A DNA stretch of 64,000 nt. Origin: Sulfurospirillum sp. (lineage in GTDB: Bacteria; Campylobacterota; Campylobacteria; Campylobacterales; Sulfurospirillaceae). The stretch is taken from assembly GCA_014859685.1 (NCBI GenBank), contig JACUTU010000002.1, positions 1 through 64,000 on the forward strand, given 5' to 3'. Positions 1 to 64,000 of this stretch are shown piece after piece. Positions within the stretch are counted from its first letter, which is position 1; each line of letters opens with the position of its first letter. The position numbers and the translations under genes are program-made. Below the pieces are notes generated by a model. The model was not told the DNA's origin. It did no database searches and saw only the letters and a program-made list of their open reading frames with translations.

Positions 1-547
1 AATACTTTTGTTTTTCGTTTATTAAATTTTGTAAAAGCTCGTTTTCTTGATGAGCAAGTTTTAGGTATTCTACTATCTTGATTTGTTTATCTAAGTTAAT
101 AAGTGGTATTTCAATCTTATTTACATCGGCAACTTTTATCATAGATATTGTAGTGCCTGACAATTCTGTTGATAAAGCTCTTCTTACAATAGTGCTATTA
201 AGATAATGTGCTACAAAATGTGCATCAAATCTACTATCTTGAAGTTTGACACGAACCATCAAAGATGGATAGATGAGATTTTCATACTCTTTGTCAATAT
301 ACACTGCAAAGTTCGGCTCTCGAAGCCTTAAAAGGATGTCACCTTGCTTTACTTGATAATCCTCTTTGATTTGCTCATTTGAGATAAACTCATCTGCAAA
401 AGTATCAGCATAAATGGCATTTTCATTAAATGATTTCAGAGATACAACACTATAATAAAACTTAGATGCTTTGCTCATATCAGCTTTTTTTCTGTTGAGT
501 ACAAGTCCCGTTTTTATCTCTGCTGTGTCGTTTAATTTTATTTTCAC
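1..547 (-). CDS. Restriction-modification specificity subunit (HsdS-like), partial
   Basis: The minus strand is open from a GTG at 547-545 to the window edge (182 codons), so the C-terminus is missing. AAGG lies about 7 nt upstream of the GTG. The protein reads like one target-recognition half of a type I HsdS subunit: an early KLNDTAEIKTG stretch, a central QGDILLRLREPN segment, and near the end IEIPLINLDKQIKIVEYL, which matches the 'IPLPPLEEQ' boundary after a recognition domain and leads into a charged helix. Such subunits give DNA sequence specificity to a methylase/nuclease complex. No hsdM or hsdR is visible here; they may lie beyond the left edge or be absent. It could instead be a half-size orphan S protein. 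Confidence 0.7.
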   Translation of the reverse strand, partial: MKIKLNDTAEIKTGLVLNRKKADMSKASKFYYSVVSLKSFNENAIYADTFADEFISNEQIKEDYQVKQGDILLRLREPNFAVYIDKEYENLIYPSLMVRVKLQDSRFDAHFVAHYLNSTIVRRALSTELSGTTISMIKVADVNKIEIPLINLDKQIKIVEYLKLAHQENELLQNLINEKQKY

Positions 548-918
548 CTATACACCTTGTATTTTTTGTATCATTCAAATAATAATACATTAACTTTAGA
601 AGTATATCAAATGAAAATATCATTGTCAAGAGTTTTTTGTCTTATTTTTAAAATAATACACTATTTTTTAAACTTTTTAAATCTAACGCAAATTTTATCT
701 TGATAATTTTGCTTTTATTTTTTTGCTACATACTAGTTTTTATAAAGATGTTTCAGGTGCTCTTGATTTCGGATTTTATTTTTGCCATCTTTGTAGTTCA
801 TGTGATTTGAATTCAGGGATTAGAAAAAATACAATTTGGTTTTTCAAGGTAGATATAGGGTAGATAGTATTTAAATTAAATTTGCTTAAAAGAGGGGACA
901 ATGTACTATAAAGTACGG
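548..918. other. Intergenic region without a supported gene
   Basis: These 370 bases lie between the HsdS-like gene and the tRNA and are very AT-rich with poly-A and poly-T runs. The only coding-like trace is a 22-residue minus-strand frame at about 801-733 (starting MNYKDGKNKI), too short to call. AAGG just upstream of the HsdS GTG is the only ribosome-binding signal seen. I see no convincing repeat or RNA gene here. Confidence 0.6.
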
Positions 919-1014
919 CGAGAGGGTGTAGGAATCGAACCTACCTTCGAACGGTCAACCGCCCAAACATCGGGTTTGAAGCCCGTGCTGCCCACCAGGG
1001 TCAGATACCCCCCA
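919..1014 (-). tRNA. selC: tRNA-Sec (selenocysteine, anticodon TCA)
   Basis: Read on the minus strand, the sequence has a T-arm of five pairs (GTAGG / CCTAC) around TTCGATT, a long variable arm, and an anticodon stem-loop GGGCTTCAAACCC whose anticodon is TCA. It is about 96 nt long, which with TCA and the long extra arm fits tRNA-Sec. The 3' acceptor strand ACCCTCTC is followed by discriminator G; the terminal CCA is not fully encoded (CCG). The 5' acceptor strand has six G plus T, one G short of a perfect 8-bp stem, and the D-stem CTGACCC/GGGCAG needs a bulged A. The organism should therefore make selenoproteins, for example formate dehydrogenase, outside this window. Confidence 0.88.
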
Positions 1015-1170
1015 TCTAAGAATGAAATCTTAACAAAATTTATGTAAAAATGAGCTTATCAAAAAAGCCTTACATGTAAAGCCATCAAAATCAAAAATAC
1101 TTAATCATATTCAAAGTCTAAACACAGTACAGTTCAATTACAAAACAGTATTTATACAAAAGGGAAAAAA

Positions 1171-1512
1171 TTGCATCAAGAAGAGATTGAATTAGGTGTT
1201 TTAAGTTTGCTTGGAAAAGTAACCAGCCAAAGAATCATTGCTAATGAGATAGGATATAGTGTTGGAAAAGTAAATTATGTCCTTAAAAAGCTCATAGAAA
1301 AAGGTCTTGTCAAAGCTGATAGATTTGTAAATTCGAAAAGTAAAGTACAATACAAATATCTTTTAACACCAACTGGAATAAAAGAAAAAATAGCCCTAAC
1401 AGATAAATTCATCGAAATTAAAAAAGAAGAATACGATAAACTTCAAAAACAAAAAAAAGAGTATGAAGAGATGTATGATCTATCAAATCTAAATAAATGT
1501 ATGAGTAAATAA
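1171..1512 (+). CDS. EPS-associated MarR-type transcriptional regulator
   Basis: This 113-residue winged-helix protein opens with a helix-turn-helix (residues about 5-45, including [20 protein letters not shown]) followed by a wing ([12 protein letters not shown]) and a charged C-terminal helix. The size and wording match the small MarR-like family found at the front of exopolysaccharide clusters, so a role in controlling the downstream sugar genes is likely. The start is TTG at 1171 with AAGGG upstream. Its TAA overlaps the ATG of the next gene, so the two are translationally coupled. Its targets cannot be seen from sequence. Confidence 0.82.
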
Positions 1513-1742
1513 TGAAAATAGCAATAGCAGGAACAGGATATGTAGGACTTTCAAATGGACTACTTTTAGCACAAAACAATGAGGTGGTAGCATTAGATAT
1601 CATCCCTGAAAAAGTAGAGATGCTCAAAAATAAAAAGTCTCCGATAGAAGATGTAGAGCTGACCTTAAGCACTTTTGTAAAAAAATTCGTAAATACCTCT
1701 AATTTTCTCGAAAAGTACCCTTTTCGTAGCTTTAGTGTGTAA
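1512..1742 (+). pseudogene. ugd: UDP-glucose 6-dehydrogenase N-terminal fragment, cut by a repeat element
   Basis: Residues 1-49 are a clear start of UDP-glucose/GDP-mannose dehydrogenase: Rossmann motif [10 protein letters not shown] at about residues 7-16, then [23 protein letters not shown], the usual NAD-binding start. At base 1659 homology stops where a 90-bp inverted-repeat element begins; the remaining residues are translated from the element. The rest of the enzyme (usually about 390 residues) is absent. UDP-glucuronate therefore cannot be made from this locus, which fits with the decay of the nearby UDP-glucuronate 4-epimerase fragments. Confidence 0.85.
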
Positions 1743-1748
1743 CATCAG
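1659..1748 (+). mobile_element. Small terminal-inverted-repeat element, copy 1 (90 bp)
   Basis: The left end CTGACCTTAAGCACT and the right end AGTGTGTAACATCAG are imperfect inverted repeats of about 15 bp. The interior matches 29249-29408 and 29981-30035 closely. It has no coding capacity for a transposase, so it looks like a MITE or the worn remains of an insertion sequence. It ends the ugd reading frame. No target-site duplication is obvious. Confidence 0.75.
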
Positions 1749-1803
1749 TTAAGAGAAGAAAAAGCTCTTTATGATAATCTTTATTCTAATGGGAGGAAAA
1801 TAA

Positions 1804-2691
1804 ATGAAAGGCATTATCCTAGCAGGTGGTAGCGGCACTCGACTTTCGCCGATCACAAAAGGTGTCTCAAAACAATTAGTTCCGATCTATGATAAACCGA
1901 TGATTTATTATCCATTATCAATTCTTATGCTTGCAGGTATCAAAGAGGTGCTTATCATCACAACACCGCAAGATCAAGCTAGTTTTATAAACCTTTTGGG
2001 CGATGGAAGTGATCTTGGGATGAGATTTGAATATGTAGTGCAACCTAGCCCAGATGGTCTTGCTCAAGCATTTATCTTAGGGGAAGAGTTTTTAGATGGT
2101 GATGATGCTTGTTTAGTCCTTGGGGATAACATCTTTTATGGTCATGGACTCACACAATTGTTGGCACAATCAGTAGCAAATGTAAAAGAGAACAATGCCA
2201 CAGTATTTGGCTACTATGTTCGTGACCCTGAGCGATACGGTGTAGCTGAATTTAATGACAGCGGCGATGTGATAAGCATAGAAGAGAAACCAAAAAATCC
2301 AAAATCAAATTACGCCGTGGTAGGTCTGTACTTTTATCCAAATGATGTTGTCCAAAAAGCAAAAGAGGTAAAACCATCAGATAGAGGTGAATTAGAGATA
2401 ACGACACTCAATGAGATGTATCTACATGAAAGCAGACTCAAAGTAGAACTTATGGGTCGTGGTTACGCTTGGCTTGATACAGGTACTCATGAGAGTTTAC
2501 TAGAAGCAAGCCAATTTATCCAAACTATTGAAAATCGTCAGTCACTAAAAGTAGCATGCCTTGAAGAGATAGCTTATGAGATGGGCTACATATCAAAGGA
2601 GAAATTACTAGAACTTGCCGAGCCTCTAAAGAAAAACCAATACGGTCAATACCTTACCAATAGAGCCAACCAACCAAGAAGGATGAAGTAG
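1804..2691 (+). CDS. rmlA: Glucose-1-phosphate thymidylyltransferase
   Basis: It makes dTDP-glucose from dTTP and glucose-1-phosphate, the first step to dTDP-rhamnose and dTDP-3-amino sugars. The 295 residues match the family length. The nucleotide-binding start [15 protein letters not shown] is at residues 6-20, followed by [21 protein letters not shown] is near residue 107, EEKPKNPKS near 161 and [10 protein letters not shown] near 223. The ATG follows a strong GGGAGGAAAATAA site. It is the first intact enzyme after the broken ugd; rmlC follows 3 nt downstream. Confidence 0.97.
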
Positions 2692-2694
2692 CTT

Positions 2695-3273
2695 ATGAAT
2701 TTTATAAGAACACAAATCCCTGATGTAGTAATTATTGAACCAACTATTCATGGAGATAGCAGAGGCTACTTTGTAGAAACTTTTAGACAAGATAAACTTG
2801 AAGAATTTTTAGGCTACAAGATAAACTTTTGTCAAGACAATGAAAGCAAATCCAGTAAAGGAGTTTTGCGAGGACTTCACTATCAACTACATCCCGCTGC
2901 TCAAACCAAACTTGTAAGGGTAATCCAAGGAAGAGTTTTGGATGTAGCAGTAGACATAAGAAAAGGCTCACCCACATTTGGTCTACATGTAGCAGTGGAG
3001 CTTACAAGTGAAAATAAAAAGCAAATGCTAGTGCCTCGTGGTTTTGCTCACGGCTTTGTAGTTCTTGAAGATGACACTATATTTGCTTACAAGGTTGATA
3101 ATTATTACTCTTTAGAAAATGACAGAGGTATAGCGTTTGATGACGCTAGTTTAAACATCGACTGGATGTTGAGCCATGATGTATTAAACTTATCGGCTAA
3201 AGATACTAAACAGCCACTTTTAAGAGATACAAATGATCTGTTTGAGCATAGAATTGACTACTACAATGTTTAG
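2695..3273 (+). CDS. rmlC: dTDP-4-dehydrorhamnose 3,5-epimerase
   Basis: This cupin enzyme epimerises dTDP-4-keto-6-deoxyglucose at C3 and C5 on the way to dTDP-L-rhamnose. Its 192 residues match the family. Visible signatures are RGYFVETFRQDKL (about 23-36), KGVLRGLHYQLHP (about 54-67) with the catalytic histidine, and PRGFAHGFVVLEDD (about 106-120) with the second histidine. It starts with ATG only 3 nt after rmlA and belongs to the same operon. Confidence 0.97.
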   Translation: MNFIRTQIPDVVIIEPTIHGDSRGYFVETFRQDKLEEFLGYKINFCQDNESKSSKGVLRGLHYQLHPAAQTKLVRVIQGRVLDVAVDIRKGSPTFGLHVAVELTSENKKQMLVPRGFAHGFVVLEDDTIFAYKVDNYYSLENDRGIAFDDASLNIDWMLSHDVLNLSAKDTKQPLLRDTNDLFEHRIDYYNV

Positions 3274-3306
3274 TTTTGAATGCTTAATTTTTAATTGGGA
3301 AATAAG

Positions 3307-4203
3307 ATGAATGTATTAGTCACCGGAAGCAACGGTCAAGTTGGAAGTGAAATTAAAGAATTAATGCAACACGCAACACACAACATTCAAAATTATGATT
3401 TTTATTTCACTACCTCACAAGATTTAGATATTACAGATTTTGATTTAGTTAAAAAATACATAATAGACAATCAAATAAAAATCATCATAAATTGTGCAGC
3501 TTATACTGCGGTAGACAGAGCAGAAAGTGATAAAGAAAATGCAGATAAGATAAATCACTTAGCCGTGAAGAACTTGGCTCAAATCGCAAAAGAGAAAGAT
3601 ATAAAACTTATCCATATTTCAACAGATTATGTATTTGATGGCACAAATTTTAAGCCATACGCAGAAGATGATGCTACAAACCCTCAAAGTGTCTATGGAA
3701 AAACAAAATTAGATGGCGAAAAAGCTATGCAAGCCATAAACCCACCAAACGCCATCATCATCAGAACATCTTGGGTATATAGCTTTTATGGTGCTAACTT
3801 TGTCAAAACCATGCTTCGCCTCGGAAAAGAAAAAGAGTCTTTAGGCGTGATATTTGATCAAGTAGGAACACCAACTTATGCAAAAGATTTAGCAAAAGCC
3901 ATCTTAGAAATAATCCCACAACTTGGAACCTCGAATTCATTCGAGGCTAATGGTGTTCAAATATACAACTACTCAAATGAGGGCATAGTCTCTTGGTATG
4001 ATTTTGCAAAAGAGATTATGAAGATGGCAAAACTTCCTTGTCAAATCAACCCAATAGAAACTAAAGAGTATCCAACACCAGCGAAACGGCCACATTACTC
4101 ACTCCTCAATAAAAGTAAGATAAAATCAACCTTTAATATAGAGATACCATATTGGAAAGATGGTTTGGATGATTGTTTGAGAAGATTAGGGGAGAGAAGA
4201 TAG
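3307..4203 (+). CDS. rmlD: dTDP-4-dehydrorhamnose reductase
   Basis: It reduces dTDP-4-keto-L-rhamnose to dTDP-L-rhamnose with NAD(P)H. An extended SDR fold is visible: GSNGQVGSEI at the N-terminus, a STDYVFDG strand near residue 103, and the YGKTK catalytic YxxxK near residue 128. I chose ATG 3307 over an in-frame TTG at 3295 because homology starts at MNVLVTGSNG and GGGAAATAAG lies directly upstream. The TAG stop shares one base with the GTG of the next gene. Confidence 0.96.
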   Translation: MNVLVTGSNGQVGSEIKELMQHATHNIQNYDFYFTTSQDLDITDFDLVKKYIIDNQIKIIINCAAYTAVDRAESDKENADKINHLAVKNLAQIAKEKDIKLIHISTDYVFDGTNFKPYAEDDATNPQSVYGKTKLDGEKAMQAINPPNAIIIRTSWVYSFYGANFVKTMLRLGKEKESLGVIFDQVGTPTYAKDLAKAILEIIPQLGTSNSFEANGVQIYNYSNEGIVSWYDFAKEIMKMAKLPCQINPIETKEYPTPAKRPHYSLLNKSKIKSTFNIEIPYWKDGLDDCLRRLGERR

Positions 4204-5027
4204 TGAAACAAAATAAAATCATAGTTCAAGAAACACTGATCTCAATCCGTCAACACGAAAAAGATGATTTTATATCTCTTACAGATATAGCTAGATACAA
4301 AGATAGTGATAGAAGTGATTATATCTTACAAAACTGGATGAGAAATAGAGAAACTATAGAATTCCTTGGACTTTGGGAAAAAATAAATAATGAAGATTTT
4401 AATTCCATCGAATTCGATGGAATTAAAAATAAATCAGGAGTAAATAGCTTTATTCTGACCCCAAAACAGTGGATAAACAGTACAAATGCTATAGGAATCA
4501 TAAGTAAAACTGGTAGATATGGAGGAACATTCGCTCACAAAGATATAGCTTTTGAATTTGCTAGTTGGATAAGTGCTGAGTTTAAACTTTTTCTTATCAA
4601 AGAGTTTCAAAGACTCAAAAACGAAGAGATAGAAAATAAATCATTAGAATGGAACTTGAGTAGAAGCCTCTCAAAGATTAATTATAAAATCCATACAGAT
4701 GCCATAAAAGAGCATCTCATACCAAATACTATCTCAAAACCAAAAGAAGATTTTGTATATGCAAATGAAGCAGATGTTTTAAATATGGCATTATTTGGTC
4801 TAACCGCTAAGCAATGGCGAGAGAATAATCCAAAACAAGAGGGAAATATAAGAGATTATGCAAGTGTAGAACAGCTTATTGTGTTATCAAATATGGAGAG
4901 TGTAAATGCAGAACTTATCAAGCAAGGTATGAACCAATCTGATAGATTAGTAGTGCTTAATAGTATGGCAATATCTCAAATGAAATCACTAGTCAATAAT
5001 TCAACGATTAAGAAATTAGGAAAATAA
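4203..5027 (+). CDS. KilA-N domain DNA-binding protein
   Basis: The first 140 residues show a KilA-N fold: DDFISLTDIARYKDSDRSDYI, then the NWMRNRETIEFLGLWEKIN segment, and GRYGGTFAHKDIAFEFASWIS. KilA-N is a small DNA-binding domain common in phages and mobile genes. The second half is helical (about 150-274) with no known domain. GTG 4203 was preferred to TTG 4173 because GGGGAGAGAAGA lies just upstream and the latter would overlap rmlD by 31 nt. It has no clear link to sugar synthesis and splits rmlD from rmlB, so it looks like an intruder in the operon. Confidence 0.82.
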   Translation: MKQNKIIVQETLISIRQHEKDDFISLTDIARYKDSDRSDYILQNWMRNRETIEFLGLWEKINNEDFNSIEFDGIKNKSGVNSFILTPKQWINSTNAIGIISKTGRYGGTFAHKDIAFEFASWISAEFKLFLIKEFQRLKNEEIENKSLEWNLSRSLSKINYKIHTDAIKEHLIPNTISKPKEDFVYANEADVLNMALFGLTAKQWRENNPKQEGNIRDYASVEQLIVLSNMESVNAELIKQGMNQSDRLVVLNSMAISQMKSLVNNSTIKKLGK

Positions 5028-5028
5028 A

Positions 5029-6081
5029 ATGTTCAATAACAATACAAATAAATCAATACTACTAACAGGAGCAGCAGGGTTTATAGGGAGCAACTTTGTA
5101 CTATATTTTCTAGAAAAATACCCAGAGTATAACCTTGTAAATCTTGATCTTCTCACTTATGCAGGGAACTTAGAAAACTTAAAAGAGTGTGAAAGTAATC
5201 CTAGATATAAGTTTATAAAAGGGGACATCTGCAACCGTGAACTTGTAGAGTTTATCTTTAACGAGTACGACATCCAAGGTGTTATCCACTTTGCAGCTGA
5301 ATCACATGTAGATAACTCTATCAAAAACCCAGGTGTGTTTGTGCAAACAAATGTAAATGGTACTTATACCCTTGTTGATGTGGCAAAAAACTATTGGATG
5401 GAGAAACCATTTACTTGCAAACCTGAGTACAAAGAGTGTAGATTTCACCACATAAGCACAGATGAAGTATATGGAACGCTCAGCCTTGAACTAAATGACC
5501 TTTTCACAGAAAGTACCCCATATGCTCCAAACTCTCCTTACTCAGCCTCTAAAGCATCAAGTGATATGATCATAAGAGCTTATAGTGAAACATTTGGACT
5601 CAACGCAGTTATCACAAACTGCTCAAACAACTACGGTCCAAAACAACATGATGAAAAACTCATCCCTACCATCATCCGTAAAGCACTTGCAGGTGAGAAT
5701 ATCCCAATCTACGGCGATGGGAAAAACATAAGAGACTGGCTTTATGTTCTTGACCACTGCAAAGGAATTGACTTAGTTTACCATAACGGCAAAAAAGGTG
5801 AAACATACAACATAGGCGGAAGAAACGAAAGAACCAACCTCCAGATCGTTGACCGTATTTGCTCTATTCTCGATGAAATGATTCCTGTATCCAACTCATC
5901 ACTCAAATCCTATAGGGATTTGATCACTTTCGTAGAAGATAGAGCAGGACACGATAGAAGATATGCGATAGATGCTACAAAACTTGAAAATGAGCTTGGC
6001 TGGAGGGCAGATGAGAACTTCGATAGTGGGATTGTTAAGACTGTTGCGTGGTATTTGAGAAAATATGGGATAAACAAATGA
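5029..6081 (+). CDS. rmlB: dTDP-glucose 4,6-dehydratase
   Basis: It converts dTDP-glucose to dTDP-4-keto-6-deoxyglucose, the branch point for rhamnose (rmlC/rmlD) and for 3-amino sugars (fdtA/B/C). The 350 residues are complete: TGAAGFIGSNFV near residue 14, STDEVYG near 145, YSASKASSD with catalytic YxxxK near 178, and YGDGKNIRDWLYV near 232. ATG 5029 lies 1 nt after the KilA-N gene stop. The last 59 codons are duplicated downstream at 7605-7776. Confidence 0.97.
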   Translation: MFNNNTNKSILLTGAAGFIGSNFVLYFLEKYPEYNLVNLDLLTYAGNLENLKECESNPRYKFIKGDICNRELVEFIFNEYDIQGVIHFAAESHVDNSIKNPGVFVQTNVNGTYTLVDVAKNYWMEKPFTCKPEYKECRFHHISTDEVYGTLSLELNDLFTESTPYAPNSPYSASKASSDMIIRAYSETFGLNAVITNCSNNYGPKQHDEKLIPTIIRKALAGENIPIYGDGKNIRDWLYVLDHCKGIDLVYHNGKKGETYNIGGRNERTNLQIVDRICSILDEMIPVSNSSLKSYRDLITFVEDRAGHDRRYAIDATKLENELGWRADENFDSGIVKTVAWYLRKYGINK

Positions 6082-6125
6082 GCATATTGTTAAATAATAA
6101 CAATATGAAAAGATTGGAAAAATAG

Positions 6126-6272
6126 ATGACACAAGAAAACAATGAAACATTACCAAAATCTAAAAAAATCCTAATAACAGGCACAGCAAGCTTCAAAGGT
6201 TTTCGCTTGGCAAAAAAACTTCTTGAGAGATATGACAATGCAGTATCTTTTTGTGAAAGGATTGCAGCATGA
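6126..6272 (+). pseudogene. Sugar-nucleotide epimerase N-terminal remnant
   Basis: A 48-codon open frame, too short to be functional, contains [25 protein letters not shown], a decayed copy of the Rossmann start of UDP-glucuronate 4-epimerase (expected [17 protein letters not shown]). Two key glycine/isoleucine positions have changed. The same gene start appears again at 7360. The frame ends in the ATGATG start of the following nuclease gene, so it may persist only as a translated leader. A shorter 15-codon frame at about 6080-6125 precedes it. Confidence 0.65.
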
Positions 6273-7363
6273 TGAAAAATAATTCAGCGTCACCAATGAC
6301 ACTTCCAAGCCTTATTTCAACTATAGATAGAATTCATCAAACATTTCAAATGAAAGCTTTGCAAAGTGTGAGTGTCAATCTTACATTGCGAAACTTTGTC
6401 ATAGGATACTACATCGTAGAGTATGAACAAAATGGAAGTGATAGAGCTACTTATGGAGCAAAACTCATAGAAAATATGGCTCAAAAGTTATCACATATCA
6501 AAGGTATGTCGTCTACGGCTTTAAAGCTTATGAGACAATTTTATCTTACATATCCGCAAATAAGTCAATCAGTGACTGACCAATTCAAAATCGATAGCAA
6601 GATTAATCAATCAGTGACTGACCAATCTTTGCGTGTGCCTACAGAGAAGCTTTTGAGAACTTGTAGTTTTACACATTTTATAGAGCTAATAAAGATAGAT
6701 GATGAACTCAAAAGAACATTTTATGAAGTGGAAACTATCAAAGGCAATTGGAGTGTAAGAGAACTCAAAAGACAAGCAGAATCACTTCTATATGAAAGAG
6801 TTGGGCTATCGGTAGATAAAAAGAGTTTACTCCAATCACTAGAAAATAAAAAAGAAGTTTTCAATCCAACATCAATCATCAAAGAGCCATATATCTTAGA
6901 ATTTACCGGACTTGAAACCAAAGAAAGTTATAGCGAAAATGATTTGGAAAGTGCAATACTTCATCACATAGAAGATTTCTTGCTAGAATTAGGTACTGGA
7001 TTTTGTTTTGAAGCGAGGCAAAAAAGAATCTCTATAGACAATGAACATGATAGGATAGATTTGGTTTTTTATCACAGAGTGCTGAAATGTCATATTTTGG
7101 TTGATCTTAAAGTGAGAGCTTTTAGTTATGCAGATGTAGGACAAATGAATTTTTATCTTAACTACTATAAAAATGAAATCTCCATGCAAGGCGATAACCC
7201 ACCAGTAGGAATCATACTCTGCACTGAAAAAAACAATGTCAAAGTAGAGTATGCAACAGCAGGACTTGATGAAAATCTTTTTGTTTCAAAATACAAGATA
7301 GCGCTGCCAACTACAAAAGAACTGGAAGAGTTAGTTAAAGAAGATTTGGAGGAATTAATTTGA
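6269..7363 (+). CDS. DUF1016 (YhcG-type) PDDEXK-superfamily nuclease
   Basis: The N-terminal half (about 15-165) has the YhcG_N helical pattern: [52 protein letters not shown]. The C-terminal half (about 210-360) is the PDDEXK-like part, with [20 protein letters not shown] and LKVR giving the acidic and lysine residues. In-frame 19-nt direct repeats encode two QSVTDQ units around residue 103. The family is known from mobile and defence-linked contexts; its substrate is unclear. Here it is wedged between two fragments of the same epimerase gene. Confidence 0.85.
6566..6626 (+). repeat. Two 19-nt direct repeats inside the DUF1016 gene
   Basis: CAATCAGTGACTGACCAAT occurs at 6566-6584 and again at 6608-6626, 42 nt apart and in the same frame. 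It encodes two QSVTDQ motifs. Repeat-number change would keep the frame. Confidence 0.8.
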
Positions 7364-7519
7364 AGATACTAATAACAGGCACAGCAGGCTTCATCGGCTT
7401 CCACTTGGCTAAAAAGCTTCCTGACAACACAAACGACTATTACGATGTAAATCCCAAGTACGCAAGACTAGCAGAGCTGGGAATAGGCTGCCGCACTTCG
7501 CTCGCAGCGACAGAGAACC

Positions 7520-7590
7520 GTCATCCTGAGCAAAGCGAAGAATCTAGTGTGACAACCTGCAGAGATTCTTCGCCCTTTGCTCAGAATGAC
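7520..7590. repeat. Inverted repeat with 26/28-bp arms
   Basis: The left arm (7520-7545, starting GTCATCCTGAGCAAAGCGAA) and the right arm (7563-7590, ending CTTTGCTCAGAATGAC) are imperfect inverted copies around a 17-nt loop. I recall closely similar GTCATCCTGAG...CTCAGAATGAC hairpins as dispersed elements in many bacterial genomes. It sits exactly at the junction of the two halves of the chimeric gene. Confidence 0.8.
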
Positions 7591-7604
7591 AGAAAGATTA
7601 ATTC

Positions 7605-7776
7605 CCATAAGGATTTAATCACTTTCGTAGCCGACAGAGCAGGACATGATAGACGCTACGCCATAGATGCCACAAAACTTGAAAATGAGCTTGGTTGGAT
7701 GGCAGATGAGAACTTCGATAGTGGGATTGTTAAGACTGTTGCGTGGTATTTAAATAAATATGGGATAAATAGATGA
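7605..7776 (+). repeat. Duplicate of the rmlB 3' end
   Basis: These bases align with 5910-6081 of rmlB. The last 100 bases are almost identical, including the GATGAGAACTTCGATAGTGG stretch and the ATGA junction with the next gene. Divergence rises towards the 5' side. This is a partial duplication through which gene conversion may still run. Confidence 0.9.
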
Positions 7777-8147
7777 GTATTATCAAATTTGAAACTATAG
7801 AAAATAAACTCATAAAACACCATGATGAGTATATAATAGTAGATAGTGATGTAGCTCAATTATATGGTGTAGAAACTAGAGATGTCAATAAAGCAGTAAA
7901 AAATAATCCTGATAAATTTCCAGATGGATATGTTGTAGCTCTTACGAAAGATGAATTAGAAACTTTGCGGTGGAAATTTTCCACCGCAAAGTTTAATATG
8001 ACTAGAGTACCACCAAAAGTTTTCACGGAAAAAGGCTTATATATGTTAGCCACGATCATTAAGAGTAAAACAGCGACTGAAACCACCTTGAACATCATAG
8101 AAACCTTTGCAAAAGTTAGCAGAAGTATAAAAAAGATTAAGAAGTGA
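7773..8147 (+). CDS. ORF6N domain protein
   Basis: The 124 residues are almost entirely an ORF6N domain: [25 protein letters not shown] at about 22-46, [18 protein letters not shown] at about 49-66, and [19 protein letters not shown] at about 78-96. It is a phage-derived DNA-binding domain often found as small accessory genes. The protein is on the short side, with only a brief helical tail. It starts with ATG in the ATGA overlap after the chimeric pseudogene. Like the KilA-N and DUF1016 genes it has no evident sugar role. Confidence 0.82.
7960..7994. repeat. Perfect 35-bp palindrome inside the ORF6N gene
   Basis: AAACTTTGCGGTGGAAA (7960-7976), one T, then the exact complement TTTCCACCGCAAAGTTT (7978-7994). 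It encodes the variable middle of the ORF6N domain (residues about 63-74). Seventeen perfect base pairs with a one-base centre would extrude as a cruciform in DNA or form a tight hairpin in mRNA. Confidence 0.95.
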
Positions 8148-8557
8148 AAATGACAAGTTATAAATTAGTAGATTTTAAAACACTAGGAGATGAGCGAGGC
8201 TCTCTTATAGCTATTGAAGAGGGATACAATGCTCCATTTGATATAAAAAGAGTTTACTATATCTTTGGTACAAAAGAGGGAGTTGAAAGAGGTTTTCATG
8301 CTCACATAAATCTAAAACAAATGGCAATAGCTGTAAAAGGTAGCTGTACTTTTGTCCTTGATGATGGAACAAAAAAAGAAGAGGTAAAACTTGATAATCC
8401 AAACAAAGGACTTTTTATAGAAGGACTTATTTGGAGAGAGATGAAAGATTTTAGTGAAGATTGTGTATTAGTAGTGCTTGCAAGTGAGCATTATGACGAG
8501 AGTGATTATATAAGAGATTATGATAAATTTTTAGAGGAAGCGAAAAATGATTCATAA
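8144..8557 (+). CDS. fdtA: dTDP-4-oxo-6-deoxy-glucose 3,4-ketoisomerase
   Basis: This single-cupin isomerase moves the keto group of dTDP-4-keto-6-deoxyglucose from C4 to C3, ready for amination. The 137 residues match FdtA/Qdt[16 protein letters not shown] (about 11-25), [14 protein letters not shown] (about 44-57) with two histidines, [10 protein letters not shown], and [18 protein letters not shown] at the end. FdtA (galacto product) and QdtA (gluco product) cannot be told apart by eye. GTG 8144 or ATG 8150 could be the start. The next gene overlaps by 11 nt. Confidence 0.92.
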
Positions 8558-9092
8558 ACTAGCAGATGTACAATCTCAAAATATAGGTGAGAATACAAAT
8601 ATTTGGCAATTTTGTGTAGTACTAAAAAATGCGAAAATAGGAAGTAATTGTAATATAAATGCAGGTGTTCTTATAGAAAATGATGTAATCATCGGAGATA
8701 ATGTAACAGTTAAAAGCGGAGTGCAAGTGTGGGATGGGATAACATTCGAAGATAATGTTTTTATAGGTCCAAATGTAACTTTTACAAATGATTTTTTGCC
8801 AAGAAGCAAACAGTATCCAAAAGAGTTTTTAAAAACTACTATCAAAAAATCAGCTTCAATAGGTGCAAATAGTACTATTGTAGGTGGAACTACTATAGGA
8901 GAGTATGCAATGACTGGTGCAGGAAGTGTTGTAACTAAAAATGTAGGAACTCAAGAACTATGGTATGGAAACCCTGCAAAGCATAAAGGCTATGTATGTA
9001 AGTGTGGACAAAAGTGTGATGAAACATTGATTTGTTCAGATTGTGAAATAAGGGGGGGGGTAAGTAGTTATGTTTGCCTAATGGCAGCATGA
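8547..9092 (+). CDS. fdtC: dTDP-3-amino-3,6-dideoxyhexose N-acetyltransferase (left-handed beta-helix)
   Basis: Imperfect hexapeptide repeats run through most of the 181 residues ([50 protein letters not shown]), the signature of the trimeric beta-helix acyltransferases. [20 protein letters not shown] is followed by a CSDC pair, a cysteine-rich tail seen in FdtC/WbpD-like enzymes. It would acetylate the amino group installed by FdtB. The end of the gene carries a run of nine G (9052-9060); only this length lets the frame reach the ATGA overlap with the next gene. Confidence 0.88.
9052..9060 (+). repeat. Poly-G tract (G9), candidate phase-variable site
   Basis: Nine consecutive G lie near the 3' end of fdtC. 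With nine, fdtC ends at TGA 9090-9092, overlapping the ATG of the GNAT gene. With eight it would stop right after the tract (TAA), and with ten at the TAG a few bases later. Long G runs in surface-structure genes are known slipped-strand contingency sites in Campylobacterota. Confidence 0.7.
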
Positions 9093-9607
9093 TTATTTAT
9101 GGTAAAAATATAAATATGAGAACAGTTGCAGTAGATGATGCAGAGTTTATCTACACTATGAGGCAAAATGAAAATAAAACTAAATACTTATCAAAAGTGA
9201 CTGGTTCTATAGAGTCTCAAAAAGAATGGATAAAAAACTATAAACAAAAAGAAGAAGATAAAAAAGAGTTCTATTTTGTAATAGAATCAAAAGATGAAGA
9301 AAAACTTGGACTTGTACGCATGTATGATTTTAAAGATAACTCGTTTTGCTGGGGAAGTTGGCTCATAAAAGATGATGCACCAAAAACAACTGCAATTGAG
9401 TCAGCCCTTCAAATATATGAGTTTGGATTTTATGGCTTAGGATTTGAAAAATCTCATTTTGATGTACGAAAAGGAAATAATAAAGTGATAGCTTTTCATC
9501 AAAGATTTGGTGCTAAAATAATAGATGAAGATGAGTTAAATTATTTTTTCAATTTTGAAAAAAGTGATTATGAGATAACAAAAGAAAAATATAAGAGGTA
9601 TTTGTAA
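9089..9607 (+). CDS. GNAT-family N-acetyltransferase
   Basis: The 172 residues match the GNAT fold of the RimJ/PseH kind: [20 protein letters not shown] at the start, a [18 protein letters not shown] strand pair, [20 protein letters not shown] as the acetyl-CoA loop region, and [20 protein letters not shown] near the end. ATG 9089 (MIIYGKN) is preferred to an in-frame TTG at 9074 because family homology begins at IYGKNINMR and it forms an ATGA overlap with fdtC. It may acylate an amino sugar made by this cluster. The acceptor is unknown, and FdtC already supplies one acetyltransferase. Confidence 0.82.
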
Positions 9608-9608
9608 G

Positions 9609-10712
9609 ATGATCCCATTTTTAGATTTAAAAGGTTTAAATGCTCAATACAGAGCAGAACTAATAGAAGCTTGTACAAGAGTTATTGATAGCGGCTGGTA
9701 TATTCAAGGAAATGAGTGCAGAGAGTTTGACAAAGAGTTTGCCCAGTATTGTGGAACCAAATATGCCATCGGCGTTGCCAATGGTCTTGATGCACTCATA
9801 CTCATACTAAGAGCATATAAAGAATTAGGTATTATGAACGGTGGTGATGAAGTGATAGTACCATCAAATACCTATATAGCCTCTATCTTAGCAATTTCGC
9901 AAAATAATCTTGTGCCTGTTTTAGTAGAACCAGATATAAATACATATCTTATAGACCCATCTAAAATAGAAGAGAAAATCACTTCTAAAACAAAAGCCAT
10001 CATGCCAGTACATCTTTATGGGCAAACTTGTGAAATGGATGCTATAAACGCCATAGCAAAAAAACACAAGTTAAAAGTCATAGAAGACTCGGCTCAATCT
10101 CATGGTGCACACTTTGGAGATAAACGCAGTGGCAATCTTGGCGATGCAAGCGGATTTAGCTTTTACCCTGGGAAAAATCTAGGGGCTTTAGGTGATGGCG
10201 GAGCAGTGACTACAAATGATGAAACACTCGCAAACACCATAAAAGCACTAGGAAACTACGGAAGCCATAAAAAGTATGAAAACCTTTACAAAGGAATAAA
10301 CAGCAGACTCGATGAGATGCAAGCTGCGATGCTTAGAGTAAAGCTAAGATACTTGGATAATGAAGTAGAAAAACGAAGAGAGATAACAAATTACTATCTA
10401 CAAAATATCAAAAATGAAAATATCATTTTACCAACTGTAAGAAGTGAAGACAATCATGTATGGCATCTGTTTGTTATAAGAGTAAAAAATAGAGATGAAT
10501 TACAAAATTACTTACATGTAAATGGCATCCAAACACTCATCCATTACCCAATTCCATCACATAAACAAAAAGCTTATACTGAGTGGAATGATGAAAATTA
10601 TCCTATAAGTGAACAAATACATAATGAAGTGTTGAGTTTGCCTATAAGTGGCGTTCAGAGTTTGGAAGATACTATGAAGATAGTAGAAATTGTTAATGGG
10701 TTTATAAAATAG
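9609..10712 (+). CDS. fdtB: dTDP-3-amino-3,6-dideoxyhexose transaminase (DegT/DnrJ/EryC1)
   Basis: This PLP aminotransferase installs the 3-amino group on the dTDP-3-keto sugar from FdtA. The 367 residues fit the family. It opens with [16 protein letters not shown], has the NGLDAL and PSNTYIAS pockets, the EDSAQSHGA motif around 158, and the PLP lysine in [15 protein letters not shown] around 184. [19 protein letters not shown] is typical of sugar aminotransferases. It sits directly behind fdtA, fdtC and the GNAT gene, 1 nt after the last. Confidence 0.93.
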
Positions 10713-11999
10713 ATGAAATCAAAAATAAAAAAACTCATACCACAACCTATAAAAGATATACTAAGACCTTTAAAGAAAAAGTTTTATGATGATGCAAAAA
10801 AAAGAGCATTATTTTTAAAAATGCAAAAAAAACACAAGAAACTCATAGAGAAAATAAAAGGTAAAGAGAAAATAAAAGTTGTTTTTTTAGCTATCCATAA
10901 AAGTGTATGGAAAGTAGATCCTGTATTTAAAAAAATGCTTGATGATTCATATTTTGAGCCTCTTATTTTGGTTTGTCCATATACTACTTATGGAGAAGAG
11001 CGAATGTGGGAAGATATGAAAGATACTTATGAGTATTTTGAAGAAAAAGGTTATCCTTTACTCTCTTCTTACAATAAAGATGAAGATAGATGGATAAGTC
11101 TAGAAGAGATAAAACCTGATATTGTATTTTTTACAAATCCTCATAACTTGACTCGAAAAGAGTATTATGAAGATGCTTATATGAATTATTTAAGTTGTTA
11201 TGTGCCGTATTATACCGATATAGCTTCAAACTATGATGTAGAGTCAGTTTATAATCAAATATTTCATAATGCAGCTTGGAAAATATTTTTACAATCAGAG
11301 TATTCAATTAATAAAGCAAAAGAAATAGCATTAAATAAAGGTTCTAATCTTGAATTGTCTGGGAATTTGATACATGAAATGTTTCAACATGTATTAAAAG
11401 AAAATATTAAAAATCCTTGGAAACAACAAATAAAATTTAAGAAAAGAATTATTTATGCTCCCCATCAAAGTATTTTATTAGAAAATAATTTACATTTAGG
11501 AACATTTTTACATAATGGCGAGATAATTAAAAATTTAGCTATTAAATATCAAGATTCTGTTCAGTGGGCATTTAAACCACATACTATTTTAAAATCAAAA
11601 TTATACTTACATCCTGAATGGGGTAAAAAAAGAACTGATGAGTATTATGATTTTTGGCAAAATAGTGACTACACACAGTTGGAATTAGGCGAATATATTA
11701 AACTGTTTGCAACTTCTGATTCAATGATACATGATTGTGGAAGTTTTATAGATGAGTATTTATTAGCAGAAAAACCATGTGGGTATTTATATTTTAATGG
11801 TGAAAATCAACTAAAAGCTATAAATTCTTATGGTAAAGAATTATTGAAAAAATATAATACTCTTGATAGTAGTGAAGCTATAGAAAATTTTATAAAAAAT
11901 ATTATAGAAGAGAATATTGAAGGAGTAAAATTTATAGAAGATAAAATCAATCCTTCATCTTTGATATTGGAACAATTAAAAGAGGCCACACAAAAATGA
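10713..11999 (+). CDS. CDP-glycerol glycerophosphotransferase-like protein
   Basis: After a lysine-rich start (about 1-50) the 428-residue protein has a two-domain GT-B-like layout: VVFLAIHKSVWKVDPVFKKM, then YEEIKPDIVFFTNPHN-type text, and in the C-terminal half APHQSILLENNLHLGTF, FKPHTILKSKLYLHPEW and MIHDCGSFIDEYLLAEKPCG, which correspond to the nucleotide-binding and catalytic H/S blocks of the glycerophosphotransferase family. Such enzymes move a polyol phosphate from a CDP carrier. The donor here is uncertain, but the next three genes could make a CMP-linked one. It overlaps the aldolase gene by 4 nt. Confidence 0.8.
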   Translation: MKSKIKKLIPQPIKDILRPLKKKFYDDAKKRALFLKMQKKHKKLIEKIKGKEKIKVVFLAIHKSVWKVDPVFKKMLDDSYFEPLILVCPYTTYGEERMWEDMKDTYEYFEEKGYPLLSSYNKDEDRWISLEEIKPDIVFFTNPHNLTRKEYYEDAYMNYLSCYVPYYTDIASNYDVESVYNQIFHNAAWKIFLQSEYSINKAKEIALNKGSNLELSGNLIHEMFQHVLKENIKNPWKQQIKFKKRIIYAPHQSILLENNLHLGTFLHNGEIIKNLAIKYQDSVQWAFKPHTILKSKLYLHPEWGKKRTDEYYDFWQNSDYTQLELGEYIKLFATSDSMIHDCGSFIDEYLLAEKPCGYLYFNGENQLKAINSYGKELLKKYNTLDSSEAIENFIKNIIEENIEGVKFIEDKINPSSLILEQLKEATQK

Positions 12000-13573
12000 A
12001 TAAAATAAAAATCCTAGACTGCACATTAAGAGATGGTGGCTATGTAAACGATTGGGCTTTTAAAAACCCTCATATACAAAAAATTTTAAAAGCCTTAGAT
12101 GCTTCACATGTTGATATCATAGAGTGTGGGTATCTCAATGACAAAATGGGTATGCCAAATAATTCTACTCTTTTTGATTCTACTGTTACAGTTGATAAAG
12201 TCCTTGCTTCATTATCAAAAAGTGATGTTGAAAAAGTCATCATGATAAACTTTGGAGATTTTGATGTAAAAAACTTACCTCCAAAAGAACAAACTTCTAT
12301 AGATGGCATTCGTTTAGCCTTTCACAAAAAAGATATAGATAAGGCATTTGAAACGGCATATAAAATAAAAGAGTTAGGCTATAAACTCTACTTTCAACCT
12401 ATGGTTACAAAAAATTACAAAGATATAGAGTTTTTATCTATTATAGAAAAAACTAATGAGCTTAATCCTTATGCATTTTACATAGTAGATAGTTTTGGTT
12501 CTATGACACTTGATGAGTTTCATAAGTATTTAGTCTTAGCTCAAAACAATCTTAATGAATCTATCTCTTTAGGATATCACTCACACAACAATATGCAATT
12601 AGCATTTTCAAATGCTATTAGTATGTGTTCTCAAAATTTCAAAAGAGAGATAATAATTGACTCTAGTATCTACGGTATAGGGCGAGGTGCTGGAAATCTA
12701 AACACAGAACTCATCGCAGACTATTTAAACAATGCTCATGAAAAAGAGTACGATACTTTACCTCTTTTAGACATAATAGATGAACTTTTAGCTTCTCTTA
12801 TGGCAAAAAATTCATGGGGATTTTCACCTGCACAGTTTTTATCAGCTTCGTATAATTGCCATCCAAATTATGCTTCGTATTTAGTAAATAAAAATACAAA
12901 CCATATAGTAGGAATAAAAAAGATACTAGACAAACTCCCAGAAGAAAACAAATCATCATTTGACAAAGAACTTATAGAAAAACTTTATAGAAAGTATATA
13001 TTAGAACCAAAGTCTAGTCTTAAAGGTGAACTCAAACTAAGCCTTGATAAAAATATACTTCTTATCGCCTCAGGTAAAAGTGTCAATGAATATAAAGAAC
13101 TCTTAGAGTCAAAAGCAAAAGATCCAAACTATCAAATTATAGGACTAAATCATAAACCTAGCATAGAGTGTGATTATTACTTTTTTACTAATCAAAAAAG
13201 ATATGATGAATTCTATGAGAAAATAGAAGCAAAAAAAATAGTTGTTACAAACAATATTCAACTAAAAAAAGATGTAAATTCAGTTTTAGATTTTTCTAAA
13301 TTAGTTTTAAATCATGAAGTGCTTATCACAAATTCTACAATAGTGGTAATTAATTATCTTATTCAATCAAATTTCAAAAGTGTTGAGATAGCAGGATTAG
13401 ACGGATATAAAATTGGAGTAGAAAACTATAGTTATGATGAGAATCAAATTGTATCTGATATAAAAGCACAGCAAGAAGAAAATCATATTATAAAAAATTC
13501 ACTTGTAGAATTGTCAAATAAAATTAAAATTAACCTAATTACACCTAGTATTTTTAGAGAGGATGATAAATGA
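11996..13573 (+). CDS. HMGL-like aldolase with an extra C-terminal domain
   Basis: Residues 1-280 are a DRE-TIM metallolyase of the 4-hydroxy-2-oxovalerate aldolase kind: LDCTLRDGGYVNDW at 6-19, IIECGYLND near 41, GYHSHNNMQLAFSNA near 193 with metal-binding histidines, and IYGIGRGAGNLNTEL near 222. Residues 340-525 form a second Rossmann-like domain (ILLIASGKSVNEYKELLESK; EIAGLDGYKIG) as in surface-sugar proteins of the DUF115 type. Such fused aldolases occur in polysaccharide clusters; the substrate is unknown. It overlaps both neighbours by 4 nt. Confidence 0.8.
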   Translation: MNKIKILDCTLRDGGYVNDWAFKNPHIQKILKALDASHVDIIECGYLNDKMGMPNNSTLFDSTVTVDKVLASLSKSDVEKVIMINFGDFDVKNLPPKEQTSIDGIRLAFHKKDIDKAFETAYKIKELGYKLYFQPMVTKNYKDIEFLSIIEKTNELNPYAFYIVDSFGSMTLDEFHKYLVLAQNNLNESISLGYHSHNNMQLAFSNAISMCSQNFKREIIIDSSIYGIGRGAGNLNTELIADYLNNAHEKEYDTLPLLDIIDELLASLMAKNSWGFSPAQFLSASYNCHPNYASYLVNKNTNHIVGIKKILDKLPEENKSSFDKELIEKLYRKYILEPKSSLKGELKLSLDKNILLIASGKSVNEYKELLESKAKDPNYQIIGLNHKPSIECDYYFFTNQKRYDEFYEKIEAKKIVVTNNIQLKKDVNSVLDFSKLVLNHEVLITNSTIVVINYLIQSNFKSVEIAGLDGYKIGVENYSYDENQIVSDIKAQQEENHIIKNSLVELSNKIKINLITPSIFREDDK

Positions 13574-14256
13574 GTATAAATGTTTTTTTACCTTGTAGAA
13601 AAGGTAGTCAAAGAGTTCCAAAGAAAAATATCAAGTCATTTGCAGGCTTCAAAAATGGTTTAATAGAGATTAAATTAAAACAGTTATTAGAGTGTAAAAA
13701 GATTGATAAAATTTATTTAAGTACAAACGATGAAGAAATACTTGAATATACCCAATCATTAAATCAAGATAGAATTGTTTTGCATAAAAGAGCAGAATAT
13801 CTCTCTTCGAGTCAAACAAGTACAGATGAACTTGTTTCTCATGTTTTGGAATTGATTCCTGAAGGTGATATTTTATGGACTCATGTAACATCACCCTTTT
13901 TAAATGCAGATGTTTATGATGATATTATGAATAGATATGAAGAAGTGAAATCAGAAGGTTTTGATTCATTGATGACAACAAGTTTGATACATGGTTTTTT
14001 GTGGGATAAAAATGGTCCTATAAATTATGATAGATCAAAGGAAAAATGGCCTAGAACACAAACAATAGAACCACTACATGAGATAAATAGTGCAGTTTTT
14101 TTAGCTAATGCAGAAATTTATCGTACTTTGAATGACAGAATAGGAAATAATCCATATCTTTATGAACTTGATAAAATTAAAGGTTTTGATATTGATTGGG
14201 AAGATGATTTTAAAATAGCAGAAGCAATGATAAAAGCTAAGGTCGTAAATATATGA
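13570..14256 (+). CDS. Acylneuraminate cytidylyltransferase-family protein
   Basis: The N-terminal PCRKGSQRVPKKNIKSFAG (residues 8-26) is the CTP-binding loop of CMP-sialic-acid and CMP-Kdo synthetases, followed by KIYLSTNDEEILEYT and the acidic end block DIDWEDDFKIAEAMI. With 228 residues it is a single-domain enzyme that would make a CMP-activated sugar acid or related acid. It is coupled by 4-nt overlaps to the aldolase before it and the phosphatase after it, suggesting an aldol product that is dephosphorylated and activated with CMP. No neuB or neuC homologue is present, so ordinary sialic acid is unlikely. Confidence 0.87.
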   Translation: MSINVFLPCRKGSQRVPKKNIKSFAGFKNGLIEIKLKQLLECKKIDKIYLSTNDEEILEYTQSLNQDRIVLHKRAEYLSSSQTSTDELVSHVLELIPEGDILWTHVTSPFLNADVYDDIMNRYEEVKSEGFDSLMTTSLIHGFLWDKNGPINYDRSKEKWPRTQTIEPLHEINSAVFLANAEIYRTLNDRIGNNPYLYELDKIKGFDIDWEDDFKIAEAMIKAKVVNI

Positions 14257-14882
14257 ATAAAATTAAAAATATATTATGGGATTTTGATGGGGTTATACTT
14301 GATAGTATGCCAATCAGAGATTATGGGTTTAGAAAGATTTTTGAGAGCTATCCAGAAGATTTGGTAGAAGGGTTTATCAGATATCATAGACTAAATGGTG
14401 GGCTTTCAAGATTTCATAAAATCAAATATTTTTACAATCATCTTTTAAACAAAGAAATATCAGAAAAACAGATACAAGACTATGCCGAACAATTTACAAT
14501 TATTATGAAAGAACAATTGACGAATGAAAAATATCTCATTCGAGATAGTGTTGATTTCATTAAATCAAATCATAAAAACTACAACTTTCATATAGTTTCA
14601 GGTTCAGAACATCATGAGCTAAACTATCTTTGTAAAAACTTAGACTTAGCAGATTTTTTTTTAAGTATAAAGGGCTCACCAACTCCTAAAAATAATTTAG
14701 TAAAAAACTTACTTGAAAAAGAACAATACAAAAAAGAAGAGACTATTTTGATAGGTGATAGTATAAATGACTTTGATGCTGCAAATATAAATGGTATAGA
14801 GTTTTATGGGTATAACAATGAAATGCTAAGAGAAATATATAAGCATATTGATAATTTTAAGGATAAAAAATGGCATATATGA
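14253..14882 (+). CDS. HAD-superfamily hydrolase
   Basis: A complete HAD phosphatase of 209 residues: motif I WDFDGVILDSMP (about 9-20), motif II serine in HIVSGSEHHE (about 112-121), the lysine around SPTPKNNLVKNLL, and motif IV LIGDSINDFDAAN (about 168-180). The cap is a helical insert after motif I. Its tight packing with the aldolase and CMP-transferase genes suggests it removes a phosphate from the intermediate between them. It overlaps the next small gene by 13 nt. Confidence 0.85.
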   Translation: MNKIKNILWDFDGVILDSMPIRDYGFRKIFESYPEDLVEGFIRYHRLNGGLSRFHKIKYFYNHLLNKEISEKQIQDYAEQFTIIMKEQLTNEKYLIRDSVDFIKSNHKNYNFHIVSGSEHHELNYLCKNLDLADFFLSIKGSPTPKNNLVKNLLEKEQYKKEETILIGDSINDFDAANINGIEFYGYNNEMLREIYKHIDNFKDKKWHI

Positions 14883-15082
14883 TAACAGTTACACGAAATA
14901 GATATAACGATCAAGGCACGATGGAAATTGATGAATCAATATCTATCAATGCAGATAATATAAATATCGTAGAAGATTCAAGATTGGCTACAAGAGAAAA
15001 ATCAAGAATTATTTTTAATGATGATAGTTCTATTTATGTAATTGAATCAAAAGAGCAAATTGCGAATTTGATTAATAGGTAA
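14870..15082 (+). CDS. Small hypothetical protein (70 aa)
   Basis: I do not recognise this protein. It begins MAYMITVTRNRYNDQGTM and reads as a short beta-rich domain with alternating hydrophobic residues (INADNINIVED, IIFNDDSSIYVIE) and a final helix (SKEQIANLINR). The pattern loosely recalls FlbD-like or small beta-barrel proteins, but similarity is too weak to name. AAGGAT lies upstream of ATG 14870; ATG 14879 is an alternative. It overlaps the HAD gene and precedes the flippase by 6 nt, so it is expressed with the cluster. Confidence 0.6.
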   Translation: MAYMITVTRNRYNDQGTMEIDESISINADNINIVEDSRLATREKSRIIFNDDSSIYVIESKEQIANLINR

Positions 15083-15088
15083 ACAATT

Positions 15089-16543
15089 TTGAGTAAAACC
15101 CTAAAATCCCAAGCCATCCATGGACTCTCATGGAGCCTTGCAGATAAACTTATAAATCAACTAGGATCATTAGCCGTTACCATCTATTTGGCACGGTTGA
15201 TTGGTCCTGAGAGTTTTGGATTTATCGGTATGCTTATGATTTTTATGCTTTTAGCTGAGAGTGTTATAAGTGGTGGATTTATGCAGGCATTAGTACAAAG
15301 AAGTAAAGACTTAACAGAAGCTGATAGCTCAACTATATTTTATGTAAATATGCTCTGGGGTTTGGTGATGTATGTAGTGCTTTATGTATCGGCTCCTTTC
15401 ATAGCAGCGTTTTATCGTCAGCCAGTTTTAGAAGATATTTCTCGTATTTTATTTTTGGTAGTGATTGTAAATTCACTTAGTATTGTAGCTAGGGCTAAAC
15501 TCACTATAGCTATAGATTTTAAAAGCCAAACAATTGTAGGTACAATAGCAACACTGCTCAGTTCATCTATCGCCATTTGGCTTGCGTATTTGGATTATGG
15601 ATATTGGGCTTTGGTTTGGTTGATTTTATTAAAAGCTTTTTTTACTACTGTGGGGCTTTGGTTTTTTTGCAGATGGTTGCCAAAGCTTATATTTAGTAGA
15701 GATTCTCTGAAATCATTACTAGGATTTGGTTCGTACTTGATGGTGGCAGGATTTGTAGCTACGTTTGTAAACAATCTTTATGTTGCTTTGGTAGGTAGAT
15801 ATTTTAGTGCCACAAATGTTGGCTATTTTACTCAGTCTGTAAACTTGACTAATGCGCTCTCTGGAGTGATAAGCTCAACCCTACAAGGTGTTACATATCC
15901 TATCATGACATCTGTCAAAGAAGACAAAGAGAGGCTAGTAAGCATTTATAAACAGCTTATTTCTATAACAATGCTGTTTTCTCTGCCTGTACTTGTAGGG
16001 TTTGCCGCTATTGCAGATAGTTTTGTAAAACTATTTTTGGGAGACGAATGGCTAGCGGCTATACCTTTGATCGTAGCACTGAGTTTAGCTAGAACTATCA
16101 CTCCAATAAGCTCAATAAATATGAATATATTAAATGCTGTGGGCAGATCGGATCTGTTTTTAAAAGTGGACCTATCAAAACTACCAATGACTTTAGCGGC
16201 TTTATTTATAGCCATACCTTTTGGTATAGAAGCTTTGGCTTGGGCTATGGTAACTACTAGTTTTATAGCTTTTTTTATAAATGCCTATTATCCATATAAG
16301 TTGTTCAACTTTGGACCTATCAAGCAACTCAAAATCGCTTTTAACTATATACTAGCTAGCGGAGTGATGTACATAGTTGTTGTTTTTGTAAGTATATGCA
16401 GTGGTGTTTTGGAGTTGGTATTAAAAATAGCAATAGGTGCAGTGGCTTATACTCTGTTTTTATGGTTGAGAAAGGATGAGTTTTTTATGAAAGTAGTTGG
16501 AGAGATAGTGACGAAAATGAAGCTTAGAAAGAGGTTCTCTTGA
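15089..16543 (+). CDS. Wzx-type lipid-linked oligosaccharide flippase (MOP superfamily)
   Basis: A 484-residue membrane protein with about 12-14 predicted helices and the start SLADKLINQLGSLAVTIYLARLIGPESFGFIGM, typical of the WzxC-like branch of polysaccharide exporters. It would turn undecaprenyl-linked repeat units across the inner membrane. The C-terminus ends in the basic tail MKLRKRFS. The start is TTG 15089. No wzy-like polymerase gene was found in the cluster, so how the units are joined is unclear. Confidence 0.9.
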   Translation: MSKTLKSQAIHGLSWSLADKLINQLGSLAVTIYLARLIGPESFGFIGMLMIFMLLAESVISGGFMQALVQRSKDLTEADSSTIFYVNMLWGLVMYVVLYVSAPFIAAFYRQPVLEDISRILFLVVIVNSLSIVARAKLTIAIDFKSQTIVGTIATLLSSSIAIWLAYLDYGYWALVWLILLKAFFTTVGLWFFCRWLPKLIFSRDSLKSLLGFGSYLMVAGFVATFVNNLYVALVGRYFSATNVGYFTQSVNLTNALSGVISSTLQGVTYPIMTSVKEDKERLVSIYKQLISITMLFSLPVLVGFAAIADSFVKLFLGDEWLAAIPLIVALSLARTITPISSINMNILNAVGRSDLFLKVDLSKLPMTLAALFIAIPFGIEALAWAMVTTSFIAFFINAYYPYKLFNFGPIKQLKIAFNYILASGVMYIVVVFVSICSGVLELVLKIAIGAVAYTLFLWLRKDEFFMKVVGEIVTKMKLRKRFS

Positions 16544-16697
16544 AAAGTACAACAATAAACTGGCAAAAGAAGATGTAGCAGATGAAGAGTGGATAAAAAG
16601 CTCATTTGTAGAGCATAATAAGAAAATAAAAGATGAAAAAGTTGAAACAATGATAGAACATACAGTTAAGTTTTGCAAGAAGATGAGGGGTGTTTGA
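16524..16697 (+). pseudogene. Open remnant of an unknown gene
   Basis: The 154 bases between the flippase and the next transferase keep an open frame from about 16524 to TGA 16697 with coding-like, charged content (KLAKEDVADEEWIKSSFVEH; KVETMIEHTVKFCKKM). No good start codon with a ribosome-binding site precedes it. It looks like the 3' end of a lost gene, family not recognised, but could be chance. Confidence 0.4.
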
Positions 16698-17684
16698 GTG
16701 GAGAATGAAGTGAAAAGAGATGAGAGTTTGCCATTGGTGAGTGTAGTAGTGCCTTGCTACAACCATGAAAAATATGTAAAAGAAACTATAGAAAGTGTAA
16801 TAAACCAAACATATAAAAATATAGAATTGATAGTCATAGATGATGGTTCAAAAGATGGCTCTGTGGAAGTTATAAAACATATGATATCGGCTTGTGAGCA
16901 AAGATTTTTAAGATTTGAATTTAGACATAGAGAAAACAAAGGCTTATCTGCCACTTTAAATGAAATGGTTGATTGGGCAGAAGGAAAATATTTCACAGGG
17001 TGTGCAAGTGATGATATTTTACTTCCTTTTAAAATTTCTTTGCTTGTAGAAAAACTTGAGAGTTTAGATGAAAATTATGCAGTAGCTTTTGGAGACGCAA
17101 GTTTTATAGATGATAATAGCAATGAAGTTTTTATAGATAGAAAAACAGGAGAATATACATCAAAAGAACAAGGGTCTAAGCAATTTTTAAAATACTATGC
17201 ATCCGAAAGGGATTTTGATTATAGAGATGAAAATTTGTTTGGTTCTTATAAAACATTATTGGCTGGTAATTATTTACCTGCTATGTCATATGTTATTAAG
17301 CTTGATAAAATTAGAGAAGTTGGAGCATGGACTAGCGGAAACACTATTGAAGATTGGGAGATGTGGTTGAAGTTATCTAAAGATTATAAATTTGCTTATA
17401 TAGATGAACCAGTTGCATTATATCGATGGCACGATAGTAATACTTGCAAAACTATGAAATTTGAGCTAGTCAGGGATAGCTTACAGCTTTTAGAAGAAGA
17501 AAAAAACTATGCTTTTAGTAAAGGCTATAAAAGTGCTTTTTATGCTACCTTAGTTAATTTAGTTATTCAGTTAAGAATTCACAATAAAACTATGCTAATT
17601 AAAAAACTTCTTCAGTATTCAATCAATCCAGTTTTTGTATATTTGTTTGTTTTAAAGCTTATCCATAAAATAAAAAAGTATTAA
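16698..17684 (+). CDS. Glycosyltransferase family 2
   Basis: GT-A fold: VSVVVPCYNHEKYVKETIES at about 13-32, then NQTYKNIELIVIDDGSKDGS, with GCASDDILLPFK around 103 as the metal/nucleotide site. GNTIEDWEMWLKLSKDYKF near 215 is the usual acceptor-side ED motif. The 328 residues are complete and lack membrane helices, so the enzyme works on lipid-linked intermediates from the cytoplasm. The start is GTG 16698 after GAGGGGTG. Sugar specificity cannot be read from sequence. Confidence 0.9.
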   Translation: MENEVKRDESLPLVSVVVPCYNHEKYVKETIESVINQTYKNIELIVIDDGSKDGSVEVIKHMISACEQRFLRFEFRHRENKGLSATLNEMVDWAEGKYFTGCASDDILLPFKISLLVEKLESLDENYAVAFGDASFIDDNSNEVFIDRKTGEYTSKEQGSKQFLKYYASERDFDYRDENLFGSYKTLLAGNYLPAMSYVIKLDKIREVGAWTSGNTIEDWEMWLKLSKDYKFAYIDEPVALYRWHDSNTCKTMKFELVRDSLQLLEEEKNYAFSKGYKSAFYATLVNLVIQLRIHNKTMLIKKLLQYSINPVFVYLFVLKLIHKIKKY

Positions 17685-17699
17685 CAGGTGGAAACAAAC

Positions 17700-18173
17700 A
17701 TGACTAAAAAAATCAAATTTATAACAGGATTATCAAACTGGGGCAAAACGACTTGTATTCAAAAGCTTTTGGATGCAGGTGGTAGTTTTCAGTCTACTTA
17801 TAAAAGCAATTATAAAACCTTTAGTGTGGGAAGCAAAAAGGCTATGACATTGCAGTTTTCAAACTGTGACTTGGGATTGGAAAGATATATAAATGAGCTT
17901 GGTATGTTGCTTGAACAGTATGAAAGCAAAGATGATGTTGATTTTGTGTTGGTGGCATTGTGTTGCTCTAGTGTTGATGATATATCAAAGGTTTTGAGTT
18001 TTGTAGAAGGTAGAGAGATTTTTGAGGTGGAGTTAGTTTTTTTGGAAAAACATTGGGATGGTGTAGCAACACTTTGTGTGGATGATATGTGTAAGAGGTT
18101 GGAAGATATGAATTATAGGTTTAGTAAGATGGTTTTGGAGTCTTCTGGGGTTTGCGGGAGTGGAGTTATATGA
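17700..18173 (+). CDS. Small P-loop protein in the polysaccharide cluster
   Basis: The protein opens with KKIKFITGLSNWGKTTCIQK, a Walker A motif (GLSNWGKT) right at the N-terminus, as in small kinases or NTPases. A possible Walker B is VDFVLVALCC near residue 80. There is no clear family. At 157 residues it is short for a sulfotransferase or kinase, but could act on a nucleotide-activated group. ATG 17700 is favoured over GTG 17688 because AGGTGG lies just before it. It overlaps the next glycosyltransferase by 4 nt. Confidence 0.65.
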   Translation: MTKKIKFITGLSNWGKTTCIQKLLDAGGSFQSTYKSNYKTFSVGSKKAMTLQFSNCDLGLERYINELGMLLEQYESKDDVDFVLVALCCSSVDDISKVLSFVEGREIFEVELVFLEKHWDGVATLCVDDMCKRLEDMNYRFSKMVLESSGVCGSGVI

Positions 18174-19096
18174 CTTATATAATAGTTCTTAACTACAATG
18201 GAGCATCTGACACACTAGAGTGCCTTGAAAGTTTAAATAATATTCAAGAAGAATACAAAATAGTTTTAATTGATAACAAATCAACGGATGATTCTGTAAA
18301 TGAATTAGAAAAATGGATTCAAGTTCAATCATTTTATGATGGTAATAAGTTAGTCTTTATACAATCAGATGAAAACAATGGTTATGCAGCGGGTAATAAT
18401 ATTGGTATAAAATTTGTATTAGAGCAAAAAGATGCAAAATTTATATGGATTTTGAATAATGATACAAAAGTATATGACACTAGTTTAGCAGAACTTCTTA
18501 AGACATATAATGTTTTTCAAAAAAAATTGAAAATAGGCTTTATTGGAAGTAAAATTTTAGATTATTCGAAACCAGAAATGATTCAGAGTTCAGGAATCAA
18601 AAGAAATTGTATTGGTAAAAGAGTAGATAGATATAGAAATAAATCATCTTCTTTTTTAATCAACGATACAGAAGTCGATGATATTTGTGGTTGTTCAGTA
18701 TTTTTTTCAAAAGATATTATAAGTGATATAGGATTGATGCCAGAAGAATATTTTCTATACTATGAGGAAACGGATTGGATGTATCGTGCTTCACTTTTAA
18801 GTTATCATAATTTTACTTCTGCAAATTCTATTATCTACCATAAAGAAGGTAAATCTACTGGTGGACAGCTTTCTCCTTTTGTTATTTATTATATGACTAG
18901 AAATAGGATTTTGTATAGTAAAAAATATAAAAACTTTGCTACTCATATAATTTTTATGTTTTTTTATTTCAACTATTCAATTTTGAAAGTTATTAAATTT
19001 TATTTTAAAAATAAAAAAGTATCTAGATCTATTTTTTTAGGGCTATTTGATGGCATTAAGGGAATAACAGGAAATACATACCAGGAGAATGTATAA
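18170..19096 (+). CDS. Glycosyltransferase family 2 (rhamnosyltransferase-like)
   Basis: IIVLNYNGASDTLECLESL at residues 4-22 and the short NNDTKVYDTSLAELL block around 97 are typical of WbbL-like GT2 enzymes, several of which add rhamnose. Later landmarks are DICGCSVFFSKDII, PEEYFLYYEETDWMYRA around 190-206 and an amphipathic C-terminus. I start it at ATG 18170, which overlaps the previous stop, rather than TTG 18152. A rhamnosyltransferase role would fit the rml genes but is inference. Confidence 0.88.
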   Translation: MTYIIVLNYNGASDTLECLESLNNIQEEYKIVLIDNKSTDDSVNELEKWIQVQSFYDGNKLVFIQSDENNGYAAGNNIGIKFVLEQKDAKFIWILNNDTKVYDTSLAELLKTYNVFQKKLKIGFIGSKILDYSKPEMIQSSGIKRNCIGKRVDRYRNKSSSFLINDTEVDDICGCSVFFSKDIISDIGLMPEEYFLYYEETDWMYRASLLSYHNFTSANSIIYHKEGKSTGGQLSPFVIYYMTRNRILYSKKYKNFATHIIFMFFYFNYSILKVIKFYFKNKKVSRSIFLGLFDGIKGITGNTYQENV

Positions 19097-19139
19097 TAGT
19101 GAAAAGTCTAATAATAATTACATTACCAATTTTAATATG

Positions 19140-19153
19140 ACCTGAATTCAGGT
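19140..19153. repeat. 14-bp perfect palindrome in a 99-bp gap
   Basis: ACCTGAATTCAGGT is perfectly self-complementary and lies in the only sizeable non-coding gap among the glycosyltransferase genes (19097-19195). No T-run follows it directly, so it is not a standard terminator. It could be an operator or scar. Confidence 0.5.
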
Positions 19154-19195
19154 TTTAAAATTAAGCAAAATAAGATCAATAAAAAAGTAATTTAA

Positions 19196-19975
19196 ATGAA
19201 TATTTCTATAATTATCCCAATGTACAATTCAAAAGAGACTATAAAGAATGCCGTTGAATCGGTGATAAATCAAACTTATAATGAAGCAATTGAAATAATA
19301 GTTGTAAATGATGGCTCAAGAGATGGATGTGAAAAAATAGTAGAAGAGATGATAGAGAACAACCAAACAAACAAGAGTATAAAACTTATCAATAAACCAA
19401 ATGGTGGAGTATCAAGTGTTAGAAATAGAGGAATAAAAGAGGCTAGTGGAGAATATATAGCATTTTTAGATAGTGATGATGCTTGGCATCCTCAAAAGCT
19501 AGAGTTGGTTTTGGAGGCTTTAAAAGATGAAGAAATAAAATTTATAGGACATGGTTATACTCTGAAAAATAATTTTCAAGAGCAGTTTCACCAAAAACAG
19601 CCAATCAAAATTTCATTTACAAAACTTCTATTAAAAAATTTCGCAGTTACTCCAAGTATCGTAATAAAAAAAGATATATGTGAGTATTTTGATGCAAGTA
19701 TGAGTCATACAGAAGATCATGAACTATGGCTTAGAATTGCTTTGAAAACGGATGTATATTATTTGGATTTACCTCTTACTACTTTGGGAAGACCACAATT
19801 AAGTCAAGGTGGACTTAGTGCAAATAAATGGGCTATGAGAAAAGGTGAGCTACAAATGTATAAAAATATTGTAGGCAATAAAAAAAAGCTAATACTTTTT
19901 TTTCCATTCTTGGTTGCTTTTTCTTTTGCTAAACATTTAAGACATATCATAAAGGACTTTTTTGCAAAAAAATAA
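19196..19975 (+). CDS. Glycosyltransferase family 2
   Basis: A 259-residue GT-A enzyme: IIIPMYNSKETIKNAVESVI at 5-24, VVNDGSRDGCEKIVEEM, GGVSSVRNRGIKEASGEYIA, and AFLDSDDAWHPQKLELVL around 88-105 with the DxD-type metal site. SHTEDHELWLRIALKTDVYY is the usual acceptor-side motif. The short C-terminus is basic. It starts at ATG 19196 and its last 14 bases overlap the acyltransferase gene. Confidence 0.9.
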   Translation: MNISIIIPMYNSKETIKNAVESVINQTYNEAIEIIVVNDGSRDGCEKIVEEMIENNQTNKSIKLINKPNGGVSSVRNRGIKEASGEYIAFLDSDDAWHPQKLELVLEALKDEEIKFIGHGYTLKNNFQEQFHQKQPIKISFTKLLLKNFAVTPSIVIKKDICEYFDASMSHTEDHELWLRIALKTDVYYLDLPLTTLGRPQLSQGGLSANKWAMRKGELQMYKNIVGNKKKLILFFPFLVAFSFAKHLRHIIKDFFAKK

Positions 19976-20984
19976 TATAGATAACAACTTCGACATTCTA
20001 AGACTTATTTTAGCCGTTTTAGTTTATTTCGCCCATTGGAATACTTTAACTTCTCAAGAACTATCAAATCCTCTTTTTCATCTAAGTGGGTTTGCTGTTG
20101 ATATGTTTTTTATAGTTAGTGGATTTTTGATATTTTGGAGTTTTGATGCGGACCAAAATAAAAAGCACTTTTATATCAAACGATTTTTTAGGATATTTCC
20201 TCTTTATGTATTTTTGATACTTTTGCAAACTCTATTTTTTATAGGTTTTGCAGATGGTAGTTTTATGCAGATTGTGAAGTATTTTGTATCAAATATATTT
20301 TTTCTAAACTTTTTAGCTCCATCGGTTGGTTCTACTTTGAGTGGTTTAGAAGTAAATGCAATAAATGGAAGTCTTTGGACATTAAAAAATGAAGTGGTTT
20401 TTTATCTCATTGTGCCTTTATTATTTATCTTTTATAAAAAATTTGGAAAGAAATTTTTTTATATTTTTTATATTTTGTCAGTTACCTATATGTTTATGAT
20501 TGATTATATAGTTTCCTTGGAAATTATTTCAAGACACCATGCCAATATATTATTATTTCAATTTCCAGCTCAGCTTCGCCTTTTTTTGGCTGGGATATTG
20601 GTTTATGTGTTATTTGATAAATTTAAAGATAAAAATGTTCATCTTTTAGCTATTGGTAGTTTGATTTTGATAGTGTTGTTTAAAGACTTTGAATATTTTA
20701 AATTTACTATTTATCCACTGCCTTTAGGGATTTTGGTTATTTATTTGGTTTATTTTGTAAAACATATAAAGATAAATTTTGATTTCTCATATAGCTTTTA
20801 TATCTTGCATTTTCCAGTGATTCAACTAGCTATATATTTTGGAGTAAATCCTGCTAATCCGATAGTTTCTTTTATCAGTTTATTTGCTGTAATTTTGTTT
20901 TTGTCGTATTTTTCTGAGAGATATATAGAGAAGAGATTTGTGCGTTTTGGGAAGAGTATAGTGAAAAAGGATAAAAATGTATAA
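19962..20984 (+). CDS. Acyltransferase 3 family membrane protein
   Basis: The start NNFDILRLILAVLVYFAHW (residues 5-23) carries the conserved R and H of the family, followed by HLSGFAVDMFFIVSGFLIFW and RFFRIFPLYVFL. About ten membrane helices run through 340 residues. Such enzymes O-acetylate sugars of O-antigens or capsules. It starts at TTG 19962 inside the end of the preceding gene. It is not Wzy-like, because the N-terminal acyltransferase motifs are clear. Confidence 0.9.
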   Translation: MQKNNIDNNFDILRLILAVLVYFAHWNTLTSQELSNPLFHLSGFAVDMFFIVSGFLIFWSFDADQNKKHFYIKRFFRIFPLYVFLILLQTLFFIGFADGSFMQIVKYFVSNIFFLNFLAPSVGSTLSGLEVNAINGSLWTLKNEVVFYLIVPLLFIFYKKFGKKFFYIFYILSVTYMFMIDYIVSLEIISRHHANILLFQFPAQLRLFLAGILVYVLFDKFKDKNVHLLAIGSLILIVLFKDFEYFKFTIYPLPLGILVIYLVYFVKHIKINFDFSYSFYILHFPVIQLAIYFGVNPANPIVSFISLFAVILFLSYFSERYIEKRFVRFGKSIVKKDKNV

Positions 20985-21876
20985 AAAAACAGCTGTTTTA
21001 CTGGCTTCATACAATGGAGTAAAATATATAAAAGAGCAAGTAGATAGCATTTTAAATCAAAAAGAAGTAGTTGTTACAATTTTTGTAAGTGATGATTTAT
21101 CTACTGATGGCACTATAGAGTATCTACGAGATATTTATAAAAATGAAAAAAGATTAGTTTATTTGGAAGCTAATCATAAATTTGGCGGAGCAGCAAAGAA
21201 TTGTTATAGATTGATTCGAGATGTTAATTTTTCAGATTTTGACTATGTTTCATTGGCTGATCAAGATGATATTTGGTATGAAGACAAACTTTTACGAGCT
21301 ATCAAAACTATAGAAGAAAAACAAATAGATGCATATTCTAGTAATGTATTAGCATTTTGGGAAGATGGCAAAGAAATGATTTTGCAAAAAGCTCAGTCAC
21401 AAACAAAATATGACCATTTATTTGAAGCAGCAGGTCCGGGATGTACTTATGTATTGAGTCAAAAACTAGCTAACGATGTAAAAAGATTTATGCTAAAAAA
21501 TTGGGAACAAATCAATCAAGTAGATTTACATGATTGGCTTATATATGCTTACAGTAGAGAAAATCGTTATAAATGGTACATCGATGAAAAACCAAGTATG
21601 AGATATAGACAACACATATCAAATCAAGTGGGTGCAAATGATGGGTTTAGTGCGAAAATCAAAAGGTTAAAGTTGGTATTTTCTTCGTGGTATAGAGATG
21701 AAACAAGTAAAATTATCAAGGTTTTAGCTTTGGAAGATAAGTATCAATTTTCTAAATATATTTTAGAAAAGAGTTATTTGAATAATATTCTACTTGTGAG
21801 CTATGTTTTTGATTTTAGAAGAAAAAATAAAGACAAAATATTTTTAACATTGTTAGTGTTATTAGGGATTTATTAA
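20977..21876 (+). CDS. Glycosyltransferase family 2 (RfbF/RfbN-like)
   Basis: VLLASYNGVKYIKEQVDSIL at residues 7-26, then VSDDLSTDGTIEYL and SLADQDDIWYEDKLLRAI around 88-105; the ADQDDIW version of the DxD site is common in rhamnosyl-type GT2 enzymes. AAGPGCTYVLSQ and QVDLHDWLIYAYS follow in the second half. It has 299 residues, complete. ATG 20977 overlaps the acyltransferase gene by 8 nt. The donor sugar is unproven. Confidence 0.88.
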   Translation: MYKKTAVLLASYNGVKYIKEQVDSILNQKEVVVTIFVSDDLSTDGTIEYLRDIYKNEKRLVYLEANHKFGGAAKNCYRLIRDVNFSDFDYVSLADQDDIWYEDKLLRAIKTIEEKQIDAYSSNVLAFWEDGKEMILQKAQSQTKYDHLFEAAGPGCTYVLSQKLANDVKRFMLKNWEQINQVDLHDWLIYAYSRENRYKWYIDEKPSMRYRQHISNQVGANDGFSAKIKRLKLVFSSWYRDETSKIIKVLALEDKYQFSKYILEKSYLNNILLVSYVFDFRRKNKDKIFLTLLVLLGIY

Positions 21877-21877
21877 G

Positions 21878-22771
21878 ATGAAAAAACTACTCATCACCGG
21901 CTCAAACGGTTTCGTCGGAAGCTATTTTATAGAGAAATACAAAGACAGATATGACATTCAAAAGTTTAGTTTTTTACATGATGATTTTGAAGCTCTACAT
22001 GTAGAAGGTGTGGATGTGGTTTTGCATCTCTCCGCACTAGTGCATCAGATGGGTGGAGCGAGTGCCAAGGAGTATGAGAGGGTCAATGTCACTCAGACTT
22101 TGAAATTAGCTAGAAAAGCAAAAGCCTCTGGTGTGAAGCACTTTGTGTTTATGAGTACGGTTGCGGTGTATGGGATAGAAACAGGTGTGATGAGTGAAAA
22201 AAGTGATTGTAATCCTCTTAGCGAATATGGTAAAAGTAAACTAAAAGCAGAGCTTGAACTTCAAAAACTAGAAGATGAGAATTTTAATGTAAGCAACATA
22301 CGACCACCTATAGTTTATGGTAAAGATGCACCAGGCAATATGAGAAGTCTTGTCAATCTGGTAAAAAAAGTGTCTGTTTTGCCTTTTGGTGGCATAGAAA
22401 ATAAAAGAAGTATGGTTTATGTCGGGAATCTTTGTCATTTGGTTGATGTTGTTATAAGTTCGACTGAAGTCTCACATTCAAGTGTGTTTTTAGCTTGTGA
22501 TGATGAGCCTTTGAGTACCACTAGGCTCATTGAGCTGATCGCTCAGAGTATGGGTAAAAAAGTTTACTTGCTAAAAGTTCCATTTTTTAAAAGTGTTTTA
22601 AAGCTTGTTAAACCATCATTCCATAAGCGACTTTATGGAAGTTTGGAAGTTGATAATACGCTTACAAAAGAAAAGCTAAATCTAAAAAATCCATATAGTG
22701 TGGAAGAAGGTATAAAAATGATGATACATCCAAAGGGTACTTCTTACAGGACAAAAGGAGATGATATTTGA
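21878..22771 (+). CDS. NAD-dependent sugar epimerase/dehydratase (WbpV/Gne-like)
   Basis: Extended SDR: LLITGSNGFVGSYFIEKY at 4-21, HLSALVHQMGGASAKEYERV around 49, STVAVYG around 94 and the catalytic YGKSK around 117. Such epimerases often sit next to the WbpL-type gene that follows, and may make UDP-GalNAc or UDP-N-acetylquinovosamine/fucosamine precursors. The 297 residues match that branch. It starts 1 nt after the previous gene and overlaps the next by 4 nt. Confidence 0.87.
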   Translation: MKKLLITGSNGFVGSYFIEKYKDRYDIQKFSFLHDDFEALHVEGVDVVLHLSALVHQMGGASAKEYERVNVTQTLKLARKAKASGVKHFVFMSTVAVYGIETGVMSEKSDCNPLSEYGKSKLKAELELQKLEDENFNVSNIRPPIVYGKDAPGNMRSLVNLVKKVSVLPFGGIENKRSMVYVGNLCHLVDVVISSTEVSHSSVFLACDDEPLSTTRLIELIAQSMGKKVYLLKVPFFKSVLKLVKPSFHKRLYGSLEVDNTLTKEKLNLKNPYSVEEGIKMMIHPKGTSYRTKGDDI

Positions 22772-23730
22772 TCTATATAATTTTATTTTTACTCTCTTTC
22801 ACTCTTACATACTACATAAAAGAGTATGCCATAAAAAAATCACTTGTAGCAACTGTAAATGAGAGAAGTAGCCATACAGTACCAACTCCACATGGTGGAG
22901 GGATAGCTGTGGCTATTACTTGGTTTATCGGGCTTGTATATCTTTACATAAACTCTCAGATAGATCCTGCGCTTTTCTATGCACTTATCGTTGGTGCTGT
23001 GATAGCAGTGGTCGGTCTTATAGATGATTTAGTTGAACTATCACCAAAGTTTAGGATGATAGTGTTTACATGGGTTGGCATTACCGGTCTTTATATCATA
23101 GGAGGACTAAAAATAATTACATTAGGACTTTTTGATATATCTAACCCTATCATCACTTCTACAATAGCCATGCTGCTCATACTTTGGTATATAAATCTTA
23201 CTAATTTTATAGATGGCATTGATTCTTATCTGGCTGTAAAATTTATATTTTTGAGTGTAGCAGGGTTGCTACTGTTTGGAGCTGATCACTTTGCAGTGCT
23301 TGGGGTGTCTGTACTTGGTTTTTTATACTGGAACTGGCATCAAGCAAAGATATTTATGGGAGATGTCGGAAGCACGCTTCTTGGATATACTATAGCTATC
23401 ATTACCATTTATTATGCGAATGAAGAGCCAACAAATCTATGGATATGGATCACGCTCTATGGGGTGTTTTGGTTTGATGCTACTTTAACTTTGATACGAA
23501 GAAAGTTACATGCAGAGCAGTTAAGTCAAGCTCATAAAAAGCATGCCTACCAAAGACTCACGCAAGTTGGATGGAGTCATAGTAAAGTGACACTTTATGC
23601 TTTGGGACTCAATATAATTATATTTTTGTTAGTCTATTTTATACCAAATGTTGCAATAAGTTTTGCTTTGAGTGTGGCATTGCTGTATGGAGCTATGAAG
23701 TTTGTGGATAGTAAGAAAAAGTTTGAGTGA
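22768..23730 (+). CDS. Undecaprenyl-phosphate sugar-1-phosphate transferase (WecA/WbpL family, GT4)
   Basis: It would start repeat-unit synthesis by putting a HexNAc-1-phosphate on undecaprenyl phosphate. Key blocks are NERSSHTVPTPHGGGIAVAI (28-47), VVGLIDDLVELSPKFRM (83-99), TNFIDGIDSYLAV (148-160) and IFMGDVGSTLLGY (191-203), plus a late KKHAYQRLTQVGWSH loop. About ten membrane helices fit. TTG 22768 overlaps the epimerase stop. It is the last gene of the cluster, as in WbpV-WbpL arrangements. Confidence 0.92.
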   Translation: MIYIILFLLSFTLTYYIKEYAIKKSLVATVNERSSHTVPTPHGGGIAVAITWFIGLVYLYINSQIDPALFYALIVGAVIAVVGLIDDLVELSPKFRMIVFTWVGITGLYIIGGLKIITLGLFDISNPIITSTIAMLLILWYINLTNFIDGIDSYLAVKFIFLSVAGLLLFGADHFAVLGVSVLGFLYWNWHQAKIFMGDVGSTLLGYTIAIITIYYANEEPTNLWIWITLYGVFWFDATLTLIRRKLHAEQLSQAHKKHAYQRLTQVGWSHSKVTLYALGLNIIIFLLVYFIPNVAISFALSVALLYGAMKFVDSKKKFE

Positions 23731-23772
23731 TGATAACCGATCTTCTCAAATATTTTTGTTATTTTTGGAGCA

Positions 23773-25416
23773 TTATAGATGCTCATACGCTACAAGTCTT
23801 CCCTTCTCCAACAAGAAAATCTTTTCGCGGATTTTTTTGATAGCAAAGATTTTATGCTCATAATCCATTTGTGAGTTTTTGATGCGTTTGTATTCGTTTT
23901 GGTAAAAGTTGAGTAAAAATGGCTTCATAGCATTGATAAAGTCTGTTTCGTTGAAAGTTTTGATATCATCATCGATGAGGATCTTGCGTAAAAGTGGATT
24001 TTCTTTATCATTTTGCAATAAACAATGCAAGGCTTGCGTGTGCGTTTGGAACATTGCAGCATCTATGCTATCTAAAAGTGTATCTACTAAAGATGGCTTA
24101 AGCAAGAGGGTTTTGATGATGGTAAGTTCTAAGATATCTTCAAAAGTTCTCCTTACATGTAAGGGTTTTGATTTTGCATTGGCAACTTGTACAAGATTTT
24201 CGTGGATATTTAGTTTTGCAGCAAGTACGCCTTGGTATTTTTGTGCAACCACTTCAGGGAGTGTTTTAAGGTAGTTTGTGGCTTCTTCGAGCGCTTTTTG
24301 TATAAGTACGCTATCGCTAAGGTCATATTTTTTAACAATATGTTCGATGCAAAATTCCACAAAAGCTTGCGGCGTACGAAATAGTTTATGCAGTGCATCT
24401 ATCTGTTTGTTTGCCACCATATCCGCAGGATCCATGCCTTTACCAAAGATCACAACACCCCCACTTATTTTCAGGTTACTGAGCAAAACAGCCGCTTTAA
24501 ATGCAGCATGAATTCCAGCTTCATCTCCATCATAAGCAAGGATAACTTGTGGCTCAAAGCGCGCGATTAGCGGGATATGATCTTTGGTCAAAGCAGTGCC
24601 AAGTGTTGCTACGGCGTTATTAAATCCAGCTTGATGAAGCATAATAACATCCAAATAGCCCTCTGTGATGATGATCGTTCGCTCCTGTGCAATGGCTTCT
24701 TTTGCAAGATGATAGCCATAAAGAAGATAGGATTTGTTGAAAAGTTTTGTTTGGGGAGAATTGACATATTTGGCTTGATGTCCACTGATTGTTCTGCCTC
24801 CAAAGCCAACTATTTTTGCGCTTGCTAAACGGATTGGAAAAGTGATGCGTTCGATAAATCTCGCATACGCTCTGCCATTTTCCCCCTCGCCAGCAACGCC
24901 AACTTCCATAGCATCACTCATCATGTAGCCATGGGATCGTAAAAATTGCAAAGTTGCTTCAGAGTGCGGTGCATAACCTATCTCAAATTTTTCAATGCTT
25001 GCCTCAGAAATGCCCCGTTCTTTGAGGTATTGCAATGCTATTGTATTGTTGTCGAGATTTTTTTTATAGTAAAGATTGAGATTTTCTAGAAGTTTTTTAT
25101 CATCACTGTTTTTATACTCATGGTTGGCGTAAGTCAGTGAGAAATTATACATTGAGGCAAGTTTTTCGATGGCTTCTGGATAAGTAAGTTTTTCATATTC
25201 CATCACAAAATTGATGGCATCACCTCCTGCCCCACAGGCAAAACAGTGATAAATCTGCTTTGACGGGCTTATAACAAGGCTAGGCTTTGTATCACTATGA
25301 AAAGGGCAGATACTTTTATAATTGGCACCATTTTTTTTGAGTTCAAGAAAATTGCCTACAACCTCTACAACATCTAGTCTATTTTTTAAGTTTTCGATTG
25401 AATTTTTATCTATCAT
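23773..25416 (-). CDS. dnaG: DNA primase
   Basis: It makes RNA primers at the replication fork. The N-terminal CHC2 zinc finger is clear (CPFHSDTKPSLVISP then YHCFACGAGGDAINFV, residues 38-71). The catalytic core has FGGRTISGHQAKYVNSPQT and the TOPRIM segment IIITEGYLDVIMLHQAG with LAYDGDEAGIHAA (acidic DGD). The C-terminal helical part (about 420-547) is the helicase-binding region. The length (547) is typical of Campylobacterota. It faces the polysaccharide cluster tail to tail. Confidence 0.97.
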   Translation of the reverse strand: MIDKNSIENLKNRLDVVEVVGNFLELKKNGANYKSICPFHSDTKPSLVISPSKQIYHCFACGAGGDAINFVMEYEKLTYPEAIEKLASMYNFSLTYANHEYKNSDDKKLLENLNLYYKKNLDNNTIALQYLKERGISEASIEKFEIGYAPHSEATLQFLRSHGYMMSDAMEVGVAGEGENGRAYARFIERITFPIRLASAKIVGFGGRTISGHQAKYVNSPQTKLFNKSYLLYGYHLAKEAIAQERTIIITEGYLDVIMLHQAGFNNAVATLGTALTKDHIPLIARFEPQVILAYDGDEAGIHAAFKAAVLLSNLKISGGVVIFGKGMDPADMVANKQIDALHKLFRTPQAFVEFCIEHIVKKYDLSDSVLIQKALEEATNYLKTLPEVVAQKYQGVLAAKLNIHENLVQVANAKSKPLHVRRTFEDILELTIIKTLLLKPSLVDTLLDSIDAAMFQTHTQALHCLLQNDKENPLLRKILIDDDIKTFNETDFINAMKPFLLNFYQNEYKRIKNSQMDYEHKIFAIKKIREKIFLLEKGRLVAYEHL

Positions 25417-25480
25417 AGAGGTATTATACTAAATTTGCTATAATAAGCGCCTTTGTGAAGCATCAAAAAAAGGGAGCGTT

Positions 25481-26524
25481 TTGGGCAATTTTTTTATCGA
25501 GTATAGAGATCCTTTGTTTGGACTCATTATCCTCTTTTGTGTTATATTTATTATCTCATTTGCTAATTATTGGTGGGGTGCTTATAAAAATAAAGAAGAA
25601 AAACACGGCATTGAGCAGTTTATCAAAAAATTTGAGATATTGAGTGATCAAGATGAATATAAAAAACTCTTGAAAGATGTCACTATCCCAAAAGAATCTT
25701 TGGCTTTGCTTGCACATTCGTATGCAAAAAGTGGAGATTATGAAAAAGCTATCGGTTTGTATCTGCTTGTATTAGAGCAAACAAATGAGCGAAAACAGAA
25801 AGAATTTTTGCTTCTTGAGCTTGGCAAAACTTACTTTCGAGCTGGTTTTTTGCGTCGTAGTGAGGAGATTTTTTTAGAAGCTTTGCGGTTACATCCACGC
25901 AACGAAGAGGCACTCAAATTTTTAAGTGTTAGTTATGAGAAACTCAAAGAACATGAAAAAGCGATCGAAGTACTGAACGCCCTTGAAGAGTTAGGAGCAA
26001 AAGTGACCAACGAGAGAGCCTATTTGCAAGCGTTACAAATTACTTATGATTTTAAACTAAGCGATGCAAAAAAGATGGATGCTCTAGTTGATCTTGCAAA
26101 AAAAGTTCCATTTTTACAGAGAAAAGTGCTGGAATTCGCACAAATTATCCATAAACCTATCAGTATTTCCTTGCTTGATAGTTTCATCTTGGAAGATTGT
26201 GTTGATTTGCTTTGGTATATGGACGAAGATTTTATAAATCTAAACGATGCACACCATATTTTTGTGCAGCAGATTCAAAATGCCAAAGGTAAAACCGAAG
26301 ATTTTAGCGGCAATTTTGCCTATTTAGAATTTGCGATTATGGCGAAGTTGCATGTAGCAAACTACCACGATGCCACACTCAATTTTGAGTACCTCTGCGA
26401 TACATGTAAGCATACTTTTCCTATACATTTTTATCGTTGCCCAAACTGTCATAGCATCGCTAAAGCAAAGATAATCCCTATAATCACAACAGCAAAACAT
26501 GAAAAAAATATCTCTTTTCAGTGA
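25481..26524 (+). CDS. TPR protein with a membrane anchor and zinc ribbon (LapB/YciM-like layout)
   Basis: An N-terminal membrane helix (FGLIILFCVIFIISFANYWW, about 13-32) is followed by TPR repeats (about 70-200, e.g. YAKSGDYEKAIGLYLLVLEQ, EIFLEALRLHPRNEEALKFL) and a C-terminal rubredoxin-like pair CDTCKHTFPIHFYRCPNCHS (about 312-331). This order matches LapB/YciM, which controls lipopolysaccharide synthesis in enterobacteria. Length (347) is slightly shorter. The function here is inferred from layout only. It starts at TTG 25481 and overlaps rnhA by 26 nt. Confidence 0.75.
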   Translation: MGNFFIEYRDPLFGLIILFCVIFIISFANYWWGAYKNKEEKHGIEQFIKKFEILSDQDEYKKLLKDVTIPKESLALLAHSYAKSGDYEKAIGLYLLVLEQTNERKQKEFLLLELGKTYFRAGFLRRSEEIFLEALRLHPRNEEALKFLSVSYEKLKEHEKAIEVLNALEELGAKVTNERAYLQALQITYDFKLSDAKKMDALVDLAKKVPFLQRKVLEFAQIIHKPISISLLDSFILEDCVDLLWYMDEDFINLNDAHHIFVQQIQNAKGKTEDFSGNFAYLEFAIMAKLHVANYHDATLNFEYLCDTCKHTFPIHFYRCPNCHSIAKAKIIPIITTAKHEKNISFQ

Positions 26525-26921
26525 TGGCTCTGCTCTTGGCAATCCCGGATATGGCGGGTATTGTGCTATCTTGCGGTATAAAGATAATGAGCGAATTATC
26601 AGCGGAGCGCAAAAGGATGCCACCAATAACCAGATGGAGCTTTTAGCAGTTATCGAGGGTTTAAACGCATTGAAAGAGCCTTGCGAAGTTGAGATCATTA
26701 GTGATTCAAGCTATGTAGTGCGAGGCATCAATGAATGGCTTGCAGCGTGGGTGCAACGCAAGTTCGCAAAAGTAAAAAATCCACAATTATGGCAAAGATA
26801 CTTAGAAGTTGCCAAAAAACACAAGATACATGCGACTTGGGTGCGTGGACATACCGGACATGCGGAAAATGAACGGTGCGATATCATCGCAAAAGCAGAA
26901 GCTGAAAAATTAAAAATATAA
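26499..26921 (+). CDS. rnhA: Ribonuclease HI
   Basis: It cuts RNA in RNA-DNA hybrids. The catalytic acids are in place: [15 protein letters not shown] at 7-21 (D), [13 protein letters not shown] near 45 (E), [17 protein letters not shown] near 66 (D), and the last D in [13 protein letters not shown] near 128, after the handle and HTGHAEN loop. The length of 140 matches the bacterial enzyme. It lies inside the chain of overlapping genes between the TPR protein and rnc. Confidence 0.96.
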
Positions 26922-26931
26922 AGGAACTCGT

Positions 26932-27612
26932 ATGAATGTAGATGCATTACAGAAGCGTTTGGGTTATCAGTTTACACAAAAAAACCTGATAATCGAGGCA
27001 CTTACACACAAAAGTTATAAAAAACCATACAACAATGAACGCTTGGAGTTTTTAGGGGATGCGGTGATGGATCTCATCGTTGCTGAATACCTATATAAAA
27101 ATTTTCCACATGTACCAGAGGGTGATCTTTCAAAACTACGAGCATCGCTTGTAAATGAAAAGGGTTTTGAGCGATTGGCAAACGAATTGCATTTGGGTGA
27201 ATATATCTTTCTTTCTCAAGCAGAGGAAAACAACAAAGGACGGGAAAAAGCTTCTTTGCTTTCTAACGCTTTTGAGGCGGTTATGGGGGCTTTGTATCTT
27301 GAAGCCGGTCTGGCAAAAGTCAATACCCTTGCTACGAGTCTTTTGGAAAGAGTTTATCCAAAGATCGATCTTGAAACCATTTTTAGAGATTATAAAACTA
27401 CACTGCAAGAATTCACTCAAGCCAATCAGGGTGTTACGCCTGAGTATATTTTGGAGCGATCGAGCGGACCTGATCACAAAAAAGAGTTTGAAATATCCGT
27501 AAATGTGCGAGGTATCCGCATAGCAGCAGCTAAAGGCAAAAGCAAAAAAGAGGCACAGCAAAATGCGGCTATGATAGCATTGGAAAAACTCAGCAAGGGG
27601 ATGAGCTTATGA
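26932..27612 (+). CDS. rnc: Ribonuclease III
   Basis: It cuts double-stranded RNA for rRNA processing. The RNase III signature [20 protein letters not shown] is at 35-54, the second acidic patch [16 protein letters not shown] at about 109-124, and the double-stranded RNA-binding domain lies at about 155-226 ([11 protein letters not shown] ... [20 protein letters not shown]). It would also process the tracrRNA:pre-crRNA duplex of the type II CRISPR locus 30 kb away. ATG 26932 follows AAGGAAC; the end overlaps aroC by 4 nt. Confidence 0.97.
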
Positions 27613-28688
27613 GCCATAACACTTTTGGAAGATCATTTAGCTTTACTACATTTGGCGAATCGCATGGCAATGCAATTGGTTGTATACTCGATGGTGTTCC
27701 TGCTGGACTACTCATAGAAGAAGCGTTTATTCAAAGTGAGCTAGATAGACGCAAACCTGGAATGAACAAATACGCAACTGCAAGAAAAGAGAGCGATAAG
27801 GTTCAAATACTGAGCGGAGTGTTTGAGGGCTTGAGCATGGGAACACCTATAGCGCTTGTTATCTTCAATGAAAACCAAAAAAGCCACGATTATGACAACA
27901 TAAAAGATATCTTTCGTCCAGGACATGCAGACGCAACTTATTTTTATAAATACGGTATGCGAGATTATAGAGGTGGAGGCAGAAGTAGTGCTAGAGAAAC
28001 CGCCGCAAGAGTTGCCGCTGGTGCTATTGCAAAATTATTACTCGCACAAATTGGCGTACATGTACAAAGTGGCATTTGTCAAATTGGCAATATACAGGCA
28101 ACACAATCTGATTTTGAGTATGTCAAAACAAGCGAAATCTATGCACTTGATCCACATGTAGAACAGATGCAAAAACAAGCTATCATGGATGCAAAAAATG
28201 CACATGATTCTTTGGGCGGTGTTGCTTTGGTGCAAATGTCCCATGTTCCAAAAGGACTTGGAGAGCCTATTTATTATAAACTTGATGCTATCTTAGCTGA
28301 AGCGATGATGGGCATTAATGGCGTTAAAGCTGTAGAAATCGGAGAAGGCTTTTCCTCTTCAAAACTGAGAGGCTCACAAAATAATGATCCTATATTTGAA
28401 GATGGCTTCGCAAGCAATCACAGCGGAGGTATACTTGGCGGCATCAGCAATGGTGAAACGATCGAGTTGCGCGTATATTTTAAACCAACACCTTCTATCT
28501 TTTTGGAACAGCACACTGTTGATATCCACAATCAAGAGCAAAAATACGCACTCAAAGGCAGACACGATCCATGTATTGCAGTGCGAGGTAGCGTTGTAGC
28601 TGAAGCGATGAGTGCCATCGTTTTGGCTGATATGCTTTTGCTCAATATGGGAGCTAAAATGGAGCATATCCAAAAGATATATTGTTAA
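27609..28688 (+). CDS. aroC: Chorismate synthase
   Basis: It turns EPSP into chorismate, the last shared step of aromatic amino-acid synthesis, with reduced FMN. Signatures: [20 protein letters not shown] at 12-31, [20 protein letters not shown] near 104-123, [20 protein letters not shown] near 123-142, and [15 protein letters not shown] near 268. The 359 residues are full length. It shares a 4-nt overlap with rnc. Confidence 0.97.
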
Positions 28689-28753
28689 AATCATCTTTTT
28701 TTCATTTATTCTTGTTAATATTCAAACTTAATTAGTAATTTTAGGGGGAATGT

Positions 28754-29248
28754 ATGAATGCTTATCAAATAGCAATGCGGATGGAAAAAGAAGCTGAAAA
28801 AGCTTACAGAGATATGGCAGAACAAACAGTGGATAGCACGATGAAAAAACTGCTTCTTCGATTGGCAGACGATGAGGTTAGGCATTTTAGTTCATTTGAA
28901 AAAATGGCAAACAATGAAAGTGCTTTGAAAGATATAGAAAATTTTTCAGATAAATTTTTTGCTAAAGACATATTTTCTGAAATAAAAGCACAAAATAAAC
29001 GCTATAACTTCAATCAAGAGCAAGTAGATTTTTACAACAAAGCGGCAAGAGTTGAAGATGAAACATATAATTTTTACCTAGAGCAAGCACAAATTGCTAC
29101 TGATGCTGATACAAAAAAAGTATTTACACTCATAGCAAATGAAGAGAAAAAGCACCACGATATTGTGAACAATCTAGCTTCTTTTGTAAGCGCTCCAGAT
29201 GTCTGGCTTGAAAGTGCAGAATTTTATAAAATTGTTGAAGAAGAGTAA
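28754..29248 (+). CDS. Rubrerythrin/ferritin-like diiron protein
   Basis: Two ferritin-like helical repeats carry the diiron ligands: EKEAEKAYRDMAEQ (about 12-25) with LADDEVRHFSSFEKM (about 38-52), and AARVEDETYNFYLEQ (about 97-111) with LIANEEKKHHDIVNNL (about 126-141). It lacks the C-terminal rubredoxin domain of classical rubrerythrin. A role in peroxide or iron handling is likely by family. ATG 28754 follows TAGGGGGAATGT. The stop codon directly abuts inverted-repeat element copy 2. Confidence 0.85.
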   Translation: MNAYQIAMRMEKEAEKAYRDMAEQTVDSTMKKLLLRLADDEVRHFSSFEKMANNESALKDIENFSDKFFAKDIFSEIKAQNKRYNFNQEQVDFYNKAARVEDETYNFYLEQAQIATDADTKKVFTLIANEEKKHHDIVNNLASFVSAPDVWLESAEFYKIVEEE

Positions 29249-29408
29249 CTGACCTTACGCACTTTTGCAAAAAAGTTCGTAAATACCTCTCATTTTCTCA
29301 AAAAGTACTTTTTCGTAGCTTTAGGGGAGTGTTAGGGATATTTGTTCTTGCCATAAAACCAAGTTTCTTTAGAAAAACAGATGCGTCCGTTTTGGTGCAT
29401 AACATCAG
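29249..29408 (+). mobile_element. Terminal-inverted-repeat element, copy 2 (160 bp)
   Basis: The left end CTGACCTTACGCACTTTTGC and right end GGTGCATAACATCAG are inverted copies of each other. The first 75 bases match copy 1 (1659-1748); an extra 70-base interior is absent from copy 1, so copy 1 may be an internally deleted form. It begins at the base after the rubrerythrin-like stop codon and ends 3 bp before the rnhB stop. It has no coding capacity. Confidence 0.75.
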
Positions 29409-29411
29409 AGA

Positions 29412-29960
29412 TTAAAAAAGTTTTGGCTCACTAAGAGCTTTGATTTTATAGCTTTTTCTGTGGATTGAAGAATAGCCAAACTCTTCAATCTGCTTTACAT
29501 GTAGACTTGTGATGTATCCTTTGTGTTTTGCAAAAGAGTATTGTGGATATTTGCAAGCAATGGCGTACATGTAGCGGTCTCTACTGACTTTTGCCAAAAT
29601 ACTCGCAGCACTCACTTCAGCCACTTTCGCATCTGCTTTAACCATCGTTTTTATCCCATCAACCCCAAAAGTGCAGTTTCCATCCATCAAGATCTCATAC
29701 GCATCAAAATGCTCACTTATCTGCACGAGTGCATCATGCAAAGCATGGCTCAAGCCAAAATTATCGATGAAATTGTTATCAAAAAAAAGTATTTTGTGTT
29801 TTGATTTTTCTATGATTTGATCAAAAAGCTTTTCTCTGCGTTTTTCACTCAACACTTTAGAATCAGCCAAACCCTCGATAGCCTCCGACAATACAACAGC
29901 CGCCACAACCAAGGGTCCAGCACAACATCCACGCCCAGCTTCATCTACACCACACAGCAT
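29412..29960 (-). CDS. rnhB: Ribonuclease HII
   Basis: It removes ribonucleotides and RNA primers from DNA. Motif I LCGVDEAGRGCCAGPLVVAA is at residues 2-21 with the paired D-E, LMDGNCTFGVDGIKT near 90 has the third acid, and EVSAASILAKVSRDRYMYA near 114-132 the fourth site. The 182 residues are complete. Its gene holds two TACATGTA palindromes. The gene is boxed between element copies 2 and 3. Confidence 0.95.
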   Translation of the reverse strand: MLCGVDEAGRGCCAGPLVVAAVVLSEAIEGLADSKVLSEKRREKLFDQIIEKSKHKILFFDNNFIDNFGLSHALHDALVQISEHFDAYEILMDGNCTFGVDGIKTMVKADAKVAEVSAASILAKVSRDRYMYAIACKYPQYSFAKHKGYITSLHVKQIEEFGYSSIHRKSYKIKALSEPKLF

Positions 29961-29980
29961 AAAAACTCCTTACATGTAAG

Positions 29981-30035
29981 TAACTCTCATTTTCGCGAAA
30001 AGTACCTTTTTCATAGCTTTAGTGCGTAACATCAG
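29981..30035 (+). mobile_element. Terminal-inverted-repeat element, copy 3 (partial)
   Basis: CTCTCATTTTCGCGAAAAGT at about 29983 onward, then CATAGCTTTAGTGCGTAACATCAG ending at 30035, matches the right two thirds of copy 1. The left terminus is missing. It lies in the 86 bp between two minus-strand genes, beside a TACATGTA palindrome at 29971. Confidence 0.65.
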
Positions 30036-30046
30036 TAAGTAAATCA

Positions 30047-31117
30047 TTAGCTCAATGCCCAATCCCAAAAAGGGATGAGTTTGCAATCTATATCTTTGAT
30101 TTGAAATTGTGCTTCGTTGCCTAAAGAGATGATAAGTACTCTTTGTATCTCCAAATCCACGCTTAAATTGAGAGCTTTTTCTATCTTGTTTTGAAGCGTT
30201 TGATGCAGTAAAAATGGCATACTCACGATAGCAAGTTTTTCTTGCGGGAGATAAAAATCAAAATAATCACTATAAAAAATCTCCGAATATTTTTTATGGA
30301 GTTCACAAAAAATCATATTTTCAAATCTTTTATGAAAATCTTTCTTAAAACTCAATGCACTTTGAAAAGCAAAATCAATGAGAAAAATCTTTTTATTGGC
30401 ATTTGGAAAGTGTAACTTTGGTACAAAAGCGATAAGCGAACGATCTTCAAGTGCGTTTACACTACTATAAAGTTTATCTTTGGAGACTTTCATAGAATTT
30501 TTAAGTTGATTGTAGACTTGAAAAAGGGAAATTTTATTGCCTATTAATTCTGCAAATTTTTTAAAAATATGGTACTCAAGCGTTTCATAAGTGAGTATTC
30601 TAGCAAGTTCCTGCAAGGCTTTTGCGGATTCATTTTCATGGCGTAAAACGATAGATGCAAATGTACCATCTTTTGTAAATTGATTGAAAATTTGTTCGAT
30701 GCTTGAGTATCTTCTCTCAAAAGCGATAAACTCTTCAAAATCAAGAGGATAGAGTTTTAACTCCTCAAATCCCTCTACATGTAGGCTATTTTTATGCGAT
30801 GTGAGGATGATATTTTCTAAGTTTGGCAACATTATGGAGTGATCATAATTTTCTATAACAAGCAGTGAAATTGTATGCTTTAAAACAAAACTCTCGAGCG
30901 AGTTTAGCACAATTTGTTTGTTGATTCGCACATCTTCAAGATCAATATAAAGATAATCTTTTTTAGAAAACTGCGTAAGAAAATCAAAAATAAGGGAACT
31001 TTTTCCACTTTTTTTAACACCCTTTAGAAGTATTTTACCCAATCCTAAACGCAATTTTCTATCAACAAAATGAAGATTTTTATATTCATGTTCATAGAGT
31101 ATCTCCAAATCCTGCAT
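30047..31117 (-). CDS. AAA-type ATPase with C-terminal DUF4143-like domain
   Basis: The P-loop ILLKGVKKSGKSSLIFDFL is at about 28-46, a Walker B-like DYLYIDLEDVR near 53 and SLLVIENYDH near 84. A winged-helix-like middle (about 180-240, ISLFQVYNQLKNSMKVSKDK) and the block KKIFLIDFAFQSAL near 243 fit the ATPase/DUF4143 families found widely in bacteria with unknown roles. It has 356 residues, complete. It stands alone, divergent from the ribosomal cluster. Confidence 0.8.
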   Translation of the reverse strand: MQDLEILYEHEYKNLHFVDRKLRLGLGKILLKGVKKSGKSSLIFDFLTQFSKKDYLYIDLEDVRINKQIVLNSLESFVLKHTISLLVIENYDHSIMLPNLENIILTSHKNSLHVEGFEELKLYPLDFEEFIAFERRYSSIEQIFNQFTKDGTFASIVLRHENESAKALQELARILTYETLEYHIFKKFAELIGNKISLFQVYNQLKNSMKVSKDKLYSSVNALEDRSLIAFVPKLHFPNANKKIFLIDFAFQSALSFKKDFHKRFENMIFCELHKKYSEIFYSDYFDFYLPQEKLAIVSMPFLLHQTLQNKIEKALNLSVDLEIQRVLIISLGNEAQFQIKDIDCKLIPFWDWALS

Positions 31118-31200
31118 GTAAACTCCTTGAAAAGATTATAATATCATCCTTATTAAAAGGAAATAAAATAGAACAAGAATCAAATAAAAGCCCCAAATAC

Positions 31201-31229
31201 TTGACTTTTAAAGTTTTTTTCAGTAAAAT
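31201..31229 (+). promoter_or_regulatory. Promoter of the S10 ribosomal cluster
   Basis: TTGACT at 31201-31206, a 17-bp spacer and TAAAAT at 31224-31229 give a good sigma-70 promoter 57 bp upstream of the rpsJ ATG. It is the only clear strong promoter ahead of the following ribosomal genes and lies opposite the divergent ATPase gene. Confidence 0.8.
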
Positions 31230-31285
31230 CTCGTTCCTTATTAAGTCATCCTTAGTTGGTGACGAGTTCTTTTTTAGGGGTATTT

Positions 31286-31597
31286 ATGGAAAAAATTAGA
31301 CTTAAACTCAAGGCGTATGACCATCGAGTTTTAGACAGATCTGTTGCAGCTATTATAGAAGCTGTTAAGCGAACTGGTGCTGAAATTATTGGCCCAATTC
31401 CTATGCCTACAAAGATAAAGCGCTATACAGTGCTTAAATCACCACATGTAAACAAAACATCAAGAGAGCAATTTGAAATGAGAATTCATTCACGCATGAT
31501 CGACATCGTATCGGCAACGACTGACACTATCGATTCACTTATGAAACTTGACTTGGCGCCTGAGGTGAATGTTGAAGTTAGAGCTATGGGTAAGTAG
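31286..31597 (+). CDS. rpsJ: Ribosomal protein S10
   Basis: First gene of the S10-spc-alpha cluster; a 30S subunit head protein. [20 protein letters not shown] at the start and [20 protein letters not shown] in the middle are diagnostic. I start it at ATG 31286 (MEKIRLK, 103 residues, the usual length) with TAGGGG upstream, not at the in-frame TTG 31256. Confidence 0.98.
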
Positions 31598-31606
31598 GGA
31601 GTAATC

Positions 31607-32185
31607 ATGGAATATATAGTAGAAAAAATCGGAATGAGCAGAACTATTGCAGTACCGAGCATTCCTGTAACTTTACTAAAAGTATTGGATGCTAAAGTTT
31701 GCGAAGTAAACGAATCAAAGCGAGCGCTTGTTGCGTATTCTCGCGGTAAAAAGATTAACAAAGCAATAGCTGGACAACAAAAGAAATATTCTTTGTCAGC
31801 TGAGTTTAACCGTTTTACAACGATGGATGTTGCAAATGATGCAGTTGGCGATCTTGATATGGCGCCACTTGGTGAAGCAAAAAAACTAAAAGTAAGTTTC
31901 AACTCTAAAGGTAGAGGCTTTGCTGGTGTTATCAAACGCCACGGTTTTGCTGGTGGTCCAGGCGGACATGGTAGTCGTTTTCACAGAGCCCCGGGTTCAA
32001 TTGGTAACTGTGAATGGCCAGGTCGTGTTCAAAAAGGCAAAAAAATGCCAGGTCACTATGGCAATGTAAAAGTAACTGTAAAAAATGAAGTCGTTTCTTA
32101 TGACGCAGAAAATGGCATCTTAGCACTTAAAGGTGCAGTTGCTGGTCCAAATGGCGCAATGGGACGAGTAAGGATAGTAAAATGA
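31607..32185 (+). CDS. rplC: Ribosomal protein L3
   Basis: A 50S assembly protein near the peptidyl-transferase centre. The conserved loop [20 protein letters not shown] lies at about 114-133 and KKMPGHYGN at about 145-153. The N-terminus starts [12 protein letters not shown]. The 192 residues are a little shorter than in enterobacteria, normal for Campylobacterota. It overlaps rplD by 4 nt. Confidence 0.98.
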
Positions 32186-32796
32186 GTAGTGCAATCGTAC
32201 TAAATGATAAATTTGAAAATTCAGGTGAGTTTGCACTTCCTGAAAGTTATGACGGAATCAATTCGCACAATCTTCATCTTTATGTTAAATCATATCTTGC
32301 ATCACTTCGTGCAAACTCTGCAAACACAAAAACAAAAGCGGAAGTAAGCGGTGGTGGTAAAAAGCCATGGAGTCAAAAAGGTAGAGGTGGAGCTAGATCT
32401 GGTAGTAACAGAAGTCCAGTTTGGGTTGGCGGCGGTATCGCTATGGGACCTAGAGCAAATAAAAATTATGATCTTAAAGTAAACAAAAAACAAAAAAGAT
32501 TGGCTCTAGAATTTGCTTTGATGCAAAAAGCAAAACACCATTCACTTTTCGTGTTGGATTCTTTGAGTGTCGAATCTGGTAAAACAAAAGATGCAGCAAA
32601 TATCATAAAATCAATTGGTGCAAGAGATGCACTTATCGTAAAAGATTTGGTTGATGAGAAAACATTTATGGCTTTCAGAAATGTTCCAAATGCATACCTA
32701 ATCGAATCAAACGAACTCAATGCTTATTTAGCTTCTGCATTTTATGTGGTCGTTATAGAGCGCAGTGCGTTAGAAACAATAGTAAAAGAGGCTTAG
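32182..32796 (+). CDS. rplD: Ribosomal protein L4
   Basis: A 50S protein lining the exit tunnel. The long basic loop [20 protein letters not shown] (about 54-73) and [20 protein letters not shown] (about 76-95) are characteristic. In enterobacteria L4 also represses its own operon; no equivalent leader is obvious here. It has 204 residues, in the usual order before L23. Confidence 0.98.
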
Positions 32797-32798
32797 TC

Positions 32799-33080
32799 AT
32801 GGCAGATATAACAGATATAAAAGCAATACTTTATACTGAAAAAAGCTTGAGCCTTCAAGAGAATGGTACGGTTGTAATTCAGACTTCAACAAGAATGACA
32901 AAAAATCGTCTCAAAGAGGTTTTAAGAGAGTATTTTGGCTTTACCCCAATAAAAGTAAATTCATTGAGAGTTCTAGGTAAAGTGAAAAAGTTTAAAGGAA
33001 TCGAAGGAAAAAGAAACGATTTCAAAAAATTCTATGTGCAACTTCCTGAAGGTGCGCAACTTGAAAATGTAGGGGCGTAA
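32799..33080 (+). CDS. rplW: Ribosomal protein L23
   Basis: A 50S protein at the exit-tunnel rim that docks trigger factor and [23 protein letters not shown] and [16 protein letters not shown] give the family pattern. With 93 residues it is complete. It sits 2 nt after rplD and 1 nt before rplB. Confidence 0.97.
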
Positions 33081-33081
33081 T

Positions 33082-33912
33082 ATGGCAATAAAATCATATA
33101 GACCATATACTCCAAGCCGTAGATTTATGACAGGTTTGGACTCAAGTGATATAACCGCAAAAGCAAGCGTACCAAGCCTTTTGGTAAAAGTTCCTGCTTC
33201 TGGTGGCCGTAACAATAACGGAAGAATCACATCTAGACATAAAGAGGCTGGAGCAAAAAAACTCTATAGAATTATAGATTTTAAAAGAAGAAAATTTGGT
33301 GTCCCAGGTAGCGTAGAAGCTATCGAATACGATCCAAATAGAAATTGCCGTATCGCACTCATTTCTTATGCAGATGGTGATAAAAGATATATCTTACAAC
33401 CAAATGGTTTGAGCGTTGGTGACGCTGTTAGCGCAGCTGAAAGCGGACTTGATATCAAGCCAGGCAATGCTATGAAACTTAAAAACATTCCATTGGGTAC
33501 TATTTTGCACAATATAGAGATGAAACCTGGTAAAGGTGGACAGATCGCAAGAAGTGCTGGTGGTTACGCACAATTGATGGGTAAAGAAGAAAAATATGTT
33601 ATCTTAAGATTGCCAAGCGGTGAAATGAGACAAGTACTTGCTGAATGTATGGCAACAGTTGGAACAGTTGGTTGTGGAGACTGGGCAAATGTTGTTATTG
33701 GAAAAGCAGGACGAAATCGTCATCGTGGTATTAGACCACAAACTCGTGGTTCTGCTATGAACCCAATCGATCACCCACACGGTGGTGGTGAAGGTAAAAG
33801 TAACTCAGGTCGTCACCCTGTAACTCCATGGGGCAAACCAACTAAAGGTGCTAAAACTCGTCATAAAAAAGCGAGCGACAAACTGATTATTTCTAGAAAA
33901 AAAGGAAAATAG
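33082..33912 (+). CDS. rplB: Ribosomal protein L2
   Basis: A core 50S protein needed for subunit joining and peptidyl transfer. [16 protein letters not shown] at the start and the near-invariant [20 protein letters not shown] (about 226-245) with the key histidine identify it. The 276 residues and the lysine-rich end [12 protein letters not shown] are typical. Confidence 0.99.
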
Positions 33913-34194
33913 ATGGCTAGATCGCTAAAAAAAGGTCCTTTTGTTGATGATCACTTAATGAAAAAAGTATTAAAGGCGAAAGAAGAAAATTCAAATAAGC
34001 CGATTAAAACTTGGTCACGAAGAAGTACTATTACTCCTGATATGATTGGTTTAACATTTAATATACACAATGGTAGAAATTTTATACCTGTGTATATCAG
34101 CGAAAACCATATTGGCTACAAGATGGGTGAATTTGCTCCAACGCGTACATTTAAGGGTCACAAGGGCTCTGTGCAAAAGAAAATAGGTAAGTAG
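33913..34194 (+). CDS. rpsS: Ribosomal protein S19
   Basis: A 30S head protein contacting S13. [20 protein letters not shown] is diagnostic, as is [12 protein letters not shown] near residue 75. It has 93 residues and starts directly after the rplB stop. Confidence 0.98.
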
Positions 34195-34200
34195 GGAAAA

Positions 34201-34533
34201 ATGAGTAAAGCAATATTGAAATTTATCAGATTATCACCTACTAAAGCAAGATTGATTGCGCGAGAAGTACAAGGTATGAATGCAGAACTTGCACTTGCAA
34301 GTCTAGAATTTACACCAAACAAGAGTGCAAAAATTATCTCAAAAGTAATCGCTAGTGCAGTATCAAATGGCGGTTTTGAACCTGAGGAAGTTATAGTATC
34401 ATCTTGTAGAGTAGATGCGGGTCCAGTTTTAAAAAGATTTAGACCTAGAGCTAGAGGAAGCGCAAGCGGAATCAGAAAACCAACTTCTCATGTATTTGTT
34501 GAAGTAAGCAAGTTAGCAAAGAAGGAAGACTAA
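34201..34533 (+). CDS. rplV: Ribosomal protein L22
   Basis: A 50S tunnel protein whose beta-hairpin is macrolide-relevant. [20 protein letters not shown] at about 10-29 and [20 protein letters not shown] at about 72-91 mark the conserved ends of the hairpin. It has 110 residues, complete. Confidence 0.98.
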
Positions 34534-34534
34534 G

Positions 34535-35233
34535 ATGGGTCAAAAAGTAAATCCAATTGGTTTAAGACTAGGCATCAATAGAAACTGGGATTCAAGATGG
34601 TATCCAGGCGGCGACAACTTGGCTGAAAATATCGGCGAAGATTATAAAATCAGAAAATATTTGAAAAAAGAACTCTATTATGCAGGTGTAAGCCAAATCA
34701 TCATTGAGAGAACTGCTAAAAAACTACGCGTTACTGTGGTTGCAGCTCGTCCTGGTATCATCATCGGTAAAAAAGGTGCAGATATAGAAAAATTGAGAAT
34801 TAAGCTCAATAAACTCATCAACAAAGATGTTAATGTAAACATCAAAGAAGAGAGAAAAGCGCAGGCTTCAGCGCAACTTGCTGCTGAGAATGTTGCTATG
34901 CAATTAGAACGCCGTGTTGCTTTTAGAAGAGCGATGAAAAAAGTTATTCAAGGTGCACAAAAATCTGGTGCTAAAGGTATCAAAATATCTGTAGCTGGGC
35001 GTCTAGGCGGTGCTGAGATGGCAAGAACTGAATGGTATCTTGAAGGACGCGTTCCTTTACATACACTCAGAGCAAGAATTGATTACGGCTTTGCAGAGGC
35101 ACATACCACTTATGGAATCATCGGTGTTAAAGTATGGATCTTCAAGGGTGAAGTTTTGAGCAATGGAATCCAAGCTGAACCAAAAGAAGAAGAAGAAAAA
35201 AGACCAAGAAAACCAAGAAGAGGTAAAAACTAA
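34535..35233 (+). CDS. rpsC: Ribosomal protein S3
   Basis: A 30S protein at the mRNA entry. It has the N-terminal [20 protein letters not shown] and a KH domain with [19 protein letters not shown] (about 71-89), then [20 protein letters not shown]. The 232-residue protein ends in an acidic then basic tail ([16 protein letters not shown]). The stop overlaps the L16 start. Confidence 0.98.
35142..35232 (+). other. Lysine/arginine-rich 3' end of rpsC before rplP
   Basis: The last codons of S3 form an acidic-basic tail ([16 protein letters not shown]) rich in AAG/AGA. The purine run GAAGAAGAAGAAAAAAG also lies in ribosome-binding distance of the rplP ATG at 35233. Confidence 0.4.
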
Positions 35234-35658
35234 TGTTAATGCCTAAAAGAACAAAATACAGAAAACAGATGAAAGGCCGTAATCGCGGTAAGTCATTTAG
35301 AGGAAACACTATTGCATTTGGAGACTTTGCTCTCAAAGCTATTGAAGCGGGTCGTATCGATTCCCGTCAAATAGAAGCCGCTAGGATCTCTTATACAAGA
35401 CATGTAAAAAGACAAGCAAAAACTTGGATTCGTGTATTTCCAGATAAGCCAATTACTGCTAAGCCACTTGAAACTAGGATGGGTAAAGGTAAAGGTGCTG
35501 TCGATAAATGGGTTATGAATATCAAGCCTGGCAGAATTATATTTGAAATGGCAGGAGTTGATGAAAAACTTGCTCGAGAAGCATTAACACTTGCCATGCA
35601 CAAACTACCTTTCAAAACAAAGATAGTGACAAGAGAGAGTGAACATGAAATATATTGA
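35233..35658 (+). CDS. rplP: Ribosomal protein L16
   Basis: A 50S protein by the A-site tRNA. It starts [19 protein letters not shown], with the N-terminal MLMPK form usual for the family; ATG 35239 is an alternative. Further marks are [20 protein letters not shown] near 82-101. It has 141 residues. Its end overlaps the rpmC start by 14 nt. Confidence 0.98.
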
Positions 35659-35833
35659 TTTGAGCGAAAAAACTGCTGAGGAATTAGCAGCATTGTTGAA
35701 AGAAAAAAGGGTTCTTTTGTTTACACTGAAACAAAAGTTAAAAACTATGCAACTAACTAATCCTAATGAAATTAGAGAAGTTAGAAGAGATATCGCGCGT
35801 ATTAATACGGCTATTTCGTCTCAAAATAAGTAA
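35645..35833 (+). CDS. rpmC: Ribosomal protein L29
   Basis: A small two-helix 50S protein at the tunnel exit. [20 protein letters not shown] at the start and [20 protein letters not shown] identify it. ATG 35645 is chosen over GTG 35639 because the family begins at MKY. It has 62 residues. Confidence 0.96.
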
Positions 35834-35846
35834 TTAAGGGTAAAAA

Positions 35847-36098
35847 ATGTCTTTAAAACGAGAGATACAGGGCGTGGTAGTACAAAAAACTGGTGATAAA
35901 ACAGCAACAGTTTTAGTAGAAAGACGCGTTATGCACCCACGATATCGTAAGTTCGTTAAACGCTTCAAAAAATACCTCGTCCATGATGAAAAAAATGAAG
36001 TGAAAGCTGGAGATACTGTGGTAGCAGTAGAATGCAGACCACTTTCTAAAAGTAAATCTTTTAGATTGAAAACAATCCTCACAGTAGGAGTTGAGTAA
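35847..36098 (+). CDS. rpsQ: Ribosomal protein S17
   Basis: A 30S RNA-binding OB-fold protein. [20 protein letters not shown] at 3-22 and [20 protein letters not shown] at about 31-50 are diagnostic. It has 83 residues and ends in the overlap with rplN. AAGGGT precedes the ATG. Confidence 0.98.
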
Positions 36099-36466
36099 TG
36101 ATACAAAGCTTTACAAAATTAGCAGTTGCTGATAACAGTGGCGCAAAAGAGATTATGTGTATCAAGGTACTCGGCGGTTCAAAGCGTCGTTACGCTACTG
36201 TAGGCGATGTAATCGTTGCTTCAGTAAAAAAAGCATTACCAAATGGCAAGATTAAAAAAGGTCAAGTGGTAAAAGCAGTAGTTGTAAGAACAAAAAAAGA
36301 GATACAAAGAGAAAATGGCTCACTTATCAGATTTGATGAGAATGCAGCTGTTATCTTGGACAATAAAAGAGAGCCTATCGGTACTCGTATTTTTGGTCCT
36401 GTGGGCAGAGAAGTTCGATATGCAAACTTTATGAAGATTGTTTCCCTAGCACCGGAGGTACTCTAA
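36098..36466 (+). CDS. rplN: Ribosomal protein L14
   Basis: A 50S intersubunit-bridge protein. [20 protein letters not shown] at the start and [16 protein letters not shown]-type text (here [17 protein letters not shown], about 98-114) give the family. It has exactly the usual 122 residues. It overlaps both neighbours by one base. Confidence 0.99.
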
Positions 36467-36699
36467 TGGCTGTGAAATATAAAATTAAAAAAGGCGATAC
36501 AGTAAAAATTATCGCTGGCGACGACAAAGGCAAAATCGCGAAAGTGCTTGAAATGCTTCCAAAAAATGCTCAAGTTGTTGTTGAAGGCTGCAAAATCGCC
36601 AAAAAAGCGATCAAGCCAAGTGATAAAAATCCAAATGGTGGTTTTTTGAATAAAGAGATGCCTATTGATATCTCAAATGTGGCAAAAGTAGAGGCATAG
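36466..36699 (+). CDS. rplX: Ribosomal protein L24
   Basis: A 50S assembly initiator with an N-terminal KOW motif, [20 protein letters not shown] at about 7-26. The 77 residues are short compared with about 104 in enterobacteria, as usual in this phylum. Its TAG shares a base with the optional GTG start of rplE. Confidence 0.97.
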
Positions 36700-36701
36700 T
36701 G

Positions 36702-37247
36702 ATGAATAGACTAAAAGACAAACTCAATACACAAATCAGACCTGCTATCGCTGAAGAATTTGGTATCCAAAACGCAATGCTTGTTCCAACTATTGAAAAA
36801 GTTATCATTAGTGTTGGTGCTGGTGAAGCCGGTAAAGATACAAAACTCATTCAAAATATGGCAGATACGATTTCATTGATTGCAGGACAAAAAGCAGTGA
36901 TTACAACTGCGAAAAAATCTGTTGCTGGCTTCAAAGTGAGAGAAGGATATCCTGTTGGTATAAAAGTTACTTTGCGCAACATACAAATGTTTGCATTTTT
37001 AGATAAGCTTATTAGCGTTGCACTTCCACGAGTAAAAGACTTTAGAGGATTGCCACGAAATGGTTTTGATGGAAGAGCTAACTATAACTTTGGCTTAAAT
37101 GAGCAATTGATGTTTCCAGAAGTTGTTTATGATAGTATCATGAAAACTCACGGGATGAATATAACTATAGTAACAACAGCAGCTAATGACAAGCAAGCTT
37201 TCAGACTTCTTGAATTAGCTGGTATCCCATTCGCAAAAGGCAAGTAA
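36702..37247 (+). CDS. rplE: Ribosomal protein L5
   Basis: A 50S protein that binds 5S rRNA. The conserved [20 protein letters not shown] (about 64-83), [20 protein letters not shown] (about 111-130) and EQLMFPEV segments are all present. ATG 36702 (MNRLKDK) gives 181 residues; a GTG at 36699 would add one. Confidence 0.98.
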
Positions 37248-37248
37248 T

Positions 37249-37434
37249 ATGGCAAAGAAATCTATGATTGCTAAGGCTGCAAGAAAGCCAAAATTTAGTG
37301 TTAGAGGATATACAAGATGTCAAATCTGTGGCCGTCCTCATTCAGTGTACAGAGATTTTGGTATCTGTAGAATTTGCCTTAGAAAAATGGCAAATGAAGG
37401 TCTTATTCCAGGCCTCAAAAAAGCAAGCTGGTAA
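37249..37434 (+). CDS. rpsN: Ribosomal protein S14, zinc-binding type
   Basis: This 61-residue form carries two CxxC pairs, [20 protein letters not shown] (about 25-44), so it holds zinc, unlike the long C-minus form. It ends GLKKASW, the usual tail. It lies 1 nt after rplE. Confidence 0.98.
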
Positions 37435-37443
37435 GGAAAAAGT

Positions 37444-37839
37444 ATGATAAATGACCTTTTAGCAGACGCGCTAACAAGAATTAGAAATGCATCAATGAGA
37501 AAACTTGATGTAACAGAACTTATGCACTCAAAACTTGTTGAATCAGTGATGGGTGTATTCCAATCAAAAGGATATATTGAAAGTTTCAATGTTATTGAAA
37601 ATGGCAATAAAAAGTTCATTAAAGTCGTTATAAAATATGATAAATATGGCAAAAGCGTAATCAATGAAATCAAAAAGATTTCTAAACCTGGTCGCCGTGT
37701 TTATAAGGGAAGTAGCGATATACAACGGTTTAAAAATGGATACGGTACTATAGTAGTTAGTACTTCAAAAGGTGTACTTAGCAACGAAGAAGCTCACAAA
37801 TCTGGCGTTGGCGGCGAAGTACTTTGTAGCATTTGGTAA
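37444..37839 (+). CDS. rpsH: Ribosomal protein S8
   Basis: A 30S primary binding protein. [17 protein letters not shown] at the start and [20 protein letters not shown] (about 107-126) are diagnostic. It has 131 residues. In enterobacteria S8 represses its operon by binding mRNA; here a 73-bp gap with a hairpin follows it, unlike the tight spacing elsewhere. Confidence 0.98.
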
Positions 37840-37848
37840 AATACTTTT

Positions 37849-37880
37849 CTTTTATGGTATTCGATAACCATTCATAAAAG
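37849..37880 (+). promoter_or_regulatory. Hairpin between rpsH and rplF
   Basis: CTTTTATG (37849-37856) pairs with CATAAAAG (37873-37880); inside it ATGGT can pair with ACCAT as an alternative. It is not followed by a T-run, so it is not a classical terminator. It may be an RNA processing site or regulatory element within the operon. Confidence 0.5.
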
Positions 37881-37912
37881 TAGTCTTATCGTAGACAAGT
37901 AAAAGGAAATAG

Positions 37913-38449
37913 ATGTCACGAATTGGAAAGCAACCAGTAGCAGTTTCTGGTGATATAAAAGTATCACTTGATGGAACTGTACTCGTATTTAAAAAAGGGA
38001 ATGTCCAAAAAGAGTTGGACACAAAAGGTAATGTTGGAGTAGATATCCAAGCAGATAAAGTCGTTTTTTCACCAATTGGCGAAGATAGACAAAACAGTGC
38101 TTATTGGGGAACATATCGCTCTTTAGCTCAAAATATTGTAACAGGTTTAACAAGTGGATTTGAAAAGAAACTTGAGATAAATGGTGTTGGTTACAGAGCT
38201 GCAGTCAATGGTAATGTTCTTGAATTGCAACTCGGTTTTTCACATCCAATCAAGTATGAATATCCAAAAGATCTTGTGGTCACTGTTGAGAAAAATGTAG
38301 TAACAATTAAAGGCGATGACAAACAAGTTGTTGGACAAGTTGCTGCTGAGATTAGAGGTTTCAGACCACCAGAACCGTATAAAGGCAAGGGTGTTAAGTA
38401 TGTAGGTGAGCAAATCATCCGCAAAGCTGGAAAAACTTCTAAGAAATAA
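37913..38449 (+). CDS. rplF: Ribosomal protein L6
   Basis: A 50S protein near the factor-binding site. [20 protein letters not shown] at the start, [20 protein letters not shown] in the middle and [18 protein letters not shown] near the end fit the two-domain family. It has 178 residues. AAAAGGAAATAG precedes the ATG. Confidence 0.98.
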
Positions 38450-38458
38450 AGGTAATAC

Positions 38459-38815
38459 ATGAGAGCAAATATTTTAAAAAGAAAACTTGCGTTACGAATT
38501 AAACGCAAGAAAAGAGTAAGAGCGGATATTTCTGGAACAACACAAAGACCAAGAGTTTCTATCTACAAGTCAACAAGATATCTTTATGTTCAAGCAATCG
38601 ATGATGTTACATGTACAACTTTAGCCGCGGCTGATGGTTCAAAATTGGGATGCAAAGCAAATAAAGAAGGCGCAGCTATACTTGCAAAAACTTTTGCTCA
38701 AAGTTTGAGCGACAAGGGAATTACAACTGTAGTATTTGATAGAAATGGCTATTTGTATCACGGTGTTGTAGCAGCATTTGCAGATGCTCTACGAGAAAAC
38801 GGCATAGTGCTGTAA
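38459..38815 (+). CDS. rplR: Ribosomal protein L18
   Basis: A 5S rRNA-binding 50S protein. The arginine-rich start ([18 protein letters not shown]), the [20 protein letters not shown] strand and the end [20 protein letters not shown] are characteristic. It has 118 residues. Confidence 0.97.
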
Positions 38816-38833
38816 CGAAAGGAAGATGATTCA

Positions 38834-39277
38834 ATGGAAAAATATAATAAAGAAGAATTTGAAGAAGTCATCGTCAATATCGGCCGTGTAACAAAAGTCG
38901 TTAAAGGTGGTAGACGCTTTAGGTTTACAGCACTCGTTGTTGTTGGTAACAAACAAGGTTTAGTAGGTTATGGATTTGGAAAAGCTAAAGAAGTTCCAGA
39001 TGCTATCAAAAAAGCAGTTGATGACGCATTTAAAAATATTGTTCGAGTCAATGTTAAAGGCTCAACTATAGCACATGATGTTGAAGTAAAATTTAATGCA
39101 AGCCGTATTTTACTCAAACCAGCTAGTGAAGGTACCGGTATTATTGCTGGTGGTGCAACAAGACCTGTTGTAGAACTTGCTGGGATTAAAGATATTTTAA
39201 CAAAATCACTCGGTTCAAACAATGCTGCTAATGTGGTAAGAGCAACTTTAAAAGCCCTTACTATGATTAAAAGCTAA
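38834..39277 (+). CDS. rpsE: Ribosomal protein S5
   Basis: A 30S fidelity protein. [20 protein letters not shown] at about 8-27 is the double-stranded RNA-binding part, and [20 protein letters not shown] at about 94-113 the conserved second domain. It has 147 residues. No rpmD (L30) follows; rplO comes next, as usual in Campylobacterota. Confidence 0.98.
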
Positions 39278-39289
39278 GGAGGATTTATA

Positions 39290-39688
39290 ATGACATTAAA
39301 CAATCTTACACCAGCACCTGGTTCTACACACTCTAAGAAAAGAGTTGGTAGAGGACAAGGTAGCGGTATGGGCAAAACAGCTAGCCGTGGCGCTAATGGA
39401 CAAAAATCTAGAACTGGCTACAAGATAAAAAGAGGTTTTGAAGGTGGGCAACAACCACTACAAAGAAGACTTCCAAAAGTGGGATTTTATTCTCGAGTTA
39501 TAAAACCTTATGTAATCAATATCACAAAAGTTACAGTTGTTGCAAATTTAGATGAAATAACACTAGATTCCATTAGAAGCGTCCATAAAATGGCAAAGAC
39601 TATCACAAAAGTGAAACTTATCGGTGCGGGCGTTCAAGAGCTTGCTGCTAAAATTAAAGATGAAAATATAGTTTATAGCGGACAATAG
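39290..39688 (+). CDS. rplO: Ribosomal protein L15
   Basis: A late-assembly 50S protein. [20 protein letters not shown] at about 17-36 and [20 protein letters not shown] at about 49-68 are diagnostic. It has 132 residues and is placed directly before secY. Confidence 0.98.
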
Positions 39689-39690
39689 AA

Positions 39691-40953
39691 ATGAGTAACG
39701 ATCTTATTAAAAAGATTCTTATTACTCTAGGCTTTTTATTTGCATACAGGATACTGGCTTATGTGCCGGTTCCTGGTGTAAATATTGATGTCATCAGAGA
39801 GTTTTTTGATTCAAATAGCTCAAATGCTTTGGGCCTTTTCAATATGTTTAGCGGAAAAGCTGCTGAGAGACTCAGTATCATCTCTCTAGGCATTATGCCT
39901 TATATTACCGCATCTATCGTTATGGAACTTCTTGCTGCCACTTTTCCAAATCTAGGTAAAATGAAAAAAGAACGAGATGGTATGGTGCGATATATGCAAA
40001 TCATTCGTTACGCAACTATAGCTATCACAATAGTGCAAGCAATCGGGGTTTCTGTGGGGCTTCAAAGTATGACCGGCAGAACTGGTGAGAGCGCGATCAT
40101 GATAGATATGACAACTTTTATGGCAATTTCAGCAGCGTCAATGCTCACAGGTACAATGCTTCTTATGTGGATTGGTGAGCAAATAACACAAAGAGGTATC
40201 GGTAATGGTATATCTTTGATTATTTTTGCAGGAATCGTTTCAGGAATTCCAAGTGCAATTGGTGGTACTATCAATCTTGTAAATACAGGTGAACTAAACT
40301 TTTTAGTAGTTATAGCGATACTTGTGGTTATTCTAGCAACCGTAGGCTCGATCATCTTTGTAGAGATGGGAGAAAGAAGGGTGCCTATTTCATATTCGCG
40401 AAAAGTTATGTTGCAAAATCAACATAAAAGAATTATGAATTATGTTCCTATAAAAGTTAATTTAAGCGGTGTAATTCCTCCTATTTTTGCAAGTGCTATT
40501 TTGATGTTTCCATCAACTATTATGCAAGCAAGTACAAATCCGATCGTATTGAAGATAAATGACTTTTTGAATCCAAATAGCTATTTTTTCAATGTACTCA
40601 CTTTTGTTTTTGTTATATTTTTTGCTTACTTTTATGCATCTATTGTTTTTAATGCAAAAGATATCAGCGATAATCTTAAGCGACAGGGTGGATTTATACC
40701 AGGAGTAAGACCTGGAGAAAGTACTGCAAACTTTTTAAATGAAGTTGCAAGCAGACTTACTTTTTGGGGTTCCATCTATCTAGGGCTTATCTCAACACTT
40801 CCATGGGTTCTTGTTAAAACCATGGGTGTCCCATTTTTCTTTGGAGGCACTGCCGTTTTAATTGTTGTACAAGTGGCACTCGATACTATGCGTAAGATTG
40901 AAGCACAGATGTACATGAACAAATACGAAACACTAAGTGCGGTAGGGCTGTAA
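39691..40953 (+). CDS. secY: Protein translocase subunit SecY
   Basis: The channel-forming subunit of the Sec translocon, with about ten membrane helices over 420 residues. Signatures: YVPVPGVNIDVIREFF near 24, the plug-side NMFSGKAAERLSIISLGIMP near 50, WIGEQITQRGIGNGISLIIF near 160, and the ribosome-binding loop GGFIPGVRPGESTANFLNEV near 330. It sits 2 nt after rplO and touches map by one base. Confidence 0.99.
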   Translation: MSNDLIKKILITLGFLFAYRILAYVPVPGVNIDVIREFFDSNSSNALGLFNMFSGKAAERLSIISLGIMPYITASIVMELLAATFPNLGKMKKERDGMVRYMQIIRYATIAITIVQAIGVSVGLQSMTGRTGESAIMIDMTTFMAISAASMLTGTMLLMWIGEQITQRGIGNGISLIIFAGIVSGIPSAIGGTINLVNTGELNFLVVIAILVVILATVGSIIFVEMGERRVPISYSRKVMLQNQHKRIMNYVPIKVNLSGVIPPIFASAILMFPSTIMQASTNPIVLKINDFLNPNSYFFNVLTFVFVIFFAYFYASIVFNAKDISDNLKRQGGFIPGVRPGESTANFLNEVASRLTFWGSIYLGLISTLPWVLVKTMGVPFFFGGTAVLIVVQVALDTMRKIEAQMYMNKYETLSAVGL

Positions 40954-41711
40954 TGGCAATTGGGTTAAAGAAAGCACAAGAGATTGAAAAACTTTCAATC
41001 TCTAACAATATGGTTGCAAAAACACTCAATTATCTCAAAAAAGAGGTAAAAGCAGGTATAACTCTCAAGCAAATCAATGCATTAGGTGAAGAATTTATCT
41101 ATGCACAGGGAGGCAGACCAGCATTTAAGGGTCTTTATGGATTTCCAGCTGGCGTTTGCACTTCTCTCAATCAAGTCATAATCCATGGAATTCCAACCGA
41201 TTATGCCTTGCAAGAGGGGGATATTCTTGGACTTGATATTGGGGTAGAAAAAGATGGCTGGTATGGCGATTCTGCTATAACAGTAGGTGTTGGTAAAATT
41301 AGCGAAGCAGACCAAAAATTGATAGATTGTTCCTACAATACTTTGATGCATGCAATTGAGAGTATTCGAGATGGCATGCGTTTTAAGGAACTGAGTTATA
41401 TTTTACAAGAGTCTATCATAAGCAGCGGTTATATTCCGCTAAGAAGCTATTGTGGACATGGGATAGGCCGTAAACCGCACGAAGAACCAGAGATACCAAA
41501 CTACCTTGATGGTAACAATCCAAAACAGGGTCCAAAAATTAAAAATGGTATGGTTTTTTGTTTGGAACCTATGGTATGTCAAAAAGATGGTACTGCCAAA
41601 GTATTGGAAGATAAGTGGTCAGTTGTTTCAGCAGATGGACTCAATGGTAGTCATTATGAACATACTGTGGCTATTATAAACAATAAAGCAGTTATTTTAT
41701 CGCAAGATTGA
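40953..41711 (+). CDS. map: Methionine aminopeptidase, type I
   Basis: It removes the initiator methionine. The five metal ligands are visible: D in LGLDIGVEKDGWYGDSAITV (two Asp, about 92-111), H in YCGHGIGRKPHEEPEI (about 167-182), E in FCLEPMV (about 203-209) and E in HYEHTVAI (about 235). It has 252 residues. The gene order secY-map without adk is typical of the phylum. Confidence 0.97.
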   Translation: MAIGLKKAQEIEKLSISNNMVAKTLNYLKKEVKAGITLKQINALGEEFIYAQGGRPAFKGLYGFPAGVCTSLNQVIIHGIPTDYALQEGDILGLDIGVEKDGWYGDSAITVGVGKISEADQKLIDCSYNTLMHAIESIRDGMRFKELSYILQESIISSGYIPLRSYCGHGIGRKPHEEPEIPNYLDGNNPKQGPKIKNGMVFCLEPMVCQKDGTAKVLEDKWSVVSADGLNGSHYEHTVAIINNKAVILSQD

Positions 41712-41742
41712 TGCTTACATGTAGCGTGTATGAGGAGCTAGG

Positions 41743-41970
41743 ATGGCAAAAGATGATGTGATCGAGATTGATGGTAAAGTTGTAGAGGCCTTGCCAAATG
41801 CAACTTTTAAAGTTGAAATCGCTCAAAAAGATAAATCCCATGTGATATTATGTCACATAGCGGGAAAGATGAGAATGCATTATATAAAAATAATGCCAGG
41901 AGACACGGTAAAAGTCGAGTTAACGCCTTATAGCTTAGATAAAGGGCGTATAACTTATAGGTATAAGTAA
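41743..41970 (+). CDS. infA: Translation initiation factor IF-1
   Basis: A small OB-fold protein acting on the 30S A site. [20 protein letters not shown] at the start and [20 protein letters not shown] (about 37-56) are diagnostic. The 75 residues are close to the usual 72. A 31-bp gap holding a TACATGTA site separates it from map. Confidence 0.97.
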
Positions 41971-41989
41971 ACTAACAGTTTGTTTTTAG

Positions 41990-41995
41990 TATAAT
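41990..41995 (+). promoter_or_regulatory. Candidate promoter of the alpha (rpmJ-rplQ) operon
   Basis: A perfect TATAAT lies 135 bp upstream of rpmJ after infA, in a T-rich stretch. No good -35 box is seen, which is common for Campylobacterota promoters. It would give a long leader containing two hairpins. Confidence 0.6.
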
Positions 41996-42028
41996 TTGCC
42001 CCCTTTTATAAAACTGTACGAAGAATAT

Positions 42029-42083
42029 TTGAAAAAATGACCACTACTTTTTCAAGTATTGGTTTAACTCGTTTCGTTAAACC
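42029..42083 (+). promoter_or_regulatory. Two tandem hairpins in the alpha-operon leader
   Basis: Hairpin A pairs TTGAAAAA (42029-42036) with TTTTTCAA (42048-42055). Hairpin B pairs GGTTTAAC (42061-42068) with GTTAAACC (42076-42083) around a 7-nt loop; both stems are perfect 8-mers. No T-run follows. A place where a ribosomal protein (S4 in enterobacteria) could bind its own mRNA. Confidence 0.55.
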
Positions 42084-42130
42084 TGCAACAGTTTGTGAAA
42101 TTTAGTGGATAAAACGACCCAGGAGAGATC

Positions 42131-42244
42131 ATGAAAGTAAGACCTTCTGTAAAGAAGATGTGTGAAAAGTGCAAGATTATCAAACGAAAAGGTATCGTGA
42201 GAGTTATCTGTACAAATCCAAAACATAAACAAAGACAAGGATAA
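42131..42244 (+). CDS. rpmJ: Ribosomal protein L36
   Basis: The 37-residue zinc-ribbon protein begins [20 protein letters not shown] and holds C-x2-C-x12-C-x4-H, the zinc-binding C+ form. It is the smallest 50S protein. CCAGGAGAGATC precedes the ATG. rpsM follows 2 nt later. Confidence 0.98.
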
Positions 42245-42246
42245 GC

Positions 42247-42615
42247 ATGGCAAGGATTGCAGGTGTAGACCTTCCGAAAAAGAAGAGACTAGAGTATGGT
42301 TTAACATATATTTATGGTATTGGCTTAACTACTTCAAGAGCAATTTTGAATGCAACAGGAATCTCTTTTGATAAGAGAGTTCATGAGTTAAATGAAGATG
42401 AAATTGCGGCAATTCGTAATGAAATCCAAGGTAAATATATCGTTGAGGGTGATTTAAGAAAAAATGTAGCAATGGACATTAAAGCTCTGATGGATATGGG
42501 CAGTTATAGGGGCCTACGCCACAGAAAAGGTCTTCCAGTTCGTGGCCAAAAAACAAAAACTAATGCGCGTACGAGAAAAGGTAAGAAGAAAACCGTCGGC
42601 GCTAAAGCTAAATAG
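42247..42615 (+). CDS. rpsM: Ribosomal protein S13
   Basis: A 30S head protein bridging to the 50[21 protein letters not shown] at the start and [20 protein letters not shown] near 87-106 are conserved, followed by the very basic tail. It has 122 residues. Confidence 0.98.
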
Positions 42616-42637
42616 TACACTCTAAGGAATAGTAATA

Positions 42638-43030
42638 ATGGCAAAAAGAAGAGTAGTTCGTAAAAAGGTAGTCAAAAAAAATATTGCAAAAGGTATAGTT
42701 TATATCTCAGCAACATTTAACAACACCGTAGTTACAGTAACTGATGAAATGGGAAATGTTATAGCTTGGAGTAGTGCTGGTAGTCTAAACTTTAAAGGTA
42801 GCAAAAAATCAACACCTTATGCAGCACAACAAGCTGTTGAAGATGCACTCAATAAAGCTAAAGAACATGGTATCAAAGAACTTGGTATTAAAGTTCAAGG
42901 TCCAGGAAGTGGACGAGAAACAGCTGTTAAAAGTGTAGGATCAACAGAGGGTATTAAAGTAACTTTTCTAAAAGATATTACCCCGTTGGCACATAATGGT
43001 TGCAGACCTCCAAAGCGTAGAAGAGTTTAA
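42638..43030 (+). CDS. rpsK: Ribosomal protein S11
   Basis: A 30S platform protein. [20 protein letters not shown] (about 19-38), [20 protein letters not shown] and the end [18 protein letters not shown] are diagnostic. It has 130 residues. Confidence 0.98.
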
Positions 43031-43101
43031 TTTTAACGAAGTTAAAATTACAATAATAACGAAATAATTTTTTTGGTTTATGGAATAAATTAGGAGAAAA
43101 G

Positions 43102-43728
43102 ATGGCGAGATATAGAGGACCAGTCGAAAAGCTTGAGAGAAGACTTGGCGTCAGCTTAGCCCTAAAAGGTGAACGACGCCTTGCAGGGAAAAGTGCTTTG
43201 GACAAACGACCATATGCACCAGGTCAACACGGTCAAAGAAGAACAAAAATAAGTGAATATGGATTGCAATTGCGTGAAAAGCAAAAAGCAAAGTTCATGT
43301 ACGGTGTTTCTGAAAAGCAATTTAGAAAGCTTTTTGCACAAGCAGCAAGAAAAGAAGGCAATACAGGTGAAAACCTTATTCTTCTTATCGAAAGAAGACT
43401 TGATAATGTAGTTTATAGAATGGGTTTTGCAACAACTAGAAGAAATGCAAGACAACTTGTAACACATGGTCATGTTCTTGTAAACGGACAAAAATTAGAT
43501 ATTCCATCATATAAAGTAAATGCTGGTGAAAAAATCGAAATTTGTGAAAAATCTAAATCAAATCCACAAGTAGTAAGATCACTAGAACTAACAGCTCAAA
43601 CTGGTATAGTGCCGTGGGTAGATATCGATAAAGATAAAGTATTTGGAATTTTTACTCGAATACCTGAGCGCGAAGAGGTTATCATTCCAGTTGAAGAGAG
43701 ATTAATCGTTGAGCTTTACTCTAAATAA
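43102..43728 (+). CDS. rpsD: Ribosomal protein S4
   Basis: A primary 30S assembly protein, and in enterobacteria the repressor of this operon. [20 protein letters not shown] at the start, an S4 RNA-binding domain with [20 protein letters not shown] (about 97-116) and [20 protein letters not shown]. It has 208 residues. It lacks the N-terminal zinc cysteines of some S4 forms. Confidence 0.98.
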
Positions 43729-43744
43729 TAAGTGAGGTAGTATT

Positions 43745-44761
43745 ATGAAAAAAATCAATACATCAGCTTATATGCCAACTGAGATTGAAGTTAAAAATTT
43801 GTCAGAAAATAAGATCTTGATTGAAGCATATCCGTTTCAATCTGGATTTGGTATAACATTAGCACATCCACTTAGAAGATTGTTGCTCAATAGTACAGTA
43901 GGTTTTGCACCAACTGCTATTAAGATTGATGGTGTAGCACATGAATTTGATAGTATGCGTGGTATGCTTGAAGATGTTGCACTCTTTATTATAAATTTGA
44001 AAAGTATCCGTTTTAAAATCAAAAGTGGTTTAGAAAAAGTAGTACTTCACTACTCTTTTAATGGACCAAAAGAGATCAAGGGCAGTGATTTATCAAATGA
44101 TGATGTTGAAGTTGTAACACCAGAAGCGTATCTTGCAACAATCAGTGAAGATGCTGAGATCAGTTTTTCTATCATTGTTGAAAAAGGTATCGGGTATGTT
44201 CCAAGCGAGATTATCCGCGATCTAATTGAGAGCGATTATATTGCACTAGATGCTTTCTTTACTCCTGTAAAAAAAGCAATCTATGAGATCGAAAATATTC
44301 TTGTTGAAGATAATCCTAACTATGAAAAAGTAGTTTTTACTGTGGAAACTGATGGGCTTATTTCGCCTGTTGAAGCATTTAAAAATTCACTTGAATCAAT
44401 GTATTCTCAAATGTCTGTATTTAATGGCATTTTGGATATTGACATTGCATCCTCTAGTGATTCAAGTGTTAATACACAAGTTGAGTTGAGTAAATTGTTG
44501 CAAACTGTAGAAGAGATGAATTTAAGCGCACGAAGTTTTAATTGTTTAGAACGAGCAGAGATAAGATTTGCAGGTGAACTTGCTTTGATGAGTGAGTTGG
44601 AGCTAAAAAATCTTAAAAACCTTGGAAAAAAATCATTGGAAGAGATAAAACTTGCAATGGAAGAGATGGGTTATCCCGTCGGCTTTGAATTTTCAAGTGA
44701 AACAATTGAAGTTTTAAATAAAAAAATAGCAGATTTAAAATCTGAAGCAAACGAGGGTTAA
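43745..44761 (+). CDS. rpoA: RNA polymerase subunit alpha
   Basis: The N-terminal domain (1-230) has the dimer-forming [20 protein letters not shown] and [20 protein letters not shown] segments. The C-terminal DNA-binding domain (about 255-325) carries [20 protein letters not shown] and [20 protein letters not shown]. It has 338 residues, standard. It is followed 2 nt later by rplQ. Confidence 0.99.
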
Positions 44762-44763
44762 GT

Positions 44764-45114
44764 ATGAGACACAAGCATGGATATAGAAAGCTTGGCCGAA
44801 CGGCATCACACAGAGGTGCATTGTTAAAAAATTTGGCTATAGCGATTATAAAAAGTGGAAAAATTGAAACTACACTTCCAAAAGCAAAAGAGCTTAGAGG
44901 ATATGTAGAAAAATTAATTACAAAAGCAAGAGTTGGGGATTTTAACGCACATAGATCTATTTTTGCTGCATTGCAAGATAAAGAGTGTACAAAAAAACTT
45001 GTTGCAGAAATCGCACCAAATTACAAAGAGAGAGATGGTGGCTATACACGCATCATCAAAACAAGAATTAGAAGAGGCGATGCCGCTCCAATGGCATTTA
45101 TCGAACTCGTATAA
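44764..45114 (+). CDS. rplQ: Ribosomal protein L17
   Basis: The last gene of the ribosomal cluster. [20 protein letters not shown] at the start and [20 protein letters not shown] near the end are diagnostic. At 116 residues it is the short bacterial form. A terminator follows within 6 bp. Confidence 0.98.
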
Positions 45115-45119
45115 CTACT

Positions 45120-45147
45120 AAAGGGGTCAATTCAGATCCCTTTCTTT
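45120..45147 (+). terminator. Rho-independent terminator of the ribosomal cluster
   Basis: AAAGGGGTC (45120-45128) pairs with GATCCCTTT (45135-45143), nine pairs including one G-U, around a 6-nt loop, followed by CTTTC. It lies right after the rplQ stop. Confidence 0.8.
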
Positions 45148-45234
45148 CCAACCCAATCTAAAACATTATTTCAGTCGTTTTTAATCCAATATATTGTTTA
45201 ATAACCAGCTAGTAAAAAGTTTTTAGGAGATAAA

Positions 45235-45513
45235 ATGATCCCTTTTTCCGATGAAGAGTTAAGACCAGCAGTTGAGAGAGCTTTGGAAAAAGTCAAGCCT
45301 ATGCTTGCTCTTGATGGAGGTGGCTTGACACTGCTAGATATAAAAAATGGAAAAGTATTTATACAATTGCAAGGTGCATGTACAGGATGTGCTTCAAGTG
45401 GACAAACACTGAAATATGGCATTGAAAGACAGTTGCGTATAGATATCCACCCTGAAATTGAAGTTATAAATATTTTGCCAGGTTTAGAACATACGATAGA
45501 AAAATTAGGATAA
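45235..45513 (+). CDS. NifU-like (NFU domain) Fe-S scaffold protein
   Basis: A stand-alone NFU domain of 92 residues: VERALEKVKPMLALDGGGLT at about 13-32, VFIQLQGACTGCASSGQTLK at about 43-62 with the CxxC that holds a cluster, then the strand EVINILPGLE. It would pass Fe-S clusters to targets. AGGAGATAAA precedes the ATG. From memory, the same gene sits in the dnaG-murE neighbourhood of Campylobacter. Confidence 0.92.
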   Translation: MIPFSDEELRPAVERALEKVKPMLALDGGGLTLLDIKNGKVFIQLQGACTGCASSGQTLKYGIERQLRIDIHPEIEVINILPGLEHTIEKLG

Positions 45514-45514
45514 T

Positions 45515-46075
45515 ATGAATAAATATTTAAAACGAGCAATTCAAAATTTTAATGAAAAAAAATTTGACACTGCTCTTATGAATTTTTCATTTGCACTTAA
45601 AGAAAAGTATAGCGATGATGCTAAAATAGGTGCAATGCTGAGTGATCTTGGAACAAATAAACCAAATGAAGCCCTCGCTTTATTTGAGTATTATATGATA
45701 GCAAAACACGCAGAGATTAAAAATTCACAACAACTTATTGAAGAGATTATTGATGCTTTAGAATACAGTGTTGAAGAGATTTCAAATCTTTATCTAAAAA
45801 ATGAGATAGAGATGAAGCTAGATGAAGAAAATGTTATAGCCTATGATGATTTTAGAAAAATTGTAGCGGACAAGAACAGCTTTAAAGAAGCATTTGAAGA
45901 CATTATGTTTTCTACTAAAGTCATCATACAAAATAAAAATGATTTTATAGATTTTTTAGAACAACTTATTGACAATGGCTATAAAGATATTTCTATGAAC
46001 TATTTTGAAAGTGCCATTACTATGTTTCCAAATGATCAAAGACTCTTGTCACTTGTCGAAAAAGTAAAACAGTAA
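45515..46075 (+). CDS. Hypothetical helical (TPR-like) protein
   Basis: The 186 residues are almost all helical. The first 60 resemble a TPR pair (YLKRAIQNFNEKKFDTALMN, then LSDLGTNKPNEALALFEYYM), and the last 30 again (YKDISMNYFESAITMFPNDQ). No catalytic motif is visible. It is sandwiched between the nifU-like gene and murE, 1 and 4 nt away, in a conserved order, so likely a real core gene with unknown role. Confidence 0.75.
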   Translation: MNKYLKRAIQNFNEKKFDTALMNFSFALKEKYSDDAKIGAMLSDLGTNKPNEALALFEYYMIAKHAEIKNSQQLIEEIIDALEYSVEEISNLYLKNEIEMKLDEENVIAYDDFRKIVADKNSFKEAFEDIMFSTKVIIQNKNDFIDFLEQLIDNGYKDISMNYFESAITMFPNDQRLLSLVEKVKQ

Positions 46076-46079
46076 AAAT

Positions 46080-47381
46080 ATGAGATTGCAATTTTCACTA
46101 CACAATGAACAACTATTTATCTGTGACAATACACAAGAATGTGATATGCAAACATATCTTTTACGCACATCACAAAATGATTTATACCTCAAAGATTTTG
46201 ATGCTAAAAAATGCAAAGGTATTTTAAGCATCGCTACATGTAAGCAACTTTTAGGCATAGATGAACGCATAAAAATCATAGGTATTACAGGCACAAATGG
46301 TAAAACTACAACCGCAGCTGCTATCTATTCTATATTGCTTGATTTGGGAAAAAAAGTCGGGCTGCAAGGCACAAGAGGCTCTTTTATCAATGATGTAAAA
46401 GTGAGCGATAAAAGCCTTACAACTCCGCCAATTTTGCAGACACTGCATAATCTACATGTAGCTTCGCAGCAATGCTGTGAATACTTTGTTATGGAAGTAA
46501 GCTCGCATGCGATAGTACAAAAGCGAGTAGAGGGTTTGTCATTTGCTTTAAAAATACTTACCAATATCTCACAAGACCATCTTGATTATCATAAGACTTT
46601 TGAAAATTATGTTGCGATAAAGAGTAGTTTTTTTGATGATACATCTTTAAAACTTATCAACAAAGATGAACCAAAAATCCAATTTAATCCAAAAAATTGT
46701 ATGACTTACGGGTTGGAAAAACCAGCAACTTATAAAGTAGCCGCATATTCACTCAAAGATGGTATCTCTGTAGCCATACAAAACATAGATAAAATGTTTC
46801 ATTTTCATTCAAGTATGCACGGACTTTTTAATGTCTACAATCTTACAGCCGCTCTAAGTGGTGTAGATATGCTTAAAGTTGCACCGCAAAATGAGATATG
46901 TGAAGCGATAGAAAATTTTGCAGGAGTTTCAGGACGAATGGAAGTTGTAAGTGAAGAACCACTTGTGATTGTTGATTTTGCACATACGCCAGATGGAATT
47001 GAAAAAGTTTTAGATGCCCTCAAAGAAAAAGAAATCATTGTTGTTTTTGGTGCCGGCGGTGATCGCGATAGAAGCAAACGCCCCTTGATGGGTAAAATTG
47101 CAAAAAGATTTTCAAAATATTGCATAATAACAAGCGACAATCCAAGAAGCGAAGACCCACTAGCAATTATCGCAGATATACAAAAAGGAATCTCAAACAA
47201 TGATGGCTTACATGTACAGCCAGATAGAAAAAAAGCAATAGCGTTAGCACTTCAATTGTGCACGAATGAAGTCGTGGTTATTTTGGGTAAGGGCGATGAA
47301 ACTACTCAAGAGATACAAGGGATGAAATTTGCTTTTGATGATCGAGAGATTGTGCAAGAATTACTCAAGAAAGATCTTTGA
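46080..47381 (+). CDS. murE: UDP-MurNAc-tripeptide synthetase (MurE)
   Basis: It adds meso-diaminopimelate to UDP-MurNAc-Ala-Glu in peptidoglycan synthesis. The ATP loop IIGITGTNGKTTTAAAIYSI is at about 61-80, NISQDHLDYHKTFENYVAIK near 161 and SDNPRSEDPLAII near 348; the DNPR motif marks DAP-type specificity. With 433 residues it is shorter than the enterobacterial enzyme (about 495), with a reduced N-terminal domain, usual in this phylum. Confidence 0.96.
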   Translation: MRLQFSLHNEQLFICDNTQECDMQTYLLRTSQNDLYLKDFDAKKCKGILSIATCKQLLGIDERIKIIGITGTNGKTTTAAAIYSILLDLGKKVGLQGTRGSFINDVKVSDKSLTTPPILQTLHNLHVASQQCCEYFVMEVSSHAIVQKRVEGLSFALKILTNISQDHLDYHKTFENYVAIKSSFFDDTSLKLINKDEPKIQFNPKNCMTYGLEKPATYKVAAYSLKDGISVAIQNIDKMFHFHSSMHGLFNVYNLTAALSGVDMLKVAPQNEICEAIENFAGVSGRMEVVSEEPLVIVDFAHTPDGIEKVLDALKEKEIIVVFGAGGDRDRSKRPLMGKIAKRFSKYCIITSDNPRSEDPLAIIADIQKGISNNDGLHVQPDRKKAIALALQLCTNEVVVILGKGDETTQEIQGMKFAFDDREIVQELLKKDL

Positions 47382-47558
47382 AAAATAACAAATTAACTAC
47401 AAATTTTCAGCTAAATTGCATTTCTTTTCGATAAAATGCGACAAATTTTCTCAATCACATACAAATGCTAAGGAAAAAATTGATAAAATAGACACTCTTA
47501 TGCAGTTTGAGTGTTCAAAAATGAATCCCTCGTGGATGTAAAGATAAAGGGTTGATAC

Positions 47559-47924
47559 ATGACATTTGAGATGTTATACAGCAAGATTCACAGAGTAACT
47601 GTGAGTGATGCGAACTTGAATTATGTGGGATCTATAACAATAGATAAAGAACTTATGCAAGCCGCACACCTGAGAGTTGGTCAAAAAGTAGAGATAGTAA
47701 ATATCAATAATGGTGAGCGATTTTCTACCTATGTGATCCAAGGTGTCTATGGAAAACGGGATATTTGTCTCAATGGTGCCGCCGCAAGAAAAGCACATGT
47801 AGGCGATAAAATCATCATAATTTCCTATGCAAGTATGAATGAAGAAGAGTTAGAAAATTTTAAACCAGCAGTGGTTTTGGTTGATGAACATAACAATATA
47901 ATTGAATTGAGAGACTTTATATAA
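47559..47924 (+). CDS. panD: Aspartate 1-decarboxylase
   Basis: It makes beta-alanine for coenzyme A. The proenzyme self-cleaves at the Gly-Ser in [13 protein letters not shown] (about 21-33) to create the pyruvoyl group. [22 protein letters not shown] and [20 protein letters not shown] complete the pattern. It has 121 residues. The 177-bp gap before it contains an ACACTC/GAGTGT inverted pair at about 47490-47517, and the gene overlaps ybaB by one base. Confidence 0.96.
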
Positions 47925-48241
47925 TGTTTGATGGAATGGATTTTTCAAAAATGGGTGCGATGTTGCAACAAATGCAAGATCAGGCCAAGCAGATGGACGC
48001 AGAAGCTGCAAACTTAGAATACACAGCAAAAAGTGGTGGCGGACTTGTGCGGGTGAGCATAAATGGCCGCGGTGAAGTGAATGATATCAGCATAGATAAT
48101 TCACTACTTAGTGATAAAGAATCCTTGCAAATTCTACTCATGAGTGCTGTCAATGATGCCATTAGAATGGTCGAAGATGGCAAGAAACACGCAGCATCTC
48201 AGATGTTAGCTGGACTTGGAGGATTGGGCCCAAAAAATTGA
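47924..48241 (+). CDS. ybaB: YbaB/EbfC nucleoid-associated protein
   Basis: A small DNA-binding dimer: MDFSKMGAMLQQMQDQAKQM at the start, AKSGGGLVRVSINGRGEVND (about 34-53), and the final LAGLGGLG segment. It has 105 residues. It overlaps panD by one base and lies 10 bp ahead of the PDZ gene. Confidence 0.93.
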   Translation: MFDGMDFSKMGAMLQQMQDQAKQMDAEAANLEYTAKSGGGLVRVSINGRGEVNDISIDNSLLSDKESLQILLMSAVNDAIRMVEDGKKHAASQMLAGLGGLGPKN

Positions 48242-48251
48242 GGAGATGTGT

Positions 48252-49268
48252 ATGCGTTTTTTTCTAGGAATTGTCCTGTGTTTTCAGGTTACATTTGCTT
48301 TGGAATTTGTGTATCCGGATTTTAAACAGTGTTACGAAAAAAACAAAAATTCTTTTGTCTATTTTGACAATTTGAGGGCCATAGCAGTTGATGCACATAG
48401 GGCTGTGGCATATTCGAAAACAAAACCAACTCATCCTTATATCAAGCATGACCCATTTTTAAATCTCTACTTATTTGAGTCTAAAAAACCGCTAAAACCC
48501 GTAAAACTCAAAGATACAAAATATCTAAAAATTGGCGAATGGATAGCGGGTGCTGATGAACGATCTTTGTATGCTGGCAACCTTGCACAAATGGGTGATA
48601 TCATGGATAGTTTCTATTTGCAAAATGCCAAACTCGATGCAAATAGTATGGTTCTATGTTTATGTTGTGAAGTGTATGGTTTGGGAACTGGCGGAGGCAC
48701 TTTTATTGGCAGTGAATATATCAAACGATTTTTAACACAAACAAATCCATTTTATGGTGATATTGGAGTGCTATTTGAGCAAAAAGGACAAAATTTTTAC
48801 ATCAAACAGCTTAATCCATTGCACGCAGGTGAAGAATTGCGTCTTGGCGATGAGTTGGTTAAAATAGATGGTAAAAAACCAAGTTCACTCAAAACATTGA
48901 ACCAATATATCTTGTTTGCAAAAGAGAAACAAAAAATAAAACTAGAAATTTTGCGAGATAATGCACCCTTAAATTGTGAATTGCAAGTATTTTCAAGATT
49001 TGGCGGTGACTCAGTGAGCGATCCTTTTTTGGAAAAAAAAGGAATATTTTTAAACCAATCGCTTGTTATTGTAAAAATCACAAAAGATTCCTTTGGTGAT
49101 ACAAGTGGACTTAAAATCGGCGATAAACTTTTGCAAATCAATGGATTAGATATAAACGATACCGCAAAATTGAAGCATTTTTTGACAACAACGAAAATGA
49201 AAACCGTACAAATGCTTTTTGAGCGCAATAACTTTCAGTTTTTTATAAAACTTCTTCTAACAAAATAA
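48252..49268 (+). CDS. Secreted PDZ-domain protein
   Basis: ATG 48252 with AGGAG directly upstream gives a signal peptide (MRFFLGIVLCFQVTFALE). A cysteine pair CLCCEVYGLG lies near 135. Two PDZ-like parts follow: LNPLHAGEELRLGDELVKID (about 190-210) and DTSGLKIGDKLLQINGLDIN (about 285-305). There is no protease triad, so it is probably a periplasmic scaffold or adaptor. The longer frame from 48216 would bury the signal peptide. Confidence 0.8.
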   Translation: MRFFLGIVLCFQVTFALEFVYPDFKQCYEKNKNSFVYFDNLRAIAVDAHRAVAYSKTKPTHPYIKHDPFLNLYLFESKKPLKPVKLKDTKYLKIGEWIAGADERSLYAGNLAQMGDIMDSFYLQNAKLDANSMVLCLCCEVYGLGTGGGTFIGSEYIKRFLTQTNPFYGDIGVLFEQKGQNFYIKQLNPLHAGEELRLGDELVKIDGKKPSSLKTLNQYILFAKEKQKIKLEILRDNAPLNCELQVFSRFGGDSVSDPFLEKKGIFLNQSLVIVKITKDSFGDTSGLKIGDKLLQINGLDINDTAKLKHFLTTTKMKTVQMLFERNNFQFFIKLLLTK

Positions 49269-49280
49269 TAAGGAATATTT

Positions 49281-50138
49281 TTGAACAAAAAACTTTTAGA
49301 TGATTTTGAATCCTATTTGCATGCAAATTTGCCAAAAGCACCAAGTTTCCATCCGCATTTTGAAGTTGCTTTGAGTGAAATGCTCAGTGCTGGTGGCAAG
49401 AGATTTCGTCCGATGCTTTTACTGAGTATAGTTCAGGCAAAACGACCGCTACTTTTGCAAAATGCTTATCCCGTAGCACTTGGGCTTGAGATGTTGCACA
49501 CATATTCACTTATTCACGATGATTTGCCATGCATGGATGATGCTCCGTTGAGGCGTTCACAACCAACGCTACATGTAAAGTATGATGAAGTGACTGCTGT
49601 GCTTGTTGGAGATGCACTCAACACACACGCTTTTTATATGCTCTCTCACGCTCCACTCAGTAGCGATATTCGTATGGAACTTGTGAAAATTCTCTCAAGA
49701 GATGGTGGCTTAGACGGTATGATTATTGGTCAAGCGATCGATTGTGCATTTGAGGATAAAAAACTCACACTTGAACACTTGGAATTTTTACATAAACATA
49801 AAACTGCAAAACTTATAGCAGCTTCTTTGCTTATGGGGGCTGTTATTTGTGAACTTGATGCTCAAACTAAAAAGATTTTGTATGCTTTTGGTTTGAAACT
49901 AGGATTGTTGTTTCAAATTCAAGATGATATCATTGATGCCACTTTAAGCGAGGATGAAGCTGGAAAAACAACTGCAAATGATAGCCACAAAAATTCCTTT
50001 GTAAATCTTTTGGGTATTGAAGGAGCCATAGCGAGCAAGCAAAAACTCTTAAATGAGTTGCGTGAAGATAGTAAAAATTGTGATGAAGATATAGCAAAAA
50101 ATTTATCACAGATAATAGACACATATTTTAAAGGATAA
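49281..50138 (+). CDS. ispA: Polyprenyl (farnesyl/geranyl) diphosphate synthase
   Basis: It condenses IPP with allylic diphosphates for quinone and undecaprenyl chains. The first aspartate-rich motif is in YSLIHDDLPCMDDAPLRRSQ (about 75-94, DDxxxxD), the second in LLFQIQDDIIDATLSEDEAG (about 211-230), and GGKRFRPMLLLS is near 33. It has 285 residues with a TTG start. It lies before tkt. Confidence 0.94.
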   Translation: MNKKLLDDFESYLHANLPKAPSFHPHFEVALSEMLSAGGKRFRPMLLLSIVQAKRPLLLQNAYPVALGLEMLHTYSLIHDDLPCMDDAPLRRSQPTLHVKYDEVTAVLVGDALNTHAFYMLSHAPLSSDIRMELVKILSRDGGLDGMIIGQAIDCAFEDKKLTLEHLEFLHKHKTAKLIAASLLMGAVICELDAQTKKILYAFGLKLGLLFQIQDDIIDATLSEDEAGKTTANDSHKNSFVNLLGIEGAIASKQKLLNELREDSKNCDEDIAKNLSQIIDTYFKG

Positions 50139-50142
50139 ATGA

Positions 50143-52116
50143 ATGAATGATCAAGATATATTGCAAAAACAAGCCGATACGATTCGGTTTTTAGCTGCGG
50201 ATATGGTACAAAAAGCAAAAAGTGGCCATCCAGGTGCGCCTATGGGTTTAGCTGATATCGTTACAATTTTAAGTAGATTTATCAACCATAATCCAAAAAA
50301 CCCGAAATGGATAAATCGAGATAGGCTTATTTTTAGTGGCGGACATGCGTCGGCTTTAGTGTATTCGTTTTTGCATCTGTCTGGTTATGATATTTCTTTG
50401 GAAGATTTGCAAGCATTTAGGCAATTAGGCAGTAAAACTCCTGGACATCCTGAATACGGCGAAGTACCTGGTGTAGAAGTGACCACAGGACCTCTAGGAC
50501 AGGGCATCACAAATGCCGTTGGATTTGCGATGGCTACAAAGTATGCTGCAAATATTCTCAACACGCAAGATACAAAAGTGATCACACACAAAGTTTATTG
50601 TTTGTGTGGGGATGGAGATTTGCAAGAGGGTATAAGCTATGAAGCGTGTTCATTGGCTGGACATCTTGGGCTTGATAATCTCGTTGTTATTTATGATTCA
50701 AACGCAATCACTATTGAAGGATCAACTGATTTAGCATGGAGCGAAGATGTCAAAGCTCGTTTTGAAGCACAAGGTTGGCAAGTTTCTCGCATAGATGGAC
50801 ATAATTTTGATGAGATACAAACAGTGTTGCAAAATGCAAGCGAACAAACAAAACCTTACTTAATTATCGCAGATACAACGATCGCTAAAGGTGCTTGCAA
50901 GATGGAGGGAAGCCACCATGCGCATGGTGCTCCTTTGGGTGAAGATGAGATAAAAAACTCTAAAATCAAAGCTAAATTCGATCCAGATTTAAAATTTTAT
51001 GTTGATCCAGCCGTAAAAGCTAGATTTTCATGTGCGGTAGAAAAGGGCGAACTTAGTGAAGCTATTTGGCAAAAGATGGTTCAAAATGATTTGAGTCAAG
51101 AGCAAAAAGATTTATTTGAAGCACTTTTATATCCAGATTTTACGAAGATTCAATGGCCAGAATTTGAGGTAGGTGCTAGCGTAGCTACAAGAGATAGCAA
51201 TGGAAAAATTCTCAATGCAATAGCACGGGCAATTCCAGGATTTTTAGGTGGTAGTGCTGATTTGGGACCTTCAAACAAGAGCGAATTGAATGATATGGGA
51301 AGTTTCCCACACGGACGCAATATCCATTTTGGTATCCGTGAACACGCAATGGCTGCGATTTCAAATGCTTTTGCTCTCTATGGCTTATTTATACCTTTTA
51401 ATGCAACATTTTTTATCTTCTCAGATTACCAAAAACCAGCCGCAAGACTTAGCGCTCTTATGGGGCTGAAAAACTATTTTGTGTGGACACACGATAGTAT
51501 TGGTGTGGGTGAAGATGGACCAACACACCAACCTGTCGAACAGCTCAGTCAGTATAGGGCTTTGCCAAATTTTTATACATTCCGTCCAGCCGATGCGGTT
51601 GAAAATGTAAAATCATGGAAAAAAGCCTTAAGTATGGATGCACCTTGTGCTTTTGTTTGCTCGCGTCAAGGGCTCAAAGTGCTTAAGGACGATAGAGCTT
51701 ATGGAGATGTTGCCAATGGTGGCTACTTGCTTACAAAAAGAGATAATGCACATATCACGCTTATGGCAAGCGGTAGTGAAGTTTTTTCAGCTTTGCAAGC
51801 TGGCTGCAAACTTGCAAACTTAGGCGTCAATGCGAACATAATAAGTGTTCCATGCTTTGATCTGCTTGTACAACAAAGCCCTGAGTATATAGCAAATATA
51901 ATTCATAAAAATACAAAAGTGCTTGCAATAGAAGCAGCTGGAGGTCAAGAATGGTACCGATTTGCTGATGAAGTTATCTGTATGAGCGGATTTGGCGCCT
52001 CTGCACCAGCTGAGTTATTATTTGAAAAATTTGGACTTACAGCGGAGCATATAGTGCAAAAAGTATGTGAAATGTTGGGTGTAACATACCAAAATGTCGT
52101 AGGATGCAAAGTATAA
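50143..52116 (+). CDS. tkt: Transketolase
   Basis: A thiamine-diphosphate enzyme of the pentose-phosphate pathway. KSGHPGAPMGLADIVTILSR (about 27-46), the cofactor block YCLCGDGDLQEGISYEACSL near 149-168 (GDG...), and THDSIGVGEDGPTHQPVEQL near 451-470 are present. It has 657 residues, full length. It starts 4 nt after ispA. Confidence 0.97.
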   Translation: MNDQDILQKQADTIRFLAADMVQKAKSGHPGAPMGLADIVTILSRFINHNPKNPKWINRDRLIFSGGHASALVYSFLHLSGYDISLEDLQAFRQLGSKTPGHPEYGEVPGVEVTTGPLGQGITNAVGFAMATKYAANILNTQDTKVITHKVYCLCGDGDLQEGISYEACSLAGHLGLDNLVVIYDSNAITIEGSTDLAWSEDVKARFEAQGWQVSRIDGHNFDEIQTVLQNASEQTKPYLIIADTTIAKGACKMEGSHHAHGAPLGEDEIKNSKIKAKFDPDLKFYVDPAVKARFSCAVEKGELSEAIWQKMVQNDLSQEQKDLFEALLYPDFTKIQWPEFEVGASVATRDSNGKILNAIARAIPGFLGGSADLGPSNKSELNDMGSFPHGRNIHFGIREHAMAAISNAFALYGLFIPFNATFFIFSDYQKPAARLSALMGLKNYFVWTHDSIGVGEDGPTHQPVEQLSQYRALPNFYTFRPADAVENVKSWKKALSMDAPCAFVCSRQGLKVLKDDRAYGDVANGGYLLTKRDNAHITLMASGSEVFSALQAGCKLANLGVNANIISVPCFDLLVQQSPEYIANIIHKNTKVLAIEAAGGQEWYRFADEVICMSGFGASAPAELLFEKFGLTAEHIVQKVCEMLGVTYQNVVGCKV

Positions 52117-52122
52117 TTTTTG

Positions 52123-52815
52123 ATGGCTAGATTGATCGTATATGGAGATATTCATGGATGTCTTGATGAACTCATAGCACTTCGCAAAAAGATAGGTATA
52201 CTTGATGATGATATCGAAGTATGCGTTGGCGATGTGATCACAAAAGGCAATAACTCGCTTAAGACACTCAAATTTCTACGCAAAAAAGGAATTTTTTGCG
52301 TTTTAGGCAATAATGAAGAGATTTTTTTGCGTTTTATGAATGAAAGAGAGAACAATTCTAGCCTCAAACTTGATCAAGACAAAAAAAATATTTTGAGAAA
52401 TCTTAGTATAAAAGACTGGGATTTTTTGCGTAGTTTACCCTATTTTATTCAGATTGACCGCTATACTATTGTGCATGGTGGTTTACAAAATAGTATGAAT
52501 TTACAAACATTGAGCCAAGAAGATAAAGATAAAATTATAAAAATGCGTTACTTAAGCAAAAGTGGTAAGTTTATCGCTTATGAAAAAGAAGATAAAAAAT
52601 CAGTCTTCTGGGCAGATCTATATGATGGTAAAAATGGTTTTGTGATCTACGGGCATCAAAGGTTTAAAGAACCAAAATTAAGCGCCCACGCTATAGGCAT
52701 TGATACGGGATGTGTGTATGGGCAAAAACTTACTGCACTCATTGTAGAAGAGCAAGAGATGCGTTTTGTGAATGTTACTTTTGGTGAGCAAGACACAAAC
52801 AAAGTTGCGCCATGA
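52123..52815 (+). CDS. Metallophosphatase (PPP/calcineurin type)
   Basis: The three metal motifs are in order: VYGDIHGCLDELIALR (about 6-21), VCVGDVITKGNNSLKTL (about 35-51) and CVLGNNEEIFLRF (about 60-72), with histidines in TIVHGGLQNS and IYGHQRF. It belongs to the diadenosine-tetraphosphatase/serine-threonine phosphatase group; the substrate is unclear. ATG 52123 is taken over TTG 52120. It overlaps the next gene by 4 nt. Confidence 0.85.
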   Translation: MARLIVYGDIHGCLDELIALRKKIGILDDDIEVCVGDVITKGNNSLKTLKFLRKKGIFCVLGNNEEIFLRFMNERENNSSLKLDQDKKNILRNLSIKDWDFLRSLPYFIQIDRYTIVHGGLQNSMNLQTLSQEDKDKIIKMRYLSKSGKFIAYEKEDKKSVFWADLYDGKNGFVIYGHQRFKEPKLSAHAIGIDTGCVYGQKLTALIVEEQEMRFVNVTFGEQDTNKVAP

Positions 52816-53483
52816 TAAAAGCGGTTATTTTTGATCTTGATGGAACGCTTTTGGATACACTTGAAGATATTGCCTTGAGTGCTAATTTTGTGTTGGAGCA
52901 ATTTGCACAAAAGCCAATAGCCATTGATGCTTATCGTTTTTTAGTTGGTAGTGGTGCATTTGCACTGATGCAGGCGATTTTACCACAAGGTGATGAACGG
53001 ACACATAAACGAGCGTTGAAAATTTTTGAAACACATTATGTAAAGCAATTTACTCAACATTCAAAGCTTTATGCAGACATTGGTAAATTGTTGAGCTTTT
53101 TGCAAATCAATGGCATAAAACTAGCAATTCTTTCCAATAAGCCAAATAAATTTACAAAAATGTGTGCTATAAAATATCTCCAAAATTGGCATTTTGAAGC
53201 AGTCTATGGGATTCGTGAAGGAATTGCAAAAAAACCTGATCCAAATAGTGTTTTGCAAATCTTAGAAGCCTTACATGTAGATGTAAATGAGGCTTTGTTT
53301 GTTGGCGATACAAAGATCGATATGCAAACAGCTACAAACGCTAAAATGCGTTCAATTGGTGTACTTTGGGGTTTTAGGGATAAAGACGAATTGCTAACAA
53401 ATGGTGCAACGCATATCGTTACAAATCCCCTTGAATGTATAAAGCTTATAAAAATATTAAAGGATAAAAATGCCGTGGTATGA
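52812..53483 (+). CDS. gph: Phosphoglycolate phosphatase-like HAD hydrolase
   Basis: Motif I IFDLDGTLLDTLEDIALSAN (about 6-25), motif II LAILSNKPNKFT (about 108-119), lysine in GIAKKPDPNSVL (about 137-148), motif IV FVGDTKIDMQTATNAKMRSI (about 160-179). The layout is that of Gph, which clears 2-phosphoglycolate. It has 223 residues and overlaps uppP by 14 nt. Confidence 0.85.
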   Translation: MIKAVIFDLDGTLLDTLEDIALSANFVLEQFAQKPIAIDAYRFLVGSGAFALMQAILPQGDERTHKRALKIFETHYVKQFTQHSKLYADIGKLLSFLQINGIKLAILSNKPNKFTKMCAIKYLQNWHFEAVYGIREGIAKKPDPNSVLQILEALHVDVNEALFVGDTKIDMQTATNAKMRSIGVLWGFRDKDELLTNGATHIVTNPLECIKLIKILKDKNAVV

Positions 53484-54264
53484 GATTGTTTTTTTGAGTT
53501 TTATTCAAGGCTTTAGTGAATTTTTGCCGATATCAAGTTCTGCTCATCTTATCTTAGTTCCTGTAATTTTTGGATGGGATGACCAAGGTTTAGCATTTGA
53601 TGTTGCCTTACATGTAGGCACACTTTTGGCTGTTTTATATTATTTTAAGAGTGATATTTTGCAGATATTTTCTGATATGTACAAAAGTTTAAAATTTCGT
53701 AAAGCTTATGAGCAAAGCACATTGGGATGGGGCGTTATCATAGGAACAATTCCTGTTGGACTTGTTGGTTTAATCTTTAATGATTTTATCAGTGAGCAAC
53801 TTCGCTCTCCTTTGGTAATTGCTTCAAGTACTATAATCTTTGCTTTAGTTTTATTGTTGGGCGATAAATTCGCTGGTATAAAAAGTGAAAAAAATATCAC
53901 GATAGTCCTTGCTGTTGTTATAGGTATAGCACAAGCGGTTGCACTCATTCCTGGCACTTCAAGATCAGGCATTACAATGAGTGCCGCGATGCTTTTAGGT
54001 TTTTCAAGGGTAGCTGCCGCAAGATTTTCCTTTTTACTCTCCATTCCTGTGATCGTGCTAGCAGGCGGCTTGAAGTGTTTAGAGTTGTTGCAATCCCAAA
54101 TCATAGTACATTGGGGAGAACTTTTGTCTGCGGTATTTTTGTCTGGCTTGAGTGCGTACCTTTGTATCGTGTTATTTTTAAGACTTATTTCAAAAAGCTC
54201 CATGATTCCATTTGTGATTTATAGATTTTTATTGGGCATTTTTCTTTTTTATATGTTTGTATAA
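53470..54264 (+). CDS. uppP: Undecaprenyl-diphosphatase
   Basis: It recycles the lipid carrier for wall and surface polysaccharide. IQGFSEFLPISSSAHLILVP (about 12-31) and the phosphatase loop LIPGTSRSGITMSAAMLLGF (about 160-179) are the two family signatures; about eight helices fill 264 residues. It supports both murein synthesis and the O-antigen-type cluster here. ATG 53470. Confidence 0.96.
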   Translation: MPWYEIVFLSFIQGFSEFLPISSSAHLILVPVIFGWDDQGLAFDVALHVGTLLAVLYYFKSDILQIFSDMYKSLKFRKAYEQSTLGWGVIIGTIPVGLVGLIFNDFISEQLRSPLVIASSTIIFALVLLLGDKFAGIKSEKNITIVLAVVIGIAQAVALIPGTSRSGITMSAAMLLGFSRVAAARFSFLLSIPVIVLAGGLKCLELLQSQIIVHWGELLSAVFLSGLSAYLCIVLFLRLISKSSMIPFVIYRFLLGIFLFYMFV

Positions 54265-55116
54265 ATGCGTTTTATATCGATTGTTTCTAATAAATATTTC
54301 CGTAGTGTTCTGGGATTTTTGTTGGCATTTTCACTCTTCTTTGCCCACAATCTACGCATTCCAGTTGCGGACACAAAAGCTGATCAATACTTTAGCCAAA
54401 CGATCACTCAAGCGAGCATCGCGTATGCAACTGTGCGAACACTCAATGCTACTGTTTCAATTATCCAAGAGTCTAAACTTCAGTTAGAACCAGCTGGTAT
54501 CGGAGTGAGTTTAGCGGTTGGACAGGTGTTAGATCCACTCAATGATATGGTCGAACGCGTGAGCAATGTACTTGTTTTTTCCATCGCTTCTTTGGGAGTT
54601 CAAAAGCTTCTTTTTGAGATAACACTCTCGTTTTTTGCAAGCCTTGCAGCCATTTTGCTCATTATAATTTCACTGCTTTCTTTACTCGAATTTGCATGGG
54701 TAAAAATAGTCCAAAAAGCTATGCTCCAGTTTGCTATTTTGCTTATTGTGGCACGAATATGCCTGCCATTTTCTGCACTTGCCAATGATTTTTTAGCAAA
54801 GAATTTTTTCGAACCACGCATCAATCAAGCCAATTTAGCATTAGAATTTAAAAGCAACAGTCTCAAAATCATAGAAGACATTCAACTTCCATCACAAGGA
54901 ACTTTTAGTATTCTTACGCACGGTGTTGATTTTCTAACAAAAAAAGCCACCGATCTTCAAGATATGATACAATATCTCACACAAAACGCTAGCAATATGA
55001 TAGAAAACCTGCTTACGCTCACTTTTTTATATGCGAGTATTTTTCTCGTACAAGTTTTACTGCTTCCGCTATTTACTTTTTGGATTCTCATAAAAAGCTT
55101 ACAAATCATTCTTTAA
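54265..55116 (+). CDS. Hypothetical membrane protein
   Basis: I do not recognise this 283-residue protein. It starts with a hydrophobic helix (SVLGFLLAFSLFFAHNL, about 13-29), a periplasmic helical part (about 35-95), three closely spaced helices (about 98-175, including FASLAAILLIIISLLSLLEF) and a last helix near the C-terminus (FLVQVLLLPLFTFWILI). It starts immediately after uppP, so it probably shares its message. cas9 begins 69 bp later with its own -10-like TAAAAT at 55150. Confidence 0.65.
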   Translation: MRFISIVSNKYFRSVLGFLLAFSLFFAHNLRIPVADTKADQYFSQTITQASIAYATVRTLNATVSIIQESKLQLEPAGIGVSLAVGQVLDPLNDMVERVSNVLVFSIASLGVQKLLFEITLSFFASLAAILLIIISLLSLLEFAWVKIVQKAMLQFAILLIVARICLPFSALANDFLAKNFFEPRINQANLALEFKSNSLKIIEDIQLPSQGTFSILTHGVDFLTKKATDLQDMIQYLTQNASNMIENLLTLTFLYASIFLVQVLLLPLFTFWILIKSLQIIL

Positions 55117-55185
55117 AGATTTTTTTATCAGATTTATTTTTATATGTAGTAAAATGTACATTATTTTTCGCAAAAAGGAATAGAT

Positions 55186-58100
55186 ATGTCACAAAAAATA
55201 CTCTCTTTAGATCTAGGTATTACATCCATTGGCTACAGCATTTTAAATGAAATTGAAGATGACAGGTATACTTTAGTTGATTATGGTGTAAGTATGTTTG
55301 ATAAGGCTACTGATAAAGACGACAAGTCAAAAAAGCTTGTATATAGTGCATGTAGGAGTGCTGCAAATCTTGTAAATTTGCGAAAAGAGAGAAAAAAAAA
55401 CTTAGCAAAACTTTTTGAAGAGTTTGGATTTGGAGAGAGAAAATATTTTCTATATCAAGAAAAACAAAATGTCTATAAAAATAAATGGGAATTAAGAGCA
55501 AAAAAAGCTTTTGAAGAAAAATTAAACATTGAAGAGCTGTTTACCATTTTTTATGCTATAGCCAAGCATAGAGGCTATAAATCTTTAGATACGAGTGATT
55601 TACTTGAAGAGTTATGTGCAGAATTACATATCTCTTTTGAAGATGAAAAAAGCAAAAATGATGATGAAAAAGGAAAAATTAAATCTGCTCTTAAAAAAAT
55701 AGAAAATCTTAAAATCAATTATCCAAATAAAACAGTAGCAACTATCATCTATGAAGAAGAGATGAAGGGAAAAAATCCAACATTTAGAAATCATGATAAT
55801 TACAAATATATGATAAGAAGAGAAAATATCAATGATGAGATAAAAAAAATCATAGCTTCTCAAGAAAAACTTGGATTGTTTGACAAAAATTTTAAAGTCG
55901 ATCTATTTGCTTCAAAAATTATTAAAACTATAGACGATCAAAAAGAATCATCAAATGATATGAATTTATTTGCATCCTGTAAGTTTTATAAAGAGCATAA
56001 AGTATCACACCAATATTCACTCTTAGCTGATATTTTTAAAATGTATCAAGCGGTATCAAATATCACTTTTGATAAAAAAACAGACAAAATCACAAAAAAA
56101 CAGATAAAACTTATAGCAGATGATTTTTTTGAGAAAATTAAAAAAGGAAAAAATGTACCCGATATAAAATACAAAGATATTAGAAAAATTTTAAAACTTG
56201 ATGATTGTGTAAAAATTTTTAACAAAGAAGATAGTACTTTTAACAAAGGTAAAAAACAGGAAAACAGCATCATCAAATTTCACTTTATCAATAACTTATC
56301 AAAAATAGATAATGGATTTATCGTAAAAGCTTTTGAAAAAGAAAATCCACTTGAAGAACTCAAAGAGATATTTGATGTGCTAGGGTTTGAAAAATCTCCT
56401 AAGAGTATTTATGAAAAATTAAAAAATAAAGTTGATGATAAAACTATCATAGATCTTATAAAAAATAAAACTGGGTTAAGCTTGCACATATCATCCTATG
56501 CGATGATAAAATTTATACCTTATTTTGAGCAAGGTTGTACTTTAAGCGATATAAAAAAAGAGTTAAACATAAGTGAAGATGAAGATTATGATCATTTTAA
56601 AAAAGGGATTAAATATCTCAATCTTTTGCAATTTGAAGCGGATGATAACCTGCTTATCAATAATCATACAGTCAAATATGTTGTAAGTGCTGTTTTGCGA
56701 CTCGTGAAACATTTACATGTAAAATATGGTGTTTTTGATGAGATACGAGTAGAAAGCACAAGAGAATTAAGCCTAAATGAAGAGGCAAAAAAAGAGATTG
56801 ATAAAGCCAATAAGGCATTAGAAAAAGACATAAGCGATATAGTAGCCAACAAAGAATACCAAAAAATTGCAGAGTATTATGGAAAAAATTTACAAAAATA
56901 CGCTCGAAAAATATTGTTGTATGAGGAACAAAATAGACGAGATATTTACACGGGAGAGGGAATAGCGTTTGAGGATATATTTACAAATGCTGTAGATTTA
57001 GACCATATAGTTCCACAAAGTTTGGGCGGACTTTCTGTAAAGCATAATTTTGTTTTAGTGCATAGGGATAGCAATATGCAAAAATCCAATCAACTCCCTA
57101 TGAATTTTATAAAAGATAGAGAGGATTTTAAAAATAGAGTTGAAGACTTGTTTAAACAGCATAAAATCAATTGGAAAAAGAAGATTAATTTACTTGCCAC
57201 TACTCTTGAAGAAATTTTTAAAGATACTTTTGAGAGTAAAAGCTTGAGAGCTACAAGTTACATAGAGGCATTAACTGCTCAAGCGTTAAAAAGATATTAT
57301 CCATTTCCAAATCAAACTAAAAACTCCATGGAGATACGATACATACAAGGAAGAGCTACATCAAATATAAGAAAACTTTTACATGTAAAAACAAAAACAA
57401 GAGATACCAACATCCACCATGCAATAGATGCCATTCTTGTAGGACTTACAAATAAATCTTGGTTGCAAAAACTTTCAAATACTTTTAGGGAAAATCTTGG
57501 AAAAATTGATGATGAAGCACGAGCAAATATCAAAAAATCAATACCACTGATAGAAGGGATTGAACCAAAAGAATTGATAGAATTGATAGAGGATAGATAC
57601 AATAAATTTGGTGTAGAGAGCATTTTTTATGAAGATATTTTTGAAACTATAAAAACAATCAATTTTTGGGTATCAAAAAAACCTATGGTTTCAAAAATTC
57701 ATAAAGATACCATTTACAGCAAAAAACAAAATGGTATTTTTACCGTTCGAGAAAATATCAAAGCTAAATTTAACACACTCAATATCTCCCCTACAACTAA
57801 AGCAGAAATTTTTATGGAAAGTTTCAAAAAAGAGATTTTAGCAAAAATGTATCTTTATAAAACAAATCCAAATGATGTGGTGTGTAAAATAGTTCAAAAA
57901 AGAGCAGATGAAATCGTTAAGCTTTTAAATGAATTTATTCAGCTTGATGCAAAAGATAAGGCATTGATGAGTGAAGCCAAAACAAAATTAGATGATTTGA
58001 TTCATGCTCCACTTATAGATAACAACGGCAATGAGATACGAAAAGTGAAGTTTTATCAAACAAATCTGACAGGTTTTGAGATAAGAGGGGGACTCGCAAC

Positions 58101-58533
58101 CAAAGAAAAAACTTTTATAGGTTTTAAAGCGGTGTTAAAAAATGATACTTTACAATACGAGAGGATAGATGCATCAAATTTTGAAAAATTAAAAAAAGAA
58201 AATGATAATAGTTTTAAAGTCTATAAAAATGACTTGGTATTTTTTATCTATCCAAACGGAACTACTAAGGGCGGAAAGATAGTGAGTTTTCTTGAAGATA
58301 AAAAAACAAGTGCATTTTCAAACCCAAGATTCCCTGCAAGTATTTCAAATCAACCCCATTCATTTTTGGCTTTCTTTAATGGCAAACCAAATAGCCATAA
58401 ACAACATTCTGTTGGAAAAGCCATAGGAATTATCAAACTAAATCTTGATATTTTGGGCAATATCAAATCCTATGCAACCATAGGAGAAGCTCAAAGTGAA
58501 GTTTTAGAATTTATCAAAAATATAAAAAGTTGA
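55186..58533 (+). CDS. cas9: CRISPR-associated endonuclease Cas9 (type II-C)
   Basis: The 1115-residue RNA-guided nuclease has a full set of active-site residues: RuvC-I D9 in LSLDLGITSIGYSIL, RuvC-II E523 in IRVESTREL, HNH H607 in VDLDHIVPQSLGG with the asparagine-rich FVLVHRDSNMQKSN, and RuvC-III H745 and D748 in NIHHAIDAILVGL. The bridge-helix region (about 50-75, ACRSAANLVNLRKERKKNLA) is much less arginine-rich than in typical Cas9. Size, lack of csn2/cas4, repeat promoters and tracrRNA placement point to II-C. AAGGAA precedes ATG 55186. The PAM cannot be read from sequence. Confidence 0.97.
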   Translation: MSQKILSLDLGITSIGYSILNEIEDDRYTLVDYGVSMFDKATDKDDKSKKLVYSACRSAANLVNLRKERKKNLAKLFEEFGFGERKYFLYQEKQNVYKNKWELRAKKAFEEKLNIEELFTIFYAIAKHRGYKSLDTSDLLEELCAELHISFEDEKSKNDDEKGKIKSALKKIENLKINYPNKTVATIIYEEEMKGKNPTFRNHDNYKYMIRRENINDEIKKIIASQEKLGLFDKNFKVDLFASKIIKTIDDQKESSNDMNLFASCKFYKEHKVSHQYSLLADIFKMYQAVSNITFDKKTDKITKKQIKLIADDFFEKIKKGKNVPDIKYKDIRKILKLDDCVKIFNKEDSTFNKGKKQENSIIKFHFINNLSKIDNGFIVKAFEKENPLEELKEIFDVLGFEKSPKSIYEKLKNKVDDKTIIDLIKNKTGLSLHISSYAMIKFIPYFEQGCTLSDIKKELNISEDEDYDHFKKGIKYLNLLQFEADDNLLINNHTVKYVVSAVLRLVKHLHVKYGVFDEIRVESTRELSLNEEAKKEIDKANKALEKDISDIVANKEYQKIAEYYGKNLQKYARKILLYEEQNRRDIYTGEGIAFEDIFTNAVDLDHIVPQSLGGLSVKHNFVLVHRDSNMQKSNQLPMNFIKDREDFKNRVEDLFKQHKINWKKKINLLATTLEEIFKDTFESKSLRATSYIEALTAQALKRYYPFPNQTKNSMEIRYIQGRATSNIRKLLHVKTKTRDTNIHHAIDAILVGLTNKSWLQKLSNTFRENLGKIDDEARANIKKSIPLIEGIEPKELIELIEDRYNKFGVESIFYEDIFETIKTINFWVSKKPMVSKIHKDTIYSKKQNGIFTVRENIKAKFNTLNISPTTKAEIFMESFKKEILAKMYLYKTNPNDVVCKIVQKRADEIVKLLNEFIQLDAKDKALMSEAKTKLDDLIHAPLIDNNGNEIRKVKFYQTNLTGFEIRGGLATKEKTFIGFKAVLKNDTLQYERIDASNFEKLKKENDNSFKVYKNDLVFFIYPNGTTKGGKIVSFLEDKKTSAFSNPRFPASISNQPHSFLAFFNGKPNSHKQHSVGKAIGIIKLNLDILGNIKSYATIGEAQSEVLEFIKNIKS

Positions 58534-58537
58534 TACT

Positions 58538-59473
58538 GTGGGCTGGAAAGTAGTGCATCTTACCCGTCCTTGTAAGATAAAAGTTGTAAGTGAAAATTTA
58601 TTGGTTCATTTTTATGATGATGACCAAAAAGTAAAAGTGACTCTAGGTGATATAGATTTTATCCTTTTTGATAACACCCATTTTTCTATCACAGGAACTA
58701 GTTTGGAACTGTTGGCTAAAAAAAATATCGCTGCTTTATTTATCGATGAGGAGTTCCACCCTTGTGCTATCTTAAGCCCTTACCATCAGCACTCTACGAT
58801 GAGAGAAATTGCTGATTTGCAAGTTTCTATCCCCCAAGATTTTCGAGCAATAATCTGGAAAAAGATAGTTACATGTAAGATTCAAAATCAAGCATCTGTA
58901 CTCGAGTTTTTTCTAAATCCTACATGTAAAGATTTGCTAAAACTTGCAAAAAAAGTTCAGATGTATGATCAAAATCAAGATGAGGCTCAGGCTGCAAGGT
59001 TGTATTGGAAATCTTTTTTTAAACAAGAGGGTTTTAGGCGAGACCAAAAAAGTGAAGATATACTTAATGCCATGCTCAATTATAGTTATGCGATTTTGCG
59101 AGCCTCAGTTGCGAGAAGTGTAAGTGCTAGTGGAATGTTGCCTGTTTTTGGTATCTGGCATAAAAATAGATACAACGCCTTTGCTCTTGTGGATGATTTG
59201 ATGGAAGTGTTTCGCCCAATTTGCGACTTACATGTAAAGCTTCTATATGAGACAAGATATAAAAAAGAAAATACTCTAAAACTAGAAATAAAAAGAGATT
59301 TAACTTCTCTTTTAACTATGCCGTGTATAAAGTTTCAAGCTGGGATATCCTCTGTCTCTCAAGCAGTAGATAGTTTTATAAGAGAGTATAAAAAAATTAT
59401 GATGAGTGGCGAAGTGGAAGCTTTGACATTTCCTTCTATTGACTTCGGTTTTTTTAAATATGAGTGCATTTAG
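58538..59473 (+). CDS. cas1: CRISPR-associated integrase Cas1
   Basis: Subunit of the spacer integrase. The C-terminal helical domain shows ILNAMLNYSYAILRASVARS (about 180-199), the catalytic histidine in LPVFGIWHKNRYNAFALVDD (about 206-225), then LMEVFRPICDLHVK and IREYKKIM near the end. It begins at GTG 58538, 4 nt after cas9, and overlaps cas2. It holds three TACATGTA palindromes. The 311 residues fit the type II Cas1 length. Confidence 0.95.
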   Translation: MGWKVVHLTRPCKIKVVSENLLVHFYDDDQKVKVTLGDIDFILFDNTHFSITGTSLELLAKKNIAALFIDEEFHPCAILSPYHQHSTMREIADLQVSIPQDFRAIIWKKIVTCKIQNQASVLEFFLNPTCKDLLKLAKKVQMYDQNQDEAQAARLYWKSFFKQEGFRRDQKSEDILNAMLNYSYAILRASVARSVSASGMLPVFGIWHKNRYNAFALVDDLMEVFRPICDLHVKLLYETRYKKENTLKLEIKRDLTSLLTMPCIKFQAGISSVSQAVDSFIREYKKIMMSGEVEALTFPSIDFGFFKYECI

Positions 59474-59792
59474 AATCATGTGGCTTATGTTGATGTTTGA
59501 TTTGCCTACAAAAAGTGCAAAAGATAAAAAAAGATATCATTGGTTTCACAAAGAATTAGAAAAAGAGGGCTATCATAGACTTCAATACTCTGTATACGGA
59601 AAGATATTTAGCTCTTCTGATTCTGCAAATTATGGTAAAAAGAGAATCAAAGAGTTTGTCAAAAAAAATATCAAACATGGAAACATTAGAATTCTCATTT
59701 TTACAGATAAACAATTTGCAGCAATGGATATAATAATTGGAGAACCAACTGTTGAGGAGAAAAACGAACCAAGGCAATTGTTACTATTTTAA
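59460..59792 (+). CDS. cas2: CRISPR-associated protein Cas2
   Basis: Partner of Cas1 in spacer acquisition. The ferredoxin-like fold starts MSAFRIMWLMLMFDLPTKSA with the conserved D, then KRYHWFHKELEKEGYHRLQY and the strand NIRILIFTDKQFAAMDII. ATG 59460 gives 110 residues; an upstream TTG 59439 is less likely. The stop TAA sits at the edge of the tracrRNA terminator on the other strand. Confidence 0.94.
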   Translation: MSAFRIMWLMLMFDLPTKSAKDKKRYHWFHKELEKEGYHRLQYSVYGKIFSSSDSANYGKKRIKEFVKKNIKHGNIRILIFTDKQFAAMDIIIGEPTVEEKNEPRQLLLF

Positions 59793-59888
59793 AAAAGGGC
59801 GATAGCCGAAACTACCGCCTAAAGTCAGCCATCTCTTGGAGATAGCCTTAGTTTAATACCCCTATTAAACTAGCGTGTGATACAACGC
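59792..59888 (-). ncRNA. tracrRNA
   Basis: On the minus strand, bases 59886-59851 are an anti-repeat matching the CRISPR repeat except in the middle. A nexus-like stem follows (GCTATCTC/GAGATGGC with loop CAA, 59846-59828), and then a terminator stem (GGCGGTAG/CTATCGCC, 59819-59798) ending in six T. It is transcribed towards cas2, opposite to the array. The RNA of about 97 nt would pair with pre-crRNA and load Cas9. Confidence 0.9.
59798..59819 (-). terminator. tracrRNA terminator
   Basis: Minus-strand stem GGCGGTAG / CTATCGCC (one G-U) with loop TTTCGG, followed by C and six T (complement of 59791-59796). It has no T-run on the plus strand, so it works only for the tracrRNA. Confidence 0.85.
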
Positions 59889-59894
59889 TACAAA

Positions 59895-59923
59895 ATTATA
59901 CAAAAATTTTGGTAAAATCCCAA
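59895..59923 (-). promoter_or_regulatory. tracrRNA promoter
   Basis: On the minus strand TTGGGA (59923-59918), a 17-bp spacer and a perfect TATAAT (59900-59895) predict a start near 59888, just before the anti-repeat. Confidence 0.8.
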
Positions 59924-59962
59924 ATTTTATAAAAAAAATACACAAAATCAACTTTTTTATCG

Positions 59963-60319
59963 GTTTTAATACCCCTACAAGCTAGTGTGTGATACAATAT
60001 AGAGGTGTGGGAAGTATAACTCCTATTCGTTTTAATACCCCTACAAGCTAGTGTGTGATACAATTTTTTGGAAAAAAACACTCAAGTGATGCCAGTTTTA
60101 ATACCCCTACAAGCTAGTGTGTGATACAATATATGTATAGATACATTTATTTTGTAAACCGTTTTAATACCCCTACAAGCTAGTGTGTGATACAATTTAC
60201 CGCAGTTATTCTTTAGTGCTTGTATGTGTTTTAATACCCCTACAAGCTAGTGTGTGATACAATAGATTTGTCTAGATCTACACTTAGTTTAGAGTTTTAA
60301 TACCCCTACAAGCTAGTGT
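59963..60319 (+). CRISPR. CRISPR array, five 36-bp repeats plus a truncated one, five spacers
   Basis: Repeats start GTTTTAATACCCCTACAAGC and end GATACAAT; full copies begin at 59963, 60029, 60095, 60161 and 60228 and are identical. Spacers are 30, 30, 30, 31 and 30 bp. The sixth copy (60294-60319) keeps only the first 26 bases and lacks the end. Each full repeat ends in TGATACAAT, an extended -10 element, so transcription can start inside each following spacer, as known for Neisseria II-C arrays. The intact end faces the tracrRNA, suggesting the leader is at 59924-59962. Confidence 0.97.
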
Positions 60320-60484
60320 CTTAAATTGTGAAAAAACTCTAATTTACTCCCATATAAACAAACTCTCAAAAATAAAGCTAAACAAATAAAAAGTATATTT
60401 TGGATAAAATTTTGTGAGCTTGCGATGTTGAGTTCACTTTTTGTAAATAAAAAACGCCGTTTTTGGCTTGAGATAGGGTGAAGT

Positions 60485-62588
<2,104 letters not shown>

Positions 62589-62614
62589 GCCATAGATTAT
62601 GCTAGGGGATTCTT

Positions 62615-63037
62615 GTGGAGCAAACATTTTCTCAAATTGCAAAGATAAGAAAACAAAAACTAGACACAATAGAGTCGCAACTCTTACATGTAAGGCGACA
62701 AAAACAAGACGCACAAAAAGAACTTACGGCACTTTTTGAAAAGATAGAAAAATGCAATGTTCCAAAAGCTGGAAAGGCTTCTTTGATGAGCATTTTTGTA
62801 GAAAATTTGCGATTGTTGCGTGTGCAAAAAACAGCGTGTGAAGCCCTGTTTGCAAAACTCATACAAGAGTTTGAACAGCTTCAAAAAGCGTACAAAGATG
62901 CCAATATAGAGTTAGAAAAGATACGCTATTTGCAGCAGATGGCATATAAAGAACGCATAAAAAAAATAAACAAAAGAGAAAAGATAGAGATGGATGAGAT
63001 CGCAACGATGCTCTTTTCCAATGCAAAAGGTGGCTAG
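62615..63037 (+). CDS. FliJ-like coiled-coil protein
   Basis: The 140 residues form long charged helices (IAKIRKQKLDTIESQLLHVR, QKAYKDANIELEKIRYLQQM) with no globular domain, the layout of the flagellar export protein FliJ. The following gene is MotE-like, which supports a flagellar role. GTG 62615 follows CTAGGGG. Sequence similarity alone is weak. Confidence 0.65.
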   Translation: MEQTFSQIAKIRKQKLDTIESQLLHVRRQKQDAQKELTALFEKIEKCNVPKAGKASLMSIFVENLRLLRVQKTACEALFAKLIQEFEQLQKAYKDANIELEKIRYLQQMAYKERIKKINKREKIEMDEIATMLFSNAKGG

Positions 63038-63038
63038 A

Positions 63039-63590
63039 TTGAAAATAATTGTATGGGTTTTATTTTTTTGTGGTGCACTCTATAGTGAAACTATTGATTG
63101 TACGAAAGTGTTTGAAGAGCGAAAAAGTGAGTTATTGCAAGAAATTGAAAAGATAGATGAATCTCGACAATCTTTTGAAGCACTCAAGGCGGCTACAAAC
63201 GCACTTTTTGAAAAACAACAACAAAGCTTAGAAGAGCAAAAAAAAGATATCAATACAAGTTTAGAACAAATTACTCAAAAAGAGGAAGCTATCAAAAAAA
63301 TGCTTGAGGAGAACAAACAACTACTAGCAACAATTGATGGCAAGAAAGATGATAAACTCACAAAAACATATGAAAAGATGAAAGACGCCTCAGCTGCTGC
63401 TATATTTGAAGCGTTACCGCAAAATGAAGCGGCCGCTATTTTATTTTTATTGCCTGCTAAAAAAGTTTCCTCTATTATGACAAAAATGGACGCACAAATC
63501 GCATCAAAATTAACCCAACTTTTAAAAATTGGTCCACCATTTGAAGCAACAAAAATACAAAGGGAGCAGGCAGATGGAACAGTACAATGA
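63039..63590 (+). CDS. MotE-like periplasmic coiled-coil protein
   Basis: TTG 63039 gives a signal peptide (LKIIVWVLFFCGALYSE), then a coiled coil (about 25-110) and a C-terminal MgtE_N-type domain (FEALPQNEAAAILFLLPAKK, then VSSIMTKMDAQIASKLTQLL). This matches the MotE family, flagellar stator or chaperone-type proteins in Campylobacterota and others. The longer frame from 62994 would overlap the previous gene and hide the signal. It overlaps the next gene by 17 nt. Confidence 0.75.
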   Translation: MKIIVWVLFFCGALYSETIDCTKVFEERKSELLQEIEKIDESRQSFEALKAATNALFEKQQQSLEEQKKDINTSLEQITQKEEAIKKMLEENKQLLATIDGKKDDKLTKTYEKMKDASAAAIFEALPQNEAAAILFLLPAKKVSSIMTKMDAQIASKLTQLLKIGPPFEATKIQREQADGTVQ

Positions 63591-64000
63591 TGTTTTGCAA
63601 ACCATCACTTTGGCGATGGGTGCATCGTGGGCAAGTGGCTTAAACCTCTACGCAACGCTTTTTATATTAGGTTTTAGTGCTATAAATGGATCTTTTGTAC
63701 TTCCAGCAGGACTCGAAATACTCGCCAATCCTTTGGTGATAGGGGCTGCTGGGCTTATGTACTGTGTTGAATTTTTTGCTGATAAAATTCCTGGAGTCGA
63801 TACGAGCTGGGATGTTTTGCACACTTTTGTAAGAATTCCAGCTGGCGCATTACTAGCAGCTGGAATCCTTGGAGATATGGGAGCTGGTGCCGAACTTGCA
63901 GCAGCAATTTTGGGAGGTTCAATAGCAGCTACAACACACGCCGCAAAGTCTGGAAGTAGAGTGCTTATCAACACATCTCCCGAGCCTTTTAGCAATTGGG
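63574..64000 (+). CDS. DUF4126 membrane protein, partial
   Basis: From ATG 63574 (MEQYNDVLQTITLAMGASWA) the frame stays open to the window end (142 codons), so the C-terminus is cut off. The GLNLYATLFILGF stretch, PLVIGAAGLMYCVEFFADKI and ILGGSIAATTHAAKSGSRVL are typical of DUF4126 membrane proteins of unknown function. GGGAGCAGGCAG precedes the ATG. It is tightly coupled to the MotE-like gene. Confidence 0.8.
   Translation, partial: MEQYNDVLQTITLAMGASWASGLNLYATLFILGFSAINGSFVLPAGLEILANPLVIGAAGLMYCVEFFADKIPGVDTSWDVLHTFVRIPAGALLAAGILGDMGAGAELAAAILGGSIAATTHAAKSGSRVLINTSPEPFSNW

What the first reader, a model, noticed from the sequence alone, without database searches (positions are those of the whole stretch)
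59851..59870. The tracrRNA anti-repeat is itself a perfect hairpin
The plus-strand segment GTTTAATACCCCTATTAAAC has 8-bp perfect inverted arms around CCCC. In the CRISPR repeat the matching stretch (GTTTTAATACCCCTACAAGC) is not self-complementary. The anti-repeat therefore differs from the repeat at just the bases that let it fold back on itself. The tracrRNA could switch between pairing with crRNA and an internal stem, a possible control over guide loading or Cas9 levels.
Basis: partly seen in the sequence, partly recalled or inferred. Interest (0 to 1): 0.68.

Follow-up and report, generated by a model that had tools for sequence, protein, structure and literature searches.

The report
Self-locked Cas9 tracrRNA anti-repeat
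In one lineage of bacterial Cas9 immune systems, the helper RNA that must pair with the guide RNA is built to fold up on itself first, which may stop Cas9 from being loaded with the wrong RNAs.

Summary
The segment is the anti-repeat of a minus-strand tracrRNA gene in a II-C-type cas9-cas1-cas2 locus. The inverted repeat has 10 perfect pairs (59849-59872), not 8, and a second, 5' hairpin folds most of the rest of the anti-repeat. Predicted pair probabilities in free tracrRNA are 0.95-0.997. All 11 tracrRNAs found in the same Cas9 clade keep the GGGG hairpin, with one compensatory G-C to A-U change and one G-U. In 6 of 7 loci tested, the changes separating anti-repeat from repeat stabilise the self-fold more than random changes do (P 0.001-0.02; weaker in a rerun), although every change weakens the crRNA duplex. 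The sister Cas9 clade mostly lacks the hairpin. Similar hairpins recur in one of its members, another Campylobacterota locus and Bacilli/Mycoplasmatota loci.

It is not a balanced switch: a cognate repeat wins by 11-34 kcal/mol. No link to cas9 promoter control was found. Best reading: a lock that only a true repeat opens, reducing mis-pairing with other RNAs. Structure and conservation are computed; function is inferred. I judge it a new variant of a known kind (tracrRNA).

The parts
59849..59872 (-). 10-bp perfect hairpin UAGUUUAAUA-GGGG-UAUUAAACUA, which sequesters the 3' half of the anti-repeat
   Evidence: (-7.0 kcal/mol alone; pair probability 0.95-0.997 in the full tracrRNA)
59872..59889 (-). 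5' hairpin AGCG-(10 nt)-CGCU; its 5' arm lies at the predicted transcript start and its 3' arm in the anti-repeat
   Evidence: equivalent hairpins in relatives with changed bases (CAAUG/CAUUG, CUAUG/CAUAG)
59851..59885 (-). tracrRNA anti-repeat
   Evidence: Alignment to the CRISPR repeat
59791..59889 (-). predicted tracrRNA (start about 59889 +/-2, inferred from the promoter)
   Evidence: Promoter and terminator scan; covariance model match 59790-59892, 95.9 bits (the window is a member of the model)
59895..59923 (-). tracrRNA promoter: TTGGGA (59923-59918), 17 nt, TATAAT (59900-59895)
   Evidence: 10 of 12 consensus positions; a consensus match only
59827..59847 (-). nexus-like stem-loop
   Evidence: compensatory changes across relatives
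59798..59819 (-). intrinsic terminator stem, followed by CTTTTTT
55186..58533 (+). cas9, 1115 aa
   Evidence: (HNH_4, RuvC_III)
58538..59473 (+). cas1
   Evidence: PF01867
59460..59792 (+). cas2 (in-frame ATG at 59460; the ORF list starts it at TTG 59439)
   Evidence: PF09827
59963..60329 (+). CRISPR array: five full 36-nt repeats GTTTTAATACCCCTACAAGCTAGTGTGTGATACAAT plus a sixth, degenerate terminal repeat from 60294

Best explanation
The tracrRNA of this locus and its relatives is made in a self-locked form. Two hairpins hold most of the anti-repeat; the main one hides the 3' end that must pair with the first bases of the crRNA repeat and leaves a GGGG loop exposed. A true repeat can start pairing through its CCCC (inferred) and then displace the hairpin into a long, nearly continuous duplex for RNase III and Cas9. 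An RNA with only partial complementarity cannot repay the opening cost of roughly 13 kcal/mol. The hairpin therefore acts as a molecular-beacon-like stringency gate against loading Cas9 with non-CRISPR RNAs. Computed here: the fold, its conservation, the excess self-folding relative to random changes, and the predicted specificity gain. Inferred: GGGG:CCCC nucleation, and that avoiding mis-loading is the selected benefit.
For: Free tracrRNA is predicted as four stem-loops with the hairpin at P 0.95-0.997; the GGGG hairpin is in the minimum-energy fold of all 9 loci first examined and the four-stem layout in 7 of them. All 11 tracrRNAs of the clade keep the hairpin, with a G-C to A-U exchange in L059 and a G-U in L058 that also pairs with that locus's own repeat. 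Self-fold exceeds that from the same number of random edits in 6 of 7 loci (P 0.022, 0.014, 0.002, 0.004, 0.001, 0.002; exception L033 0.17), while every edit costs duplex energy. Folding is better on the tracrRNA strand than on the opposite strand in 9 of 11 loci. Opening cost is 13.1 kcal/mol versus 5.3 for an exact repeat complement; segments of the window with predicted net binding of -10 kcal/mol or better fall from 495 to 0 of 6,324, while the cognate repeat keeps -33. Campylobacter jejuni tracrRNA does capture cellular RNAs, mainly through pairing at the anti-repeat 3' end (PMC8224270), the part hidden here; a C. jejuni anti-repeat recalled from memory folds at only -0.5 kcal/mol. The self-paired trait needs at least three changes on the Cas9 tree, and A-U/G-C swapped versions occur in Bacilli loci.
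Against: No experiment. Energies are 37 C model values without Cas9, RNase III or chaperones. Six of the ten main-hairpin pairs never vary in the clade, so covariation there is thin. A rerun with other flanks gives weaker values: W P 0.052, L031 0.050, L149 0.076, L142 0.21, L033 0.22. The sister clade does without the hairpin, so Cas9 function does not generally need it. The predicted specificity gain is partly a restatement of the fold energy.
Confidence: 0.45

Rival explanations
1. Stability or holding form: the hairpins protect free tracrRNA from decay, or give Cas9 a lower-stem-like helix to hold before a crRNA arrives, with no selected effect on specificity.
For: The 5' hairpin sits at the very start of the predicted transcript. 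The main hairpin resembles a lower stem with a tetraloop next to the nexus.
Against: Does not explain by itself why the fold is kept at the cost of duplex energy, or why the sister clade and the Campylobacter-type loci lack it.
Confidence: 0.25
2. By-product: the anti-repeat only needs a bulge opposite the repeat, and because the ancestral repeat was nearly palindromic, the bulge base happened to complete a palindrome.
For: Repeats of several relatives are near-palindromes (GTTTTAATACCCCTATAAAC) two indels from perfect. Anti-repeats of the unlocked sister clade also carry extra bases at this point.
Against: Does not explain the separate 5' hairpin or the edits that create it, the compensatory change in L059, or the recurrence in L041, L045 and the Bacilli loci.
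Confidence: 0.17
3. Natural single-guide RNA like S. pyogenes tracr-L: the 5' arm GUUUAAUA mimics the crRNA repeat and the upstream ~20 nt guides Cas9 to repress a promoter.
For: Same outline: repeat-like arm, tetraloop, anti-repeat arm, nexus. tracr-L represses Pcas with an 11-nt match (PMC11417352).
Against: The would-be guide is itself folded in a hairpin with base changes on both sides across relatives. No match to the cas9 promoter beyond chance in 9 loci. In its own genome the last 13 nt match exactly only the tracrRNA gene; one-mismatch hits are the array repeats and one other site.
Confidence: 0.08
4. The element acts on DNA or in plus-strand RNA: a regulator's palindromic operator, or a hairpin upstream of the array that limits read-through or extraneous crRNA.
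For: A 24-bp palindrome resembles an operator. Helices upstream of type II-C arrays are enriched (PMC12080349).
Against: Folding is better on the tracrRNA strand in 9 of 11 loci, and the G-U pairs are valid only there.
Confidence: 0.05

Closest known systems
Type II-C tracrRNA of Campylobacter jejuni (PMC3656092, PMC8224270)
   Same: cas9-cas1-cas2 with a tracrRNA and array; -10-like TACAAT at the repeat end, as in repeat-embedded promoters; anti-repeat, nexus, terminator.
   Different: The C. jejuni anti-repeat (recalled from memory) is predicted open, and C. jejuni tracrRNA is documented to capture cellular RNAs. Here the anti-repeat is predicted folded shut.
S. pyogenes tracr-L natural single-guide RNA (PMC11417352)
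   Same: An anti-repeat that pairs within the tracrRNA itself, giving an sgRNA-like outline.
   Different: tracr-L is a longer isoform with a guide that matches Pcas; here the only predicted transcript is short, the upstream part is a hairpin, and no promoter match was found.
Hairpins that counter extraneous crRNA in type II-C arrays (PMC12080349)
   Same: RNA hairpins near type II-C arrays that keep Cas9 from wrong guides.
   Different: Those sequester the ecrRNA guide or terminate transcription on the array strand; this one is inside the tracrRNA.
Molecular beacons (general nucleic-acid principle, own knowledge)
   Same: A self-paired probe opened only by a sufficiently complementary partner.
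   Different: Works-like comparison only; no natural tracrRNA of this kind was found in the papers searched.

Membership tests
Type II CRISPR-Cas tracrRNA | Anti-repeat complementary to the CRISPR repeat, outside the array | tested here: met
   35-nt anti-repeat, predicted duplex about -46 kcal/mol
Type II CRISPR-Cas tracrRNA | Nexus-like stem and 3' intrinsic terminator after the anti-repeat | tested here: met
Type II CRISPR-Cas tracrRNA | Transcribed, and processed together with crRNA by RNase III | not testable with these tools
   Promoter-like site only
Subtype II-C | cas9, cas1 and cas2 only, no csn2 or cas4 in the operon | tested here: met
   no other ORF between cas9 and the array; the neighbouring ORFs outside the operon were not profile-searched
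Natural single-guide RNA (tracr-L) | 5' guide matching the cas promoter | tested here: not met
Self-locked tracrRNA (working term used here) | The 8 nt that bind repeat positions 1-8 are self-paired in the free RNA, with a perfect stem of at least 6 bp | tested here: met
   W mean pairing 0.87, stem 9 bp within the limits used there (10 bp in full)

The most novel reading that the evidence does not exclude
A self-locking tracrRNA anti-repeat arose several times among Cas9 systems as a specificity device: an intramolecular hairpin traded against duplex strength so that only genuine CRISPR repeats, not cellular RNAs, can arm Cas9.
Probability: 0.35. Interest if true: 0.75.

Novelty: new variant of a known kind. 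Interest (0 to 1): 0.52.

Why it matters
tracrRNAs can pair with cellular RNAs and turn them into guides (PMC8224270); how bacteria limit this is open. A lineage whose tracrRNA anti-repeat is predicted to be shut until a true repeat opens it makes that question testable, and a self-locked anti-repeat could be a simple design rule for more selective reprogrammed tracrRNAs.

Tried and rejected
Viral contigs: no relative of this Cas9. Rfam: no family covers the tracrRNA at the gathering threshold. Natural sgRNA against the cas9 promoter: no match beyond chance. Plus-strand or DNA palindrome: weaker folding on that strand. General property of all tracrRNAs: rejected, because ten of the eleven sister-clade members on the Cas9 tree, and the Campylobacter- and Alphaproteobacteria-type loci, lack a stem of 6 bp or more (L036 was not scored there but has the same anti-repeat as L035). 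Weak covariance-model hits in L145-L148 have no CRISPR array nearby, and L146/L147 look like ordinary terminators. The 'locked' label in the tree was assigned by inspection before the objective stem measure; by that measure L041 would also count, adding a further change. L104 sits on a very long branch in that tree, so its place is unsure.

Full report
The locus. The window carries cas9 (55186-58533), cas1 (58538-59473) and cas2 (59460-59792) on the plus strand and a short CRISPR array (59963-60329) of five full 36-nt repeats and one degenerate terminal repeat. Between cas2 and the array lies a tracrRNA gene on the minus strand: a promoter-like site TTGGGA-17-TATAAT, an anti-repeat, a nexus-like stem and an intrinsic terminator. 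The nearest genome is in the same genus, and the same contig appears in a named collection as Sulfurospirillum sp. UBA12182.

The observation. The inverted repeat is real and longer than reported: TAGTTTAATA-CCCC-TATTAAACTA at 59849-59872, 10 bp. It lies in the anti-repeat, and in the tracrRNA it reads UAGUUUAAUA-GGGG-UAUUAAACUA. A second hairpin at the 5' end (AGCG...CGCU, 59872-59889) folds most of the rest, so the free tracrRNA is predicted as four stem-loops with the anti-repeat largely paired. The repeat RNA is nearly unstructured (-1.6 kcal/mol).

Relatives. A Cas9 search in 399 genomes of the order, one scan of a named genome collection and a covariance model gave 11 tracrRNAs of the same Cas9 clade (57-84% identity to this Cas9 where measured). 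All keep the GGGG hairpin. One has A-U in place of the outer G-C of the 8-bp core (L059), and one has a G-U that also pairs with that locus's own repeat (L058). A 5' hairpin is predicted in most loci, with bases changed on both sides (CAAUG/CAUUG, CUAUG/CAUAG, AGCG/CGCU). Its register differs in W and L031, and L033 lacks it in the predicted fold.

Is it more than chance? For seven loci I changed the repeat at random by the same number and kind of edits and refolded. The natural anti-repeat self-folds better in six (P 0.022, 0.014, 0.002, 0.004, 0.001, 0.002) and not in L033 (0.17). A rerun with other flanks and slightly fewer counted edits gave weaker values for W (0.052), L031 (0.050), L149 (0.076), L142 (0.21) and L033 (0.22), and similar ones for L032, L058 and L068 (0.002-0.014). 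The loci are related, so these values are not independent. Of 36 edits over nine loci, 27 stabilise the self-fold and all 36 weaken the repeat duplex. Single random edits to the repeat complement stabilise 42% of the time, measured from the repeat rather than by reversion. Covariation over both hairpins exceeds the shuffled and slid controls (0 of 500 shuffles for score and percentage paired; 14 of 500 for pairs changed on both sides), but most of it is in the 5' hairpin.

How far it extends. On a Cas9 tree every member of the window's clade is self-paired, while its sister clade of eleven was labelled unlocked; the label needs at least three changes. An objective measure shows stems of 6-9 bp in the clade, in one sister-clade member (L041, UUUAAGA/UCUUAAA), in L045 (AUUUCAAU/AUUGAAAU), in L104 and in a Bacilli/Mycoplasmatota group (UUACAG/CUGUAA or UUGCAG/CUGCAA), against 2-5 bp in the rest. 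In three of the Bacilli loci (L083, L084, L088) the perfect self-hairpin coexists with a predicted mismatch in the repeat duplex (repeat TTGGAG; sequences). The subtype of those loci was not determined.

Mechanism. With a repeat present the duplex wins by 34 (36 nt), 14.5 (24 nt) or 11 kcal/mol (14 nt) over the separate folded RNAs, so this is not a two-state switch at equilibrium. The hairpins instead raise the cost of opening from 5.3 to 13.1 kcal/mol. Scanning the window's own sequence as a stand-in for cellular RNA, the number of 40-nt segments with predicted net binding of -10 kcal/mol or better falls from 495 to 0 of 6,324, while the true repeat keeps -33. C. [quoted passage not shown] I therefore favour a stringency gate. 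That the selected benefit is avoidance of mis-loading is inference; protection of free tracrRNA is a serious rival.

Alternatives tested. A tracr-L-like natural guide RNA (PMC11417352) is disfavoured: the upstream segment is folded, matches no cas9 promoter above chance and has no other exact target in its genome. A role of the opposite strand or of DNA symmetry is disfavoured by better folding on the tracrRNA strand in 9 of 11 loci. Hairpins near type II-C arrays that counter extraneous crRNA are known (PMC12080349) but act on the array strand.

Literature. Searches of the held open-access library for tracrRNA anti-repeats that are self-complementary, intramolecular or refolding found no description of this feature. 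Most subscription papers are missing from it, so this is not proof of novelty.

Limits. No expression data; the tracrRNA start is inferred from a promoter match. Folding is by nearest-neighbour models at 37 C without protein.

Noticed in passing
59963-60329: Each full repeat ends in TGTGATACAAT, an extended -10-like sequence, as in type II-C arrays where every repeat carries its own promoter; the tracrRNA copy has TACAAC instead.
   Followed up: no
60294-60329: The sixth, terminal repeat is degenerate after TAGTGT.
   Followed up: no
L082, L083, L084, L087, L088, L090, L098, L099, L103, L106: Bacilli/Mycoplasmatota Cas9 loci have anti-repeats with a perfect TTACAG-GTTA-CTGTAA or TTGCAG-GTTA/GTTG-CTGCAA hairpin next to the nexus; in L083, L084 and L088 the repeat (TTGGAG) pairs with it imperfectly.
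   Followed up: partly
L059, 9744-9910: An Aliarcobacter-type locus with a self-paired tracrRNA but only degenerate repeats beside it; the array may be decaying.
   Followed up: no
4397-4428 and 7960-7994: Longer perfect inverted repeats (14 and 16 bp arms) elsewhere in the window, possibly terminators.
   Followed up: no
920-1013 (minus strand): Selenocysteine tRNA (Rfam RF01852, 56.8 bits), so the genome probably makes selenoproteins.
   Followed up: no
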